Positions 1 through 64,000 of a DNA stretch of 64,000 nt are shown here, piece by piece. The notes beneath the pieces are model-generated. The model was not told the DNA's origin and searched no databases. It saw nothing but the letters and a program-made list of their open reading frames with translations. The first letter of the stretch is position 1. Every line of letters begins with the position of its first letter. The translations under genes and the position numbers were made by a program. Origin of the DNA: Enterobacter cancerogenus (GTDB lineage Bacteria > Pseudomonadota > Gammaproteobacteria > Enterobacterales > Enterobacteriaceae); NCBI RefSeq assembly GCF_019047785.1, contig NZ_CP077290.1, positions 1,984,001 to 2,048,000 of the forward strand. The letters are read 5' to 3'.

Positions 1-408
1 TCAAACCTTAAAGTGATGAATGCCACCGATAACGGCGCGGCACTGCGCGGCTCCGCGTCAACCTTCGGGCTGGGTAAAACGCACGACGGCAAGAATATTG
101 GCGCGTACTCCATCTATGCCAGCACTGGCGAGGTCACGGCGAACGGCGGAAACGTTGAGCCGATTCGCACCGCGCTGGCGGCGGGCAACGGCGTGACCCG
201 CTGGCAGAAAGCCACGGGCGGCACGCTGGCGAATAAAGACATGAGCCTGATGAGCGTGGCACCCGCCGGTAAAACCGATCCGATGGCCGTGACGCGCGTC
301 TCTTTCCCGCTGAACGTCTCGCTTGCGGTAGAAAGTCTGAAGAAGCTGGCGCTGACGGAAGCGACGGAGTTTGATGGTCAGGCGACCATTAGCGTGGTGT
401 ATCTGTAA
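1..408 (+). CDS. DUF1120-like fimbrial/secreted protein, 3' end (partial)
   Basis: The reading frame is open from base 1 to a TAA at 406-408, so the window holds only the last ~135 residues. It begins SNLKVMNATDNG and ends GQATISVVYL. Alternating hydrophobic strands, many Ala/Thr/Gly residues and a C-terminal hydrophobic-aromatic strand ending in Tyr-Leu resemble beta-rich fimbrial subunits or the DUF1120 family, in which the last strand is exchanged between subunits. No Cys is visible in this part. The family name is inferred from this C-terminal pattern only. A GTG/ATG pair at 13-18 is internal and should not be taken as the start. Confidence 0.6.
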   Translation, partial: SNLKVMNATDNGAALRGSASTFGLGKTHDGKNIGAYSIYASTGEVTANGGNVEPIRTALAAGNGVTRWQKATGGTLANKDMSLMSVAPAGKTDPMAVTRVSFPLNVSLAVESLKKLALTEATEFDGQATISVVYL

Positions 409-411
409 GAA

Positions 412-441
412 AACGATGCCGGGCAGCGAAGGCCGCCCGGC
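412..441 (-). terminator. REP-like hairpin, probable end of the deo operon
   Basis: Arms GCCGGGC (418-424) and GCCCGGC (435-441) form a REP-type stem-loop. On the minus strand it is followed by a short TTTTC run (409-414). It lies just beyond the deoD stop and could end or stabilise the deo mRNA. It also lies between convergent genes. Confidence 0.55.
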
Positions 442-449
442 AGACAACA

Positions 450-1169
450 TTACTCTTTATCGCCCAGCAGAACGGATTCCAGCGCGATTTTGATCATGTC
501 GTTGAAGGTGGTCTGACGCTCCGCGGCAGTGGTCTGCTCGTGGGTGCGGATGTGGTCGGACACGGTGCAGATGGTCAGCGCTTTCGCACCAAACTCAGCC
601 GCGACGCCGTAAATGCCCGCTGCTTCCATTTCCACGCCCAGAATGCCGTACTTCTCCATCACGTCGAACATTTCGCCGTCCGGAGAGTAGAACAGGTCAG
701 CAGAGAAGATGTTGCCCACGCGCGCATCCACGCCCAGGTTTTTCGCCGCGTCTACCGCGTTGCGCACCATGTCGAAGTCAGCGATGGCGGCAAAGTCGTG
801 ATCCTTAAAGCGAATACGGTTCACTTTAGAATCGGTGCAGGCCCCCATACCAATCACGATATCGCGCAGTTTAACGTCCATGCGCACCGCGCCGCAGGAC
901 CCCACGCGGATGATTTTCTTCACGCCGAAATCGGTGATCAGCTCTTTGGTGTAGATGGAGCAGGATGGGATACCCATGCCGTGACCCATCACGGAAATTT
1001 TGCGGCCCTTGTAGGTACCGGTGAAGCCCAGCATGCCGCGAACGTTGTTCACTTCACGCACGTCTTCGAGGAAGGTTTCTGCAATGTGCTTAGCGCGCAG
1101 CGGGTCGCCCGGCATCAACACGACGTCAGCGAAATCACCCATTTCTGCATTAATGTGAGGAGTTGCCAT
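450..1169 (-). CDS. deoD: Purine nucleoside phosphorylase DeoD
   Basis: 239 residues, the usual length of the hexameric enteric enzyme. It cleaves purine (deoxy)nucleosides with phosphate to free base and (deoxy)ribose-1-phosphate in the cytoplasm. The N-terminus [20 protein letters not shown] is the family signature. The catalytic Asp and Arg sit in [15 protein letters not shown] (Asp205 and Arg218 counting Met; 204/217 in the usual numbering). It is the last gene of deoCABD, 130 bp after deoB, with a palindromic repeat between them. Start ATG is preceded by AAAGGAACTGAAAG, a normal ribosome site. Confidence 0.98.
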
Positions 1170-1195
1170 CTTTCAGTTCCTTTTACATTGTTGTT

Positions 1196-1298
1196 TTGGC
1201 CGGGTGGCGGCTGCGCCTTACCCGGCCTACATTCTGGTGTTCTCCCTCTCCCGATGGGAGAGGGCCGGGGTGAGGGCATCAGGCCGCACCCCAGTCAC
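1196..1298. repeat. REP-like palindrome plus CCCTCTCCC dispersed palindrome
   Basis: A REP-type element (GCCGGGTGGCGGCTGCGCC ... ACCCGGCC, about 1199-1228) is followed by CCCTCTCCC-gat-GGGAGAGGG and then GGGTGAGGG (about 1243-1276). The second motif recurs near 37.8, 41.8, 46.85 and 48.1 kb, with a shorter version near 24.9 kb. It occupies the deoB-deoD intergenic space. Effects on mRNA stability or partial termination within the operon are inference. Confidence 0.75.
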
Positions 1299-1299
1299 A

Positions 1300-2559
<1,260 letters not shown>

Positions 2560-2578
2560 TCAGATCAGTATACCGCTA

Positions 2579-3898
2579 TTCGGTGATACGACGATAGACC
2601 GTCGGTGTGCTTTCCGGTGCTTTATCGTCAAGCTTAATTGCCGCTTTCACCGCCTTCGCCGCATCCTGCCAGCTGGCTTCGTCTTTCGCGTGGATCACCG
2701 CCAGCGGACGCTGTCCGTCCACGCTGTCGCCCAGGCGGGCCATGTCGGTGAAACCGACGCTGTAATCAATGGTGTCCGATGCCTGGCGACGTCCGCCGCC
2801 CATCGACACCACCGCCATGCCAAGCGCGCGGGTGTCCATCGCCGAAACAAACCCTTCGGTATCGGCATACACCGCTTTGGTTAAGGTCGCGGTAGGCAGG
2901 TATTTCGCGTAGTTTTCCACGAAGTCGGTCGGGCCTTTTTGCGCGGCAACCATGCGGCCAAAGATCTCCGCCGCTTTGCCGTTGTCCAGCACCGCCTGCA
3001 GCTTCGCTCGCGCCTCTGCATCGTCTTTGGCAAGCTTGCCTGAGATCAGCATCTCAACGCACAGCGCCATGGTCACGTCGAGCAGACGCGGGTTGCGATA
3101 TTCACCTGTCAGGAACTGTACGGCTTCACGCACTTCTACTGCGTTACCGGCGCTGGAAGCCAGCACCTGGTTCATGTCGGTCAGCAGTGCGGTGGTGCGC
3201 ACGCCTGCGCCGTTGGAGACGCCAACGATCGCTTCAGCAAGCGCTTCAGAAAGTTCATAGGTCGGCATAAACGCGCCGCTGCCCACCTTCACGTCCATCA
3301 CCAGCGCATCCAGCCCTTCCGCCAGCTTTTTCGCCAGAATAGAGGCGGTGATCAACGGAATGGAGTCCACGGTAGCGGTGATGTCGCGGGTCGCGTAGAA
3401 ACGCTTGTCTGCCGGTGCCAGGGAGCTGGTCTGGCCGATAATCGCCACACCAACGTCTTTAATAATGTCGCGGAAGCGGGCGTCATCCGGGAAGATATCG
3501 AAGCCCGGAATGGCTTCCAGTTTGTCGAGCGTGCCGCCGGTATGGCCCAGGCCGCGCCCGGAGATCATCGGGATGTAACCGCCGCAGGCCGCCACCATCG
3601 GGCCAAGCATCAGCGAGGTAACGTCACCCACGCCGCCGGTGGAGTGTTTATCGACGATCGGGCCGTTAAGGTTAAGGCTTTTCCAGTCAAGGACGGTTCC
3701 TGAATCTCGCATCGCCATGGTCAGCGACACGCGCTCAGGCATCGACATATCGTGGAAGAAGATGGTCATCGCCAGCGCAGCAATCTGCCCTTCTGAGACG
3801 GTGTTATCACGAATGCCATTGATGAAAAAGCGGATCTCTTCGTCGCTTAATGCATGACCATCACGTTTTTTACGAATAATTTCTTGTGCGAGAAACAC
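2579..3898 (-). CDS. deoA: Thymidine phosphorylase DeoA (GTG start)
   Basis: 439 residues plus stop, equal to the enteric family length within a residue. Cleaves thymidine with phosphate to thymine and deoxyribose-1-phosphate. The phosphate/nucleoside signature [17 protein letters not shown] and the glycine-rich [14 protein letters not shown] loop are intact. I place the start at GTG 3898, not the in-frame ATG at 3910. GGAGG sits 7-8 bases before the GTG, and the residues that follow ([10 protein letters not shown]) match the known N-terminus of the family. The ATG itself overlaps the Shine-Dalgarno sequence. Second gene of the deo operon. Confidence 0.96.
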
Positions 3899-3910
3899 GG
3901 TAACCTCCAT

Positions 3911-4007
3911 GCGGAATCGGGGGAGTTGTGGCGGGTGGCGCTACGCTGACCCGCCCTACGATCCTGTAGGCCGGATAAGCGAAGCGTCATCCGGCATTAG
4001 CGGGCAA
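3911..4007. repeat. REP/BIME-type palindromes between deoC and deoA
   Basis: Two palindromic units occupy the gap. One is GCGGGTGGCGCTACGCTGACCCGC (about 3930-3953). The other is a classical REP (GTAGGCCGGATAAGCG ... CGTCATCCGGC, about 3966-3997). REP pairs in operons are known to affect 3'-to-5' mRNA decay and DNA gyrase binding. Any role here is inference. Confidence 0.8.
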
Positions 4008-4787
4008 TCAGTAGCTGCTTGCGCTCTTACCGTCGCCGTGACCCAGCGCTTTCAGCAGGCTTGCCAGCAGGCTGGATGCGCCGAAACGGTAGTGACGGGA
4101 ATCCGCCCACTCTGCGCCAAACAGTTCGTCGGCAATCGCCAGAAACTGCTGCGCGTCTTCCGCGGTACGCACGCCGCCGGCCGGTTTAAAGCCCACGGTT
4201 TTGGAGACGCCCATATCACGAATGACTTCCATCATGATGCGCGCGCTTTCCGGCGTGGCGTTTACCGGCACTTTACCGGTAGAGGTTTTGATGAAATCCG
4301 CACCCGCGTTGATCGCGATTTCAGACGCTTTGCGGATCAGGGTTTCTTCTTTCAGTTCGCCGGTTTCGATGATCACTTTAAGCAACACATTTGCCGCGGC
4401 ACAGGCGTCTTTACAGGCTTTCACCAGGTCAAAACCCACCTGCTCGTTGCCGGCAATCAGCGCGCGATACGGGAAGACCACGTCCACTTCATCCGCACCG
4501 TAAGCAATCGCCGCGCGGGTTTCTGCCAGCGCAATCTCGATATCGTCGTTGCCGTGCGGGAAGTTAGTCACGGTTGCAATACGCACGTCCGGCGTGCCCT
4601 GCTCTTTCAGCGTTTTGCGGGCAATCGGGATAAAGCGCGGGTAGATACAGATGGCAGCGGTGTTACCGACGGGCGTTTTCGCCTGATGGCACAGGGCGAT
4701 GACTTTTTCATTGGTGTCGTCATCGTTCAGGGTGGTCAGGTCCATCAGTTTCAACGCGCGCAGGCTGCTTGCAGTTAAATCGGTCAT
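4008..4787 (-). CDS. deoC: Deoxyribose-phosphate aldolase DeoC
   Basis: 259 residues from ATG 4787, exactly the E. coli length. A longer frame upstream lacks support, and GGAG stands correctly before this ATG. It splits 2-deoxyribose-5-phosphate into glyceraldehyde-3-phosphate and acetaldehyde. The Schiff-base lysine is Lys167 in [10 protein letters not shown], and the second essential lysine is in [10 protein letters not shown]. First gene of deoCABD, directly under the deoP2 control region, with the distal promoter deoP1 expected upstream inside yjjI. Confidence 0.98.
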
Positions 4788-4832
4788 AACATTCTCCAAC
4801 GGCATCGCCGTATCAATTTTACCTTGCGGGTC

Positions 4833-4848
4833 TGTGAGTATTCTAACA
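4833..4848 (-). promoter_or_regulatory. DeoR operator O2 at deoP2
   Basis: Read on the minus strand the site is TGTTAGAATACTCACA, close to the 16-bp DeoR palindrome (TGTTAGAATTCTAACA) and overlapping the TAGAAT-like -10 element of deoP2. Its centre (4840.5) lies about 50 bp upstream of the deoC start. Confidence 0.85.
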
Positions 4849-4865
4849 TTCACCCGCATTCACAC

Positions 4866-4934
4866 TTCGACATTCATCACAGTTAATGAAAACTGCGTAC
4901 AAATTTGCATTACTGTAATGAGATCAACATCAAA
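4866..4934 (-). promoter_or_regulatory. deoP2 activator region: two CRP sites with a CytR-type spacer
   Basis: On the minus strand the proximal site is TGTGATGAATGTCGAA (4866-4881). The distal site is TTTGA-TGTTGA-TCTCA (4919-4934). The centres are 53 bp apart, the same spacing as the E. coli deoP2 pair at -40.5 and -93.5. In E. coli the region between them binds CytR with CRP. The intervening sequence (TGCAAATTTGTACGCAG) is similar to the E. coli spacer. This predicts cAMP-CRP activation and CytR repression of deoCABD. Confidence 0.8.
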
Positions 4935-5049
4935 TTTTAGCAGGCCAACCGCGGGTTAAATCAGCGATCACCCCTGTGGGATCAAAAGCCCCGGCGGGAC
5001 GCCTTTCTACAATTTCGTCATCATTCACCGATGACTCAAGGAAGCGCCT

Positions 5050-6597
5050 ATGTCCTCCTCTCGCCCCGACGCCCTGCAACAGCGTTGCCAGCACATTGTG
5101 ACCAGCCCGACGTTAACACCGGAGCAAAAACGGCATTTTCTGGCGCTGGAAGCGGAGAACAATCTGCCCTACCCGGCGCTTCCTTCGGCGGCCCGCGCCG
5201 CGCTGGACGAAGGCGTTATCTGCGATATGTTCGAGGGACACGCCCCTTACAAACCGCGCTACGTGCTGCCGGACTACGCAAAATTCCTGGCGAACGGTTC
5301 AGACTGGCTGGAGCTGGAAGGGGCAAACGATCTGGATGATGCCCTCTCGCTGCTTACCATTCTCTATCACCATGTTCCGTCCGTGACATCGATGCCGGTC
5401 TATCTGGGCCAGCTTGATGCCCTACTCGATCCCTATGTTAAAATTCTAACACAGGATGAAATCGATAGCCGAATAAAACGTTTCTGGCGCTACCTCGACA
5501 GAACCCTGCCCGATGCCTTTATGCATGCAAACATTGGCCCGGCAGATAGCCCCATCACCCGCGCCATTCTGCGTGCCGATGCGGAGTTGAAGCAGGTTGC
5601 ACCAAACCTGACCTTTATCTACGACCCCGACGTCACCCCTGACGATCTGCTGCTGAGCGTGGCGAAAAATATCTGTGAATGCAGTAAGCCGCATATTTCC
5701 AATGGCCCGCTGAATGATAAAATTTTCACAAAAGGCCGCTATGGCGTGGTGAGCTGTTACAACTCTCTGCCGCTGGCGGGCGGCGGCAGCACGCTGGTGC
5801 GCCTCAATCTGAAAGCCATTGCCGAACGTAGCGCCTCGCTGGACGATTTCTTCACCCGCCAGCTGCCGCACTACTGCCAGCAGCAGATTGCCATCATCGA
5901 TGCACGCTGCGATTTCCTGTATGAACAGTCCGGCTTCTTTGAGAATAGCTTCCTCGTCCAGGAGGGGCTGATTGATGCCGGGCGTTTTGTGCCGATGTTT
6001 GGCATGTACGGCCTGGCAGAAGCCGTTAACGCGCTCTGCGAGAAAGAAGGGATGACAGGTCGCTACGGTAAGGACGATGAGGCCAACGCGCTGGGGTATC
6101 GCATCAGCGAACAGCTGGCGACGTTCGTTGAAAACACGCCGGTGAAGCACGGCTGGAAGCAGCGGGCGATGCTCCACGCGCAGTCGGGGATCAGCTCCGA
6201 TACGGGCACTACGCCGGGGGCACGTCTGCCTTACGGCGACGAGCCCGATCCGATCGGCCATCTGCTGGCCGTCGCCCCGCACCACCGTTATTACCACTCC
6301 GGTATCAGCGACATCCTCACCCTGGACGAGACCGTAAAAGCCAATCCACAGGCGGTGGTGCAACTTTGTCTCGGGGCATTCAGGGCCGGTATGCGTGAGT
6401 TCACCGCTAACGTGGCGGGAAACGATCTGGTGCGCGTCACCGGCTATATGGTGCGGCTGTCTGATCTGGAGAAGTACCGCGAAGCCGGATCGCGCAGCAA
6501 CACCACGTGGCTGGGTGAGGAGGCCGCGCGCAACACCCGAATCCTTGAACGTCAGCCACGCGTAATTAGCCATGAACAGCAGATGCGCTTTAGTTAG
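5050..6597 (+). CDS. yjjI: YjjI-family glycyl radical enzyme, function unknown
   Basis: 515 residues, the normal size for YjjI. A C-terminal glycyl radical loop RVTGYMVRL places the radical at Gly465, and Cys236 ([15 protein letters not shown]) is a candidate catalytic cysteine. This is a small glycyl radical enzyme compared with pyruvate formate-lyase, and its substrate is not established. It is divergent from deoCABD and overlaps yjjW by 26 bp, so translation is probably coupled. AAGGAAG precedes the ATG. Two DeoR-type operators lie inside the coding sequence (5436-5451, 5715-5730). A role in anaerobic metabolism linked to deoxyribose or acetaldehyde is only inferred from the neighbours. 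Confidence 0.95.
5436..5451. promoter_or_regulatory. DeoR operator O1 (deoP1), inside yjjI
   Basis: TGTTAAAATTCTAACA differs at one position from the ideal DeoR palindrome. Its centre (5443.5) is 603 bp from the O2 centre. In E. coli deoP1 and deoP2 are about 600 bp apart. It would serve the distal promoter of the deo operon although it lies in the coding sequence of the divergent gene. Confidence 0.85.
5715..5730. promoter_or_regulatory. Candidate distal DeoR operator OE, inside yjjI
   Basis: TGATAAAATTTTCACA matches the DeoR palindrome at 12 of 16 positions and lies 279 bp beyond O1 (centre to centre). E. coli has a third, weaker operator (OE) about 280 bp upstream of O1. The spacing match is the main support, since the sequence alone would be weak. 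Confidence 0.6.
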
Positions 6598-7432
6598 TCA
6601 GATTATCCCCTTCTCCTGCGTGGACGGGCCGGGCAGCCGCCTGGCACTGTTCCTGCAGGGCTGTAACCTGCGCTGCAAAACCTGCCACAACCCGTGGACT
6701 ATCGGGCGCTGCAACGACTGCGGCGACTGCGTTCCCCACTGTCCGCACGATGCGCTGAATATTCAGGCGGGCCGCGTCTGGTGGCAGGAAAGCCACTGTC
6801 AGCAGTGCGATACCTGCCTGCACCTGTGCCAGCAGCAGGCCACACCGATGGCGCAGCGCTACAGCGTGGAGGAGATCCTCGCGCAGATCCGCAAAGCCGC
6901 ACCGTTTATTGAGGGGATCACCGTGAGCGGGGGTGAAGCGACAACCCAACTGCCGTTTTTGATCGCTCTGTTCTCAGCGATCAAGGCCGATCCCGCGCTG
7001 CGCCACTTAACCTGCCTGGTGGACAGCAACGGCCTGCTAAGCGAAACCGGCTGGCAAAAGCTGCTGCCGGTTTTCGATGGCGCTATGGTGGATTTAAAAG
7101 CCTGGGGCAACGAGCATCACCGCTTTTTGACCGGGCGCGACAATCCGCAGATCAAACAGAGCATTCGCTGGCTGGCGGATCATCACCGTCTGGCCGAACT
7201 GCGGCTGCTGTTGATCCCGGATCGCTGTGATTATCTGGCGCATCTCACCCCGCTGTCGGCATTTATTCGCCAGCTGGGGAATATTCCGGTACGCATCAAC
7301 GCGTTTCATGCGCACGGCGTGTATGGAGAGGCGGCGTCATGGCGCAGCGCCACGCCGGAGGACGTCGAGCCGCTGGCCGTGGCCCTGGAAAAACGGCAGA
7401 TTACCGTTATCCGCCCGGCGCGCTATCTATAG
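6572..7432 (+). CDS. yjjW: YjjW-family glycyl radical enzyme activase (radical SAM)
   Basis: 286 residues. The radical SAM cluster motif CNLRCKTC (Cys31, 35, 38) follows [14 protein letters not shown] ferredoxin-like insert with two four-cysteine groups ([11 protein letters not shown] and [11 protein letters not shown], roughly residues 48-90) is typical of the larger glycyl radical activases. VSGGEATTQ is the SAM-binding GGE motif. It should install the glycyl radical on YjjI, whose 3' end it overlaps. Its end overlaps that of convergent yjjV by 6 bp. Confidence 0.95.
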
Positions 7433-8209
7433 CGTGATGCCAAAAACGGCGCGGGTATTATCGAGCAACGCCTGAGCGATAACCTCTTCAGGCTCATCGC
7501 GCAGTTCACAGAGCGTAGCGAAAACGCGCGCCGCCTGCTCCGGGCGGTTAGGCTGCCCCTGAAATCCATTGAGCGGCATATCGGGCGCATCCGTTTCCAG
7601 CAGCAGCGAGTCGAGCGGCAACCGGGCCATAACGTCACGGGTTTTGCTGGCGCGCGGATAGGTAATGGTCCCGCCAACGCCGATTTTGTAGCCCAGCGCG
7701 ATAAAACGCTGCGCCTGCTGCAGGCTGCCGGAAAATCCATGAACCACCCCGGTGCGCGGAAGATCCATGCGTTTCAGGTGCATCGCCAGCTTATCGTGGG
7801 TGCGTCGCGAGTGGAGGATCACCGGCAGATCGTGGCGCTTCGCGAGCCGAAGCTGCGCGTCGAGGATCGCTTGCTGGCGCGCAAAGTGCGGATCTTCGCG
7901 ATAGAGATCGAGGCCGATCTCGCCAATGGCCACCAGCCGGTCATTTCCCCTGCCCAAAACGGTATCGAGCTGGTCAATGTGCTCATCAAGATGATGCTCG
8001 ATGACGATAGGATGCAGGCCCAGCGCGGCATACAGCGCGTCATGTTGCCGGGCAAGTTCAAGCACCCGGTCAAAATAAGCCGCTTCGATCGCCGGCACGA
8101 TAATCGCCCCGACGCCAGCCTGAGCCGCGCGGGCAATACTGTGCGTCTCGTCGCCGGTAAACGGCGGAAAATCAAAGTGACAGTGGGTGTCGATAAAGCG
8201 GTGCGTCAC
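7427..8209 (-). CDS. yjjV: TatD-family metal-dependent hydrolase YjjV
   Basis: 260 residues. The amidohydrolase/TatD metal motif is FIDTHCHFD (His9, His11), with further motifs GEIGLDLY (metal Glu), VILHSR, VHGFSG and ETDAPD. TatD-family proteins are cytoplasmic nucleases or hydrolases. The physiological substrate of YjjV is not settled. Its start overlaps the end of yjjU by 4 bp, so the two are translationally coupled. Confidence 0.94.
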
Positions 8210-9258
8210 GCCAGATCCTCGTTATCTAACAGGGCGTCATTGGCCTGCGGCGCATCGACCTGCGGCGTCACCAGCGCATCATTGGCGACAACGGCAGGCG
8301 GGGTAATAATCGGCTTATGCCGCAGAATCGGGGGTTGCTCCATCAGCATTTTCCCGACCGTCGCCAGGAAATAGCGCCCGCACAGCCGCCCGGTTTTGTA
8401 ATCCATGCGCAGGGCCGGCAGGCGGCTGCCCAGCGCCATGCTCACCAGCGGCCGGGGGGGATAAATTTCAAAGATCCGCAGCTTGCCCGGCGGCTTTTCG
8501 ATAAAACGCTGCATGGCACCATAGGTTGATTCATGAAGCTTCGCGATATTCACCAGCGGCTGCAGGCTACTGTCGCCCAGCCAGCGCTCCATGCGCTTAA
8601 ACCACTGCGGGGTGTAATACATTTGTGAGGGAACCGTGCGGATCACCACGATGGTTTTCGCGCCACGCCGCGCGGCCTCCTGAACCGGCACCGCATCGCT
8701 GATGCCGCCGTCAAGGTAGTTCACGCCGTCCAGCAGCGCACCGGTGCGGTAGAAGCCGGGAATGGCGCTCGAGGCGCGAATGATGTCCAGCCAGTTCTCT
8801 TTCTGCGGGGAGAAGTACCCCGGGGAGTAGTCATCGCCGCGGCTGGCACACATCCAGAATGCTTTTCCGCTATCAAACAGGCGCGCGGCGTTATCCATCG
8901 CCAGCGGCATCTGGCTGGCGGTAGACTCCAGCAGCCAGTCGAGATCGATCAGGTTTCCGCCGCGCACGAAGCGCACCGGGTTGAAAAATTCTTTCGAGGT
9001 GGTGTAGCGCATGATCACTTTGCGCGCATAGCCCGGCTGGTTACAGACATACGCAGAAAGGTTCTGCGCCCCGGCCGAGGTGCCAAAGTAGAGGTCAAAG
9101 GGGTTGAATTGCGCGCGCATAAACTCGTCCAGCACACCGGCCGTAAAAATGCCGCGCTGTCCACCTCCTTCACAAACCAGCGCAAGCTGGCCTGCACGAA
9201 ACGGTTTTAACGCCAGCGGCGCAATATTACCGAGCGTAACGGGAATTCGCTGTCCCAC
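8206..9258 (-). CDS. yjjU: Patatin-like phospholipase YjjU (GTG start)
   Basis: 350 residues from GTG 9258, which has AGGAAA nine bases upstream and gives the N-terminus GQRIPVTLGNIAPL of the family. An upstream ATG (9306) has its purine run too close. The patatin oxyanion loop EGGGQRGIF (30-38), nucleophile Ser61 in GTSAG, and the dyad Asp in YLDGGISDA are all present. Patatin-like enzymes hydrolyse acyl lipids. The substrate here is unknown. Likely cotranscribed with yjjV. Confidence 0.93.
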   Translation of the reverse strand: MGQRIPVTLGNIAPLALKPFRAGQLALVCEGGGQRGIFTAGVLDEFMRAQFNPFDLYFGTSAGAQNLSAYVCNQPGYARKVIMRYTTSKEFFNPVRFVRGGNLIDLDWLLESTASQMPLAMDNAARLFDSGKAFWMCASRGDDYSPGYFSPQKENWLDIIRASSAIPGFYRTGALLDGVNYLDGGISDAVPVQEAARRGAKTIVVIRTVPSQMYYTPQWFKRMERWLGDSSLQPLVNIAKLHESTYGAMQRFIEKPPGKLRIFEIYPPRPLVSMALGSRLPALRMDYKTGRLCGRYFLATVGKMLMEQPPILRHKPIITPPAVVANDALVTPQVDAPQANDALLDNEDLA

Positions 9259-9329
9259 CTCTGCTTTCCTGTTTTCATTATTCAGTTCAGACACAGTAGC
9301 GCACATTCCCTCTGATACTCAAACGAGAA

Positions 9330-9354
9330 AAAGCCAGTCACAGGGACTGGCTTT
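9330..9354 (-). terminator. Rho-independent terminator after ytjA
   Basis: A perfect ten-pair stem AAAGCCAGTC / GACTGGCTTT encloses a five-base loop (9340-9344). On the minus strand the stem ends in CTTTTT, as expected for termination of the short ytjA transcript before yjjU. Confidence 0.85.
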
Positions 9355-9381
9355 GCAGGGTTGTTCTCAGTAAGCAGTCTG

Positions 9382-9543
9382 CTAAGGACGGCGTCGACCC
9401 GTAAACAGGCTGACCAGAAACAGGATGATACCGACGACGAAGACAATTTTAGCTGCCCATGCCGCTGTACCCGCCAGTCCACCAAAGCCCAATGCGGCGG
9501 CAATTAACGCGATAACCAGAAATATAATGCCCCAACGAAACAT
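9382..9543 (-). CDS. ytjA: Small DUF1328 membrane protein YtjA
   Basis: 53 residues from ATG 9543, preceded by [30 protein letters not shown] and a second hydrophobic segment ([18 protein letters not shown]) form two membrane helices ending in a basic tail. It is almost identical to E. coli YtjA. Function unknown; the family is often stress-induced. It follows osmY on the same strand (about 125 bp gap). Confidence 0.93.
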
Positions 9544-9669
9544 AAGCCTCTCCTTTACCATAGTTAATGTCTGCCGCGATATGTGAGCGCTCAGGCGTCT
9601 CACCGGCGTTCTTCCAGTGTCGTTCTTATTTCGCCCGCAGGCCTCAGCCGTTAGGGCGAATTATGTCGA

Positions 9670-10287
9670 TTACTTGGTTTTCAGATCGTTTTTAACGCTT
9701 TTCACACCATCGATCGCTTTCGCGATGCTTTCGGCACGGTCACTCTGTGCCTGTGAATCAACCGTACCGGAGAGCTGGACGACGCCATCGGTCGTTTCAA
9801 CTTTCACCTTACGGGATGGCACGATGTCATCCGCTAACAGTTTAGCTTTGATTTCACTGGTGGTTGCTGCGTCACCGGCATAACCTTTTACCGACGCGTT
9901 TTTGCTGTCACGGACGTGCAGCTTATCGCTAACGGAGGTCACGCCTTCAACACCCTTCGCCACTTTTACAGCCTGTTCGGCCTGGGCCTGGCTTTCTACA
10001 AAGCCACTCAGGGTGACAACTTTCTTATCAGTTTTTACAGAGATGTCGGTGCTCTTGATGGCTTCATCGTCCACCAGCGCGGCTTTCACTTTTGCTGTGA
10101 TCGAGCTGTCGTCCATGAAATTACCGACTTTATTCATAGAGCTATCGATTTTATCCCCTGCGGTATCAGCAGTGGACTGCGCTTTATCCATGGTGGTGTT
10201 TTCTGCCAGTGCAGAACCACTTACCAGGACGCTACCCAATGTCACAGCCAGCAGAGTTTTAGAAATCTTCAGTCTTGTCATATTCAT
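9670..10287 (-). CDS. osmY: Osmotically induced periplasmic protein OsmY
   Basis: 205 residues. An N-terminal signal peptide ([23 protein letters not shown], cleavage after ALA) is followed by a short Lys/Asp-rich linker and two BON domains (about residues 58-125 and 138-205) carrying the repeats [17 protein letters not shown] and [20 protein letters not shown] domains bind membranes or phospholipid. In E. coli OsmY is an RpoS-dependent periplasmic chaperone-like protein. A slightly longer linker than in E. coli accounts for the extra residues. Confidence 0.97.
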
Positions 10288-10591
10288 CGATGTATTCCTG
10301 TGTTTTGCCCATTATTTGGGCGTCAAACGTCCTTTATTACTCGTTTTAAATTTTGCGTAAAAACACACGGGCTAAGTGGAGAACCCATCGTCATGCATTG
10401 AACAGTTAATTCATCCACGCCCGGTGCTAAACACTGAATTAAATATAGATCACAATTTCAGGTGCGCTTTCAGAAATGAATAAAAAACGAGCGAATAGCG
10501 AGAAAATGCAATGAATTAAGAACATTCCGCACGGGAGAAATAAGGCAGGAAAAAGCGAAGAGCACGGCGGATGCCGTGCTCTGAGAGAGGA
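10288..10591. other. osmY-prfC intergenic region
   Basis: About 300 bp without a gene. The left part should hold the osmY promoter: AT-rich, with a CRP-like TAGATCACAATTT around 10445-10457. The right part contains the prfC terminator. I see no further coding frame. Confidence 0.5.
10559..10582 (-). terminator. Rho-independent terminator of prfC
   Basis: Ten-pair stem AGAGCACGGC / GCCGTGCTCT with a GGAT loop. On the minus strand it is followed by TCGCTTTTTCC. It sits 10 bp beyond the prfC stop. Confidence 0.88.
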
Positions 10592-12181
10592 TTAATGCTC
10601 GCGGGTTTTACGGAACTGCACGTCAGGATAACGTTCCTGCGTCAGGTTGAGGTTAACCATGGTTGGGGCGATATAGGTCAGGTTATCGCCACCATCCAGC
10701 GCCAGCTGGACCTCGTTCTTACGCTTAAATTCTTCGAATTTTTTCACGTCAGAACACTCAACCCAGCGCGCCGTGGCAACGTTCACCGATTCGTAAATCG
10801 CTTCGACGTTGTACTCGCTTTTCAGACGCGCAACAACCACGTCGAACTGCAGCACGCCGACCGCGCCCACGATCAGATCGTTGTTGGCGATCGGGCGGAA
10901 CACCTGCACTGCGCCCTCTTCGGAAAGCTGGACCAGGCCTTTCAGCAGCTGTTTTTGCTTCAGCGGATCGCGCAGGCGAATACGGCGGAACAGCTCAGGG
11001 GCGAAGTTCGGAATACCGGTGAACTTCATCATCTCGCCCTGGGTAAAGGTGTCGCCGATCTGAATCGTACCGTGGTTGTGCAGCCCGATGATGTCGCCAG
11101 GGTAGGCTTCTTCAACGTGAGAACGGTCGCCCGCCATAAAGGTCAGCGCATCGGAGATCACCACGTCTTTACCGATACGCACCTGGCGCAGCTTCATGCC
11201 TTTCTCGTATTTACCGGAAACCACGCGCATAAAGGCCACGCGGTCACGGTGTTTCGGATCCATGTTGGCCTGGATCTTAAAGACGAAGCCGGTGAATTTC
11301 TCTTCCTGAGCGACCACTTCGCGGGTGTCGGTTTTACGCGGCATCGGGCGTGGCGCCCACTCCACCAGACCGTCGAGCATGTGGTCAACGCCGAAGTTAC
11401 CCAGCGCGGTGCCGAAGAATACCGGCGTGATTTCACCTGCGAGGAACAGATCTTTGTCAAACTCGTGGGATGCGCCTTTCACCAGTTCCAGCTCGTCACG
11501 CAGCTGTGCGGCCAGCTCTTCGCCGACGGCAGCGTCCAGCTCCGGGTTATCCAGGCCTTTCACCACGCGCACTTCCTGAATGGTGTGGCCTTTACCGGTC
11601 TGATAGAGGTAGGTTTCATCTTTATAAAGATGGTAAACGCCCTTGAACAGCTTGCCGCAGCCAATCGGCCAGGTGATCGGCGCACAGGCGATCTTCAGCT
11701 CGCTCTCGACTTCATCCATTACTTCCATCGGATCACGGATGTCGCGGTCGAGTTTGTTCATGAAGGTGAGGATCGGCGTGTCACGCAGACGCGTAACTTC
11801 CATCAGCTTACGGGTACGATCTTCAACCCCTTTTGCGGCATCGATAACCATCAGGCAGCAGTCCACCGCCGTCAGGGTACGGTAAGTATCTTCGGAGAAG
11901 TCTTCGTGCCCTGGGGTGTCCAGCAGGTTCACCAGGCAGTCGTGATACGGGAACTGCATCACAGAGGTGGTAATGGAGATACCACGCTGTTTTTCCATCT
12001 CCATCCAGTCAGATTTCGCATGCTGGCTGGAACCACGGCCTTTAACGGTACCGGCGGTCTGGATCGCCTGTCCGAACAGCAGCACCTTTTCGGTGATGGT
12101 CGTTTTACCGGCATCCGGGTGAGAGATAATGGCAAAAGTGCGGCGCTTGGCCACCTCCTGCAGATAAGGAGACAACGTCAT
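10592..12181 (-). CDS. prfC: Peptide chain release factor 3 (RF3)
   Basis: 529 residues from ATG 12181, equal to E. coli RF3. An in-frame TTG two codons upstream is not needed. This translational GTPase recycles RF1/RF2 from the ribosome. G-domain motifs: P-loop HPDAGKTT (21-28), DTPGHEDF (G3), NKLDRD (G4). An EF-Tu-like domain 2 and the RF3 C-terminal domain follow. It has its own terminator and lies next to yjjG. Confidence 0.98.
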
Positions 12182-12273
12182 AGTCAATTCTTCTTATGTA
12201 GGCGCGGCACGACGCCGCGCATCATGGAATACGGGAAATGCGGCTATTTTACCCATCAATAGGGGGCAGGCAA

Positions 12274-12951
12274 TCATTGTTTACACAGGAGCTGCTCCAG
12301 TTCGTTCAATGACGTGACGGTCCAGGTTGGCGTAATGCCTTCCGGGGTTGTGCGGCCATGCGCGTTCAGCCAGACGGTAGCGATCCCGGCGTTCATGCCG
12401 CCTAAGATATCCGATTCGGCGGTATCCCCCACCATCAGCACGCGATCGCGGTCAGGGTTGCCGGCCTGGGCCAGCGCATAGTCAAAAATACGCGGGTCGG
12501 GTTTCGGGTAGCCGACCTCTTCTGAGATCACCAGCGCGTCGAAATGATCGCGCAGGCCGGTGCGTTCCAGGCGGATCTGCTGCAACGCGGTAAAACCGTT
12601 GGTGATGATCCCGAGCTTCGCTTTGCCTTTCAGGGAATCCAGCAGGGACACCGCGCCCGGCAGAGGCGCGCAGATCTCCGCCATGGCATTCAGGAAAGCC
12701 TCATTGAGTAGCCCAGGGCTGACCTTTAACCGTTCGGCCCAGGCGTCAAAGCGCTGATGCTGAAGCTGTAACGCCGTGATGGCACCGTTCTGGTAATCCA
12801 CCCACAGCGGTTTGTTCACCGCCTGATAGTCCTGAAAATCTTCAGCGGTGAAGGTGACGCTATAGTCCATAAACATCCGCTGTAGGCCACCGAACGAGTC
12901 AAACGTAAACAGCGTTTCGTCGGCATCAAAGAAAATCCAGTCCCATTTCAT
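12274..12951 (-). CDS. yjjG: Pyrimidine 5'-nucleotidase YjjG (HAD family)
   Basis: 225 residues. HAD motif I is FFDADETLF (nucleophile Asp9, acid/base Asp11), motif II is IITNG, and motif III/IV is [10 protein letters not shown] ... [10 protein letters not shown]. coli YjjG dephosphorylates dUMP, dTMP and UMP and protects against non-canonical pyrimidine analogues. It is downstream of rimI by 19 bp, so it is probably in the holD-rimI-yjjG transcript. Confidence 0.95.
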
Positions 12952-12970
12952 CGTTACAACCTTATTTTAG

Positions 12971-13414
12971 TTATCCAAGCGGCAGAGCCATAATAATGGC
13001 GTCTTCACGTCCCTCTGCGGTGGGGTAGTAGTTACGGCGGATTGTCGCCTCGTTAAAGCCTAAGCTTTCATAGAGCGCGATGGCGGCGACGTTCGAGGCA
13101 CGCACTTCCAGCCACAGGGTGAACACGTCGCGGGTTTCAAGCTCGCGAATGAGGTGCTCCAGCAGTTCTCTTCCCAGCCCGCGGCGCTGATAGGCAGGGT
13201 CAACCGCAATGTTAAACAGCGTGGCCTCATCGAGAACCACCTGCGTGATGGCAAACGCGGCGAGGGTGCCATCAACGTCCAGGCGCAGATTCAGGTACCG
13301 TTCGCCCTGATTGCTGGCGAACGTTTTTTCGCTCCACGGAAAAGCATGGGCGCGGGTTTCAATCGCGAACGCCGTCGTCAGATCGGCCGTCGTGAGGGAA
13401 GAAATTGTGTTCAT
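12971..13414 (-). CDS. rimI: Ribosomal protein bS18 N-acetyltransferase RimI
   Basis: 147 residues from ATG 13414 (MNTISSLTTADL), matching the known N-terminus. A longer frame to 13504 is an artefact inside holD. GNAT fold with acetyl-CoA loop QRRGLGRELL and the C-terminal ALYESLGF motif. It acetylates the N-terminal Ala of ribosomal protein S18. The coding sequence overlaps the 3' end of holD by 56 bp, a conserved enteric arrangement that couples their translation. Confidence 0.95.
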   Translation of the reverse strand: MNTISSLTTADLTTAFAIETRAHAFPWSEKTFASNQGERYLNLRLDVDGTLAAFAITQVVLDEATLFNIAVDPAYQRRGLGRELLEHLIRELETRDVFTLWLEVRASNVAAIALYESLGFNEATIRRNYYPTAEGREDAIIMALPLG

Positions 13415-13796
13415 ATTCACAGATTTGTTGCCATAGCGCGCTGCGCGCTTTTGGGTTGGCTTTGAGTTCTTCCAGCGCAGGTGAGCAAATCTGGCCTCCC
13501 TCAAGGGATATTTCGTCGACGTCGCCCATCCGCCAGCTATTGCAGCGGCTGTCCGGTGGAAGCATCGCGACCCGTTCTGGTGTCAGCTGTAATACCTGAT
13601 CCGGCGTCAGCTTCAGGCTACGAAGGACATCGCCAATCAGGATTTCATTCAGGGCAGGCAACTCCTCCCCCACCATCACCAGGCGAACGTGCGCGGGGAT
13701 GGAGATAGCGATTTCACCCTGCAACGCCGTCGGGCGACGCAAAGCCCACTGGGTAATACCCAGCTGCTGCAACTGCCAGTCTCGTCGGGATGTCAT
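13359..13796 (-). CDS. holD: DNA polymerase III subunit psi HolD
   Basis: 145 residues, a few longer than the E. coli protein at the C-terminus. Psi links the clamp loader to chi and thereby to SSB. The N-terminus MTSRRDWQLQQLGITQW is the chi-binding segment, and QWALRRPTALQGEIAISIP follows. It is divergent from rsmC and heads the holD-rimI-yjjG operon. Confidence 0.95.
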   Translation of the reverse strand: MTSRRDWQLQQLGITQWALRRPTALQGEIAISIPAHVRLVMVGEELPALNEILIGDVLRSLKLTPDQVLQLTPERVAMLPPDSRCNSWRMGDVDEISLEGGQICSPALEELKANPKARSALWQQICEYEHNFFPHDGRSDDGVRD

Positions 13797-13898
13797 AGCG
13801 AAAACTCCTGTCTCTCAGGCGCGCAAATATAGCAAATGTGTCGAAACTACGCCATCTACCGACTATAATCCCCGCCTGAGTTTATTGAGGAACAATTC

Positions 13899-14927
13899 AT
13901 GTCTGCATTTACCCCGGCAAGTGAAGTCTTGCTGCGTCACAGTGATGATTTCGAACAAAGCCGTATTCTGTTTGCCGGAGATATGCAGGATGACCTGCCT
14001 GCGCGTTTCGACTGTGCTGAAAGCCGTGCCCACACCCAGTATTACCACCACTGGCAGGTGCTGAGCCGCCAGATGGGCGAGCGCGCGCGTTTTAGCCTGG
14101 TGGCGGAGCCAGGCGATGTTGCCGACTGCGACACGCTGATTTACTACTGGCCGAAGAACAAGCCGGAAGCCCAGTTCCAGCTGATGAACCTGCTCTCCCT
14201 GCTGCCGGTCGGCTGCGATATTTTCGTGGTCGGCGAGAACCGCAGCGGCGTGCGCAGCGCGGAGCAGATGCTTGAAGAGTTCGCGCCATTGAACAAAGTC
14301 GACAGCGCACGTCGCTGTGGCCTGTATCACGGGCGTCTTGAAAAACAGCCTGCCTTCGATGCAGAGCAATTCTGGGACGAATATCAGTTAGACGATCTGA
14401 CCATCAAAACCCTGCCGGGCGTGTTCAGCCGCGATTATCTGGATGTCGGCAGTAAGCTGCTGTTATCCACCCTGACGCCGCACACCAAGGGCAAAGTGCT
14501 GGATGTCGGCTGTGGCGCAGGCGTGCTGGCAACCGTGCTCGCCAGCCACTCGCCGAAAGTGCGTTTAACGCTGTGTGACGTGAGCGCCCCGGCGGTAGAA
14601 GCCAGCCGCGCAACGCTTGCGGCAAACGGGTTTGAAGGTGAGGTCATCGCCAGCAACGTCTTCTCTGACGTGACCGGCCGTTTTGACATGATTATCTCGA
14701 ATCCGCCGTTCCACGACGGGATGGAAACCAGCCTGGAGGCCGCGCAAGCGCTTATCCGCGGTGCCGTCCGTCATCTTAACAGCGGTGGCGAGCTTCGTAT
14801 CGTGGCGAACGCCTTCCTGGCCTACCCGAAAGTGCTGGACGAAACCTTTGGTTTCCACGAAGTGATTGCCCAGACCGGCCGCTTCAAGGTGTATCGCACC
14901 GTGATGACGCGTCAGGCTAAAAAGTAA
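13899..14927 (+). CDS. rsmC: 16S rRNA m2G1207 methyltransferase RsmC
   Basis: 342 residues, full length, made of two tandem Rossmann-like domains. The C-terminal catalytic half has the SAM-binding motif [12 protein letters not shown] and the N6/N2-methylase signature SNPPFHDG. It methylates N2 of G1207 in the small ribosomal subunit. GAGGAAC precedes the ATG. It is monocistronic, followed by a REP-type element at about 14940-14968. Confidence 0.97.
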
Positions 14928-15041
14928 TCGTTAATCCTCCAGGCCGGATACGCGCAAGCGCTCTCCGGCCTTACGCCCTCTCTACCTGGCCCATCCGTCG
15001 ACCATTTTTGCATCAATCGAGGCATCCCCCGCACTTTTCTG

Positions 15042-15069
15042 TTGACGTAAAGCTGAAAACATCTAGAAT
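15042..15069 (+). promoter_or_regulatory. Promoter of the leu tRNA operon
   Basis: TTGACG (15042-15047) and TAGAAT (15064-15069) are separated by 16 bp and followed by a GC-rich discriminator GCGCCTCC. This is typical of stringently controlled stable-RNA promoters. The first tRNA begins about 40 bp downstream. Confidence 0.85.
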
Positions 15070-15110
15070 GCGCCTCCGTGGTTACGATACTTTTACAGTA
15101 TCGATGGTAT

Positions 15111-15197
15111 GCGAAGGTGGCGGAATTGGTAGACGCGCTAGCTTCAGGTGTTAGTGTCCTTACGGATGTGGGGGTTCGAGTCCCCCCCCTCGCACCA
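15111..15197 (+). tRNA. leuQ: tRNA-Leu (CAG), copy 1
   Basis: 87 nt with encoded CCA. Acceptor GCGAAGG pairs with the 3' CCTCGC side. The long variable arm is typical of class II tRNA-Leu, and the anticodon CAG is at 15145-15147. First of three tandem genes, as in E. coli leuQPV. Assignment of individual symbols follows order only. Confidence 0.97.
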
Positions 15198-15225
15198 TAA
15201 ATCACGTTGATATTGCTCGCACTGG

Positions 15226-15311
15226 GCGAAGGTGGCGGAATTGGTAGACGCGCTAGCTTCAGGTGTTAGTGTCCTTAGGATGTGGGGGTTCGAGTCCCCC
15301 CCCTCGCACCA
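15226..15311 (+). tRNA. leuP: tRNA-Leu (CAG), copy 2, one base shorter
   Basis: 86 nt. Identical to copies 1 and 3 except that the variable-arm loop reads CCTTAGGAT instead of CCTTACGGAT, a single-base deletion. Anticodon CAG at 15260-15262. The acceptor, D, anticodon and T arms are intact, so it should still fold and function. It could also be a sequencing error. Confidence 0.93.
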
Positions 15312-15343
15312 ACGAGGCGATATCAAAAAAGTAAGATGACTGT

Positions 15344-15430
15344 GCGAAGGTGGCGGAATTGGTAGACGCGCTAGCTTCAGGTGTTAGTGTCCTTACGGAT
15401 GTGGGGGTTCGAGTCCCCCCCCTCGCACCA
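15344..15430 (+). tRNA. leuV: tRNA-Leu (CAG), copy 3
   Basis: 87 nt, identical in sequence to copy 1, anticodon CAG at 15378-15380. No strong hairpin terminator is visible immediately downstream. A T-rich stretch (CTGTTTTCCC) follows at about 15460. Confidence 0.97.
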
Positions 15431-15473
15431 ATTATCTTACAACCCTTCTGTAGTCTCTCTCTGTTTTCCCGTG

Positions 15474-15704
15474 TTATCTCAAACTCATCATTATCACCAG
15501 CATTGCGCCGATTAACGCAACGCAGGATGGCAACAGCACGAAATGCCGTAGCTGCTTATGCCAGATCATCGCGGATGTCACCAGCAGTCCCGACACAATG
15601 ATTATTTTCCAGACGTCGATGGAAAGGTCGGCAAACATCAGTCCGCTGATGATCGTCCCAGGCAGCAAGACCCCCCAACCACTTCCCAGCGCTCTGCTCA
15701 ACAT
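15474..15704 (-). CDS. yjjZ: Small DUF1435-like inner membrane protein (YjjZ-like)
   Basis: 76 residues from ATG 15704, chosen because GAGAGGG stands seven bases upstream. A longer frame runs upstream through the regulatory region. Three hydrophobic segments (about 9-27, 31-47, 55-73) make it an integral membrane protein. It lies at the position of yjjZ beside fhuF and leuQPV in E. coli. A 17/19 match to the Fur box lies 19 bp upstream, so iron repression is predicted. Function unknown; the symbol is assigned mostly by position. Confidence 0.7.
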   Translation of the reverse strand: MLSRALGSGWGVLLPGTIISGLMFADLSIDVWKIIIVSGLLVTSAMIWHKQLRHFVLLPSCVALIGAMLVIMMSLR

Positions 15705-15722
15705 GGTACGCCCTCTCATATC

Positions 15723-15741
15723 GATAATGATAACCAATATC
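15723..15741 (-). promoter_or_regulatory. Fur box upstream of the yjjZ-like gene
   Basis: The plus-strand sequence GATAATGATAACCAATATC matches the 19-bp Fur consensus at 17 positions. A further ATGATAGTAATTATCA next to it suggests overlapping Fur sites. It is just upstream of the small membrane gene and about 215 bp from the divergent diguanylate cyclase. Confidence 0.85.
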
Positions 15742-15957
15742 ATATGATAGTAATTATCACTTGTCAGCATGCAGCAGGATAATTGATCACCCTTTACCTT
15801 TCCTGTAATGACAGCAAATGTGTAAGGTGATAAATTGCACACCTGTTAACTACCTATAAAGTTTTTCTGATAATTATAAATAACGTTTTTTGCATCCATT
15901 CTTTAAAACCAACACCTATATATCTGTTTTAATTAAATTTTAATAAAACGCACGAAT

Positions 15958-17022
15958 ATGACATCACAATCCTGGCGGTCTTTAGTCAATAGTAAATATC
16001 AGTTATCGTTACGTTTGTTTTTATTATTGAATGCAACATCAGCGCTTTTCTCGGTGACAAACCCGCTCTATTCCATACGCGCGTTATCGTTCCCTCTGCT
16101 TGCCGTGTTAACGATCAGCACGGGCTTACTCGTCTGGCACGGGGTAAACAAAACCTTAAAGGTAAATATTCCGGCGGTGTCTGCGCTTTTTGGCGTCTTA
16201 TGGGCCTGGCAGATCGCCTCTAAATTTTCGTTAATTACGCACGATCATTCGACCTATTTAATAATGGCGTTATTAACGGTGCTTTTTATCGGATCGCTGG
16301 CCTTCGCCAGCAATATCAAAGCGTTCACGCTGCACTCTTTGCCCGCCTTTATTGTCTGCCTGTGGTTAAGCGATCACGACAGCTGGATAAGAATGATGTT
16401 CTTTTTCGCGCTGCCCGTGGTAGCGATCGGCATTCATCATGTGCTGCAAAGACGTAACGACAAATTCGCCCAGGCGCTGCTTTCGCGTTTGCTTGAGGAA
16501 CGAGAAACCCTGACCGATCTCAGCATGATGGACCCTCTCACCGGACTGTATAACCGCCGGGGTCTGCAAAGCCGTCTGGATAACCTGCCCACGCCAGACA
16601 ACGGTGAACACTTTGTGTTGCTGCTGGATATCGATCACTTTAAGGCCTACAACGACCATTACGGCCATATGATGGGTGACAAAGCACTGATGCGCGTCTC
16701 TGCGGCCATCCGCGACGCGGTGCGCTCCCGCGATATCGTTGCCCGCTTTGGTGGCGAAGAGTTTATGGTTCTGCTGAGCAATATCTCGCTGGAGCATGCC
16801 CGGCAGACGGCGGAACATATTCGCCAGAAGGTGTACGATCTTAAAATTCCACATATGTTCAATGAAAGCGTCGCCACCAACGTGACCATCAGCATCGGTA
16901 TTTCTATCTATCAGAATGAAGACGCTGAGCGCGCGCTGGAAAAGGCGGATAAAGCGCTTTATGAAGCCAAACATATGGGCCGGAATAACATCCTGTTGAG
17001 CGACGAGCTGCCGTCGGCCTGA
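15958..17022 (+). CDS. Membrane-bound diguanylate cyclase (GGDEF)
   Basis: 354 residues. About six hydrophobic segments in the first ~165 residues are followed by a short helix and a C-terminal GGDEF domain. The active site is GGEEF (265-269). The inhibitory I-site Arg256-Ser-Arg-Asp259 lies five residues before it, and DPLTGLYNRRGL marks the domain start. It should make c-di-GMP and be product-inhibited. No EAL domain. It sits between the Fur-box gene and fhuF, an addition relative to K-12. The upstream 250 bp are AT-rich. The specific DGC name is not assignable. Confidence 0.9.
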   Translation: MTSQSWRSLVNSKYQLSLRLFLLLNATSALFSVTNPLYSIRALSFPLLAVLTISTGLLVWHGVNKTLKVNIPAVSALFGVLWAWQIASKFSLITHDHSTYLIMALLTVLFIGSLAFASNIKAFTLHSLPAFIVCLWLSDHDSWIRMMFFFALPVVAIGIHHVLQRRNDKFAQALLSRLLEERETLTDLSMMDPLTGLYNRRGLQSRLDNLPTPDNGEHFVLLLDIDHFKAYNDHYGHMMGDKALMRVSAAIRDAVRSRDIVARFGGEEFMVLLSNISLEHARQTAEHIRQKVYDLKIPHMFNESVATNVTISIGISIYQNEDAERALEKADKALYEAKHMGRNNILLSDELPSA

Positions 17023-17079
17023 CGCGGCTTCGCACATCCAGGACAAAAGGCTTGCGATCGGTATGATCAATAGTTAGGA

Positions 17080-17098
17080 TTGGCAATCATTATCATTT
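17080..17098 (+). promoter_or_regulatory. Fur box upstream of fhuF
   Basis: TGGCAATCATTATCATTT contains the core CAATCATTATCATT of a Fur box and lies 18 bp before the fhuF ATG. fhuF is Fur-repressed in E. coli. Confidence 0.75.
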
Positions 17099-17115
17099 AG
17101 ATTCACGTCAATCCT

Positions 17116-17904
17116 ATGGCCACTCGTACCGCACATACCGTAGAGCCTCTCATCTGGCGAGCCCCCCTCTCCTCGGGTAGCGCTACGCTTGCGGATGCCA
17201 TTCGGGATAAGATTGCTGAAACACGCGCGCATCTGCTGGATTTCATCAAGCTGGATGAGGTTCCGCCCCATCATGCGATGACGCTGGCGCAGTGGCGACG
17301 CCCTGCCGAACGCCAGTCTTTGCTGGCGGCCTATTCCGATCATATCTATCGTAACCAGCCTACGCTTGCGCGGGAAAATAAGCCGCTGCTCTCCCTGTGG
17401 GCGCAGTGGTATATCGGGCTGATGGTGCCCCCACTCATGCTGGCGCTGTTGACTCAGGATTCGATGCTGGATCTCTCCCCGGAGTATTTCCACGTCGAGT
17501 TTCATGAGACGGGACGTGCGGCCTGCTTCTGGATCGATCTTCACGAGGACCGTCACTCAGCACATCTGTCCGCACAGGAACGCATGGAAAAGTTGGTCAC
17601 TCAGGCGCTGATCCCGGTTATCGATGCGCTGGAAGAGACGGGCGAGATCAACGGGAAACTGATCTGGAGTAATACCGGGTATCTTATCCACTGGTATCTG
17701 ACAGAGATGAAACCGCTGCTGGGTGACGAACAGGTTGATGCCCTTCGCCACGCCTGTTTCTTTGCCAAACAGCTTTCGGATGGTCGCGATAATCCCCTCT
17801 TCCGTACCGTCGTGCCGCGTGACGGGCTGCTGGTTCGTCGTACCTGCTGCCAGCGCTATCGTCTGCCGGATGTCCAGCAGTGCGGGGATTGTACGCTGAA
17901 ATAA
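17116..17904 (+). CDS. fhuF: Siderophore-iron (ferrioxamine) reductase FhuF
   Basis: 262 residues, E. coli length. The C-terminus RRTCCQRYRLPDVQQCGDC has the unusual C-C-x10-C-x2-C arrangement that binds the [2Fe-2S] cluster. The protein removes iron from hydroxamate siderophores in the cytoplasm by reduction. The mid-region SLWAQWYIGLMVPPLMLALL is strongly conserved. A Fur box lies just upstream. I see no strong Shine-Dalgarno before ATG 17116. Confidence 0.96.
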   Translation: MATRTAHTVEPLIWRAPLSSGSATLADAIRDKIAETRAHLLDFIKLDEVPPHHAMTLAQWRRPAERQSLLAAYSDHIYRNQPTLARENKPLLSLWAQWYIGLMVPPLMLALLTQDSMLDLSPEYFHVEFHETGRAACFWIDLHEDRHSAHLSAQERMEKLVTQALIPVIDALEETGEINGKLIWSNTGYLIHWYLTEMKPLLGDEQVDALRHACFFAKQLSDGRDNPLFRTVVPRDGLLVRRTCCQRYRLPDVQQCGDCTLK

Positions 17905-17911
17905 GCGTGTG

Positions 17912-17945
17912 ATTGGCCGGATGGCGCTAACGCTTACCCGGCCTT
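17912..17945. repeat. REP-type palindrome after fhuF
   Basis: GGCCGGATGGCGCTAACGC pairs with TTACCCGGCC to give a REP unit between the convergent fhuF and EIIC genes. A second short hairpin near 17965-17990 (AAAAACGGCAACC ... GTTGCCGTTTT) is a good bidirectional terminator candidate. Confidence 0.7.
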
Positions 17946-17963
17946 GCTCCTCTGAAAATACCA

Positions 17964-17992
17964 AAAACGGCAACCACGCGTTGCCGTTTTGC
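17964..17992. terminator. Bidirectional terminator between fhuF and the EIIC gene
   Basis: AAAACGGCAACC and GGTTGCCGTTTT-type arms flank ACGC and give A/T runs on both strands. The position between convergent ends suits termination of both transcripts. Confidence 0.75.
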
Positions 17993-17998
17993 GTTTAC

Positions 17999-19345
17999 CT
18001 AGGCGACCTGCTGGTTTTCCTCTTCACTATTACGCTGCGCTTCTTCGGCTTCCTGCTCCAGCAGCTGCTTCTCGTACACCTTAAAGAACGGGAAGTAGAT
18101 AATCGCCGACACGCACGCCAGCACAATCACCAGAATGGCTGCCCGGAAATCCCAGCCCAGCGCCCATGCAGCACCGATTGGCGCAGGTGCAGTCCAGGGC
18201 ACAACAGAAATCACGCGGCCAATGAGATCGAACTTCATCGCCGACCATGCCAGCACGGCATTCACCATCGGCGCCAGCAGGAACGGAATAAAGAACACCG
18301 GGTTCATCACAATCGGCGTACCGAATATGACCGGTTCATTGATGTTAAAGAAGCTTGGCACCACGCTCAGACGGCCAATCGAGCGTAAATGCGCCGAGCG
18401 GCTGCGCAGATAGCAAATCACCAGCCCCATCGTTGCGCCCGAGCCGCCGATAACGATAAAGAACGTCCAGAAGGCTTCCATAAATATGTGCGGCAGAGGC
18501 AGGCTGGACGCCAGCGCAGTCTGGTTTGCGCCAAGGTTGGTCAGCCAGAACATCTGCAGCATACCGGAGACAATTGCCGCGCCGTGAATACCGGCAAACC
18601 ACAGTAAATGACCAATCAGCACCGCCAGCAGGATCGCCGGCAGGGAGTCGGCGGCAGAAACCAGCGGTTTGAAGATAGACATGATGGCCTGCGGGATCAG
18701 CATGCCAAACTCAGACTGGATCAGCAGGCTCAGCGGATAGAGCGTCAGTACCACCACCAGCACCGGGATCAGCAGGTCAAACGAGTTCTTGATCATCGGT
18801 GGCACCTGATCGGGCAGGCGAATACCAATGTTATAGGTTTTCAGGAAACGCATCAGCTCAACGCAGTAGACCGCCACCAGAATCGCGGTGAAGATCCCGG
18901 TGCCGCCCAGGCTATCAACCGGCAGCGTGCCTTTGGTTTTAGGCGCGGCCACCAGCAAAAACGCCATCAGCGACAGCATCGCGCACATGAAAGGATCGAG
19001 CTGGTGCGACTTAACGTAATGCTTGCCCAGGTTGTAGGCGATGGCGGCACAGATATAGATGGACATAATGCCCATGGTCATATCAAACGGCGTCAGGATT
19101 TGCCCTTCAAATTGCTTCGCCATATCCAGCCAGGCACGGGCAAAACCCCATGTGGTATCAGGCGAAAACGGTGGATAAGCGAACACCAGCAAAAATGAGC
19201 CAACGATCATGAACGGCATCGCGGAAATAAATCCGTCACGGATAGCCATAACATGACGCTGGGAGGAGATCCGCCCGGCTATCGGGCTGACGTAATTCTC
19301 GACGAAACGGAATATCAGATTAAAAGCAGCATGGTTGGCAGACAT
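17999..19345 (-). CDS. PTS sugar transporter EIIC, lactose/cellobiose family, orphan
   Basis: 448 residues. Strongly hydrophobic with about ten membrane segments. Family motifs include GIHGAAIV and the substrate-site FFNINEPVIFGTPIVMNP characteristic of the CelB/ChbC/LacE EIIC family. The C-terminus is hydrophilic and Glu-rich. No EIIA or EIIB gene is adjacent, so it must borrow partner subunits (for example the chitobiose type) or act with an unlinked operon. AGGAG lies upstream of the ATG. A small ORF ends 13 bp before it, and a palindromic operator overlaps the candidate promoter. Substrate not assignable. Confidence 0.9.
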   Translation of the reverse strand: MSANHAAFNLIFRFVENYVSPIAGRISSQRHVMAIRDGFISAMPFMIVGSFLLVFAYPPFSPDTTWGFARAWLDMAKQFEGQILTPFDMTMGIMSIYICAAIAYNLGKHYVKSHQLDPFMCAMLSLMAFLLVAAPKTKGTLPVDSLGGTGIFTAILVAVYCVELMRFLKTYNIGIRLPDQVPPMIKNSFDLLIPVLVVVLTLYPLSLLIQSEFGMLIPQAIMSIFKPLVSAADSLPAILLAVLIGHLLWFAGIHGAAIVSGMLQMFWLTNLGANQTALASSLPLPHIFMEAFWTFFIVIGGSGATMGLVICYLRSRSAHLRSIGRLSVVPSFFNINEPVIFGTPIVMNPVFFIPFLLAPMVNAVLAWSAMKFDLIGRVISVVPWTAPAPIGAAWALGWDFRAAILVIVLACVSAIIYFPFFKVYEKQLLEQEAEEAQRNSEEENQQVA

Positions 19346-19358
19346 AAAGGATCTCCTG

Positions 19359-19466
19359 TCAGACGTTCATTACGGGCGCGGGGGCACCACACGTTGTTCC
19401 ATACATCAGCTTCACAACCTTGCCGGCTTTTATACCCGCGGTACTGCTAAGATGAATTGATTTCAT
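19359..19466 (-). CDS. Candidate 35-residue leader or small protein upstream of EIIC
   Basis: ATG 19466 to TGA 19359 encodes 35 residues beginning MKSIHLSSTAGIKAG and ending APAPVMNV. AAGAG lies about six bases before the ATG. The stop is 13 bp before the EIIC start, and the gap holds only the EIIC ribosome site. Its position between the promoter and EIIC means it is transcribed. It could be a coupled leader peptide or a regulator of the transporter. No homologue is known to me, and chance is possible. Confidence 0.4.
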   Translation of the reverse strand: MKSIHLSSTAGIKAGKVVKLMYGTTCGAPAPVMNV

Positions 19467-19508
19467 AATTTGCTCTTATTATTAGATACAGGGGACGTTA
19501 CGTACTCA

Positions 19509-19555
19509 GTATTAATCTCCGCATCACGCTCTGCAACCGGTTACTGTAACCGGTT
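19509..19555 (-). promoter_or_regulatory. EIIC promoter with overlapping palindromic operator
   Basis: On the minus strand TTGCAG (19531-19536) and TAATAC (19509-19514) are separated by 16 bp. A palindrome with arms AACCGGTTAC and GTAACCGGTT around one base (19535-19555) overlaps the -35. The CCGG-centred half-sites resemble LacI/GalR-family operators. The cognate repressor is not next to the gene. This predicts negative, sugar-inducible control. Confidence 0.6.
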
Positions 19556-19673
19556 TCTGTGATTGTGAAGGCGATCCAGAAATCGGCCCAATGGGGTATT
19601 TGTTACTTAAGAGATATTTACAGAGGATAATTTCTTATGACAGATTACGCAGGATATTTGTCAGGAGGAAACA

Positions 19674-20132
19674 ATGAGTTTGCAGTCTGTACAGCAGTTT
19701 TTTGCCGACAACGCACCGGATATAGAAGTGATCGAGCTTAGCCAAAGTACTGCAACCGTTGCGCTTGCCGCTGCAGCCCACCGCGTGGAGCCAGGACAAA
19801 TCGCCAAAACCCTGTCGCTGAAGGTCAAAAATGAGGTAATCCTGGTAGTCGCAAAAGGCGATGCGCGGCTGGATAACAAAAAGCTGAAGGAGACGTTCGG
19901 CGCAAAAGCCCGCATGCTCAGCAGTGATGAGGTGGTGAATATCACCGGGCATCCCGTCGGCGGCGTCTGCCCATTCGGACTGGAGAATCCCCTTTCGGTC
20001 TACTGCGACATCACCTTAAAACAGTACAGTGAAGTCTTACCTGCAGCCGGTGCTATCCACAGCGCCGTTCGGATTTCACCGGACAGAATGGCCGAATTGA
20101 CGTCAGCAAAGTGGGTCGATGTGTGCGTGTAA
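19674..20132 (+). CDS. YbaK/EbsC-family aminoacyl-tRNA deacylase-like protein
   Basis: 152 residues. It contains the INS-superfamily core: GQIAKTLSLKV with the functional lysine, the central KLKETFGAKARMLSSDEV, and VGGVCPFGL (the conserved G-G-V-x-P-F-G loop). Family members hydrolyse mischarged tRNAs such as Cys- or Ala-tRNA(Pro). AGGAGGAAACA precedes ATG 19674, a strong ribosome site. Monocistronic, ending convergently with bglJ. The exact subgroup is not determined. Confidence 0.9.
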   Translation: MSLQSVQQFFADNAPDIEVIELSQSTATVALAAAAHRVEPGQIAKTLSLKVKNEVILVVAKGDARLDNKKLKETFGAKARMLSSDEVVNITGHPVGGVCPFGLENPLSVYCDITLKQYSEVLPAAGAIHSAVRISPDRMAELTSAKWVDVCV

Positions 20133-20137
20133 TCGCA

Positions 20138-20158
20138 GCGCCAGAAGAGCTCTGGCGC
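20138..20158. other. Intergenic hairpin between convergent genes
   Basis: Perfect arms GCGCCAGA / TCTGGCGC with loop AGAGC. There is no T-run on either side, so intrinsic termination is uncertain. It may act as a transcription barrier or 3' stabiliser. Confidence 0.5.
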
Positions 20159-20170
20159 AGGCGTGATAAG

Positions 20171-20857
20171 TTACAGGAAGGCTGGCGACGTCAACACCGC
20201 ACCGCGTATTTCGCGGGCAGGAAGATGCGTAATAATATCTGCCGCATCCAGCAACCCGACGTCAGAATTGACGCCCAGTTTGACCATCGCGTTGAATTTA
20301 TGCGCCCGGATGGTCTTAATATTGCGCTCAAGCTGCGCGGCAATTTCCGGGATAGAATAGCCGTTGGACATGTAGCGCAGGATAGCCCGCTCCGTTGGGC
20401 TTAACATTCTGTTCTGGCTGACATGCCAGTGGTTCAGCATGTTTTCATTGACCCGATGCGTTTCGTTTAACAGCGCGACCAGCTCTTCCAGCAGCTGACT
20501 CAGGGGCACGGCTTTACTGATGATGCCATGAAGCCGCGAAGGAGAAAGATGGCTAATCAGCCTCGCTTCGACGTCATCAGAGGCCAGCACAATGCGCTGG
20601 ATATTCCCGTGCGTAAACGTCAGATCCCGTAAACAGGCCAGGCAGTTACGACGCTCTTCACGTTCATCTGACAGTGAGTAGATCACTGAGAAAAATGGTA
20701 TGTGGGGGAGCGCCGCCTTAAAGCTGTCGAACCGACTAAACATATGCATCTGATACTGGCTGAACTGAGGCAGGGTGAAGAGATGCTCCAGCCCAACGGC
20801 GCTCATTACGCAATTTTCGATGACGGCGATATGTCTTGTTGCTGTGGTCTTTTCCAT
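20171..20857 (-). CDS. bglJ: LuxR-type transcriptional regulator BglJ
   Basis: 228 residues. The C-terminal LuxR helix-turn-helix is [25 protein letters not shown] followed by [18 protein letters not shown] (about residues 150-205). The N-terminal half is a degenerate receiver-like domain. In E. coli BglJ forms heterodimers with RcsB and relieves H-NS silencing of bgl and other loci. Its start overlaps the end of yjjQ by 52 bp. GAGGA directly abuts the ATG, so translation is probably coupled to yjjQ. Confidence 0.93.
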
Positions 20858-21540
20858 TCCTCAAACTCTCCATAGGCCGACATTAAGCTCAGCTCTCGCA
20901 TTCCCTGAGTACTGCTAATCCAGGCGTACATATCGGCGTTGCTGCGCAAAGACAAGCGACGCATCGCACTGTTCTTCTGTGCGCTGACCGTTTTGTTGCT
21001 TTTCTTAAGCAGCGTTGCAATCTGGTTAATTCCCCAGCCCTTACCCAGCAGGCGTAGCACCTTGCGTTCAGAGTGCGTAAGCGCAACAAACTGCTCGCTC
21101 TCTTCGTCCAGGTCAGGGGTTTCTGGCATTAATAGGGTTTGGCTTATCCGCTCGGCACGTTCGCTGCCGGCACGAATTGCGCTTATCACCCCTTCAGTGG
21201 GTTCCATATCTGAAAGCAGTGTGCTTTCAGGGCGCATGAGCAGTTCGACCGCCAGAGGGTAGAGGGGGCGGGATACCAAAAATATCCAGTGAATTTCTCT
21301 GTACTGATTCAGTAAGCCGTAATACTGTTCTAGCGTACCGCGAGGGTTCCGATAATCACCTGAAATATCGGCAATAATAACGTCAGCACGGCGAAGCTGA
21401 AGCAGGGTTAATTCCTGTAATGAACGACAGCAGGTCAGTTCGTAGTCGGGAAAATGACGCTCCATGAGCCCGCTCAACCCGCACTGCATCACGGGCACCT
21501 TACTAATAACAACGCCGTGCTTACTCTTCAATGGCAACAT
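20806..21540 (-). CDS. yjjQ: LuxR-type transcriptional regulator YjjQ
   Basis: 244 residues. The C-terminal HTH contains [27 protein letters not shown] and [15 protein letters not shown]. The N-terminus [19 protein letters not shown] matches E. coli YjjQ, reported there as a repressor of motility and capsule genes. A GGAGGG ribosome site precedes the ATG. It forms the yjjQ-bglJ operon, which is H-NS silenced in E. coli. The very AT-rich upstream region fits that. Confidence 0.93.
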
Positions 21541-21942
21541 AGACCCTCCGTGTCCTTATTGATTGACATGAATATTAAAAGCCCTGAGGCTCAACCTGTT
21601 TTCATCCTTGTGGGCGAAATGGATTACGACGAGAAGAATGCGAGACAGATATAATTTAAGAAACGCCCAATACAGGACTAATATCGCACAGATAACAATT
21701 AAAATTAATTATATCGGCATTAAAATAATGAAAATATAAAATTAGAAATAATTAATATATATTCTCACTGTATATACGAAATACATTCACAATATAAATA
21801 ATACAGCGCATTTCTCGACTTTTCCTGGCCGCAGTTTGCACAAATCTTGATCTGACCCAGAGCAAGGCAGGGCGCACTTTGTGTTAAAAGTAGACATTCA
21901 GGGCCATCAGGCAGGCTATCCATTTTCTCTACAGGGCATCAC
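21541..21942. other. AT-rich divergent control region, yjjQ/yjjP
   Basis: About 400 bp with long A/T runs (especially 21655-21815), no supported gene, between divergent yjjQ and yjjP. Flexible AT tracts are typical of H-NS nucleation. In E. coli this region is bound by H-NS and LeuO. Specific sites cannot be placed by eye. Confidence 0.6.
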
Positions 21943-23183
<1,241 letters not shown>

Positions 23184-23250
23184 CGTTTGAGTTCTCACGC
23201 AGGCAGGGTAATAATCGCTGCATTCTGTTTTGTGATGATAAGGAAAGGAT

Positions 23251-23892
23251 GTGGCTAACGCTGGCAGCGAACTCCCCGATCACCCTGAAGGTGCGAGCCT
23301 GAAGGAAACGATTTTCCAAAGCGCTATCGCCCTGTTTGCCGAATATGGCCTGAACGGTGCCCGCATGGAGCAGATTGCCGAGAAAGCAGGCACCACCAAA
23401 CGCATGGTGGTGTACCACTTCAAAAATAAAGAAAACCTCTATCTGCTGGCGCTGGAGTATGTCTACACCCAAATCCGGGCCAGCGAGAAAGCGCTCAGCC
23501 TTACCGATTTACCGCCGGTTGAAGCGCTGGTGCATCTGGTGGAAGCCACCTTTGACTACCACGCCGACCACCCGGACTACATCCGTATTATCTGCATGGA
23601 GAACATGCAGCGCGGGCGCTTTATGCAACAGTCCAGCTATTTGCGCCAGGTTAACCGCAGCGCGCTGGAGTTGCTGGAGGCGATTCTGCGGCGCGGCAAG
23701 GCGAAGCAGCTCTTTAACCAGACGGTCGATGCCCGCGACCTGCACCGTTTAATCAGCAGCTTTAGCTTCCACTATGTTGCCAATAGCTACACCTTCACCC
23801 TGCTGTTTGAAGAGGGGGCGGACGAAGCGGCCCAGCGCGAACACTACCGGAAAATGGCGGTACAGGTTGCGCTGCGTTATACCTGCCCATAA
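23251..23892 (+). CDS. TetR-family transcriptional regulator
   Basis: 213 residues from GTG 23251, with AAGGAAAGG just upstream. N-terminal TetR HTH: FQSAIALFAEYGLNGARMEQIAEKAGTTKRMVVYHFKNKENLY (about residues 25-67). The C-terminal ligand domain has MENMQRGRFMQQ and resembles the RutR/NicS-like TetR_C group. It lies in tandem before ohrR-ohr, within the insert between yjjB and dnaT. Target and ligand are unknown. Confidence 0.88.
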   Translation: MANAGSELPDHPEGASLKETIFQSAIALFAEYGLNGARMEQIAEKAGTTKRMVVYHFKNKENLYLLALEYVYTQIRASEKALSLTDLPPVEALVHLVEATFDYHADHPDYIRIICMENMQRGRFMQQSSYLRQVNRSALELLEAILRRGKAKQLFNQTVDARDLHRLISSFSFHYVANSYTFTLLFEEGADEAAQREHYRKMAVQVALRYTCP

Positions 23893-23934
23893 AAATCGCT
23901 TGCAATTATATCGCGCACAATCTATCTTTATTTC

Positions 23935-24387
23935 ATGAACGCAAAAACGAACGACACCACCGCTGCGCTGCTGCTGGATAACCAGCTCTGTTTTGCCCTT
24001 TACTCGGCAAATCTGGCGCTGAATAAGCTGTACCGGCAGTTGCTGGCACCGCTTAACCTGACCTATCCTCAGTATCTCGTTATGCTGGTGCTGTGGGAGC
24101 AGGATGACATTACCGTGTCGGACATCGGTGAACGGTTGTTTCTGGATTCCGCAACGCTCACGCCCCTGCTGAAGCGTCTGGAGGGAGCCGGTCTGTTGAC
24201 ACGTCAGCGCTCACGCCAGGACGAACGTCAGGTCGCCGTCACGCTGACGGACGCCGGACGTAGCCTGCAACAGCAGGCCACGGGGATCCCCCAGGCCGTG
24301 GGCTGTGCCGCCCAGTGCGACACCGACACGATGCTGGCGCTTAAGCACCAGCTGGAACTTTTGCGTCACCAGTTACACCGCGCGTAG
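23935..24387 (+). CDS. ohrR: Organic hydroperoxide sensor OhrR (MarR family)
   Basis: 150 residues. The redox-reactive cysteine is Cys19 in [19 protein letters not shown], the signature of OhrR. The winged helix spans about 60-110 ([36 protein letters not shown]). Two C-terminal cysteines (AVGCAAQC) could provide the resolving thiol of a two-Cys OhrR. It should repress ohr, and itself, until oxidised by organic peroxides. The AT-rich TTGCAATTATATCGCGCACAA-like stretch just upstream is a candidate operator. Confidence 0.94.
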
Positions 24388-24408
24388 CGCTATACGTTAC
24401 GCGTTTTT
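24381..24408 (+). terminator. Hairpin at the end of ohrR
   Basis: CGCGTA (24381-24386) and TACGCG (24398-24403) form a six-pair stem followed by TTTTT. It overlaps the ohrR stop codon and may end or attenuate transcription before ohr. Confidence 0.6.
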
Positions 24409-24470
24409 ATTACCCATATAAATCGTACGCTATTTAATAGCACACTTAAGCACAAGATGAGGAACCTGCC

Positions 24471-24899
24471 ATGTCTTTAGAAAAAGTTGTCTACACTGCC
24501 AAAGCCAAAGCCACCGGAGGCCGCGATGGCCGCGCAACCTCTTCCGACGGCGTCCTCGACGTTAAGCTCGGCGTACCAAAAGAGATGGGCGGCATGGGCG
24601 GTGACGTCACCAACCCTGAACAGCTTTTCGCGGCGGGCTACTCCGCCTGTTTCCTGGGGGCAATGAAATTTGTTGCTGCGCGCGACAAATTTACCCTGCC
24701 AAAAGAGGCCTTTATTGAGGGTGAAGTGGGTATCGGTCCACTGCCAACCGGCTTTGGTATCGAAGCAAAACTGAACATCCACGTTGAAGGCATGGATCCT
24801 ACAGAAGCCAAAAAGCTGGTGGACGCCGCCCATATCGTCTGCCCGTACTCTAACGCGACTCGCGGAAATATCGACGTGACGCTGAATATCATCGCGTAA
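24471..24899 (+). CDS. ohr: Organic hydroperoxide reductase Ohr
   Basis: 142 residues. Catalytic cysteines Cys60 (FAAGYSACFLGAM) and Cys124 (HIVCPYSNATRGN) are conserved, as are the Arg and Glu residues of the OsmC/Ohr fold. It reduces organic peroxides with lipoylated proteins as electron donor in the cytoplasm. It is downstream of its likely repressor ohrR, with its own promoter region in the 83-bp gap. Confidence 0.96.
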   Translation: MSLEKVVYTAKAKATGGRDGRATSSDGVLDVKLGVPKEMGGMGGDVTNPEQLFAAGYSACFLGAMKFVAARDKFTLPKEAFIEGEVGIGPLPTGFGIEAKLNIHVEGMDPTEAKKLVDAAHIVCPYSNATRGNIDVTLNIIA

Positions 24900-24904
24900 T
24901 GTCT

Positions 24905-24935
24905 GCCCTAACCCTCTCCTGTCGGAGAGGGTTAG
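24905..24935. repeat. Short copy of the CCCTCTCC palindrome after ohr
   Basis: ACCCTCTCC-TGTC-GGAGAGGGTTAG has the stem of the dispersed CCCTCTCCC palindrome without the GGGTGAGGG extension. It may serve as the ohr terminator. Confidence 0.6.
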
Positions 24936-25013
24936 CTTCCCCCTCCTTCCCCCCTTCTCTCTGTGCTACCATAAGCTCCAATCACGCCCGTAGTAATCAG
25001 TAGAGAAAGTGTT

Positions 25014-25559
25014 ATGTCCTCCAGAATTCTGACCACCAGCATTGCTGGCATTGATGCCTTTATGCGCGATCCCCGCGGTGTGTTAACCCACGCCGAAGGC
25101 GGCACGCTTGCGGTATTTGCCGACAACGCGCCGGCGTTTTATGCGATAACGCCTGAACGTCTGGCACAGCTTTTGGACATCGAAGCGCGCCTGTCGCGCC
25201 CGGCGAGCGACGTCGCGCTGGACAACCAGTTCTTTGACGAGCCGGATAACACCCCCGTGGCCGTGCCGATGGGGAAATTCCCTATGTATTCTGGCTGGCA
25301 GCCGGATGCCGATTTTCAGCGTCAGGCGGCGCTGTGGGGCATTGCACTTTCCCAGCCCGTCACGCCGGAAGAGCTGGCCGCGTTCACCGCCTACTGGCAG
25401 GCCGAAGGCAAAGTATTCCATCATGTTCAGTGGCAGCAAAAGCTCGCCCGCAGCGTGCAGATCAACCGCGCCAGCAATAACGGGCAGCCCAAACGCGATA
25501 TCAACGCGTTTTGTGAACCGGATAAACAGATCCCTAATGGATTCCGAGGTGCGAAATGA
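25014..25559 (+). CDS. dnaT: Primosomal protein DnaT
   Basis: 181 residues, close to E. coli DnaT. N-terminal [23 protein letters not shown] and the C-terminal ssDNA-binding segment [20 protein letters not shown] are present. It helps load DnaB at stalled forks with PriA, PriB and DnaC. Its stop overlaps the start of dnaC by 4 bp (ATGA). Confidence 0.95.
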
Positions 25560-26293
25560 AAAACGTCGGCGACCTGATGAAACGTCTGCAGAAAATGATG
25601 CCTGCCAACGTCAAACCCGCGTTTACCACGGGTGAAGAGCTGCTCGCATGGCAAAAAGAGCAAGGCGAAATCCGCGCGGCCGCCCTCGCGCGTGAAAACC
25701 GTGCCATGAAAATGCAGCGCACGTTTAACCGCTCCGGGATTCGCCCGCTGCATCAGAACTGCTCTTTCGACAACTATAAGGTTGAAACGACCGGGCAGAT
25801 GAACGCGCTTGCCGCCGCACGCCAGTACGTCAACGAATTCGACGGCAACATCGCCAGCTTTATCTTTAGCGGCAAGCCCGGCACCGGCAAGAACCACCTC
25901 GCGGCGGCCATCTGCAATGAACTCCTGCTGCGCGGAAAATCGGTGTTGATCATCACCGTGGCCGACATTATGTCTGCCATGAAAGACACCTTCAGCAACC
26001 GCGAGACCAGCGAAGAACAGCTGCTGAATGACCTGAGTAACGTCGATTTGCTGGTAATTGACGAGATTGGCGTTCAGACCGAGTCACGCTATGAAAAAGT
26101 GATCATCAACCAGATCGTCGACCGCCGCTCCTCCTCAAAACGTCCTACGGGCATGTTGACCAACCACAACATCGATGAGATGACTCGCCTGCTCGGGGAA
26201 CGGGTGATGGACCGCATGAAGCTCGGCAACAGCCTGTATGTCATCTTCGACTGGGAAAGCTTCCGCAGCCGCGTCACCGGCAAAGAGTATTAG
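25556..26293 (+). CDS. dnaC: DnaB helicase loader DnaC
   Basis: 245 residues, E. coli length. AAA+ ATPase with Walker A GKPGTGKN (106-113), Walker B LLVIDEIG and the C-terminal arginine-finger region. The N-terminal region (about 1-60) binds DnaB. It loads the replicative helicase at oriC and, via DnaT, at restart sites. Confidence 0.97.
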
Positions 26294-26375
26294 GATATTT
26301 CCAGGAAATGCGGGGGACCCAGGGGTATATACTGGGGCCACTTTTGCACCAGACGGATCTCATGAGTAGACCATT

Positions 26376-26858
26376 ATGAAAAAACAGTTTCTTATCAGCA
26401 CGTTTTTAGGCGCACTTCTCGTCACCGGCGCGGCACAGGCGGCGTCATGGCAGGAATCCCTCTCCAGCGCAGCCAATGAGCTTTCCAAAGAGAGCGCCAG
26501 TTCACAGGGCGGGCTGTCGGCCTCGTCCCTCACCAGTCTGCTGGGTAACAGCGCCCAGAGCCTCAGCGCCGGAACCATGAACAACGCGGCGGGTATTTTG
26601 GGGTATTGCGCGAAGCAGAAACTGGCGTCCGTAACCGACACCGAAAACATTAAAAACCAGGTACTGGGCAAGCTGGGCCTGGACACCCAGGAGCAGAAGC
26701 AAGATACCAACTATATGGAGGGTATCGAGGGCCTGCTCAACGCACAAAACGGTCAGCAGCTTAACCTGAGCACGCTGGGCGACTCGGCGCTGGCGAAAAA
26801 GGTGAAAACCAAAGCCTGCGATCTGGTACTAAAACAAGGCGTTAATTTCCTCTCCTGA
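26376..26858 (+). CDS. yjjA: Periplasmic DUF2501 protein YjjA
   Basis: 160 residues. Signal peptide MKKQFLISTFLGALLVTGAAQA with cleavage after AQA. The mature part is Ser/Leu-rich and helical, with two cysteines (GYCAKQK and KACDLV) that may form a disulphide. It matches YjjA in sequence and position after dnaC. Function unknown. Probably monocistronic. Confidence 0.92.
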   Translation: MKKQFLISTFLGALLVTGAAQAASWQESLSSAANELSKESASSQGGLSASSLTSLLGNSAQSLSAGTMNNAAGILGYCAKQKLASVTDTENIKNQVLGKLGLDTQEQKQDTNYMEGIEGLLNAQNGQQLNLSTLGDSALAKKVKTKACDLVLKQGVNFLS

Positions 26859-27128
26859 TCGACCCCATTTTCTGCCACAACAGGCCGCGTTTATTGCGTT
26901 AACCTTGCGTCGCGGCCTTAAATGGGTGTTTTACCTTCCTGCCCCCGTCTTAGCGCCCACACGTCATGATGCGACCGCCTTCAAAAAAGTGATTTTATAA
27001 ACCAAATCCTAACAACAGCACACTTTCGTGACACTAAAATTGCAGCTTAACGACTTCGCAATTACATTGTATTACCCAAAAAAGAATCAGTTAGCCAGCT
27101 AAGTAACTGGCATCATGAGGATATGCTG

Positions 27129-29420
27129 TTGTCAGAGTTAATGTCCCTTGCCCTTTTTCTGGCTTCCGTTGGCATTTATGCCTGGAAAGCTGGCCGTAAC
27201 ACCTGGTGGTTTATCGCTACCCTGGTGGTACTCGGCATTTTTGTTATTTTGAATATTACCCTCTATGCCAGCGATTACTTTACCGGCGACGGTATTAACG
27301 ACGCGGTGCTTTATACCCTGACCAACAGCCTGACCGGCGCAGGAGTTAGTAAGTACATACTTCCGGGTATCGGCCTAGTTCTGGCGCTGGTAGTAATCTT
27401 CGGCACCCTGGCCTGGGTGCTGCGCCGTCGTCGGCATCATCCTCATCATGTCGGCTACAGCCTGCTGGCGCTGTGTCTGGCGCTGGCCTCCGTTGATGCC
27501 AGCCCGGCCTTCCACCAGATTACCGAGCTGGTCAAATCCCAGTCGCGCGATGGCGACCCGGATTTCATGGCCTGGTACAAAGAGCCGTCGAAAAAAATCG
27601 CCAGCCCAACGCTCAACCTGGTCTATATCTACGGCGAAAGTCTGGAGCGCACCTACTTCGATAACACCGCCTTCCCGAACCTGACGCCCGAACTTGGCGC
27701 GCTGAAAGATCAAGGGCTGGATTTCAGCCACACCATGCAGTTACCGGGTACCGATTACACCATTGCGGGGATGGTTGCCTCGCAGTGCGGTATCCCGCTC
27801 TTCGCCCCCTTTGAAGGTAACGCATCGGCATCGATGTCGAGTTTCTTCCCGCAGAATATTTGCCTCGGCGACATCCTGAAAAACTCCGGCTATGAAAACT
27901 ATTTCATGCAGGGCGCAAACCTGCGATTTGCCGGTAAAGATGTGTTCCTGAAATCCCACGGTTTTGACCATCTGTATGGCTCAGAAGAGCTGAAAACCAC
28001 CGTGGCCGATCCCACCTACCGTAACGACTGGGGCTTCTACGACGACACCGTTCTGGATGAAACCTGGAAAAAATTCGAAGAGCTTTCCCGCGCTGGCAAA
28101 CGCTTCTCCCTTTTTGCCCTGACGGTGGATACGCACCACCCTGACGGCTTTGTCTCGCGTACCTGCAAGCGTAAAAGCTATGAGATCGACGGTAAAAACA
28201 ACACTTCGTTCAGCGCCGTGACCTGTAGCCAGGAGCACATCGCCGCGTTAATCGAAAAAATCAAAGCCTCTCCGTATTTTAAAAACACGGTGATCGTGGT
28301 TTCTTCAGACCACCTGGCGATGAAAAACGGCGCGTGGGATCAGCTCAACAAGCACGACCGCAGCAACCTGTTCTTTGTTCTGCGCGGCGACCAGCCGCAG
28401 CAGGATGTGATTGCCACCAAACGTAACTCGATGGATAACGGTGCCACCGTGCTGGATATCCTGGGGGGCGATAACTTCATTGGCCTTGGGCGCAGTACGC
28501 TGTCGGGCCAGTCGCTGTCGGAAGTGTTCCTCAACATGAAGGAGAAAATCCTCGCCTGGAAGCCGGACATTATCCGCCTGTGGAACTTCCCGAAAGAGAT
28601 GAAAGATTTCACCATCGATCGCGATAAAAAGATGATCGCGTTCTCCGGGAGCCATTTCCGCCTGCCGCTGCTGTTGCGCGTGTCGAACAACCGCGTTGAG
28701 CCGCTGCCGGAAAGCGAATACTCCGCACCGCTGCGCTTCCAGCTGGCCGACTTCGCCCCGCGCGACAACTTTGTCTGGGTTGACCGCTGCTACAAGATGG
28801 GCCAGCTCTGGTCACAGCCGCTGTCCCTCTCGACCGACTGGTGTGTCTCGCAGGGGCAACTGGGCGGAGAGCAGACCGTTCAGCATGTGGACAGCGCGCA
28901 ATGGAAAGGCAAAACCGCGTTTAAAGAGACGGTTATCGATACCGCGCGCTATCAGCGAAACGTTGATATGCTCAAAATTGTTGATAACGACATTCGCTAC
29001 AAAGCGGACAGCTTCATCTTTAACGTGGCAGGCGCGCCGGAAGAGGTTAAACAGTTCAGCGGAATTTCACGCCCGGAATCCTGGGGCCGCTGGTCTAACG
29101 CGCAGCTGGGCGATGAGGTGAAGATAGAATACACCCATCCGCTGCCGCAGAAATTCGATGTGGTGATCACCGCCAGGGCGTATGGCCCCAACGCCAACCG
29201 TCCGATACCGGTGAGGGTAGGCGATAGCGAACAGACGCTGACGCTGGGTAATGACGTGAGCACCACCACGCTGCACTTCGAGAACCCGTCCCGAAGCAAC
29301 ACGCTGGTGATTGTGCCGCCCGATCCGCAGTCTACCAATGAAGGCAATATTCTCGGCCACTCGCCCCGTAAGCTGGGGATAGGCATGGTTGAAATCAAAA
29401 TCGTCAACCGCGAGAGTTAA
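27129..29420 (+). CDS. opgB: Phosphoglycerol transferase I OpgB (TTG start)
   Basis: 763 residues from TTG 27129. GAGG at 27117-27120 is eight bases from this TTG but only two from the ATG at 27123, and the TTG gives exactly the E. coli length. Three to four N-terminal membrane helices precede a sulfatase/alkaline-phosphatase-like periplasmic domain with [23 protein letters not shown] (catalytic Thr region) and SSDHLAM. It transfers phosphoglycerol from phosphatidylglycerol to osmoregulated periplasmic glucans. Confidence 0.95.
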
Positions 29421-29427
29421 TCCCCGC

Positions 29428-29450
29428 AGCCCGGCGTTCTGCCGGGCTTA
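29428..29450 (+). terminator. Hairpin terminator of opgB
   Basis: AGCCCGGC / GCCGGGCT arms with loop GTTCT, followed by TAATAAA. It lies 8 bp after the opgB stop. The T-run is weak, so termination may be partial. Confidence 0.7.
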
Positions 29451-29630
29451 ATAAACCCAGAATGAAAATCTTTATAAATATTATAAATCAGCCTTATTCA
29501 CTAAATTTTAGATTAATCTATTTATAATTATTCTGTTAATTTCACTTACTTTAAAATGTCACCTTGTCATTCTTCATGCGAATAATTCCGCGATCGCCAG
29601 TATGGCGGGCTACTCTTAGATTACACGGTG

Positions 29631-30173
29631 ATGACCCCTCAAAACACGCTTCCCCCCTTTCAGATTGTCATTCTGAGCGACAACTATTTTCTGTGGCTGG
29701 GCCTGACGACCCTCATCCCAACGATGATAACCCCCCGCCCGGATATCTTCTGGATTAACGAGGTGACCCCAAAAAATATCCTGCGCATGCGCGAGCAGGT
29801 GATGAACACGGCAGGCGACAGCGGCTGGCTACTCTTTACCGATGAACACCGCGTCAACGCGATCAACGTGTATCTGCCGAATGCGCGCGTCAAGGTGCTG
29901 AGCGGTAAACTCTCACTCAAGGAACTGAGCCAGCAGCTCAACAATGCCGACTTCACGGCTGAAAGCGAGCCCGAACCTACCCTCACCCGTCAGGAGTTAC
30001 AGGTCTGCTCGCTGATCAGCAAAGGGATCAGCCTGGTGCGCATCGCGCAAATGCTGCACAAATCGCCCAAAACCATCTATACCCACAAGCGAAACGCGAT
30101 GACCAAGTTCCGCTGCCAGAATCTGGCGGAATTTCACCAAAAAATTAGCCTGCTGAATCGGCCGTCGCGCTAG
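29631..30173 (+). CDS. LuxR-type helix-turn-helix regulator
   Basis: 180 residues from ATG 29631 (a GTG directly precedes it). There is no clear Shine-Dalgarno. The C-terminal LuxR HTH is LTRQELQVCSLISKGISLVRIAQMLHKSPKTIYTHKRNAMTKF (about 117-160). The N-terminus (QIVILSDNYFLWLGLTTLI) has the first strand/helix of a receiver fold but lacks an obvious phosphoacceptor, as in YjjQ/BglJ/RcsA-type proteins. It stands in the opgB-tsr interval, where K-12 carries lgo genes. Targets unknown. Confidence 0.85.
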   Translation: MTPQNTLPPFQIVILSDNYFLWLGLTTLIPTMITPRPDIFWINEVTPKNILRMREQVMNTAGDSGWLLFTDEHRVNAINVYLPNARVKVLSGKLSLKELSQQLNNADFTAESEPEPTLTRQELQVCSLISKGISLVRIAQMLHKSPKTIYTHKRNAMTKFRCQNLAEFHQKISLLNRPSR

Positions 30174-30305
30174 CGCTGATAACGTCCCCGAACCGATCGG
30201 CGTTATCCCAATCAGGATCAATGTTATCGGTAACATTTGCGTTAAAATAGCCGTCTGGTCTCATGGACGTTTACTCTTCGATCTCACTGTTTTTTACAAC
30301 ACGCT

Positions 30306-30860
30306 ATGAAATACCTGCTCGCAGATGTCCTCGTCTATAACGATGAAGAGGGGACTTTTTCACATATCGATGCACCAGACGACGCGCATCAGATCCTTAC
30401 CGGCACCGCAAATGCCGTGATGAAACTGCTGGTCCGCCACCATGGCAACGTCGTTGAACGCGAGCTGTTTTTCAGCGAGGTGTGGGACGCGCGCGGCGTG
30501 CAGGGTTCCAATAATTCGTTAAACCAGTACATCAGCATCCTGCGAAAACTGCTGGCAGGCTTCGTGCCAGAAAAGCCGGCAATCGTCACCGTGCCCAAAA
30601 AGGGGTTCATGCTGAGCGCCGACATCAGGGTACAGCCGCTGCCCGACCCCGCCGATAAGCACAGCGACGCACCGCGGTGCTTTCCGCCAGCGCTGGTGTT
30701 ATGTACGTTTATTAACCTCGTTGCGATCGCGCTCTGTCTCTGGAACACCGGGGAAACGCAGACCCCGGCGCACGCCGAAATGTCCGCACGTTTTCTCGTC
30801 GGGGAGTGCCCTTTTATCGCCGCACCCCTGCGGACGGACGCGCTATACTTCCCGCCATGA
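30306..30860 (+). CDS. ToxR/CadC-like membrane-anchored winged-helix regulator
   Basis: 184 residues. The N-terminal OmpR-type winged helix (about 30-105) includes VVERELFFSEVW, NNSLNQYISILRKLL and IVTVPKKGFML. One membrane helix at about 128-147 is followed by a ~37-residue periplasmic tail with a single Cys168. Such proteins sense periplasmic or membrane cues and act directly on DNA. Its end overlaps the downstream acetyltransferase gene by 4 bp (ATGA). Ligand and targets unknown. Confidence 0.85.
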   Translation: MKYLLADVLVYNDEEGTFSHIDAPDDAHQILTGTANAVMKLLVRHHGNVVERELFFSEVWDARGVQGSNNSLNQYISILRKLLAGFVPEKPAIVTVPKKGFMLSADIRVQPLPDPADKHSDAPRCFPPALVLCTFINLVAIALCLWNTGETQTPAHAEMSARFLVGECPFIAAPLRTDALYFPP

Positions 30861-31372
30861 AGATCACCTTTCGTACGACAACCCGAGAAGATGTGACTCA
30901 CCTGCCCTCCATTGAGCGCGCAGCGGCCCAGCGTTTTCGTGACGTGCCGGCCCTCGCCTGGCTTGCAGAGAGTGCCGTCATCAGCGCAGAGCAGCACCTC
31001 GGCTACGTAGATCAAGACCTGAGCTGGCTGGCGCTGGCGAACGATCGTCCCGTCGGCTTTATCCTCGCAGAGGCGCATCCGGCGTCGCTGTTTATCGTAG
31101 AAGTGTCGGTCGATCCGGGCTGGCAGCAAAAAGGGATAGGTCGGCGGCTGATCCACTGCGTGGCTGAAGCGGCGAAAGTGCGGGGGCTGACATCGCTGAC
31201 GCTCACGACGTTCCGTGACGTCCCCTGGAACGCCCCTTTCTATGCGAAGCTGGGGTTTGCGGAAGTGGCAGATGAGGCGCTGACGCCCGAACTGCGGCAG
31301 AAAAGAGAGGAAGAGGCAGCGCACGGTTTCGCGTATGGCTCTCGCTGTACCATGCGCCTGCCTCCTGGCTAA
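30857..31372 (+). CDS. GNAT-family N-acetyltransferase
   Basis: 171 residues from ATG 30857, overlapping the preceding gene, which decides the start. GNAT acetyl-CoA motif VSVDPGWQQKGIGRRLI (Q-x-x-G-I-G) and motif B PFYAKLGF are intact. The substrate is unknown. Coupling to a membrane-bound regulator suggests it belongs to that regulon or modifies its product. It is convergent with tsr, and the stop codons are adjacent. Confidence 0.88.
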   Translation: MKITFRTTTREDVTHLPSIERAAAQRFRDVPALAWLAESAVISAEQHLGYVDQDLSWLALANDRPVGFILAEAHPASLFIVEVSVDPGWQQKGIGRRLIHCVAEAAKVRGLTSLTLTTFRDVPWNAPFYAKLGFAEVADEALTPELRQKREEEAAHGFAYGSRCTMRLPPG

Positions 31373-33037
31373 TTAGAACGTTTCCCAGTTATCACCGGCG
31401 TCTGCCGTTGCGGCTTTACGCGCCATCATCGGTGCGGCAACGGTTTTCGCTGAGGCGATTTCACGCGCTTTCATCTGCTCCTGCTGAATGCGGAACACGG
31501 CAACCGCCTGCGTCAGGCGGCTGGCCTGCTCTTCCAGCGCCGCGGCCGCCGCAGCGGACTCTTCCACCAGCGAGGCGTTCTGCTGCGTGACGCGATCCAT
31601 CTCGGCCACCGCCAGTCCCACCTGGTCGATACCGCGGCTCTGCTCGTCAGACGCAGAGGCGATTTCGCCCATGATGTCGGTCACGCGGGTGACCGCATTG
31701 ACGATCTCACCCATGGTTTCACCGGCGCTTTCAACCAGCGTAGATCCAATCTCTACACGGCCCACGGAGTCTTCAATCAGGCTCTTGATTTCGCGTGCCG
31801 CCTGGGCGCTGCGCTGGGCCAGGTTACGTACTTCACCGGCCACCACCGCAAAGCCGCGACCCTGCTCGCCCGCACGCGCCGCTTCCACCGCCGCGTTCAG
31901 TGCCAGGATGTTGGTCTGGAAAGCAATACCGTCGATTACGCTGATAATGTCGGCAATTTTCTGCGAACTGCCCGCGATATCGCGCATGGTTTGCACCACG
32001 TTATCCACCACTTTGCCGCCTTTCTGCGCGGTTTCGGAGGCGCTCAGGGCCAGGTTGCTGGCCTGGCGGGCGTTCTCGGCGTTCTGCTTCACGGTTGCCG
32101 TCAGCTGTTCCATGCTGGCTGCGGTCTCTTCAAGAGACGCGGCCTGCTGCTCGGTACGGGAGGAGAGATCGTTGTTACCCATAGAGATTTCGCTCGCGCC
32201 GCTGTAAATGGCGTTCGCGCCGTTACGCACGTCGCCGACGGTACGCACCAGCTCGCCCTGCATATGGCGCAGGGAGTCGGCCAGCAGGCCCATTTCGTTG
32301 CTGCCGTCTACGTCGATGCGCTTCACCAGGTCGCCGCTGGCGATATGGCGAATACTGTCAACGAGGCGATTAAGCGGAGAGATCAGCGCCTGCTTAATGC
32401 CCAGCCAGACGGCCACAATCACCACCAGCACCGCAATCAGCACGATTATCAGTACCCAGATGGCCTGGCTGTAAGAGCTATTGCTGTCTTCTACCGCGGT
32501 TTGATACAGCTTGTCGTTCTGCTGCAGGTAGCTCACGTACTGCTTCTCGAAGCCATCCTGATAGCTCTGGGTAGGCTGGTCGAAGAAGGCGTTGATTTTG
32601 CCTGCGCCCAACAGCTGGATCAGCTCAGCCAGCGCGCCGTGATAGATATCATAGTTACGCTTGATCTCCATCGCGGCGGCCTCGCTCTGACGCGGGTCGC
32701 GCGGCAGGGCTTCATAATCGGCCCAGTTTTTTTCCGCCTGCTTCAGGGATGCGGCGGCAATCTGCATCAGATCGTTAACGGTCGCGCCGCTGCCGATATT
32801 GCTCTGATCCATCATGTAGCGGATGCCCGCACGGTTGAGGGTATTACGGGTTTGCAGCAGTGCCACCCAGCTGCCGTTCAGCGTGGATTGCTGTTGGCGA
32901 ATGGTTTGCAGAACGGTGAAATTCTCTTTGTCGTGCTTCAGCGCGTTAAAGAAAAGACCACCGGATGTCAGCTGTAGTAAGCCAAAAATGGCTAAAACCA
33001 GCAGCAAGCTGGTAACAATCTTGATACGATTTAACAT
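31373..33037 (-). CDS. tsr: Methyl-accepting chemotaxis protein Tsr (serine receptor)
   Basis: 554 residues from ATG 33037 ([19 protein letters not shown]); an in-frame ATG five codons upstream is unlikely. Topology: TM1 (about 8-28), a periplasmic four-helix ligand domain with the serine-site residues ([14 protein letters not shown]), TM2 (about 192-213), HAMP, and a long signalling coiled coil with the hairpin [30 protein letters not shown]. The C-terminal pentapeptide NWETF (550-554) docks CheR/CheB. A sigma-28 promoter lies upstream. Confidence 0.97.
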
Positions 33038-33068
33038 GTTTTCTCTTTCCATCAGACAGATAACAGAA

Positions 33069-33095
33069 TTTTCGGCCTGCGAGGAGAAAACTTTA
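33069..33095 (-). promoter_or_regulatory. Sigma-28 (FliA) promoter of tsr
   Basis: On the minus strand TAAAGTTT (33088-33095), an 11-bp spacer and GCCGAAAA (33069-33076) match the flagellar consensus TAAAGTTT-N11-GCCGATAA with one difference. This places tsr in the class 3 motility regulon. Confidence 0.9.
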
Positions 33096-33119
33096 CGAAA
33101 ATCGTACTAAATGTGGTGT

Positions 33120-33563
33120 TTATTCCAACGCATCACGCTCTTCATCGTTCCGGTCTCCCAGTGCGATAAATTCTTCCAGCAGTGCCGTGAGCTGTTTCAT
33201 CTTTTCCGGCGTATATTCCGCCTCGATCCGCTGATAGGCCTCTTCAACCTCCGCCTGGGCATGTTGATACAGGGCGTTGCCCTCTTTGGTCAGCGACACG
33301 TACAGCTTACGCTGGTCGTTAACCGGCTTCAGGCGCAGCACCAGACCGTCGCGCTCCATACGCGTGAGGATGCCCGTCAGGCTCGGGCGCAAAATACAGG
33401 TCCGAAACGCCAGGTCGTGAAAGTCCATCGACGGATGTTCGGCCAGCACGCGCACGATGCGCCACTGCTGCTCGGTCAGGTTATGCCGCTTCACGATGGG
33501 CCGGAAGTACGACATCGCCGCTTCCCTCGCCTGAAGCAGGGCGATGGTTAATGAGTCATGCAT
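33120..33563 (-). CDS. hpaR: Homoprotocatechuate pathway repressor HpaR (MarR family)
   Basis: 147 residues. MarR winged helix: FHDLAFRTCILRPSLTGILTRMERDGLVLRLKPVNDQRKLYVSLT (about 52-96). The N-terminus DSLTIALLQAREAAMSYFRP is conserved among HpaR proteins. It represses the divergent hpaGEDFHI operon and is released by 4-hydroxyphenylacetate or homoprotocatechuate. GGGGAGCGCT precedes the ATG. Confidence 0.95.
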   Translation of the reverse strand: MHDSLTIALLQAREAAMSYFRPIVKRHNLTEQQWRIVRVLAEHPSMDFHDLAFRTCILRPSLTGILTRMERDGLVLRLKPVNDQRKLYVSLTKEGNALYQHAQAEVEEAYQRIEAEYTPEKMKQLTALLEEFIALGDRNDEERDALE

Positions 33564-33724
33564 AGCGCTCCCCGATAATCATTAACACGTAAACAATTAG
33601 AATAAGATGTTTTTATAAACAACACATTTTTCCGTAAAAAGTCTAACAGAAAGCGCTCATTTTTAGTAAACACATGATTAAAAAAGATTTTCAAATCCAG
33701 ATTGTAAATTTATTGTTATTCATA

Positions 33725-33745
33725 TCACAAATTTTTCACTTGTGA
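33725..33745. promoter_or_regulatory. TCACAA...TTGTGA inverted repeat in the hpaR-hpaG region
   Basis: Six-base arms TCACAA and TTGTGA are separated by nine bases. These are CRP-type half-sites in inverted order. A CRP contribution to hpa expression is known in E. coli W, but the geometry here is not the canonical TGTGA-N6-TCACA. The assignment is tentative. Confidence 0.4.
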
Positions 33746-33778
33746 TTGCGAAACGACCAGCAAAAGCATAAAACCAGA

Positions 33779-33796
33779 TCATTAACATATTAATGA
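33779..33796 (+). promoter_or_regulatory. Candidate HpaR operator upstream of hpaG
   Basis: Arms TCATTAA and TTAATGA around CATA form a near-perfect 18-bp palindrome 37 bp before the hpaG start. A related half-site, TCATTAACACG, occurs at about 33579-33589 near the hpaR start. Position and symmetry fit MarR-type repression of both divergent units. Confidence 0.65.
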
Positions 33797-33833
33797 AATC
33801 ACGGCCCGGTCCTCCGGCCCGAGGAGTATGTCA

Positions 33834-35111
33834 ATGAAAGGTACTGTTTTTGCCGTCGCGTTAAACCACCAGAGCCAGCGTGATGCCTGGCGCGAGGCGT
33901 TTGAAAAAGCGCCCTACACCACGCCGCCGAAAACCGCGGTGTGGTTTATCAAACCGCATAACACGGTGATCTCAACAGGCGAGCCGATCCCGTTCCCGGC
34001 AGGTGAAACGGTGCTCAGCGGCGCAACGGTCGCGCTGGTAGTGGGCAAAACGGCCCGCCGCGTTCGCGTTGAGGAAGCCGGGCAGTACATCGCCGGCTAC
34101 GCGCTGGCTAACGAAGTGAGCCTGCCGGAAGAGAGCTTTTACCGCCCGGCAATCAAGGCGAAATGCCGGGACGGATTTTGCCCGCTTGGCGAGTTGGTCG
34201 CCGTCGACAGTGTAGATAACCTGACCATCATCACCGACATCAATGGCCGCGAAGCGGATCGCTGGAATACCGCCGATCTCCAGCGAAACGCAGCCGAGCT
34301 GCTGAGCGCGCTGAGCGAATTCGCCACCCTTAACCCCGGCGATGCCATTCTGCTCGGCACCCCGCATCACCGCGTGGCGCTGCGCCCCGGCGATCGGGTG
34401 CGCGTGCTGGCAGAAGGCTTCCCGCCGCTGGAAAACCCGGTAGTGGATGAGCGCGACGTCGCCATTACACCGGCCACGCCCCCGCACGCCACGCTGTTTG
34501 CCCTCGGGCTGAACTACGCCGATCACGCCAGCGAACTGGCCTTCACTCCCCCCACCGAGCCGCTGGTATTTATTAAAGCGCCGAACACCCTTAACGGTGA
34601 TAACAAGACGTCGGTGCGTCCGAACAACGTCGAGTACATGCACTATGAGGCGGAGCTGGTAGTGGTCATCGGCAAAACCGCGCGCAAGGTCAGTGAGGCC
34701 GACGCGATGGACTTTGTTGCGGGCTACACCGTCTGCAATGATTACGCCATCCGCGACTATCTCGAAAACTACTACCGCCCCAACCTGCGGGTGAAAAGCC
34801 GCGACGGGCTAACGCCGATCGGCCCGAACATCGTGCCGAAAGCCGCCATTCCCGATCCGCACAATCTCACGCTGCGCACCTTCGTCAACGGCGAACTGCG
34901 ACAGCTTGGCACGACGGCAGATCTGATCTTCAGCATCCCGTTCCTGATTGCGTACCTGAGCGATTTTATGACCCTGCAGCCGGGCGACATGATCGCCACC
35001 GGCACGCCGAAGGGGCTCTCCGACGTGGTCCCGGGCGATGAAGTGGTGGTGGAAGTGGAAGGCGTAGGTCGCCTGGTCAACCGGATTGTCAGCGAGGAGA
35101 CGACAAAATGA
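33834..35111 (+). CDS. hpaG: HpaG: OPET decarboxylase / HHDD isomerase, bifunctional
   Basis: 425 residues from ATG 33834, seven bases after GAGGAG. An ATG two codons earlier is too close to it. The protein is a tandem duplication of two ~210-residue FAH-fold domains, each with a metal/substrate segment of the type SFYRPAIKAKCRDGFCP / NYYRPNLRVKSRDGLTP. It decarboxylates 5-oxo-pent-3-ene-1,2,5-tricarboxylate and isomerises the product. First gene of the meta-cleavage operon; overlaps hpaE by 4 bp. Confidence 0.97.
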   Translation: MKGTVFAVALNHQSQRDAWREAFEKAPYTTPPKTAVWFIKPHNTVISTGEPIPFPAGETVLSGATVALVVGKTARRVRVEEAGQYIAGYALANEVSLPEESFYRPAIKAKCRDGFCPLGELVAVDSVDNLTIITDINGREADRWNTADLQRNAAELLSALSEFATLNPGDAILLGTPHHRVALRPGDRVRVLAEGFPPLENPVVDERDVAITPATPPHATLFALGLNYADHASELAFTPPTEPLVFIKAPNTLNGDNKTSVRPNNVEYMHYEAELVVVIGKTARKVSEADAMDFVAGYTVCNDYAIRDYLENYYRPNLRVKSRDGLTPIGPNIVPKAAIPDPHNLTLRTFVNGELRQLGTTADLIFSIPFLIAYLSDFMTLQPGDMIATGTPKGLSDVVPGDEVVVEVEGVGRLVNRIVSEETTK

Positions 35112-36574
35112 AAAAGATAAACCATTGGATCAACGGCAAAAACGTGGCGGGTAGCGACTACTTCCACACCACTAACCCGGCCTCCGGGGAGGTATTAGCG
35201 GAAGTCGCCGCCGGCGGTGAAGCGGAAATCCATCAGGCGGTCGCCGCCGCGAAAGAAGCCTTCCCGAAATGGGCCAACCTGCCGATGAAAGAGCGCGCGC
35301 GCCTGATGCGCCGCCTGGGGGATCTGATCGACGAGAACGTCCCGGCGATCGCCGCCTTGGAGACCGCCGACACCGGCCTGCCGATCCACCAGACCAAAAA
35401 CGTGCTGATCCCGCGCGCCTCGCACAACTTCGCGTTCTTCGCCGAGGTGTGCCAGCAGATGAACGGCAAAACCTACCCGGTCGACGACACCATGCTCAAC
35501 TACACCCTGGTGCAGCCGGTGGGCGTGTGCGCGCTGGTCTCGCCGTGGAACGTGCCGTTTATGACCGCCACCTGGAAGGTCGCGCCGTGCCTGGCGCTGG
35601 GCAACACTGCGGTACTGAAGATGTCTGAACTCTCACCGCTGACCGCCGACCGCTTAGGCGAGCTGGCGCTGGAGGCGGGTATCCCGGCGGGGGTGCTGAA
35701 CGTGGTGCAGGGCTATGGCGCGACGGCCGGCGATGCGCTGGTGCGCCATCACGACGTGCGTGCCGTCTCGTTCACTGGCGGCACCGCCACCGGGCGCAAC
35801 ATCATGAAAAACGCCGGGCTGAAAAAATACTCTATGGAGCTGGGCGGCAAATCGCCGGTGCTGATTTTTGACGATGCCGACATCGAGCGCGCCCTGGACG
35901 CTGCCCTGTTCACCATCTTCTCGATCAACGGCGAGCGCTGCACCGCAGGCTCGCGCATTTTCATTCAGCAGAGCATCTACCCGGAATTCGTCAAACGCTT
36001 CGCCGAACGCGCCAGCCGCCTGCGCGTGGGCGACCCGACCGATCCGAACATCCAGGTTGGCGCGCTGATAAGCGCCCAGCACTGGGAAAAAGTCTCCGGC
36101 TATATCCGCCTCGGTATTGAGGAAGGGGCGACCCTGCTGGCGGGCGGGCCGGATAAACCCACCGATCTGCCAGCGCACCTGAAGGGCGGCAACTTCCTGC
36201 GCCCGACGGTGCTGGCGGATGTTGATAACCGGATGCGCGTGGCGCAGGAGGAGATCTTCGGGCCGGTGGCCTGCCTGCTGCCCTTTAAGGACGAAGCGGA
36301 AGGCCTGCGCCTGGCGAACGATGTGGAGTACGGTCTGGCGTCATATATCTGGACCCAGGACGTCAGCAAAGTGCTGCGCCTGGCGCGCAACATCGAAGCG
36401 GGCATGGTGTTTGTCAACACTCAGAACGTGCGCGACCTGCGCCAGCCGTTTGGCGGCGTGAAGGCCTCCGGCACCGGGCGCGAGGGCGGCGAGTACAGCT
36501 TTGAGGTGTTCGCCGAGATGAAAAACGTCTGCATCTCGATGGGCAACCATCCGATTCCAAAGTGGGGTATCTGA
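35108..36574 (+). CDS. hpaE: 5-carboxymethyl-2-hydroxymuconate semialdehyde dehydrogenase
   Basis: 488 residues, an NAD-dependent aldehyde dehydrogenase. SPWNVPFMTATWK (NAD site), FTGGTATGRNI, MELGGKSPVL (general base Glu) and the catalytic Cys in NGERCTAGSRIF are all present. It oxidises the ring-fission semialdehyde to the tricarboxylic intermediate. Coupled to hpaG by ATGA and followed by hpaD after one base. Confidence 0.97.
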   Translation: MKKINHWINGKNVAGSDYFHTTNPASGEVLAEVAAGGEAEIHQAVAAAKEAFPKWANLPMKERARLMRRLGDLIDENVPAIAALETADTGLPIHQTKNVLIPRASHNFAFFAEVCQQMNGKTYPVDDTMLNYTLVQPVGVCALVSPWNVPFMTATWKVAPCLALGNTAVLKMSELSPLTADRLGELALEAGIPAGVLNVVQGYGATAGDALVRHHDVRAVSFTGGTATGRNIMKNAGLKKYSMELGGKSPVLIFDDADIERALDAALFTIFSINGERCTAGSRIFIQQSIYPEFVKRFAERASRLRVGDPTDPNIQVGALISAQHWEKVSGYIRLGIEEGATLLAGGPDKPTDLPAHLKGGNFLRPTVLADVDNRMRVAQEEIFGPVACLLPFKDEAEGLRLANDVEYGLASYIWTQDVSKVLRLARNIEAGMVFVNTQNVRDLRQPFGGVKASGTGREGGEYSFEVFAEMKNVCISMGNHPIPKWGI

Positions 36575-36575
36575 T

Positions 36576-37427
36576 ATGGGCACCTTAGCGTTAGCGGCAA
36601 AAATCACTCACGTGCCGTCGATGTACCTTTCCGAGCTGCCGGGCAAAAACCACGGCTGCCGCCAGTCGGCCATCGACGGGCACAAAGAGATCAGCAAGCG
36701 CTGCCGCGAGCGGGGGGTCGATACCATTATCGTGTTCGACACCCACTGGCTGGTGAACAGCGCCTATCACATTAACTGTGCGGACCATTTTTCCGGCGTC
36801 TACACCAGCAACGAACTGCCGCACTTTATCCGCGATATGACCTACGACTACGACGGCAACCCGGAACTCGGGCAGTTGATCGCCGACGAGGCGGTGAAGC
36901 TCGGTGTGCGCGCCAAAGCGCACAACATCCCGAGCCTGAAGCTGGAGTACGGCACCCTGGTGCCAATGCGCTACATGAACGCGGATAAACACTTCAAAGT
37001 GATCGCCATTTCGGCATTCTGCACCGTTCACGATTTTGCCGACAGCCGCAGGCTCGGCGAGGCCATCGTCAGCGCCATCGAAAAATACGACGGCACCGTG
37101 GCGGTGCTCGCCAGCGGTTCGCTCTCGCACCGCTTTATTGACGACCAGCGCGCGGAAGAAGGGATGAACAGCTACACCCGCGAGTTTGACCGTCAGATGG
37201 ACGAGCGCGTGGTCAAGCTGTGGCGCGAGGGCCAGTTCAAAGAATTTTGCAGCATGCTGCCGGAGTACGCCGACTACTGCTACGGCGAAGGCAACATGCA
37301 CGACACGGTGATGCTGCTGGGGATGCTCGGCTGGGACAAATACGACGGCAAAGTGGAGTTCCTCACCGAGCTGTTCGCCAGCTCCGGTACCGGTCAGGTT
37401 AACGCCGTTTTCCCGCTGCCCGCGTAA
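36576..37427 (+). CDS. hpaD: 3,4-dihydroxyphenylacetate 2,3-dioxygenase
   Basis: 283 residues of the LigB-type extradiol dioxygenase superfamily. HVPSMYL (metal His), VFDTHWLVN, and the C-terminal acid/base SGSLSHRFI are conserved. It opens the homoprotocatechuate ring using Fe(II) and O2. One base separates it from hpaE and nine from hpaF. Confidence 0.96.
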   Translation: MGTLALAAKITHVPSMYLSELPGKNHGCRQSAIDGHKEISKRCRERGVDTIIVFDTHWLVNSAYHINCADHFSGVYTSNELPHFIRDMTYDYDGNPELGQLIADEAVKLGVRAKAHNIPSLKLEYGTLVPMRYMNADKHFKVIAISAFCTVHDFADSRRLGEAIVSAIEKYDGTVAVLASGSLSHRFIDDQRAEEGMNSYTREFDRQMDERVVKLWREGQFKEFCSMLPEYADYCYGEGNMHDTVMLLGMLGWDKYDGKVEFLTELFASSGTGQVNAVFPLPA

Positions 37428-37436
37428 GGAGCCACC

Positions 37437-37817
37437 ATGCCGCACTTTATTGCTGAATGCACCCACAACATCCGCGAGCAGGCCGACCTGCCGGGGCTGT
37501 TTGCCAGGGTGAACGCGGCGCTGGCCGCCACGGGTATCTTTCCCATTGGCGGTATCCGCAGCCGCGCCCACTGGCTGGACACCTGGCAGATGGCCGACGG
37601 GAAACACGATTATGCCTTCGTGCACATGACGCTGAAGATTGGCGCGGGGCGCAGCCTGGAAAGCCGCGAAGCCGTGGGGGAGATGCTGTTTGGGCTGATT
37701 AAAACGCACTTCGCGACGCTGATGGCGGACCGTTATCTGGCGCTGTCGTTTGAGATAGAGGAGCTGCATCCGACGCTCAATTACAAGCAAAACAACGTGC
37801 ATGCGTTGTTTAAGTAG
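37437..37817 (+). CDS. hpaF: 5-carboxymethyl-2-hydroxymuconate delta-isomerase
   Basis: 126 residues, tautomerase superfamily, typical CHMI length. The processed catalytic Pro2 follows Met1 (MPHFIAECT). It isomerises the hydroxymuconate before decarboxylation by HpaG. AAGGAGCC is the ribosome site. A palindromic repeat pair follows before hpaH. Confidence 0.95.
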   Translation: MPHFIAECTHNIREQADLPGLFARVNAALAATGIFPIGGIRSRAHWLDTWQMADGKHDYAFVHMTLKIGAGRSLESREAVGEMLFGLIKTHFATLMADRYLALSFEIEELHPTLNYKQNNVHALFK

Positions 37818-37825
37818 TACCTCTC

Positions 37826-37922
37826 GATCTGTCCCCTCTCCCTTTGGGAGAGGGTTAGGGTGAGGGAAATCTCTGCGGCCTGATGCCCTCACCCCGGCCC
37901 TCTCCCACAGGGAGAGGGAGAA
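37826..37922. repeat. Inverted pair of the CCCTCTCCC / GGGTGAGGG repeat
   Basis: One copy (CCCTCTCCC-ttt-GGGAGAGGG-ttAGGGTGAGGG) faces an inverted copy (CCCTCACCC-cggCCCTCTCCC-aca-GGGAGAGGG), with about 30 bp between them. The pair can fold as one long hairpin. It lies inside the hpa operon between hpaF and hpaH and may reduce downstream expression or protect upstream mRNA. Confidence 0.85.
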
Positions 37923-37944
37923 AACAATACAACAGGATATCGCC

Positions 37945-38748
37945 ATGCTCGACAAACATACCCACACATTGATCGCTCACCGCCTGCACCAGGCCGAACA
38001 AACCCGGGAGCAGATCCGTGCGATCTCGCTGGAGCACCCGGAGATCACCATTGAAGATGCCTACGCCATCCAGCGCGAATGGGTGAGCCTGAAAATTGCC
38101 GAAGGCCGCGTGCTGAAGGGCCATAAGATCGGCCTGACCTCCAAAGCGATGCAGGCCAGCTCGCAGATTAGCGAGCCGGACTACGGCGCGCTGCTGGACG
38201 ATATGTTCTTCCACGACGGCAGCGACATCCCCGTCGATCGCTTTATCGTCCCGCGCATCGAAGTGGAGCTGGCCTTCGTGCTGGCAAAACCCCTGCGCGG
38301 CCCGAACTGCACGATCTTCGACGTCTACAACGCCACGGACTATGTGATCCCCGCCCTGGAATTGATCGACGCCCGCTGTCACAACGTCGACCCTGAAACC
38401 CAGCGCCCGCGCAAGGTGTTCGACACCATCTCCGATAACGCCGCCAACGCGGGGGTGATCCTCGGTGGTCGTCCGATTAAGCCCGACGAACTGGATCTGC
38501 GCTGGATCTCCGCTCTGCTCTATCGCAACGGCGTCATCGAAGAGACCGGCGTCGCCGCAGGTGTGCTTAACCACCCGGCGAACGGCGTGGCGTGGCTGGC
38601 GAACAAGCTCGCGCCGTATGACGTTCAGCTTGACCCCGGCCAGATCATCCTCGGTGGCTCCTTTACCCGCCCGGTAGCCGCCAGCCGGGGCGACACCTTC
38701 CACGTGGACTACGGCGACATGGGGTCCATCAGCTGCCGCTTTGTCTAG
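37945..38748 (+). CDS. hpaH: 2-oxo-hept-4-ene-1,7-dioate hydratase
   Basis: 267 residues of the MhpD/HpaH hydratase family (FAH-related fold). Metal and substrate motifs: [24 protein letters not shown] and [11 protein letters not shown]. It hydrates the dienoate before aldol cleavage by HpaI. AACAGGA precedes the ATG. Nine bases separate it from hpaI. Confidence 0.96.
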
Positions 38749-38757
38749 GAGACGACC

Positions 38758-39555
38758 ATGCAAAACGCATTCAAAACGGCGCTGAAAGCCGGAACACCGC
38801 AAATCGGTTTATGGCTGGGGCTGACCAGCAGCTACAGCGCGGAACTGCTGGCGGGCGCAGGCTTCGACTGGCTGCTGATCGACGGAGAGCACGCCCCGAA
38901 CAACGTGCAGACGGTTTTAACCCAGCTGCAGGCCATCGCCCCCTATACCAGCCAGCCGGTGGTACGCCCGTCATGGAACGATCCAGTGCAGATCAAACAG
39001 CTGCTGGACGTGGGCGCGCAAACGCTGCTGGTGCCGATGGTGCAGAACGCCGACGAAGCGCGTCTGGCGGTGAGCGCCACCCGCTATCCGCCTGCGGGTA
39101 TCCGTGGGGTCGGCAGCGCGCTGGCGCGGGCATCACGCTGGAACCGCATCCCGGATTACCTGCAACAGGCCAACGACGCCATGTGCGTACTGGTGCAAAT
39201 CGAAACCCGTGAGGCGCTGAAAAACCTGCCGCAAATCCTCGACGTGGAAGGCGTCGACGGCGTGTTTATCGGCCCGGCAGATCTCAGCGCCGACATGGGT
39301 TTTGCCGGTAACCCGCAGCATCCCGAGGTGCAGGCCGTCATCGAACGGGCCATCGCGCAGATCCGCGAGGCGGGGAAAGCCCCCGGCATCCTGATGGCGA
39401 ACGAAGCGCTGGCGAAACGCTATCTCGAGCTCGGGGCACTGTTCGTCGCCGTCGGGGTAGACACCACCCTGCTCGCCCGCAGCGCCGAGGCGCTGGCCGC
39501 CCGCTTTATCCATCACCCGGTTACGTCAGTGAATAACAATAAATCCGTCTACTAA
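38758..39555 (+). CDS. hpaI: 4-hydroxy-2-oxoheptane-1,7-dioate aldolase
   Basis: 265 residues, class II metal-dependent aldolase of the HpcH/HpaI family. IDGEHAPNN contains the catalytic His, and VQIETREAL with [12 protein letters not shown] contains the metal Glu and Asp. It yields pyruvate and succinic semialdehyde. Succinic semialdehyde oxidation could use the ALDH at 49.6-50.9 kb, but no link is shown. Confidence 0.96.
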
Positions 39556-39576
39556 AGGTAAGATCTGGAGCGCACC

Positions 39577-40923
39577 ATGACGACCTCATCCCTGCAAGAT
39601 AAGCAAGCTGTTGAACATCGCGTTATTAACAAGCTGTTTCGTCGTTTGATCGTGTTTCTCTTTATTCTGTTTGTCTTTTCGTTCCTTGACCGCATCAACA
39701 TCGGCTTTGCCGGGCTGACGATGGGCAAGGATCTGGGCCTGACCTCCACCATGTTCGGCCTGGCCGCCACGCTGTTTTACGTCACCTATGTTATATGCGG
39801 GATCCCCAGCAACATCATGCTGGCGAAGGTGGGCGCACGCCGCTGGATTGCCGGGATCATGGTGGTATGGAGTATCGCCTCCACCTGTACGATGTTCGCC
39901 ACCAGCCCGGAAACGCTCTACGTCCTGCGCATGCTGGTGGGGATTGCCGAAGCCGGATTCCTGCCGGGGATCCTGGTGTATCTCACCTGGTGGTTCCCGG
40001 CATACCATCGCGCCCGCGCCAACGCGCTGTTTATGATCGCCATGCCGGTCACCATGATGCTCGGCTCGATCCTCTCCGGCTATATTCTGGCGATGGACGG
40101 CTTGTGGAACCTGAAGGGCTGGCAGTGGCTGTTCCTGCTGGAAGGGCTGCCCTCCGTGGTGCTCGGCGTGGTGACCTGGTTTTATCTTAACGACACGCCG
40201 GACCAGGCGACCTGGCTGGACGACGACGAAAAGCAGGCGCTGAAAACGATGATCGCCCGCGAGCAGGAGGTGGCCATTGCGCAGGCATCCACGCCCCGCT
40301 CGACGCTGCGCGAGGTCATGACCCCGGCGGTTCTGCTCTACACGCTGGCCTACTTCTGCCTGACCAACACCCTGAGCGCTATCAACATCTGGACGCCGCA
40401 GATCCTCCAAAGCTTCAACGCCGGCAGCAGCAACATCACCATCGGCCTGCTGGCGGCGATCCCGCAGTTCTGTACCATCCTCGGGATGATCTGGTGGAGC
40501 CGCCGCTCCGACAGGCTGAAAGAGCGAAAAAAGCACACCATCCTGCCGTACCTGTTCGCCGCGGCGGGATGGATGCTGGCCTCCGCGACGGGGAGCAGCC
40601 TGATCCAGCTGCTTGGCATCATCATGGCCTCAACCGGATCGTTTACCGCCATGGCGATCTTCTGGACCACGCCGGATCGGGTCATTAGCCTGCAGTCCCG
40701 CGCGGTGGCGCTGGCGGTGATCAACGCCATCGGCAACGTCGGCTCGGCCGTCAGCCCGTTGCTGATTGGTATTCTGCGTGACGCGACCGGCAGCTTCAGC
40801 TCGGGCTTGTGGTTTGTCGCCGGGCTGCTGGTGGTTGGCGCGCTGGTGCTGACCCGCATCCCGATGGCGAAGCAGGATCAACAGAGGAACGACCATGTGC
40901 CAGAGCCCTATCGCCAACATTGA
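39577..40923 (+). CDS. hpaX: 4-hydroxyphenylacetate permease HpaX (MFS)
   Basis: 448 residues with 12 predicted membrane segments. MFS anion:cation symporter signature FSFLDRINIGFAGLTMGKDLGLT and GIAEAGFLPGILVYLTWWFP. It imports 4-HPA across the inner membrane. Its 3' end overlaps hpaA by 29 bp. Confidence 0.95.
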   Translation: MTTSSLQDKQAVEHRVINKLFRRLIVFLFILFVFSFLDRINIGFAGLTMGKDLGLTSTMFGLAATLFYVTYVICGIPSNIMLAKVGARRWIAGIMVVWSIASTCTMFATSPETLYVLRMLVGIAEAGFLPGILVYLTWWFPAYHRARANALFMIAMPVTMMLGSILSGYILAMDGLWNLKGWQWLFLLEGLPSVVLGVVTWFYLNDTPDQATWLDDDEKQALKTMIAREQEVAIAQASTPRSTLREVMTPAVLLYTLAYFCLTNTLSAINIWTPQILQSFNAGSSNITIGLLAAIPQFCTILGMIWWSRRSDRLKERKKHTILPYLFAAAGWMLASATGSSLIQLLGIIMASTGSFTAMAIFWTTPDRVISLQSRAVALAVINAIGNVGSAVSPLLIGILRDATGSFSSGLWFVAGLLVVGALVLTRIPMAKQDQQRNDHVPEPYRQH

Positions 40924-41827
40924 TATCAGCAAAGAGTATGACGAAAGCCTGGGCACCGACGATGTGCACTATCAGTCCTTTTCCCGCATGGCGGCCTTCT
41001 TTGGCCGCGACATGCAGGCGCACCGGCACGACCAGTATTTTCAGATGCACTTTCTCGATACCGGACAGATTGAGCTGCAGCTCGACGATCACCGCTACTC
41101 GGTGCAGGCCCCGCTGTTTGTCCTCACGCCGCCGTCGGTGCCGCATGCGTTTATCACCGAATCGGACAGCGACGGCCACGTGCTGACGGTGCGAGAGGAT
41201 CTGATCTGGCCGCTGCTGGAGGTGCTCTATCCCGGCACCCGGGAGGCATTCGGCCTGCCGGGGATCTGCCTCTCGCTGGCGGATAAACCGGACGAGATTT
41301 CGGCGCTAAAACACTACTGGCAGCTGATAAAGCGCGAATCCACCGCGCAGCTGCCTGGCCGCGAGCATACGCTGGTACTTTTAGCCCAGGCGGTCTTTAC
41401 GCTGCTGCTGCGCAACGCAAAGCTCGACGACCACGAAGCCTGCGGCATGCGCGGCGAGCTAAAGCTGTTCCAGCGTTTTACCCTGCTGATTGATGCGCAT
41501 TACCACCAGCACTGGACGGTGCCGGAATATGCCAGCGAGCTGCATCTCACCGAATCGCGCCTGACGGATATCTGCCGCCGCTTCGCCAACCGACCGCCAA
41601 AACGGCTGATCTTCGACCGTCAGCTACGCGAGGCCAGACGGCTGCTGCTTTTTTCCGACAGCGCCGTCAGCGACATCGCCTGGCAGCTTGGGTTTAAAGA
41701 CCCGGCCTATTTCGCCCGCTTTTTTAACCGGTTAGTGGGGTGTTCGCCGAGCGCGTATCGGGCGCAGAAAGTACCGGTGTCGCCTGTTCCCCTCACCCCC
41801 GCCCTCTCCCAAAGGGAGAGGGAGTAA
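40895..41827 (+). CDS. hpaA: AraC-family activator HpaA, C-terminus encoded by a repeat
   Basis: 310 residues. N-terminal cupin domain (about 30-130) and C-terminal double AraC HTH (about 200-292), including WTVPEYASELHLTESRLTDICRRFA and SDIAWQLGFKDPAYFARFFNR. It activates hpaBC in response to 4-HPA. After the domain end (GCSPSAYRA) the frame runs into a dispersed palindromic repeat, giving the tail PLTPALSQRERE and the TAA. This makes it about a dozen residues longer than the E. coli protein. The tail is probably dispensable. Confidence 0.95.
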   Translation: MCQSPIANIDISKEYDESLGTDDVHYQSFSRMAAFFGRDMQAHRHDQYFQMHFLDTGQIELQLDDHRYSVQAPLFVLTPPSVPHAFITESDSDGHVLTVREDLIWPLLEVLYPGTREAFGLPGICLSLADKPDEISALKHYWQLIKRESTAQLPGREHTLVLLAQAVFTLLLRNAKLDDHEACGMRGELKLFQRFTLLIDAHYHQHWTVPEYASELHLTESRLTDICRRFANRPPKRLIFDRQLREARRLLLFSDSAVSDIAWQLGFKDPAYFARFFNRLVGCSPSAYRAQKVPVSPVPLTPALSQRERE

Positions 41828-41870
41828 ACGTCCCCTCTCCCTTTGGGAGAGGGTTAGGGTGAGGGACATC
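41787..41870. repeat. Inverted pair of the CCCTCTCCC / GGGTGAGGG repeat at the hpaA end
   Basis: The left copy (CCCTCACCC-ccgCCCTCTCCC-aaa-GGGAGAGGG) overlaps the last codons of hpaA. The right copy (CCCTCTCCC-ttt-GGGAGAGGG-ttAGGGTGAGGG) follows after about 12 bp. It forms strong hairpins and probably terminates or attenuates the hpaX-hpaA transcript before the hpaBC promoter. Confidence 0.85.
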
Positions 41871-42004
41871 ACACTCTCCGATCTCACCCGAAAAGTACCC
41901 GCCGTTGTCCCAAACGTCCCTTCACGTTCCGCCTCTCTCGCGCTTCAATTAAACAACAAAAACAAAACATAAATTTAACAAACATCTTCCGATACGAGGT
42001 CCCT

Positions 42005-43567
42005 ATGAAGCCTGAAGATTTCCGCGCCGATGCCAAACGCCCGCTCACCGGCGAAGAGTATTTAAAAAGCCTGCAGGATGGCCGCGAGATTTATATCTAC
42101 GGCGAACGCGTTAAAGACGTCACTACCCATCCGGCATTTCGTAACGCGGCGGCGTCCATCGCGCAGATGTACGACGCGCTGCACAAGCCGGACATGCAGG
42201 ACACCCTCTGCTGGGGCACCGACACCGGCAGCGGCGGTTACACCCACAAATTTTTCCGGGTGGCGAAAAGCGCCGATGACCTGCGCCAGCAGCGTGATGC
42301 CATCGCCGAGTGGTCCCGCCTGAGCTACGGCTGGATGGGCCGCACGCCTGACTACAAAGCAGCTTTCGGCTGCGCGCTGGGGGCTAACCCGGCGTTCTAC
42401 GGCCAGTTCGAGCAGAACGCCCGTAACTGGTACACCCGCATTCAGGAGACCGGTCTGTACTTCAACCATGCCATCGTCAACCCACCGATCGACCGCCACA
42501 AACCGGCGGACGAGGTTAAAGACGTCTACATCAAGCTGGAGAAAGAGACCGACGCGGGGATCATCGTCAGCGGCGCGAAAGTGGTGGCAACCAACTCGGC
42601 GCTGACCCACTACAACATGATCGGCTTTGGCTCCGCGCAGGTGATGGGCGAAAACCCGGACTTCGCGCTGATGTTCGTCGCGCCGATGGATGCCGAGGGC
42701 GTGAAGCTGATCTCCCGTGCCTCCTACGAGATGGTGGCCGGTGCCACCGGCTCGCCGTATGACTATCCACTCTCCAGCCGCTTCGACGAGAACGATGCGA
42801 TCCTGGTGATGGATCATGTGCTGATCCCGTGGGAAAACGTGCTGATCTACCGTGATTTTGACCGCTGTCGTCGCTGGACAATGGAGGGCGGCTTCGCCCG
42901 CATGTACCCGTTGCAGGCCTGCGTACGTCTGGCGGTAAAGCTCGACTTCATCACCGCCCTGCTGAAAAAATCGCTGGAGTGTACCGGTACCCTGGAGTTT
43001 CGCGGCGTGCAGGCAGATCTTGGCGAAGTGGTGGCCTGGCGCAACATGTTCTGGGCATTGAGCGACTCCATGTGCTCAGAGGCAACCCCGTGGGTCAACG
43101 GTGCGTACCTGCCGGACCACGCGGCGCTGCAGACCTACCGCGTGATGGCCCCGATGGCCTACGCCAAAATCAAAAACATCATTGAGCGCAACGTGACCAG
43201 CGGCCTGATCTACCTGCCGTCCAGCGCCCGGGATCTGAACAACCCGCAGATCGACCAGTATCTGGCGAAGTACGTGCGCGGCTCGAACGGCATGGATCAC
43301 GTCGAGCGCATTAAGATCCTGAAACTGATGTGGGATGCCATCGGCAGCGAGTTCGGTGGCCGCCACGAGCTGTATGAGATCAACTACTCCGGCAGCCAGG
43401 ACGAGATCCGCCTGCAGTGCCTGCGCCAGGCGCAAAGCTCCGGCAACATGGACAAAATGATGGCGATGGTCGACCGCTGCATGTCCGAGTACGACCAGCG
43501 CGGCTGGACCGTGCCGCACCTGCACAACAACACCGATATCAACATGCTGGATAAGCTGCTGAAATAA
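42005..43567 (+). CDS. hpaB: 4-hydroxyphenylacetate 3-monooxygenase, oxygenase HpaB
   Basis: 520 residues, full length. FADH2-dependent group D monooxygenase (acyl-CoA dehydrogenase-like fold) that hydroxylates 4-HPA to homoprotocatechuate. Conserved segments include GYTHKFFRVAKSADDL, YDYPLSSRFDENDAI and DHVLIPWENVLIYRD. GAGG precedes the ATG. The 177-bp upstream region should contain the HpaA-dependent promoter. Followed by its reductase gene after 17 bp. Confidence 0.97.
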   Translation: MKPEDFRADAKRPLTGEEYLKSLQDGREIYIYGERVKDVTTHPAFRNAAASIAQMYDALHKPDMQDTLCWGTDTGSGGYTHKFFRVAKSADDLRQQRDAIAEWSRLSYGWMGRTPDYKAAFGCALGANPAFYGQFEQNARNWYTRIQETGLYFNHAIVNPPIDRHKPADEVKDVYIKLEKETDAGIIVSGAKVVATNSALTHYNMIGFGSAQVMGENPDFALMFVAPMDAEGVKLISRASYEMVAGATGSPYDYPLSSRFDENDAILVMDHVLIPWENVLIYRDFDRCRRWTMEGGFARMYPLQACVRLAVKLDFITALLKKSLECTGTLEFRGVQADLGEVVAWRNMFWALSDSMCSEATPWVNGAYLPDHAALQTYRVMAPMAYAKIKNIIERNVTSGLIYLPSSARDLNNPQIDQYLAKYVRGSNGMDHVERIKILKLMWDAIGSEFGGRHELYEINYSGSQDEIRLQCLRQAQSSGNMDKMMAMVDRCMSEYDQRGWTVPHLHNNTDINMLDKLLK

Positions 43568-43584
43568 CGCAGCGGGAGGCTTCA

Positions 43585-44097
43585 ATGCAATTAGATGAAC
43601 AACGCCTGCGCTTTCGCGATGCCATGGCCAGCCTGTCGGCGGCGGTGAACGTCGTGACCACCGAAGGCGATGCGGGACGCTGCGGCATCACGGCCACCGC
43701 CGTTTGTTCGGTCACGGACACGCCGCCCTCGCTGATGGTTTGCATCAACGCCAACAGCGCCATGAACCCGGTCTTTCAGGGCAATGGCCGGCTGTGCGTG
43801 AACGTGCTGAACCACGAGCAGGAGATCATGGCCCGCCACTTCGCCGGGATGACCGGCATGGCGATGGAGGAGCGCTTTACCCTCTCCTGCTGGCAAAAAG
43901 GGCCGCTGGCGCAGCCGGTGCTGAAAGGCGCGCTGGCAAGCCTCGAAGGGGAGATAACTCAGGTGCAGACCATCGGCACGCATCTGGTCTATCTGGTTGA
44001 AATTAAGACTATCCTGCTCAGCGACGCGGGCCACGGGCTGATCTACTTCAAACGCCGTTTCCATCCGGTGATGATGGAGCTTGCCGCCGCCGTATAA
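43585..44097 (+). CDS. hpaC: 4-hydroxyphenylacetate 3-monooxygenase, flavin reductase HpaC
   Basis: 170 residues, NAD(P)H:flavin reductase of the HpaC/FMN-binding split-barrel family. FRDAMASLSAAVNVVTTEGDAGRCGITATAVCSVTDTPPSL is the flavin-binding region, and CVNVLNHEQE and HPVMMELAAAV are conserved. It supplies FADH2 to HpaB. GGGAGG precedes the ATG. A strong terminator follows. Confidence 0.96.
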   Translation: MQLDEQRLRFRDAMASLSAAVNVVTTEGDAGRCGITATAVCSVTDTPPSLMVCINANSAMNPVFQGNGRLCVNVLNHEQEIMARHFAGMTGMAMEERFTLSCWQKGPLAQPVLKGALASLEGEITQVQTIGTHLVYLVEIKTILLSDAGHGLIYFKRRFHPVMMELAAAV

Positions 44098-44106
44098 CCT
44101 CCCCTC

Positions 44107-44136
44107 GCGCTGGCCTTCCCCGGCCAGCGCGTTTTT
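44107..44136 (+). terminator. Rho-independent terminator of hpaBC
   Basis: Nine-pair stem GCGCTGGCC / GGCCAGCGC with loop TTCCCC, followed by GTTTTT, ten bases after the hpaC stop. Confidence 0.9.
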
Positions 44137-44242
44137 GCGCAAATTCCCCTAATGTTTCCCCTAAGTCACGCCGTTAACTATCCATAAGATAAATTTTGTG
44201 TCTGTCGACGGACATACCTCTTTGCTCTCCAGGACATCCTTT

Positions 44243-44473
44243 ATGGCTAATTCGACGCGGAGCCGCTCGGCTGAACGTCTTGTGGATATTTTTATTGCGC
44301 TGCATCTTCACGGGGTGGTACATCGCAGCGATCTGATGAACAAGTTTGGTATTACCGAGCGCACCGTGTACCGCGATCTGCAGGCGCTCTCTCCGATTAT
44401 TGAGCACGTGGGCGACGGGCGATACCGGCTGATCCCTGCGTATCAGAAGGCTGCTTTAGACGATTCTGAGTGA
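44243..44473 (+). CDS. Small stand-alone DeoR/HTH_11-type DNA-binding protein
   Basis: 76 residues from ATG 44243, with AGGACA upstream. An upstream in-frame start lacks a ribosome site. Nearly the whole protein is a winged helix: ERLVDIFIALHLHGVVHRSDLMNKFGITERTVYRDLQALSPII. It has no effector domain. It lies between hpaC and btsT, with its stop codon overlapping a CRP site of the btsT region. Function unknown; possibly an autoregulator or modulator of btsT. Confidence 0.75.
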   Translation: MANSTRSRSAERLVDIFIALHLHGVVHRSDLMNKFGITERTVYRDLQALSPIIEHVGDGRYRLIPAYQKAALDDSE

Positions 44474-44484
44474 TCGCAATCACA
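44469..44484 (+). promoter_or_regulatory. CRP site upstream of btsT
   Basis: AGTGA-TCGCAA-TCACA matches the CRP consensus TGTGA-N6-TCACA at nine of ten key positions. It lies about 195 bp before the btsT start. In E. coli btsT is cAMP-CRP dependent. Confidence 0.75.
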
Positions 44485-44512
44485 TAATTTTTACCCCTCG
44501 CGGCGAGCCTGA

Positions 44513-44561
44513 ACCACTCGCCCCCGCCTTTGACCGCTCACCCACCGCTTTCAACCACTCA
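44513..44561 (+). promoter_or_regulatory. Three BtsR-type direct repeats at the btsT promoter
   Basis: ACCACTCG (44513-44520), ACCGCTCA (44533-44540) and ACCACTCA (44554-44561) lie at 20- and 21-bp intervals. The last two are separated by 13 bp, exactly the ACC(G/A)CT(C/T)A-N13 direct-repeat architecture known for BtsR (YehT). The first repeat is an additional, slightly divergent half-site 12 bp away. Confidence 0.85.
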
Positions 44562-44678
44562 CCCATTTACCTTCCTTTACACGCGCGACGATCTGGCACG
44601 ATCCCTCCAGCATTAATCAATACCTCCTCACAACGAACCCTGACCCTTTTTTCTTTACATAAAAAACCAGGTCTTACT

Positions 44679-46832
44679 ATGGATACGAAAAAACTACTTA
44701 AGCACGTGCCCTGGGCATTACTCGGGATCCTCGGCGCTTTCTGTCTGGCGGTTGTCGCATTACGCCGGGGCGAACACGTCAGCGCCCTGTGGATCGTGGT
44801 CGCGTCGGTTTCCGTCTACCTTGTGGCTTATCGCTACTACAGCTTGTACATCGCGCAGAAGGTCATGAAGCTCGACCCCACGCGTGCCACCCCGGCGGTC
44901 ATTAACAATGACGGCCTGAACTATGTGCCAACCAACCGCTACGTGCTGTTTGGCCACCACTTTGCCGCTATCGCAGGCGCGGGTCCGCTGGTTGGTCCGG
45001 TTCTTGCGGCGCAGATGGGCTACCTGCCGGGAACCCTGTGGCTGCTGGCGGGCGTCGTGCTGGCCGGTGCGGTGCAGGACTTCATGGTGCTGTTTATCTC
45101 TTCTCGCCGTAACGGCGCGTCTCTCGGTGAGATGGTCAAAGAAGAGATGGGCCGCGTGCCGGGAACGATCGCCCTGTTCGGCTGCTTCCTGATTATGATC
45201 ATCATCCTCGCGGTGCTGGCGTTAATCGTGGTGAAAGCGCTGGCCGAAAGCCCGTGGGGGGTCTTCACCGTCTGCTCCACCGTGCCGATTGCGCTGTTCA
45301 TGGGTATCTACATGCGCTTTATTCGCCCGGGTCGCGTGGGCGAAGTGTCGGTCATTGGTATCGTTCTGCTGGTGGCTTCCATCTACTTTGGCGGCGTGAT
45401 TGCGCACGATCCGTACTGGGGCCCGGCGCTGACCTTTAAAGACACCACCATCACCTTCGCGCTGATCGGCTATGCGTTTGTCTCTGCCCTGTTGCCGGTC
45501 TGGCTGATTCTGGCTCCGCGTGACTATCTGGCAACCTTCCTGAAAATCGGCGTTATCGTCGGTCTGGCGATCGGCATCCTGGTGATTAACCCGGATCTGA
45601 AAATGCCGGCAGTGACCCAGTACATCGACGGTACCGGTCCGCTGTGGAAAGGTGCGCTGTTCCCGTTCCTGTTCATCACCATCGCCTGTGGCGCCGTGTC
45701 TGGCTTCCACGCGTTGATTGCTTCCGGTACAACACCGAAGCTGCTGGCGAACGAAAAAGACGCCCGTCTAATCGGTTACGGTGCCATGCTGATGGAGTCC
45801 TTCGTGGCGATCATGGCGCTGGTTGCCGCGTCCATTATCGAACCGGGTCTCTATTTCGCGATGAACACCCCACCGGCGGGCCTGGGCATTACCATGCCAA
45901 ACCTGCATGAGATGGGCGGTGACAACGCTGCACTGATCATGGCGCAGCTGAAAGATGCGAGCGCGCACGCAGCTGCTACCGTTAGCTCCTGGGGCTTTGT
46001 GATTTCGCCTGAGCAGATCATGCAGACCGCGAAAGACATCGGCGAACCGTCCGTACTGAACCGCGCAGGTGGCGCGCCTACGCTGGCTGTCGGTATCGCA
46101 CACGTGTTCCACAAGGTGCTGCCGTGGGCGGACATGGGCTTCTGGTACCACTTCGGTATTCTGTTTGAAGCGCTGTTCATCCTGACCGCGCTGGATGCCG
46201 GTACCCGTGCGGGCCGCTTCATGCTGCAGGATCTGCTGGGCAACTTCGTGCCGTTCCTGAAGAAAACCGACTCTCTGGTCGCGGGCATTCTGGGTACGGC
46301 GGGCTGCGTAGGCCTGTGGGGTTACCTGCTGTATCAGGGCGTTGTCGACCCGCTGGGCGGTGTGAAGAGCCTGTGGCCGCTGTTCGGTATCTCTAACCAG
46401 ATGCTGGCCGCCGTGGCGCTGGTGCTCGGCACCGTCGTGCTGGTGAAGATGAAACGCACCAAATACATCTGGGTGACCGTGGTGCCTGCGCTGTGGCTGC
46501 TGCTTTGCACCACCTGGGCGCTTGGCCTGAAACTGTTCAGCGCCAACCCGCAGCTGGAAGGCTTCTTCTTCATGGCTAACCAGTACAAAGAGAAGATTGC
46601 CGCAGGCGGCGCAGACCTCACCGCGCAGCAGATTGCCAACATGAACCATATCGTGGTGAACAACTACACCAACGCGGGTCTGAGCATTCTGTTCCTGGTG
46701 GTGGTGTACAGCATCATCTTCTACGGCATCAAAACCTGGATGAACGTGCGTAACGCCGACGGTCGTACGGACAAAGAAACCCCGTACGTACCCGTACCGG
46801 AAGGCGGCGTGAAGACCTCTTCACACCATTAA
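44679..46832 (+). CDS. btsT: Pyruvate/proton symporter BtsT (CstA family)
   Basis: 717 residues, one longer than E. coli BtsT (YjiY). About 16-18 membrane segments. The CstA signature RYYSLYIAQKVMKLDPTRATPA and GHHFAAIAGAGPLVGPVLAAQMG are conserved. It imports pyruvate with high affinity and is induced by the BtsS/BtsR two-component system, for which the repeats upstream are the expected targets. Followed by yjiX and yjiA, as in E. coli. Confidence 0.97.
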   Translation: MDTKKLLKHVPWALLGILGAFCLAVVALRRGEHVSALWIVVASVSVYLVAYRYYSLYIAQKVMKLDPTRATPAVINNDGLNYVPTNRYVLFGHHFAAIAGAGPLVGPVLAAQMGYLPGTLWLLAGVVLAGAVQDFMVLFISSRRNGASLGEMVKEEMGRVPGTIALFGCFLIMIIILAVLALIVVKALAESPWGVFTVCSTVPIALFMGIYMRFIRPGRVGEVSVIGIVLLVASIYFGGVIAHDPYWGPALTFKDTTITFALIGYAFVSALLPVWLILAPRDYLATFLKIGVIVGLAIGILVINPDLKMPAVTQYIDGTGPLWKGALFPFLFITIACGAVSGFHALIASGTTPKLLANEKDARLIGYGAMLMESFVAIMALVAASIIEPGLYFAMNTPPAGLGITMPNLHEMGGDNAALIMAQLKDASAHAAATVSSWGFVISPEQIMQTAKDIGEPSVLNRAGGAPTLAVGIAHVFHKVLPWADMGFWYHFGILFEALFILTALDAGTRAGRFMLQDLLGNFVPFLKKTDSLVAGILGTAGCVGLWGYLLYQGVVDPLGGVKSLWPLFGISNQMLAAVALVLGTVVLVKMKRTKYIWVTVVPALWLLLCTTWALGLKLFSANPQLEGFFFMANQYKEKIAAGGADLTAQQIANMNHIVVNNYTNAGLSILFLVVVYSIIFYGIKTWMNVRNADGRTDKETPYVPVPEGGVKTSSHH

Positions 46833-46845
46833 TCCACACGCCTCC

Positions 46846-46913
46846 CCCTCTCCCTTTGGGAGAGGGTTGGGGTGAGGGGTAACAATGCCCGGCGCCCCCT
46901 GCCGGGCTTTGTC
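46846..46913 (+). repeat. CCCTCTCCC repeat and terminator-like hairpin between btsT and yjiX
   Basis: CCCTCTCCC-ttt-GGGAGAGGG-ttGGGGTGAGGG (about 46847-46879) is followed by GCCCGGC / GCCGGGC (about 46888-46909) and TTTGTCTT. The second hairpin may reduce read-through from btsT into yjiX. Confidence 0.8.
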
Positions 46914-46928
46914 TTATCAGGATGCATT

Positions 46929-47132
46929 ATGTTTGGTAACTTAGGCGAAGCAAAAAAATACCTCGGTCAGGCGGCGAAAATGCTGATTGGCATTCCGGAC
47001 TATGACAACTACGTTGAGCATATGAAGACCAACCATCCGGATAAGCCGTACATGACCTACACCGAGTTCTTCCGCGAGCGTCAGGAAGCGCGCTACGGCG
47101 GAAGTGGAGAAGGCGGCGTACGCTGCTGCTAA
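46929..47132 (+). CDS. yjiX: YbdD/YjiX-family small protein
   Basis: 67 residues from ATG 46929 ([21 protein letters not shown]), identical in length to E. coli YjiX; the upstream frame is a hairpin artefact. The C-terminal [13 protein letters not shown] carries a conserved double Cys. The family always accompanies CstA/BtsT transporters. Biochemical role unknown. yjiA follows after 10 bp. Confidence 0.94.
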
Positions 47133-47142
47133 AGGAGAGACC

Positions 47143-48096
47143 ATGACCCCGATTGCCGTCACCCTGCTGACCGGTTTCCTCGGCGCAGGTAAAACCACCC
47201 TGCTGCGCCACATCCTCAATGAACAGCACGGCTTCAACATCGCCGTGATTGAAAACGAGTTCGGCGAAGTCTCCGTCGACGACCAGCTGATTGGCGATCG
47301 CGCCACGCAGATCAAAACCCTGACCAACGGCTGCATCTGCTGCACCCGCTCAAACGAATTAGAAGACGCCCTGCTGGATCTGCTCGACAGCCGCGACCGC
47401 GGAGACATCAGCTTTGACCGCCTGGTGATTGAATGCACCGGCATGGCCGACCCCGGCCCGATTATCCAGACCTTTTTCTCCCATGACATTCTCTGCCAGC
47501 GCTACCTGCTGGACGGCGTTGTTGCGCTGGTCGATGCGGTTCACGCCGACGAGCAGATGAACCAGTTCACCATTGCCCAGTCTCAGGTCGGCTACGCGGA
47601 TCGCATCCTGCTGACCAAAACCGACGTGGCAGGCGACAGCGAGAAACTGCGCGAGCGGCTGACGCGCATTAACTCACGCGCCCCGATTTATACCGTGACG
47701 CACGGCGATATTGACCTGTCTCAGCTGTTCAACACCAACGGCTTTATGCTCGAAGAGAACGTCACCTCCGGACCGCGCTTCCACTTTATGGCCGATAAGC
47801 AAAATGACGTCTCGTCCATTGTGGTTGAGCTGGACTACCCGGTAGATATCAGCGACGTTTCCCGCGTAATGGAGAACCTGCTGCTGTCGTTCGCCGACAA
47901 GCTGCTGCGCTACAAAGGAATGTTGTGGATTGACGGTGAACCTAACCGCCTGCTGTTCCAGGGCGTGCAGCGCCTGTACAGCGCCGACTGGGATCGCCCG
48001 TGGGGCGACGAGGCGCCGCACAGCGTGATGGTCTTTATCGGGCTTGAGCTGCCGGAAGATGAGATTCGGTCGGCCTTTGCGGGGCTACGTAAATAA
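47143..48096 (+). CDS. yjiA: G3E-family GTPase YjiA (metal-binding)
   Basis: 317 residues from ATG 47143, preceded by AAAGGAGAG; an in-frame ATG 13 codons upstream lies in yjiX. P-loop GFLGAGKTT (11-19), the metal motif NGCICC, the G3 region ECTGMADPGP and the guanine-specificity TKTD are present. The family includes COG0523 metallochaperone-like GTPases. YjiA binds transition metals in vitro. Context links it to btsT-yjiX. Confidence 0.95.
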   Translation: MTPIAVTLLTGFLGAGKTTLLRHILNEQHGFNIAVIENEFGEVSVDDQLIGDRATQIKTLTNGCICCTRSNELEDALLDLLDSRDRGDISFDRLVIECTGMADPGPIIQTFFSHDILCQRYLLDGVVALVDAVHADEQMNQFTIAQSQVGYADRILLTKTDVAGDSEKLRERLTRINSRAPIYTVTHGDIDLSQLFNTNGFMLEENVTSGPRFHFMADKQNDVSSIVVELDYPVDISDVSRVMENLLLSFADKLLRYKGMLWIDGEPNRLLFQGVQRLYSADWDRPWGDEAPHSVMVFIGLELPEDEIRSAFAGLRK

Positions 48097-48105
48097 CGCC
48101 TGCTT

Positions 48106-48131
48106 GTTCCCTCTCCCGGTGGGAAGAGGGA
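48106..48131. repeat. Degenerate CCCTCTCCC palindrome after yjiA
   Basis: CCCTCTCCC-ggt-GGGAAGAGGG has one extra base in the right arm and no GGGTGAGGG extension. It may act as the transcription end of the btsT-yjiX-yjiA unit. Confidence 0.6.
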
Positions 48132-48636
48132 TCGCAATTTTCGGGAAAAATCCTTTTACTCTGTTCATCATGATTATTTAATCATCCTTGTGATGATATC
48201 GGCATATCGTCATCCAAATACATGACAATGACATACTTCTTACATGTATTTTTTGCACTAATGATTTTTATGGCAAGCATTCATGCCATTAACAGGTATA
48301 GTTGATAGAGGGATGAGTATAACTTAACCATAAAAATGTAAATTTACGTTGTTATCCGTTACAGCGGAAACATTTCAGGAAATTATTAGAAACTCAATTA
48401 ATGCATTTCCAATCAATATCCCCGCCTCGTTCAGATGATATTTAGACAAAATTCTAAACCGTTTCTAAACGTAAAAAACATTCGCGTTGACGAAAGCAAA
48501 TACAAACCAACACGCAACAACAATGCGGAAAATTATTAACAAAATCAGCATAAAACTGCGAACCGCCTCACATTTGCAGTCATAAACCTCGCTTGTTAAG
48601 GTGTGCCCAGATTAATTTAATGACGAGGCATAAAAC
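48132..48636. other. AT-rich ~500-bp gap upstream of the YfaZ-family gene
   Basis: No coding frame with a ribosome site is visible on either strand. The sequence is AT-rich, with long runs between 48180 and 48560 and an imperfect palindrome near 48190-48212. It presumably holds the promoter and a long 5' leader of the outer-membrane gene. H-NS binding or a small RNA is possible but not shown. Confidence 0.45.
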
Positions 48637-49182
48637 ATGAAAAAGCTGAATGTTCTTCTCCTTTCTGCTCTGACCGCTGTATCAGGTTCCGCACTGGCTA
48701 TGGGCGGCAGCATTGAGCAGGGTAAAAACTTTACCAACCTTAATCTGGAAATGGGTAAATCCTCATCTGGCCTGTATGCGGAGAGCAACTGGCTGAAGAA
48801 CACCGATGACGGTACGCAGACCGGCGGCGTTGGCGCAGGTTACAACCTGGAAGTTGGCCCGGTGATGCTGAATGCGGGCGCTAAAGCGATCTACATCGGC
48901 CCGAAAAAAGGCGATAACGGCGTGGCCTTCCCAATCGGCGGGGGTGTGAACGTTGCGCTGACCGACAGCATCCACGTGTTCGGTGAAGGTTATGTTGCGC
49001 CAGACGGCCTGAACAACAGCGTAAAAAACTACGTTGAAGCAAACGGCGGCGTAAGCTGGACCCCAATTAAACCTGTGACGCTGAAAGTGGGTTACCGCCA
49101 CGTGAGCGTTGATGGCAAAGACGGTCGTCCAAACCATACCCTGATTGACGGCGCATACGTAGGCGGCGGAGTAAGCTTCTGA
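48637..49182 (+). CDS. YfaZ-family outer membrane beta-barrel protein
   Basis: 181 residues. Signal peptide MKKLNVLLLSALTAVSGSALA with cleavage after ALA. The mature ~160 residues alternate polar and hydrophobic residues in short Gly-punctuated strands (GGVGAGYNLEVGP, GGGVNVAL, VGYRHVSV) and end GGGVSF with the terminal Phe required for barrel insertion. GACGAGGC precedes the ATG. The stop overlaps the start of a lipoprotein gene by one base, so the two products may work together. Transported substrate unknown. Confidence 0.85.
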   Translation: MKKLNVLLLSALTAVSGSALAMGGSIEQGKNFTNLNLEMGKSSSGLYAESNWLKNTDDGTQTGGVGAGYNLEVGPVMLNAGAKAIYIGPKKGDNGVAFPIGGGVNVALTDSIHVFGEGYVAPDGLNNSVKNYVEANGGVSWTPIKPVTLKVGYRHVSVDGKDGRPNHTLIDGAYVGGGVSF

Positions 49183-49502
49183 TGAAAACCCGCATCGCCG
49201 CGCTTAGTGTTCTGAGTATTACGTTACTGCTGTCAGGCTGCGTCCAGTATAAATGGGTCAAGCCTGGCGTCAGTGACAGGGAAATGAATAAAAAGCTAAC
49301 GGAATGCGAAGCTCAGGCACTTATCGATCTGCCCCCGGATAACGTTGTGACGGGTTCAAACTCGGAAAAGCAGGACAAGAAACACAAGAAAAAGGATGTT
49401 TCCACCAGCTATACGGTTGAAGACGCCAATGAGTATCGCAGAGATACCCTGGTAGACAGCTGCATGTATAAAAGCGGCTGGGATAAGATCGAAGTGCAAT
49501 AA
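49182..49502 (+). CDS. Small predicted lipoprotein paired with the YfaZ-family gene
   Basis: 106 residues. N-terminal signal with lipobox LLLSGC (Cys19) places it in the outer or inner membrane. The residue after Cys is Val, so outer-membrane sorting is expected. The middle is very Lys-rich (QDKKHKKKDV) and two further cysteines (ECEA, DSCMY) could pair. TGATG overlap with the preceding gene suggests obligate co-expression. No assigned family. Confidence 0.85.
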   Translation: MKTRIAALSVLSITLLLSGCVQYKWVKPGVSDREMNKKLTECEAQALIDLPPDNVVTGSNSEKQDKKHKKKDVSTSYTVEDANEYRRDTLVDSCMYKSGWDKIEVQ

Positions 49503-49517
49503 GCGCGAACAAAAAAA

Positions 49518-49541
49518 ACCTGCCGCATGGCAGGTTTTTTA
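49518..49541. terminator. Bidirectional terminator
   Basis: AACCTGCC / GGCAGGTT with loop GCAT, flanked by an A-run (49512-49519) and a T-run (49536-49541). It serves both the lipoprotein gene and the convergent dehydrogenase gene. Confidence 0.92.
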
Positions 49542-49550
49542 TGGGTGCGA

Positions 49551-50921
49551 TTACTGATGTACCACCACTAGCTTCTGGTTTACAAACTCTTTGATCCCCA
49601 GATCCGACAGTTCACGCCCGTAACCGGAACGCTTCACGCCGCCAAACGGCAACTCTGCCGCCGTGTCGGTCAGCCAGTTGATATACACCATCCCGGTTTC
49701 GATGCGCGACGCCATTTTCTTCGCACGCTCGATATCCTGACTGAACACCGCGCCACCGAGTCCGTAGTGCGAGTCGTTGGCCAGCGCGACGGCTTCATCG
49801 TCGCTTTTCACCACATAAACCTGCGCGACCGGGCCGAAGAACTCTTCGAAGTATGCCGGGTTCTCGCGTGAGATATGCGTCAGGATGGTCGGCTCAAAGA
49901 AACTGCCCTCACGCTGGACCGGCTTGCCGCCGTAGTGCAGCTTCGCGCCATGCTTCACCGCCTCGTCGACCTGTTTGGTCAGCGTCTCCAGCGCGTCTTT
50001 GGATGACAGCGGCCCCAGCGTGGTGCTTTCATCCAGCGGATCGCCAATCTTCACCTGCTTAAACGCCTCGGTGAACTTGCTCAGGAACGCGTCGGCGATT
50101 TTTTCATGCAGGATAAAGCGCTTCGCCGCGGTACAGACCTGGCCCGCATTATTCAGACGGGCGTTGACGCCAATCTTCACGGCCTTGTCGATATCCGCGT
50201 CGTCGAGTACCACGAACACGTCGTTACCGCCCAGTTCCAGGGTCGATTTTTTGATGTGCTTCGCCGCCTGGGCCGCTACCACGCTACCCGCTTTTTCAGA
50301 GCCGGTCAGCGCTGCGCCCTGCACGCGTTCGTCGGCGATAATCTTAGCCACCTGATCAGAGGAGATAAACAGGTTTGTCCATGCCCCTTCCGGCGCACCC
50401 GCTTCGCGCACCAGATGCGCAAAGGTCTCGGCGCAGTGCGGGACAATACTCGCGTGTTTGGCAATCACCGGGTTACCCGCCGCCAGGTTAGGAGCCAGCA
50501 CACGCATCAGTTGGTAGTAAGGGAAGTTCCAGGGTTCAACGGCCATCAGTACGCCGATGGGGTGATGCTCTACCCAGGCTTCACCCAGTTCCGATTTGTA
50601 TTTTACAGGTGCTAAAAACTGCTTCGCGTTATCGGCGTAATAGCGGGCAATCTGCGCGCAGAGCTTCACTTCTCCGCGGCTCTGTTCGATGAGCTTACCC
50701 ATCTCCTGACTGGCGATTTTAGCCAGTTCCTCCACGCGCGCATCAATCAGATCGGCCAGCTTGTGCAGCACCGGCAGGCGCTGTTCAATATCGCCTTTCG
50801 CCCAGTCGGAGTGATAGAGCGCGTCCGCCGCCTTCAGCGCCGCTTCGACGTCCGCATCGGTGTGGGAGGGGTATTCTTTCACCAGCTGGTTAGTGGCAGG
50901 ATTTACTGTCTGGTAAGCCAT
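49551..50921 (-). CDS. NAD(P)-dependent aldehyde dehydrogenase, succinate-semialdehyde type
   Basis: 456 residues. NAD-binding PWNFPYYQLMRVLAPNLAAGN, LTGSEKAGS, general base Glu in STLELGGND, and catalytic Cys in NNAGQVCTAAKRF. It resembles the Sad/YneI and GabD1 group of succinate-semialdehyde dehydrogenases. It could oxidise the succinic semialdehyde released by HpaI, but is 10 kb away and separately transcribed. An AGGAG ribosome site precedes the ATG. Not at this location in K-12. Confidence 0.9.
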   Translation of the reverse strand: MAYQTVNPATNQLVKEYPSHTDADVEAALKAADALYHSDWAKGDIEQRLPVLHKLADLIDARVEELAKIASQEMGKLIEQSRGEVKLCAQIARYYADNAKQFLAPVKYKSELGEAWVEHHPIGVLMAVEPWNFPYYQLMRVLAPNLAAGNPVIAKHASIVPHCAETFAHLVREAGAPEGAWTNLFISSDQVAKIIADERVQGAALTGSEKAGSVVAAQAAKHIKKSTLELGGNDVFVVLDDADIDKAVKIGVNARLNNAGQVCTAAKRFILHEKIADAFLSKFTEAFKQVKIGDPLDESTTLGPLSSKDALETLTKQVDEAVKHGAKLHYGGKPVQREGSFFEPTILTHISRENPAYFEEFFGPVAQVYVVKSDDEAVALANDSHYGLGGAVFSQDIERAKKMASRIETGMVYINWLTDTAAELPFGGVKRSGYGRELSDLGIKEFVNQKLVVVHQ

Positions 50922-51194
50922 ATCGAATCTCCTTTAATTACCGCTTAGGGTATTAAGGGTAGTCAATATGACTGGCGGTGGACGTAAAGTTGGGTATATA
51001 CGGAAGGTTCTTAGCCAAGCTTTGATGCCTCAATTGCATTGCATCAGAAGGATAGAGGTAACAGCGCCAACGAAGAACGAATGAGATATCAATCCTGTAA
51101 TGACACGTTTGCGTTATAAGATTACCGACATACTCGTTAGAATTTCCAATCTGAAGTCACCAGCTACGCTGCTACAAATCGTTAAAGGACCAAC

Positions 51195-52376
51195 GTGAAA
51201 AATTACAAAGTCATCACCCCGCTGTTTCCCACCTATGCGCAAGTGAAAGCAATGATGAAAGCTGTATCAGGCTATTCCGTTAAGTCCGTGCGTAATATGA
51301 TTAATGCCATTCATGAGCAGACCGGCACGCCGCAAAACCCTGTCGACTGGTCCGAACCCGATATGTGGATAAGTGAACGTTTGAAAGGTGAAGATGCTGA
51401 AATTGCGCGCTGCATCTGGAATCAGGACGATCACATATTAAACCCTCGCCACAGCTACGGCTGTTACCTGTTCCTGAACTATCCACTTTTTGATCTGATG
51501 ACTACGGATCCAAACGAGAGCTGGACTCCGACCACACGTGGCGAACAATTTCTTGCTAATGATGAAACGGTCCTGCGAATGCTGGATGACAGGGAGGGGT
51601 TGCTACATCTTTTAGAGCTCCTTGCCGGACGTGAAATGTCTCGCCGGGCCGATTTACTGCCCGAATGGCAGGCTTTTCTGCATCAGCACTCTAAGTTTGC
51701 CTCAACGAGTTCGATAAAAAGCACGCTCTATTCTCGGCTGTATAACCTTGTTGAGCGCGAGATGGTAGCTCGCGAAGGCATGAGCTATCACATCACCGAT
51801 ACTGGCCGCGCCTGGCTTGGGAAAGCGCTTCCCGCCCGCAAAAGCGATCCGCGTAAAGAGCTTCTGGACGCTGTTAAGCGCTACAACCACCAGCAAAAAG
51901 AGCTGCTGCGTGAGCAAATCAGCACCATGAATCCCTACAAGTTTGAGCACCTGATTGGTCAGCTACTGGAAGCAATGGGCTATGAGCAGGTTGAGGTGAC
52001 CAAAGCCTCGGGCGATAAAGGCGTGGATGTCGTGGGCAGAGTGCAGGTCGGTATCACCACGATTACCGAAGTGGTTCAGGTTAAGCGTATGCAAAGCAAC
52101 ATCACTCGCCCTATCATCGACCAGCTTCGCGGTGCACTGCCTTACCACAGCGCGATACGAGGTACGCTGATCACGACAGGTCGTTTTGCCGGTAACTGCG
52201 AAAAAGCGGCTCTGCACCCTGGCGCGGCCCCTATTACCCTGATAGATGGCGATCGCCTGCTGGAACTGTTAATTGAGAATAACGTGGGGATTCGCCGCAG
52301 CAGTGCGGTAGAACTTTTGGACGTGGATTTGCAGCTTTTTGATGAGCTGGAAGAAGGATTAAAAGGCGAAATGTAA
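51195..52376 (+). CDS. mrr: Mrr-family type IV restriction endonuclease
   Basis: 393 residues, longer than K-12 Mrr (304) by an extended N-terminal winged-helix region. The Mrr catalytic domain (about 245-370) carries Asp278 and the Gln295-Val-Lys297 variant of the PD-(D/E)xK motif, in GDKGVDVVGRV and EVVQVKR. It cuts methylated foreign DNA. GTTAAAGGACCAACGTG leaves AAAGGA nine bases before the ATG. hsdM begins 50 bp downstream, so it is part of the defence cluster. Confidence 0.92.
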   Translation: MKNYKVITPLFPTYAQVKAMMKAVSGYSVKSVRNMINAIHEQTGTPQNPVDWSEPDMWISERLKGEDAEIARCIWNQDDHILNPRHSYGCYLFLNYPLFDLMTTDPNESWTPTTRGEQFLANDETVLRMLDDREGLLHLLELLAGREMSRRADLLPEWQAFLHQHSKFASTSSIKSTLYSRLYNLVEREMVAREGMSYHITDTGRAWLGKALPARKSDPRKELLDAVKRYNHQQKELLREQISTMNPYKFEHLIGQLLEAMGYEQVEVTKASGDKGVDVVGRVQVGITTITEVVQVKRMQSNITRPIIDQLRGALPYHSAIRGTLITTGRFAGNCEKAALHPGAAPITLIDGDRLLELLIENNVGIRRSSAVELLDVDLQLFDELEEGLKGEM

Positions 52377-52425
52377 CGCCTAAATCGCTACAATAGGCGC
52401 CAAATTTTTCCTGTTTGAGTTCATC

Positions 52426-54045
52426 ATGGCCAAAGCACCAGCAAAAAAAACCAAAGCAAAGAAAGGCTTTGAAGAGACGTTATGGGATACCGCGAATCAG
52501 CTTCGCGGTAGCGTTGAATCCTCCGAGTACAAACACGTGGTGCTGAGCCTCGTGTTCCTGAAATTTATCAGCGATAAGTTCGAGGCCCGCCGTCAAAAAA
52601 TGAAGGACGAAGGCCAGGGCGATTTCCTCGAAATGGAAGTCTTCTATCAACAGGACAACATCTTCTACCTGCCGGAAGCGGCGCGCTGGTCGTTCATTAA
52701 GCAGAACGCCAAGCAGGATAACCTTGCCGTGCTAATCGATACCGCCCTCTCCACCATTGAGAAGCGTAACCCGACGCTGAAAGGCGCGCTGCCGGACAAC
52801 TACTTTAGCCGCCAGAACCTGGAAACCAAGAAGCTGGCGTCCCTGATCGATACCATCGATAACATCGAAACGCTGGCGCATGAAACCGACGTGGAAGCGC
52901 TGTCGAAAGAGGACCTGGTCGGCCGCGTGTACGAATACTTCCTCGGCAAGTTTGCCGCCACCGAGGGCAAAGGCGGCGGTGAGTTCTATACGCCAAAATG
53001 CGTGGTGACGCTGCTGACCGAAATGCTCGAACCGTTTCAGGGCAAAATTTATGACCCCTGCTGCGGCTCGGCGGGGATGTTCGTCCAGTCGGTGAAGTTT
53101 GTTGAAAGCCATCAGGGGAAAAGCCGCGATATCGCCCTGTACGGCCAGGAGCTGACGGCCACCACCTACAAGCTGGCGAAGATGAACCTCGCCATTCGCG
53201 GTCTTTCCGCCAACCTGGGCGAGCGCCCGGCGGACACCTTCTTCAGCGACCAGCACCCGGACCTGAAGGCCGACTACATTCTGGCGAACCCGCCGTTTAA
53301 CCTGAAAGACTGGCGTAACGACGCCGAGCTGACCAAAGACCCGCGCTTTGCCGGCTACCGCACACCGCCGACCGGCAACGCCAACTACGGCTGGATTTTG
53401 CATATGCTCTCCAAGCTGTCGGCCAACGGCACCGCCGGTTTTGTATTGGCAAACGGCTCGATGAGTTCCAACACCAGCGGCGAAGGCGAGATCCGCGCGC
53501 GAATGATCGAAAACGATCTGATCGACTGCATGATTGCCCTGCCCGGCCAGTTGTTCTACACCACCCAGATCCCGGTGTGCCTGTGGTTTATGACCAAGTC
53601 GAAGGCGGCCGATCCGGCCAAAGGCTACCGCAACCGTCAGGGCGAAACGCTGTTTATCGATGCGCGTAACCTCGGCACCATGATGAACCGCACCACCAAA
53701 GAACTGACGTCGGACGATATCGCCACCATCGCCGACACCTACCATGCATGGCGCAGCACGCCGGAAGAGCTGGCCGAGCGCGTTAAGCGCGGTGACAGCA
53801 AGCTGGCGCAATATGAAGACCAGGCTGGGTTCTGCAAGGTCGCGACTATTGCAGAGATGAAGGCTAACGACTACGTGCTAACGCCGGGCCGCTATGTCGG
53901 CGCAGCCGAGCAGGAAGACGACGGCGTGGCGTTTGAGAACAAAATGCGTGAATTGTCGAAGACGTTGTTTGAGCAGATGAAACAGGCGGAAGAACTGGAT
54001 AAGGCGATTCGTCAGAACCTGGAGGCGCTGGGTTATGTTGAATGA
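52426..54045 (+). CDS. hsdM: Type I restriction-modification system, methyltransferase HsdM
   Basis: 539 residues. An N-terminal helical domain (about 15-150) is followed by the N6-adenine methylase core. SAM motif I is DPCCGSAGM (210-218) and the catalytic motif is NPPF (288-291). It pairs with HsdS to methylate the target and with HsdR to restrict. hsdS starts 11 bp inside its end, giving translational coupling. The GC-rich composition contrasts with AT-rich hsdS. Confidence 0.96.
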   Translation: MAKAPAKKTKAKKGFEETLWDTANQLRGSVESSEYKHVVLSLVFLKFISDKFEARRQKMKDEGQGDFLEMEVFYQQDNIFYLPEAARWSFIKQNAKQDNLAVLIDTALSTIEKRNPTLKGALPDNYFSRQNLETKKLASLIDTIDNIETLAHETDVEALSKEDLVGRVYEYFLGKFAATEGKGGGEFYTPKCVVTLLTEMLEPFQGKIYDPCCGSAGMFVQSVKFVESHQGKSRDIALYGQELTATTYKLAKMNLAIRGLSANLGERPADTFFSDQHPDLKADYILANPPFNLKDWRNDAELTKDPRFAGYRTPPTGNANYGWILHMLSKLSANGTAGFVLANGSMSSNTSGEGEIRARMIENDLIDCMIALPGQLFYTTQIPVCLWFMTKSKAADPAKGYRNRQGETLFIDARNLGTMMNRTTKELTSDDIATIADTYHAWRSTPEELAERVKRGDSKLAQYEDQAGFCKVATIAEMKANDYVLTPGRYVGAAEQEDDGVAFENKMRELSKTLFEQMKQAEELDKAIRQNLEALGYVE

Positions 54046-55426
54046 AAACTTCAAACTACCACCAGGATGGTATTGTAAAAGCCTTGTTGATTGCACAAAA
54101 GGTGGAAATATTTCTTATGGTATTGTTCAGCCTGGCCAACATCAGGACGATGGCATTGGAATAATTCGTGTAAATAACATAGAAAATGGGAAAATTTCCG
54201 TTGTCGATGTATTAAAAGTTTCTCACGATATTGAAAGTAAATTTTCGAAGACGCGATTAGAAGGTGGGGAAGTACTTTTAACATTAGTTGGTTCGACAGG
54301 CTTAAGTGCTATTACGTCTAAAGACTTACATGGGTGGAATGTTGCTCGTGCTATCGCAGTGATTAGACCATCCGATGAAATAAGCGCCGAGTGGATACAT
54401 ATTTGTCTTCAATCTCCTTATACAAAATATTTCTTAGATTCAAGAGCTAATACAACTGTTCAAAAAACCCTTAATTTAAAAGATGTAAAGGAAATCCCAT
54501 TACCGATACCTCCTATTGAAGAGAGAATAAACCTTGAAAAAATCTATTTTGATTTAGAGAATAAAATTAATCTGAATTTAGAAATCAACCAAACCCTGGA
54601 AAAAATGTCCCAAACCCTGTTCAAATCCTGGTTTGTGGACTTCGACCCGGTGATTGATAACGCGCTGGATGCGGGAAGTCCAATCCCGGAAACGCTGCAA
54701 TCTCGCGCCGAATTGCGTCAAAAAATACGCAATAGTGTAGATTTCAAACCACTTCCGGCGGATATTCGTGCTCTATTCCCGGCGGAATTTGAAGAAACAG
54801 AGTTAGGCTGGGCACCAAAAACCTGGAATATTGAAGCATTAGATAATATTGCTAATTTTCAAAATGGTCTAGCATTACAAAAATTTAGGCCAGAAAATAA
54901 TGAAGAAAACTATCTTCCTGTTTTAAAAATAGCAGATTTACGTGCTGGTTATATAAACAATGACGAACGCGCGACGTTTGATATTGTTGATAGCTGCAAG
55001 GTCTATGACGGCGATATGATTTTCTCATGGTCAGGGACTTTGATGATCGATATTTGGACTGGCGGTAATGCAGCATTGAATCAGCATTTATACAAAGTAA
55101 CATCACAAAAATACCCTCAATCTTTTTATATGATGTGGACAAAGCAGCATCTTTCAAGATTTCAACATATTGCAGAAGCAAAAGCTGTAACAATGGGCCA
55201 CATAAAAAAAGGTGATTTAAGTAACTCTTTATGTTTAGTTCCTCCATCATTGTTAGTCAATAAATATGATAATATCGTTGGGAAGTATTTTGCCAAAATT
55301 AAAAATCAACGATTATTAAACAATCAGCTAACCGCCCTCCGCGACACCCTACTCCCCAAACTCATCTCCGGCGAGCTGTCCCTGGAAGATCTACCAGATT
55401 TAGTCAAACAAACCGAACCCGCATAA
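54035..55426 (+). CDS. hsdS: Type I restriction-modification system, specificity subunit HsdS
   Basis: 463 residues. Two target-recognition domains (about 1-185 and 245-420) are separated by a conserved helix (NQTLEKMSQTLFKSWFVDFDPVI) and closed by a second one (NNQLTALRDTLLPKLISGELSL). Each half recognises one part of a bipartite site. Both recognition domains are markedly AT-rich, while the central spacer and the 3' end look like the host. This is a sign of TRD exchange. Target sequence not predictable by eye. Confidence 0.95.
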   Translation: MLNENFKLPPGWYCKSLVDCTKGGNISYGIVQPGQHQDDGIGIIRVNNIENGKISVVDVLKVSHDIESKFSKTRLEGGEVLLTLVGSTGLSAITSKDLHGWNVARAIAVIRPSDEISAEWIHICLQSPYTKYFLDSRANTTVQKTLNLKDVKEIPLPIPPIEERINLEKIYFDLENKINLNLEINQTLEKMSQTLFKSWFVDFDPVIDNALDAGSPIPETLQSRAELRQKIRNSVDFKPLPADIRALFPAEFEETELGWAPKTWNIEALDNIANFQNGLALQKFRPENNEENYLPVLKIADLRAGYINNDERATFDIVDSCKVYDGDMIFSWSGTLMIDIWTGGNAALNQHLYKVTSQKYPQSFYMMWTKQHLSRFQHIAEAKAVTMGHIKKGDLSNSLCLVPPSLLVNKYDNIVGKYFAKIKNQRLLNNQLTALRDTLLPKLISGELSLEDLPDLVKQTEPA

Positions 55427-55454
55427 CGTTTTTTGCCCCTGAAATATCAGGGGC

Positions 55455-55498
55455 TTTCTGGTAAGGTTTTCTTCTCTTACAGGAACCCTTACCAGAAA
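55455..55498 (+). repeat. 12-bp inverted repeat between hsdS and hsdR
   Basis: TTTCTGGTAAGG (55455-55466) and CCTTACCAGAAA (55487-55498) are perfect complements separated by 20 bp. A smaller hairpin, CCCCTGA / TCAGGGG, precedes it (about 55436-55453). These lie in the only gap of the hsd operon and just before hsdR. Confidence 0.9.
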
Positions 55499-55521
55499 AC
55501 CAGCCAGGGCCGGAGCGGGAT

Positions 55522-58500
55522 ATGCATCTCTCATTCAGTGAAGCGAAGTTAGAACAGGCAATAATTGAACTGTTACAGGAGCAGGGCTACCAGCACCTGA
55601 CAGGCGATAATGTGCCGCGTTCAAGCCTCGATCAGGTGATTATTGAAGACGATCTTCGCCACTACCTCGCGGCACGCTATCAGGCCGACGGTATTACGGA
55701 AGACGAAATCCAGCGGCTGATCAAGCAATTCACCACCCTGCCCGCTTCCGATCTCTACGAAAGCAATAAAACCTTCTGCACCTGGCTGGCCAACGGTTTC
55801 TTGTTTAAACGCGACGATCGCCAGCAGAAAGATCTTTATATCGAACTGCTCGACACCCGGCACCTGCCCGCTGCGCTGCGTAAACTGTTTGAAGCTGACG
55901 TGCCGCTGCAACAGGCCGCGGAAACGCCGGCAAGCTATCTTATCCAGCCGCTAAACCGCGTGAAAATCGTCAATCAGTTGACCATCACCGGCAAAGAAAA
56001 CCAGCCGCGCATTCCGGATGCAATCCTGTATATCAACGGCCTGCCGCTAGTAGTATTCGAATTTAAAAGCGCGGTGCGCGAGCAGGAAGCCAATATTGGC
56101 GACGCCTATAAACAGCTCTGCACCCGCTATCGTCGCGATATTCCGCAGCTGTTTGTCTTTAACGCGCTGTGCATTATCAGCGACGGCGTCAATAACCGCA
56201 TGGGCAACCTGTTTGCGCCATACGAGTATTTCTACTCATGGCGCAAGGTCAGCGGCAATGAGAACCGCGAGCAGGACGGCATCCCCTCTCTGCACTCGAT
56301 GATTCAGGGTTTATTCCACCCGGTACGCCTGCTGGACGTGATCAAAAACTTTATCTGCTTCCCGGATAAAGCCAAACATGAAGTGAAAATCTGCTGCCGC
56401 TACCCGCAGTACTATGCGGCGCGCAAGCTCTACTATAGCATCGAACGGGCGCGTAAACCTTACGGTAACGGTAAAGGCGGCACCTACTTTGGCGCCACGG
56501 GCTGCGGCAAGAGCTACACCATGCAGTTCTTAACCCGCCTGCTGATGAAAAGCGTCGAATTCGCCAGCCCGACGATCGTGCTGATCACCGACCGCACCGA
56601 TCTGGACGATCAGCTCTCAACACAGATGTGCAATGCCAAAAACTATATTGGCGACGAGACCGTGGCCCCCGTCACCAGCCGTGACGATCTGCGGGAAAAG
56701 CTGGCCGGTCGCAACAGCGGCGGCGTCTTCCTGACCACCATCCATAAGTTTACCGAAGATACCGAACTGCTTACCGAACGCAGCAACGTCATCTGTATCT
56801 CTGACGAGGCGCACCGCAGCCAGGTCAATCTGGATCAGAAAGTGCTGGTCGATAAAGAGAGCGGCAAGGTACGCAAAACCTTTGGGTTCGCCAAGTATCT
56901 CCACGACTCGCTGCCCTGCGCCACCTACGTCGGCTTTACGGGGACACCGATCGACGCCACGCTCGACGTCTTCGGGGAGGTGGTCGACAGCTATACCATG
57001 ACCGAATCCGTCCTGGATGAGATCACGGTGCGTATCGTCTACGAAGGCCGCGCGGCGAAAGTGATCCTCGACAGCAGCAAGCTGGAAGAGGTCGAAAAAT
57101 ATTACGACGAGTGCGCCAGCGCCGGAACCAACGAATGGCAAATCGACGAGAGCAAAAAGGCCAGCGCTACCATGAACGCCATTCTGGGCGATGAAGACCG
57201 ACTAAAGGCGCTTGCCGAGGACTTTGCCAAACACTATGAAAAACGGGTTGCAGAAGGATCAACGGTAAAAGGCAAAGCGATGTTCGTTTGCGCCAGTCGC
57301 GAAATTGCCTGGGATTTCTATCGCCAGCTTAAAACTTTCCGTCCGGCGTGGTTTGAGATCAAACAGGTGCCAGACGGTATCGCGCTGACGGAACAGGAGC
57401 AAAAAGAGTTACCGCCATCTGAAATGGTGAAGATGGTGATGACGCGCGGTAAAGATGATAACGCCACGCTGTATGAACTGCTCGGCAGCAAAGAGTACCG
57501 CAAGGAGCTTGATAAACAGTTCAAAAACGCGAAGTCAAATTTCAAGATCGCCATCGTGGTGGATATGTGGCTGACCGGGTTCGACGTGCCGGAACTGGAC
57601 ACCATCTATATCGATAAACCGCTGCAAAAGCACAACTTGATCCAGACCATTTCCCGCGTTAACCGCAAGCTGGAAGGCAAAAGCAAAGGACTTGTCGTCG
57701 ACTATATCGGCATTAAGCGTCAGATGAACCAGGCGCTGGCAATGTATTCGCGCATTGATGCCAATAATTTTGAAGATATTCAGCAGTCGGTGATTGAGGT
57801 AAAAAACCACCTCGATTTGCTGGCGCAGGCCTTCCATGATTTTGACAGCGAAGCTTACTTCAGCGGCGAGCCGCAGGCGCAACTGGCCTGCCTGAACAAC
57901 GCGGCAGAATTTGTGATGCGAACGCAAAAGGTAGAACGACGCTTTATGGGCCTGGTAAAACGCCTGAAAGCCGCCTATGACGTTTGCTGCGGTAGCGAAG
58001 CACTTTCACAGGCCGAACGCGATCATATCCACTTTTATCTTGCCGTGCGTTCCATTGTCTTCAAGCTGACCAAAGGCGATGCGCCGGACGTCACGCAGAT
58101 GAACGCCCGCGTGCGCGAGATGATCGCCGAAGCGCTCAAGGCCGACGGCGTAGAAGAATTGTTTTTCCTCGGCGATAAGAAAGCTGAATCAATCGATATC
58201 TTTGACAATGATTATCTGGATCGCATCAATAAGATCAAACTGCCAGCCACTAAAATCCAGCTGCTGCAAAAGCTGCTGGAAAAAGCGATCGGCGACTTTA
58301 AAAAGATTAACCAGCTGCAGGGGATCAACTTCACCCGTCGCTTCCAGTCCATTATGGATAAATATAATGAGCGCAGGGAAGATGACATTCTTAATGGCGA
58401 AGAGTTTGATGAGTTCAGCCAGGAAATGACGGATATCATCTACGACATAAAGACCGAGATGGGCACCTATGCCGATCTCGGGATCGATATGGAAGAGAAA

Positions 58501-58776
58501 GCCTTCTACGACATTCTGGCGCATATGCGTGATAAATATCAGTTCACTTATGAAGACGATAAAATGCTGGCGCTGGCGAAAGAGATGAAGGCGGTGGTCG
58601 ATAACACCTCGAAGTACCCGGACTGGAGCAAGCGTGATGATATTAAAGCGAAGCTGAAGGTTGAACTGATTCTGCTGCTGCACAAGCATAAGTTCCCGCC
58701 GGTAGCGAATGATGATGTCTATATGGGCGTACTGGCGCAGGCTGAACATTTTAAGCAGCATCAAATGGCGCAATAA
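55522..58776 (+). CDS. hsdR: Type I restriction-modification system, endonuclease/translocase HsdR
   Basis: 1084 residues. N-terminal nuclease with Asp166 ... Glu180-Phe-Lys182, then a superfamily 2 translocase with Walker A GATGCGKS (324-331) and DEAH (428-431), then a C-terminal helical domain that binds HsdM. Motif VI is QTISRVNR. Gene order M-S-R and the subunit size resemble type IC (EcoR124) systems more than K-12 EcoKI (R-M-S order, HsdR about 1170 residues). Confidence 0.95.
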   Translation: MHLSFSEAKLEQAIIELLQEQGYQHLTGDNVPRSSLDQVIIEDDLRHYLAARYQADGITEDEIQRLIKQFTTLPASDLYESNKTFCTWLANGFLFKRDDRQQKDLYIELLDTRHLPAALRKLFEADVPLQQAAETPASYLIQPLNRVKIVNQLTITGKENQPRIPDAILYINGLPLVVFEFKSAVREQEANIGDAYKQLCTRYRRDIPQLFVFNALCIISDGVNNRMGNLFAPYEYFYSWRKVSGNENREQDGIPSLHSMIQGLFHPVRLLDVIKNFICFPDKAKHEVKICCRYPQYYAARKLYYSIERARKPYGNGKGGTYFGATGCGKSYTMQFLTRLLMKSVEFASPTIVLITDRTDLDDQLSTQMCNAKNYIGDETVAPVTSRDDLREKLAGRNSGGVFLTTIHKFTEDTELLTERSNVICISDEAHRSQVNLDQKVLVDKESGKVRKTFGFAKYLHDSLPCATYVGFTGTPIDATLDVFGEVVDSYTMTESVLDEITVRIVYEGRAAKVILDSSKLEEVEKYYDECASAGTNEWQIDESKKASATMNAILGDEDRLKALAEDFAKHYEKRVAEGSTVKGKAMFVCASREIAWDFYRQLKTFRPAWFEIKQVPDGIALTEQEQKELPPSEMVKMVMTRGKDDNATLYELLGSKEYRKELDKQFKNAKSNFKIAIVVDMWLTGFDVPELDTIYIDKPLQKHNLIQTISRVNRKLEGKSKGLVVDYIGIKRQMNQALAMYSRIDANNFEDIQQSVIEVKNHLDLLAQAFHDFDSEAYFSGEPQAQLACLNNAAEFVMRTQKVERRFMGLVKRLKAAYDVCCGSEALSQAERDHIHFYLAVRSIVFKLTKGDAPDVTQMNARVREMIAEALKADGVEELFFLGDKKAESIDIFDNDYLDRINKIKLPATKIQLLQKLLEKAIGDFKKINQLQGINFTRRFQSIMDKYNERREDDILNGEEFDEFSQEMTDIIYDIKTEMGTYADLGIDMEEKAFYDILAHMRDKYQFTYEDDKMLALAKEMKAVVDNTSKYPDWSKRDDIKAKLKVELILLLHKHKFPPVANDDVYMGVLAQAEHFKQHQMAQ

Positions 58777-58807
58777 AGATATCGTGCTTTAAGCCATGTC
58801 TGATCGA

Positions 58808-58833
58808 CGGTAACCTTACGGTTGCCGTTTTTT
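58808..58833 (+). terminator. Rho-independent terminator of the hsd operon
   Basis: CGGTAACC / GGTTGCCG (one G-U pair) with loop TTAC, followed by TTTTTT. It is 31 bp after the hsdR stop. Confidence 0.9.
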
Positions 58834-58867
58834 GCACTTTCCCCCCGCTTCCCTCTATCCTTAAGCC

Positions 58868-60166
58868 ATGGAAAAATTAGCCGAACTCAAACGCGCCAAG
58901 CTGCTGGCGCTGTCGCTGCTGCTGATTGCTGCCGCGGCGTTTATTACCACGCTGTTTCTACCGCAGACCTTCTGGGTGCGCGGCATCAAGGCCATCGCCG
59001 AGGCCGCAATGGTGGGCGCGCTGGCAGACTGGTTTGCCGTGGTTGCCCTGTTCCGCCGGGTGCCCATTCCGTTTATCGCGCGCCATACGGCGATCATTCC
59101 GCGCAATAAAGATCGGATCGGCGAAAATCTGGGTCAGTTTGTTCAGGAAAAATTCCTCGATACGCAATCCCTGGTGGACTTAATCCGCCGCTATGAACCG
59201 GCTCAGATGATTGGCACCTGGTTCAGTCAACCGGACAACGCCCAGCGCGTCGGGCAGCACCTGATTCAGGTCATGAGCGGTTTTCTGGAACTTACCGATG
59301 ACGGGCGTATTCAGCGGCTGCTGAAACGCGCCGTGCATAAGGCGCTCGACAAGGTCGATTTCACCGAAACCAGCGCCGTCATGCTGGAAAGCATGACCAA
59401 AAACAACCGCCATCAGGTGCTGTTGGATGCGATCATCAACCGTCTGATTACCTTGATTCAGCGGGAAAGCACGCGGGACTTCATCGCCAGTCAGATTGTC
59501 CACTGGCTCAAAACCGAACATCCGCGCAAAGCGATGGTGCTACCGACGGAGTGGCTGGGCGACCAGAGCGCGGAGATGGTATCGAACGCGGTGAATACCC
59601 TGCTGGATGACATCAGCCACGACCGCACGCACCAGATCCGTCAGGCGTTTGACCGCGCCACGCTCAAGTTTATCGACAACCTGAAAAACGATCCGGACAT
59701 GGCGGCGAAAGCCGACAACATCAAGCATTACCTGAAGAATGACGAGGCGTTTAACCGCTATCTGGGCGAGATGTGGGCCGACCTGCGCGAATGGCTGAAA
59801 GCGGATATGCACAGTGAAGACTCCCGCGTGAAGCAGCGCATCGCCAACGCCGGGCTGTGGTTTGGCGAAACGCTGAACGCCGATGCCAGCCTGCGCGCGT
59901 CGCTGAACGAGCATCTGGAGCAGGCCGCGCACCGCGTCGCGCCGGACTTCGCCGCGTTCCTCACGCGCCATATCAGCGACACGGTGAAAAGCTGGGACGC
60001 CAAAGATATGTCGCGCCAGATTGAACTGAACATCGGCAAAGACCTGCAGTTTATCCGCGTCAACGGCACGCTGGTAGGCGGGACGATTGGGCTGATCCTG
60101 TTTTTACTCTCGCAGTTGCCCAGCCTGCTTGCGCACTACTCTGCTTTCGGCGGCGCGATAACGTAG
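58868..60166 (+). CDS. yjiN: DUF445 inner membrane protein YjiN
   Basis: 432 residues. One membrane helix near the N-terminus (about 15-32) and one at the C-terminus (about 405-425) flank a long helical domain. [17 protein letters not shown] and [19 protein letters not shown] are DUF445 signatures. It matches E. coli YjiN, which is also near hsd. Function unknown. Convergent with the DUF2955 gene; the two ends overlap by 31 bp. Confidence 0.92.
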
Positions 60167-61212
60167 CGCGTCGGAGCAAAACAGTTCAGGACCCGGTGCA
60201 CCAGAAAGACCAGCGTCAGCGTGGTCACCAGCGCGAAGGTGACCGACGTGATGCGGTATAAATCGCTGAACACCAGGTCGCTGTCCGGGTGCATGTTCTG
60301 CCCGAACATAATGCCGATGGTGGTGATGCTGGCAAAGCCGACGCCCGCCCCGACCTTCTCCATGACGTGCAGCCGCGCGCCAAACGCCAGCCCGAGGCCA
60401 ATCAACGGCATCATCAGCAGCATGTGGCTGCTGTGATCGTAGAGGATAAGCTGCACCACCAGGATATACAGGCAGCCCAGCACCACGCCGACCACGCGCC
60501 AGACCGAGCTCATCACCGCGCCGCGATAGTGCATCGGGAACAGGATCAGCACACCCGCCATCAGCGCCGAGAGCGAATCACTCAGGTCGCTTATCTGGAA
60601 CACCACAAAGATCAGCGTGGCGACCGTCCCGGAAAGCAACGACTCGTGCCGCACCCGGGCATCGTCTTTCTCAATCAGCGGCGGCGGCTTGCGGGGTTCG
60701 ACGTCCGGCAGCAGGTAGTTCATCAGCGCACTCAGGCACACCGCCATCACGCTCGCTTCGATGTTGGAGAATAACAGCGTGTGCCAGTTGGTCGTCGGGA
60801 AGCTCATAAAGTTGAGCATCACGCTCTGGCACACCACGCCCATGGAGCCGAACAGAAACAGCGGCCCCTTGCTCATAAAGCGAAAGCGCATCACGTACAG
60901 GGCAAAGACCACCAGCGTCATGATCACCGGCCACTGCGACAAAAAGCCGATGATAATCACCATTTCAACGCAGTTCAGCGCGGCGCTAAAGACAAACTGC
61001 TTTGCCACGTGGCGGTTGAACACCGGTACCAGCGACAGCAGCATAATCGGGTAGACCACGAAGAACACGCCGTAGCTGGTGTTGTAGAAGCTCGACACGC
61101 TGAGGGCAATCATCCCGGCAAAGACGATGCGCAGGGTCTGGCGAAAGTCGTTGGCCGTGTAAACGATATTGCCGTGCGGGGTAAAGACCCTCGCCAGGGT
61201 GTTAATAGACAT
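60136..61212 (-). CDS. DUF2955-family (FUSC-like) inner membrane protein
   Basis: 358 residues with about ten membrane segments in two five-helix halves, separated by a hydrophilic loop ([17 protein letters not shown], near 170-190). This is the FUSC/DUF2955 arrangement. It forms the inner-membrane partner of the HlyD-type adaptor encoded upstream, whose 3' end it overlaps by 11 bp. Probable efflux of aromatic or acidic compounds by analogy with AaeAB; not shown. Confidence 0.88.
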
Positions 61213-62266
61213 AGTGCAGCAGGCTCACCAGGTGGATCTGCATCCCGGAGAAGAAGCGCGCGAACGGCCCTTCGCTGTTGTACAACTGCACCGTGGCACG
61301 AGCGCCGGTCGGCAGGTGCTTCGGCAGCGCTTCATCCAGCGCCACGTGGATGCGCATACGCTGCGCGTCACGTACCCAGCGGTTAGAGGTCTCCGGCTGG
61401 GACAGCTCGCCGTTTACCGCTTCCTGCCCGGCGAGGATCCCGGCATCGCTGCTGGTCACGTGGGCGCGGAAAACCTGCCCCGGAAAGGCGTCGAACACCA
61501 CGGCGGCGTCGGTTCCCTGATGGGTATGACGCAGGCTCTTCTCGCGGAAATCGGCCACGATATCGGTCTGGTTGTTCACCAGCGCCAGCGCGGCAGAGCC
61601 GGAGGAGGCATAAAATCCGGGGCTGAGCTGCAGGTTACTCACCGTGCCGTCCGCTTCAGCATAGACCTTCGTCCAGCCGAGGTTCAGCTCGGCATCGTCC
61701 AGCGCGTTGCGGTATTTTTGCAGCGTCACGTTACGGTGTTCATCGCGCTCGCCGCGCTGAATGCGCAGGTTACGGATGTTGGCCTGAAGCGAACTGACGG
61801 ACTGCTCGCTGCTCTGCCAGGCAGTGCGCACCTTGTCGAGGTCAGACTGCGAGACGTTCTGCAGCGCGCTCAGCTTCTGATAGCGGTCAAACGTCACTTT
61901 GTCGTTACGCGCGGTCAGCACCGCAGTTTTCAGGCTGGCCTGGGCGGCAGCGATCTGCGCATCCAGCTGTTCGTTGGACAGGCGGGCCTGCTCCAGCGCG
62001 ATTTGCGCCGCTTCCACTTTGTTACGAAACGGCGTGTCGTCCAGCTCAAACAGCAGGTCGCCTTTTTTAACCTGGCTGTTGTTGTGCACGTGTACCGCCG
62101 CGACGTAGCCGGAGACGCGCGCAGAGACCGGCGTCACCACGCGCATCACGGTGGAGTCCGGCGTCAGCGGGATCCAGATATCCGCCACGATAAAGTAGAC
62201 AAACATCAGCAGGAAAGAGGCAATACTTACCCTTACCCAGCGGGCAAACTTTTGTTCAGGAGTCAT
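61202..62266 (-). CDS. HlyD/EmrA-family periplasmic adaptor
   Basis: 354 residues. An N-terminal anchor helix (about 14-32), a first lipoyl half VSARVSGYVAAVHVHNNSQVKKGDLLFELD, a long coiled-coil hairpin (about 85-190), the second lipoyl half and a beta-barrel domain. It links the inner-membrane pump to an outer-membrane channel. Start overlaps the MarR stop by one base (TAATG), so the three genes form one operon. Confidence 0.92.
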   Translation of the reverse strand: MTPEQKFARWVRVSIASFLLMFVYFIVADIWIPLTPDSTVMRVVTPVSARVSGYVAAVHVHNNSQVKKGDLLFELDDTPFRNKVEAAQIALEQARLSNEQLDAQIAAAQASLKTAVLTARNDKVTFDRYQKLSALQNVSQSDLDKVRTAWQSSEQSVSSLQANIRNLRIQRGERDEHRNVTLQKYRNALDDAELNLGWTKVYAEADGTVSNLQLSPGFYASSGSAALALVNNQTDIVADFREKSLRHTHQGTDAAVVFDAFPGQVFRAHVTSSDAGILAGQEAVNGELSQPETSNRWVRDAQRMRIHVALDEALPKHLPTGARATVQLYNSEGPFARFFSGMQIHLVSLLHYVY

Positions 62267-62736
62267 TATTTTTCGGTCTTGTTATCTTCTTCGCGGATAG
62301 TCCGCAAATTGCAGGCGATTTGATTCAACGTGGCGCTGAAAATGGCGATATGTTCCGGCGCGATATTGTGCGAGACGCGAGCCTGAAAGTTCTCAATAAC
62401 CTGAGTCAGCGTTTCAAGAACGCTCTTCCCTTCGGGCGTCAGCGTTAGCAGCCGGATACGCTTGTCGTAAGGCGATACGGTGCGCAGCAGGTAGCCCTGC
62501 TTTTCAAGCTGTGTCAGGGTGCGCATCAGCGGCGGCAGTTCGATACCCTGCACCTCCGCCAGCTCGCTTACCGAGACGTTATCCCCAAGCTGTTGCAGCT
62601 GCATCATCACCGTCCAGCTCGACTGGGTTAACCCGGTATCGAGAATGGCATCGTCGATCACCGCACGCCACTGGCGCACGACCATCGCCATCCGCATGCC
62701 CATTGGCCGGCGGCTAAACAGTTCGTCTTCACTCAT
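62266..62736 (-). CDS. MarR-family regulator of the efflux operon
   Basis: 156 residues from ATG 62736, chosen over an upstream in-frame ATG because GAGAGGA stands seven bases before it. Winged helix: SVSELAEVQGIELPPLMRTLTQLEKQGYLLRTVSPYDKRIRLLTLT. As the first gene of a MarR-HlyD-DUF2955 operon it is probably an autorepressor relieved by a pump substrate. Confidence 0.9.
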   Translation of the reverse strand: MSEDELFSRRPMGMRMAMVVRQWRAVIDDAILDTGLTQSSWTVMMQLQQLGDNVSVSELAEVQGIELPPLMRTLTQLEKQGYLLRTVSPYDKRIRLLTLTPEGKSVLETLTQVIENFQARVSHNIAPEHIAIFSATLNQIACNLRTIREEDNKTEK

Positions 62737-62760
62737 GGGGAGTCCTCTCATAGTACGCAC

Positions 62761-63077
62761 TCAGGATAATGGTTATCAGGGTAAGTATCAAGAAACGATG
62801 GACAAAAGAGCAGGAATTGCGAAAGGCACTGCCAGAGGTGACATACCCACAGGCCCGGTAAGCGCAGCGCCACCGGGCTTTTATTAACGGCTAAACAGTC
62901 TCTTAATGGCAACGTTTCCCGAAGCCGTTACCACCACTCGGTAAAGAGCGAAGTGTTGTGCCGGAGGGCGCTACGCTGAATTTCTCATTGAATTATGTTG
63001 AAGGCACACCTATCATAAATGTACGGATTAATACCGTACAATTCAAATGAAGCTGAAAAACAATTGAGAAGCACATC
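62761..63077. other. Intergenic region between the efflux operon and the TA pair
   Basis: 317 bp. It holds a REP-type hairpin (GCCCGGTAAGCGCAGCGCCACCGGGC, 62852-62877, followed by TTTTATT) and a half-REP near 62956-62976. The toxin-antitoxin promoter and operator lie in the last 60 bp. No further gene is supported. Confidence 0.7.
63020..63040 (+). promoter_or_regulatory. Palindromic operator of the tacAT-type pair
   Basis: Perfect seven-base arms TGTACGG and CCGTACA around ATTAATA lie 38 bp before the antitoxin ATG and overlap the expected promoter. RHH antitoxins of this family bind such palindromes to autorepress. Confidence 0.8.
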
Positions 63078-63347
63078 ATGACAGCACTGAAGAAACAGCG
63101 CATCGATCTGAGGTTAAGCGAAGACGATAAAAGCCTGATCGAAGAAGCTGCAGCAATGACCAACCAGTCAATTTCGCAGTTCATGGTCAGCACGGCTTCT
63201 GAACGCGCTGCGGAAGTTATCGATCGACACCGTCGCATGATCCTTAATGAAGCCTCCTGGAATACGGTAATGGAGGCCATCAGCAACCCGCCGGCACCAA
63301 ATGACCGCCTGAAACGCGCGGCGAAGCGTCTCCAGGATATGGAGTAA
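63078..63347 (+). CDS. DUF1778 (TacA-like) ribbon-helix-helix antitoxin
   Basis: 89 residues. N-terminal RHH: KQRIDLRLSEDDKSLIEEAAAMTNQSISQFMVSTASERAAEVI. The flexible C-terminal tail (PPAPNDRLKRAAKRLQDME) is the toxin-wrapping segment of TacA antitoxins. The toxin gene starts 3 bp after its stop. It should neutralise the toxin and repress the operon through the palindrome upstream. Confidence 0.92.
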   Translation: MTALKKQRIDLRLSEDDKSLIEEAAAMTNQSISQFMVSTASERAAEVIDRHRRMILNEASWNTVMEAISNPPAPNDRLKRAAKRLQDME

Positions 63348-63350
63348 TAC

Positions 63351-63872
63351 GTGAACGATGTGAAGATAGGGATTTTTTCAGAAGACGTTGAGTACGACCT
63401 GAGCCAGTTCGATTGCGGAGAAGTAAGCCTTAACACCTTCCTTGCAGAACACCTTAAACGCCAGCATCGCGGGAAGTTTTTGCGTGCCTACGTGCTCACG
63501 ACCCGCGAGGAAAACCCGCGAGTTCTGGGTTATTACACGCTCTCCGGGAGTTGCTTTGAAAAAGCTTACCTGCCCTCTAAAACTCAGCAGAAGCGCATTC
63601 CTTATAAAAATGTGCCGAGCGTAACCTTAGGGCGTCTGGCTATTGATAAACGCATTCAGGGGCAAGGTTTTGGTGAGTTACTTGTCACCCATGCTATGAA
63701 GACCGTCTATTTGGCCTCCTTTGCCGTCGGCATTCATGGTCTGTTTGTTGAAGCGCTGAACGATACAGCCAGAAATTTTTACCTCAAACTGGGGTTCATA
63801 CCGCTTCTGGCCGAGAATGAATTCACGCTCTTCTTACCGACGAAAACCTTTGAAAGCATGTTTGAAGAGTGA
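63351..63872 (+). CDS. TacT-like GNAT toxin (GTG start)
   Basis: 173 residues from GTG 63351. The acetyl-CoA loop RIQGQGFG (101-108) and the catalytic tyrosine Tyr144 in ARNFYLKLGF are intact. TacT toxins acetylate the alpha-amine of charged aminoacyl-tRNAs and stop translation. It lies directly behind the antitoxin, so the pair looks functional. A REP-type sequence follows at about 63876-63920. Confidence 0.92.
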   Translation: MNDVKIGIFSEDVEYDLSQFDCGEVSLNTFLAEHLKRQHRGKFLRAYVLTTREENPRVLGYYTLSGSCFEKAYLPSKTQQKRIPYKNVPSVTLGRLAIDKRIQGQGFGELLVTHAMKTVYLASFAVGIHGLFVEALNDTARNFYLKLGFIPLLAENEFTLFLPTKTFESMFEE

Positions 63873-63875
63873 ACC

Positions 63876-63922
63876 CGGCACGTAACGCCCCGGCAAGCGG
63901 GGCGGCTGCGCCACCGGGCAGG
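63876..63922. repeat. REP-like palindromes after the toxin gene
   Basis: CGCCCCGGCAAGCGGGGCGG and GGCTGCGCCACCGGGC form overlapping GC-rich hairpins between the convergent toxin and dehydrogenase genes. Confidence 0.65.
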
Positions 63923-63924
63923 GT

Positions 63925-64000
63925 TTAGCCCACAACCGACCTGGGTTCCATAAACGCGCGAATTCCCCAGTCGCCCATCTCGCGCCCAACACCTGAGTGT
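63925..64000 (-). CDS. Aldehyde dehydrogenase, 3' end (partial)
   Basis: Read on the minus strand from the window edge, the frame ends HSGVGREMGDWGIRAFMEPR then SVVG and TAA (63925-63927). The S-G-V-G-R-E motif followed by a short tail is the typical C-terminus of NAD-dependent aldehyde dehydrogenases. Only the last ~24 residues are in the window, so the subfamily cannot be named. Confidence 0.65.
   Translation of the reverse strand, partial: HSGVGREMGDWGIRAFMEPRSVVG

Follow-up and report, generated by a model that had tools for sequence, protein, structure and literature searches.

The divergent genes deoC and yjjI enclose and carry three DeoR-type sites in this Enterobacter-type region, and two of the sites lie within the coding sequence of yjjI. 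This arrangement raises the question of what holds the sites in place: the repression of the deo genes, the YjjI protein, or the control of yjjI itself. The answer favored here, with a probability of roughly 0.86, is that the deo operators O2, O1, and OE have been kept through the yjjI reading frame, where they would have frozen codons and probably set residues. The comparison behind this reading covers the match of the sites to those of E. coli, their conservation, the constraint on codons, a residue shift, persistence in a decayed yjjI, and co-occurrence with DeoR. The DeoR binding, looping, and repression that enter the explanation are carried over from published E. coli work.

Three DeoR-type sites and their E. 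coli counterparts

The features of interest in the window, i.e., the whole 64-kb stretch of DNA that was analyzed, are listed below with the basis of each assignment.

4008..4787, minus strand: deoC, which encodes deoxyribose-phosphate aldolase and heads the deo operon (NCBIfam TIGR00126, open reading frame)
4833..4848, minus strand: O2, DeoR-type operator (two mismatches to TGTTAGAATTCTAACA; K-12 counterpart 599 bp from O1)
5050..6597, plus strand: yjjI, YjjI-family glycyl radical enzyme, host of O1 and OE (NCBIfam TIGR04040, Pfam PF11230)
5436..5451, minus strand: O1, DeoR-type operator, from the third base of yjjI codon 129 to codon 134 (one mismatch to TGTTAGAATTCTAACA)
5464..5484, minus strand: constrained block spanning yjjI codons 139-145, which on the deo strand precede the P1 -10-like sequence (synonymous windows, rare codons)
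5715..5730, minus strand: OE, auxiliary DeoR-type operator, yjjI codons 222 (third base) to 227 (conservation, K-12 identity)
6572..7432, plus strand: yjjW, activase of YjjI, next after yjjI (NCBIfam TIGR04041)

Mismatches were scored against the 16-bp palindrome TGTTAGAATTCTAACA, taken as the DeoR ideal. O2 reads TGTGAGTATTCTAACA (TGTTAGAATACTCACA on the minus strand) and lies 45 bp upstream of the deoC ATG; O1 reads TGTTAAAATTCTAACA, and OE, which differs from the ideal at four positions, reads TGATAAAATTTTCACA. The sequence-only reading had described three DeoR-type operators here, two of them inside the divergent gene. Their positions and letters were confirmed, with centers 603 bp (O2-O1) and 279 bp (O1-OE) apart, and both O1 and OE fall within yjjI. 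The motif TAGAAT, similar to a -10 element, occurs on the minus strand at 4845-4840 within O2 and at 5448-5443 within O1. By analogy with E. coli, these are assigned to the deo promoters P2 and P1, respectively, and the site at 5715 corresponds to the E. coli operator called OE. On its plus strand OE reads TGATAAAAT, with a promoter-like match directed into yjjI at 5696-5723 (one found, 0.8 expected by shuffling). Between deoA and deoC, positions 3962-4000 hold a REP-like sequence.

O2 and O1 are the only sites with at most three mismatches in the window (0.15 expected; one of 100 shuffles reaches two), and the only two with at most two mismatches in the whole 4.82-Mb genome. At four mismatches or fewer, four sites including O1, O2, and OE are found in the window, vs 1.2 +/- 1.2 in 60 shuffles, so OE by itself is not clearly more than chance. 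It is taken as real because of its position, which is the same in K-12, and its conservation: the 16-mer is identical in 85 of 101 non-redundant yjjI genes linked to deoC and differs by one base in the other 16. Among the same 101 genes, O1 has no mismatch in 68, one in 31, and two in 2. An O2 with at most four mismatches accompanies 98 of them, the search being confined to the interval between deoC and yjjI; it is missing from three, and O2 candidates are weak (four to five mismatches) in Edwardsiella and some other basal linked genomes. The Enterobacter genome also encodes DeoR, with 81% identity to E. coli DeoR over 252 amino acids.

In E. coli K-12, O2 lies upstream of deoC, a perfect O1 at nucleotide 387 of yjjI, and OE at nucleotide 666, so that O1 and OE are likewise inside yjjI. 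The suggested correspondence to the E. coli operators at about 600 and 280 bp held well: the K-12 spacings are 599 and 279 bp, and the OE 16-mer is the same in both. Judged by sequence, the set found here is the known deo set. Separated operators, DeoR looping, and natural action over distances up to ~900 bp are described for E. coli in two papers (PMC4217526, PMC5326754). By extension, DeoR would bind O2, O1, and OE and loop between them, and the loops would repress two deo promoters, P2 at O2 and P1 at O1, the latter antisense within yjjI.

Codons and residues of YjjI at the operators

If the operators are maintained within a gene, the codons that compose them should serve two purposes. The relatives of yjjI used to examine this were the best 80 of 289 confirmed among the named genomes, plus further genomes, and close relatives are therefore over-represented. 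Genes with a deoC start at most 700 bp upstream were called linked, and the 126 linked genes were reduced to the 101 non-redundant ones at 98.5% nucleotide identity. One gene (L135), in which both sites are present and O1 is perfect, was excluded from codon counts because of a deletion that precedes O1 in yjjI. A parsimony count on a tree gave the number of synonymous changes, and the expectation was the average over other positions of the gene with the same amino acid.

Two synonymous changes were found in codons 130-134 of O1 vs 99.4 expected, and two in codons 223-227 of OE vs 74.7 expected. When the 495 five-codon windows are ranked, each of the lowest eight overlaps O1 or OE, and the ratio of observed to expected changes is 1.01 in yjjI outside O1, OE, and the block upstream of P1. 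The accompanying Poisson values assume independent sites and are descriptive only. These counts lend strong support to the proposal of the sequence-only reading that yjjI codons at 5436-5451 and 5715-5730 are under dual constraint. Codon choice is unusual as well. The Leu codon of O1 is CTA in 99 of 101 genes (3.6% use elsewhere in the same genes) and its Thr codon is ACA in all 101 (10.2% elsewhere). The synonymous codons would have been frozen by selection to keep DeoR binding and, in the case of O1, to keep the -10 of P1 as well.

Change within O1 is most frequent at position 6, the second base of codon 131, which has undergone 19 protein-altering changes (AGA in 69 genes, AAA in 23, GGA in 6, ATA in 3), and its mirror, position 11, a single one of a silent kind (CTA to TTA). 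The preserved half is TGTTAGAAT on the deo strand, the common form in O2 also; this half is probably constrained by the promoter -10 in addition to the operator. Just upstream of this promoter, the 25 lowest windows include those that begin at codons 138-143, and in codons 139-145 the rare codons CGA and ATA are kept in 80 and 92 of the 101 genes, respectively. This block is possibly a promoter upstream element.

Other features of the gene were noted. The most constrained stretch after the operators is codons 296-300 (5935-5949), where no operator is known and where 14 changes were counted vs 72 expected; codons 296 and 297 are TTC in 98 and TTT in 92 of 101 genes. One of the 101 genes (L033, genome G084) has an in-frame TAA at codon 135, right after O1, in a frame that is otherwise full-length. 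A binding-site table from ChIP-seq in ETEC places a CRP site inside yjjI (PMC4287617), and its K-12 position, nucleotides 324-339 of yjjI, has no match among the 25 lowest synonymous windows.

The encoded residues were compared with those of 50 unlinked YjjI proteins fetched from the wider order and class (91 of 345 genomes had matches), unlinked meaning that a deoC match was absent within the fetched few kb. Nine of the 50 are only ~40% identical, with a gap at residues 132-133. I132, I225, and T227 are present in all 101 linked proteins and in none of the 50 unlinked ones. In the latter, position 132 holds D, E, G, N, S, T, or K and is gapped in the nine, position 225 holds A, D, T, S, or V, and position 227 holds G, D, H, N, or E. 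Gly occupies position 131 in 33 of the 50 and in six of the 101 linked proteins (L112, L113, L128, L129, L131, L134), the remaining linked proteins having Arg, Lys, or rarely Ile. The six make up the two most basal groups in the tree, with the sequence TGTTGGAATTCTAACA or TGTTGGAATTTTAACA. This distribution suggests a stepwise path in which a change of Gly to Arg (AGA) at 131 would have finished the palindrome. The 16-mers of O1 and OE are missing from all 50 unlinked genes, the fewest mismatches being four at O1 and eight at OE. Of the 199 positions invariant in linked proteins, the 8 operator positions have a median of 9 changes among the unlinked homologues and the other 191 a median of 1 (Mann-Whitney p 4e-6). 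This rank test replaced an earlier one that had put 5 of the 8 operator codons among the top 16 (p 9e-5) but hinged on the breaking of ties and on a cut chosen afterwards.

Linked proteins form one clade (support 0.914) with no unlinked member inside it, all 50 falling outside. The shift in residues and rates is therefore a single origin and not a repeated gain; no reversal was seen. We infer that selection on the operators caused the shift, and drift or a protein-level change on the branch of the linked clade may also have done so. Operator maintenance has probably fixed some YjjI amino acids, which goes beyond the dual use of codons proposed from the sequence alone. In the ancestor of the deo-linked YjjI, operator selection would probably have replaced amino acids along two paths, from V-G-[polar]-L through V-G-I-L-T to V-[R/K]-I-L-T at O1 and from [A/D/T/S/V]-[F/Y/L]-[G/D] to I-F-T at OE. 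It is reasonably likely that these residues were imposed stepwise by the DNA and not by the protein, i.e., a polar residue 132 to Ile, A/D/T/S/V at 225 to Ile, and G/D at 227 to Thr, with Gly131 to Arg or Lys later.

The same stretches might be conserved for the protein or its translation, through residues, codon choice, slow codons, or mRNA structure, with the likeness to operators incidental. Some residues do matter, since position 226 admits F, Y, or L across the 50 unlinked homologues and position 133 is L or I wherever these have a residue, and the constraint at codons 296-300, although milder, arises where no operator is known. The limited choice at F226 may account for the lasting imperfection of OE in its right half. 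Against this account stand the lack of I132, I225, and T227 in every unlinked homologue, where the codons at these positions vary, the 19 protein-altering changes in O1 vs one at the silent mirror position, and the survival of the sites in a decayed yjjI (L138, below). Conservation for the protein or its translation, with mere likeness to operators, is extremely improbable. A search by sequence for a solved YjjI structure gave none, with one chance-like hit (E 0.027). A prediction from 33 fairly close sequences (mean pLDDT 67.8) places residues 131-134 in a turn between predicted helices 119-130 and 135-152 (pLDDT 89 for the block 131-140). The OE residues lie in a segment with pLDDT below 50, and no structural argument is therefore made for OE.

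Sites without an intact yjjI, and the spacing

Decayed copies of yjjI offer a view of the sites when the host gene has degenerated. In L138 (genome G265, C2:213756-222282), a remnant with stop codons is 57% identical outside the sites to the nearest intact yjjI and retains O2, O1, and OE at 265 and 278 bp. O1 and OE together keep 28 of 32 bases vs 57% outside (p 2e-4). A further locus (L142), with a short piece of yjjI, retains O1 at 199 bp from O2 but lacks OE; its 15 of 16 O1 bases vs 71% identity outside (p 0.03) are weak evidence. Three other copies (L139-L141) keep all 32 site bases, yet they are 90-92% identical outside the sites, so that their decay is too recent to judge retention; in L139, which keeps O1 and OE, O2 and O1 are 434 bp apart. 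L140 was dropped as a case of retention in a dead gene, with deoC and deoR broken in the same genome.

The sites also occur where yjjI is not adjacent to deoC. Sixty such loci were taken from the upper part of the list, 191 of 295 genomes having a deoC match; one of the loci (L206) has yjjI elsewhere in its genome. Within 450 bp upstream of deoC, these loci hold 80 sites with at most three mismatches (0.06 expected), and the next 1.8 kb hold none. At least one site is present in 51 of the 60 and at least two in 29. Sites and regulator tend to occur together. In 50 of the 51 site-bearing genomes, DeoR has a match with 55% identity or more (one match partial), the exception, G109, having none at the cut-off. 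Among the nine loci without a site, DeoR above 50% identity is missing in five and present at 58-72% in four. A close DeoR is also missing in the five unlinked genomes checked (G082, G200, G275, G461, G546): three of them, of Proteus type, have a best DeoR of 39-40% identity, and G461 and G546 have none at the cut-off. In these genomes, the effect of lost linkage is therefore confounded with that of a missing close DeoR.

Sites kept beside a strongly decayed yjjI and absent from yjjI genes away from deoC are argued to be kept for deo, and they appear, from these comparisons, to serve deo. Another view is that they are retained mainly to control yjjI, by a DeoR roadblock or by antisense transcription from P1, and tie an anaerobic enzyme to the supply of deoxynucleosides. 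Both sites are indeed inside yjjI, and P1 would run against its first ~390 bases. The gene is listed in the FNR regulon in one study (PMC3688515), and for an FNR-activated gene several inputs are plausible. This view is very unlikely given that the sites persist in the decayed gene of L138 and upstream of deoC without an adjacent yjjI, and are missing from 50 unlinked yjjI genes. DeoR control of yjjI, which the sequence-only reading had raised, is at most a possibility.

A different doubt concerns OE, which could be another site, such as a sense-strand promoter or the target of another regulator, with O1 and O2 alone being DeoR operators. It has four mismatches, is near-invariant with no drift toward the ideal and a constant C at position 13, and its plus strand was picked up in the promoter scan mentioned above. 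OE nevertheless shares the fate of O1, both being retained in linked genes and lost in unlinked ones, and the decayed copy in L138 has two mismatches to the DeoR ideal vs four in the intact yjjI of the window. In E. coli, three genetically separated operator elements are reportedly required, according to the title of Valentin-Hansen 1986. A separate identity for OE is distinctly unlikely, and its reading as the third deo operator is preferred.

The spacing was also supposed to be kept. It is, at about 600 bp, as long as yjjI is intact: O2 and O1 are 566-626 bp apart in the 98 linked genes with an O2 of at most four mismatches and 596-604 bp apart in 73 of these, and the 279 bp between O1 and OE follow from the lack of any indel in codons 129-227 (0 of 101). 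As a constraint in its own right, it did not hold up. The distance is 107-290 bp in the 29 two-site loci without adjacent yjjI, and 199, 265, and 434 bp beside three degenerate copies (L142, L138, and L139). The sequences thus suggest that the ~600 bp are largely a by-product of the intact gene; in the favored reading the O2-O1 distance would be a consequence of yjjI and not strictly required.

Selection of the distances themselves, ~600 and 279 bp, for loop geometry would agree with the narrow range in those 73 genes and with the recurrence of 175-178 bp in 15 of the 29 two-site loci (among L147-L186), which hints at a preferred distance or reflects shared ancestry. The wide span of distances with yjjI, without it, and beside degenerate copies speaks against such selection, which seems unlikely. 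Helically phased spacing was considered and set aside, being weakly coherent (mean resultant 0.42-0.57, for a hand-entered list with ancestry uncontrolled).

Meaning and comparison with known systems

The operators themselves were already known; the measured dual coding and the probable replacement of residues did not turn up in the literature searched. The deo operators are a classic case of DNA looping, and their coexistence with the host gene yjjI seems unexamined in the literature searched, which left most subscription papers outside. In that same literature, yjjI and deoC appear together in PMC4287617 and PMC6389913, but no paper was found on yjjI together with DeoR, and nothing on intragenic operators with synonymous constraint or on duons in E. 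coli or bacteria. The locus offers a bacterial operator set with measurable dual coding, for which unlinked homologues and a decayed copy act as natural controls. If the favored reading is true, some "conserved" residues of YjjI would be regulatory relics and not active-site or family signatures, and the locus would be a clean test of regulatory DNA dictating protein sequence. The variable distances suggest that deo repression in this family is not designed around a fixed ~600 bp.

The closest known system is the deoCABD operon of E. coli K-12 with DeoR, which has the same three sites in the same places, near-equal spacing, and an identical OE. The present case differs in the genus and in one base each of O1 and O2, and the evidence for dual coding is what this analysis adds to the E. 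coli system. Intragenic auxiliary operators are also known from lac O2 in lacZ and gal OI in galE, which resemble deo O1 and OE as looping operators within a reading frame. There, the host gene belongs to the regulated operon, whereas the host of deo O1 and OE is the divergent neighbor yjjI; unlike lac O2 and gal OI, the deo sites appear to have altered residues of the host gene. Dual-use codons have been described in eukaryotes as duons, which likewise serve the protein and the binding of a transcription factor together. The deo case differs from these in that the operators are defined and belong to a single bacterial regulator, and in that unlinked homologues and a decayed host gene are available for comparison as natural controls.
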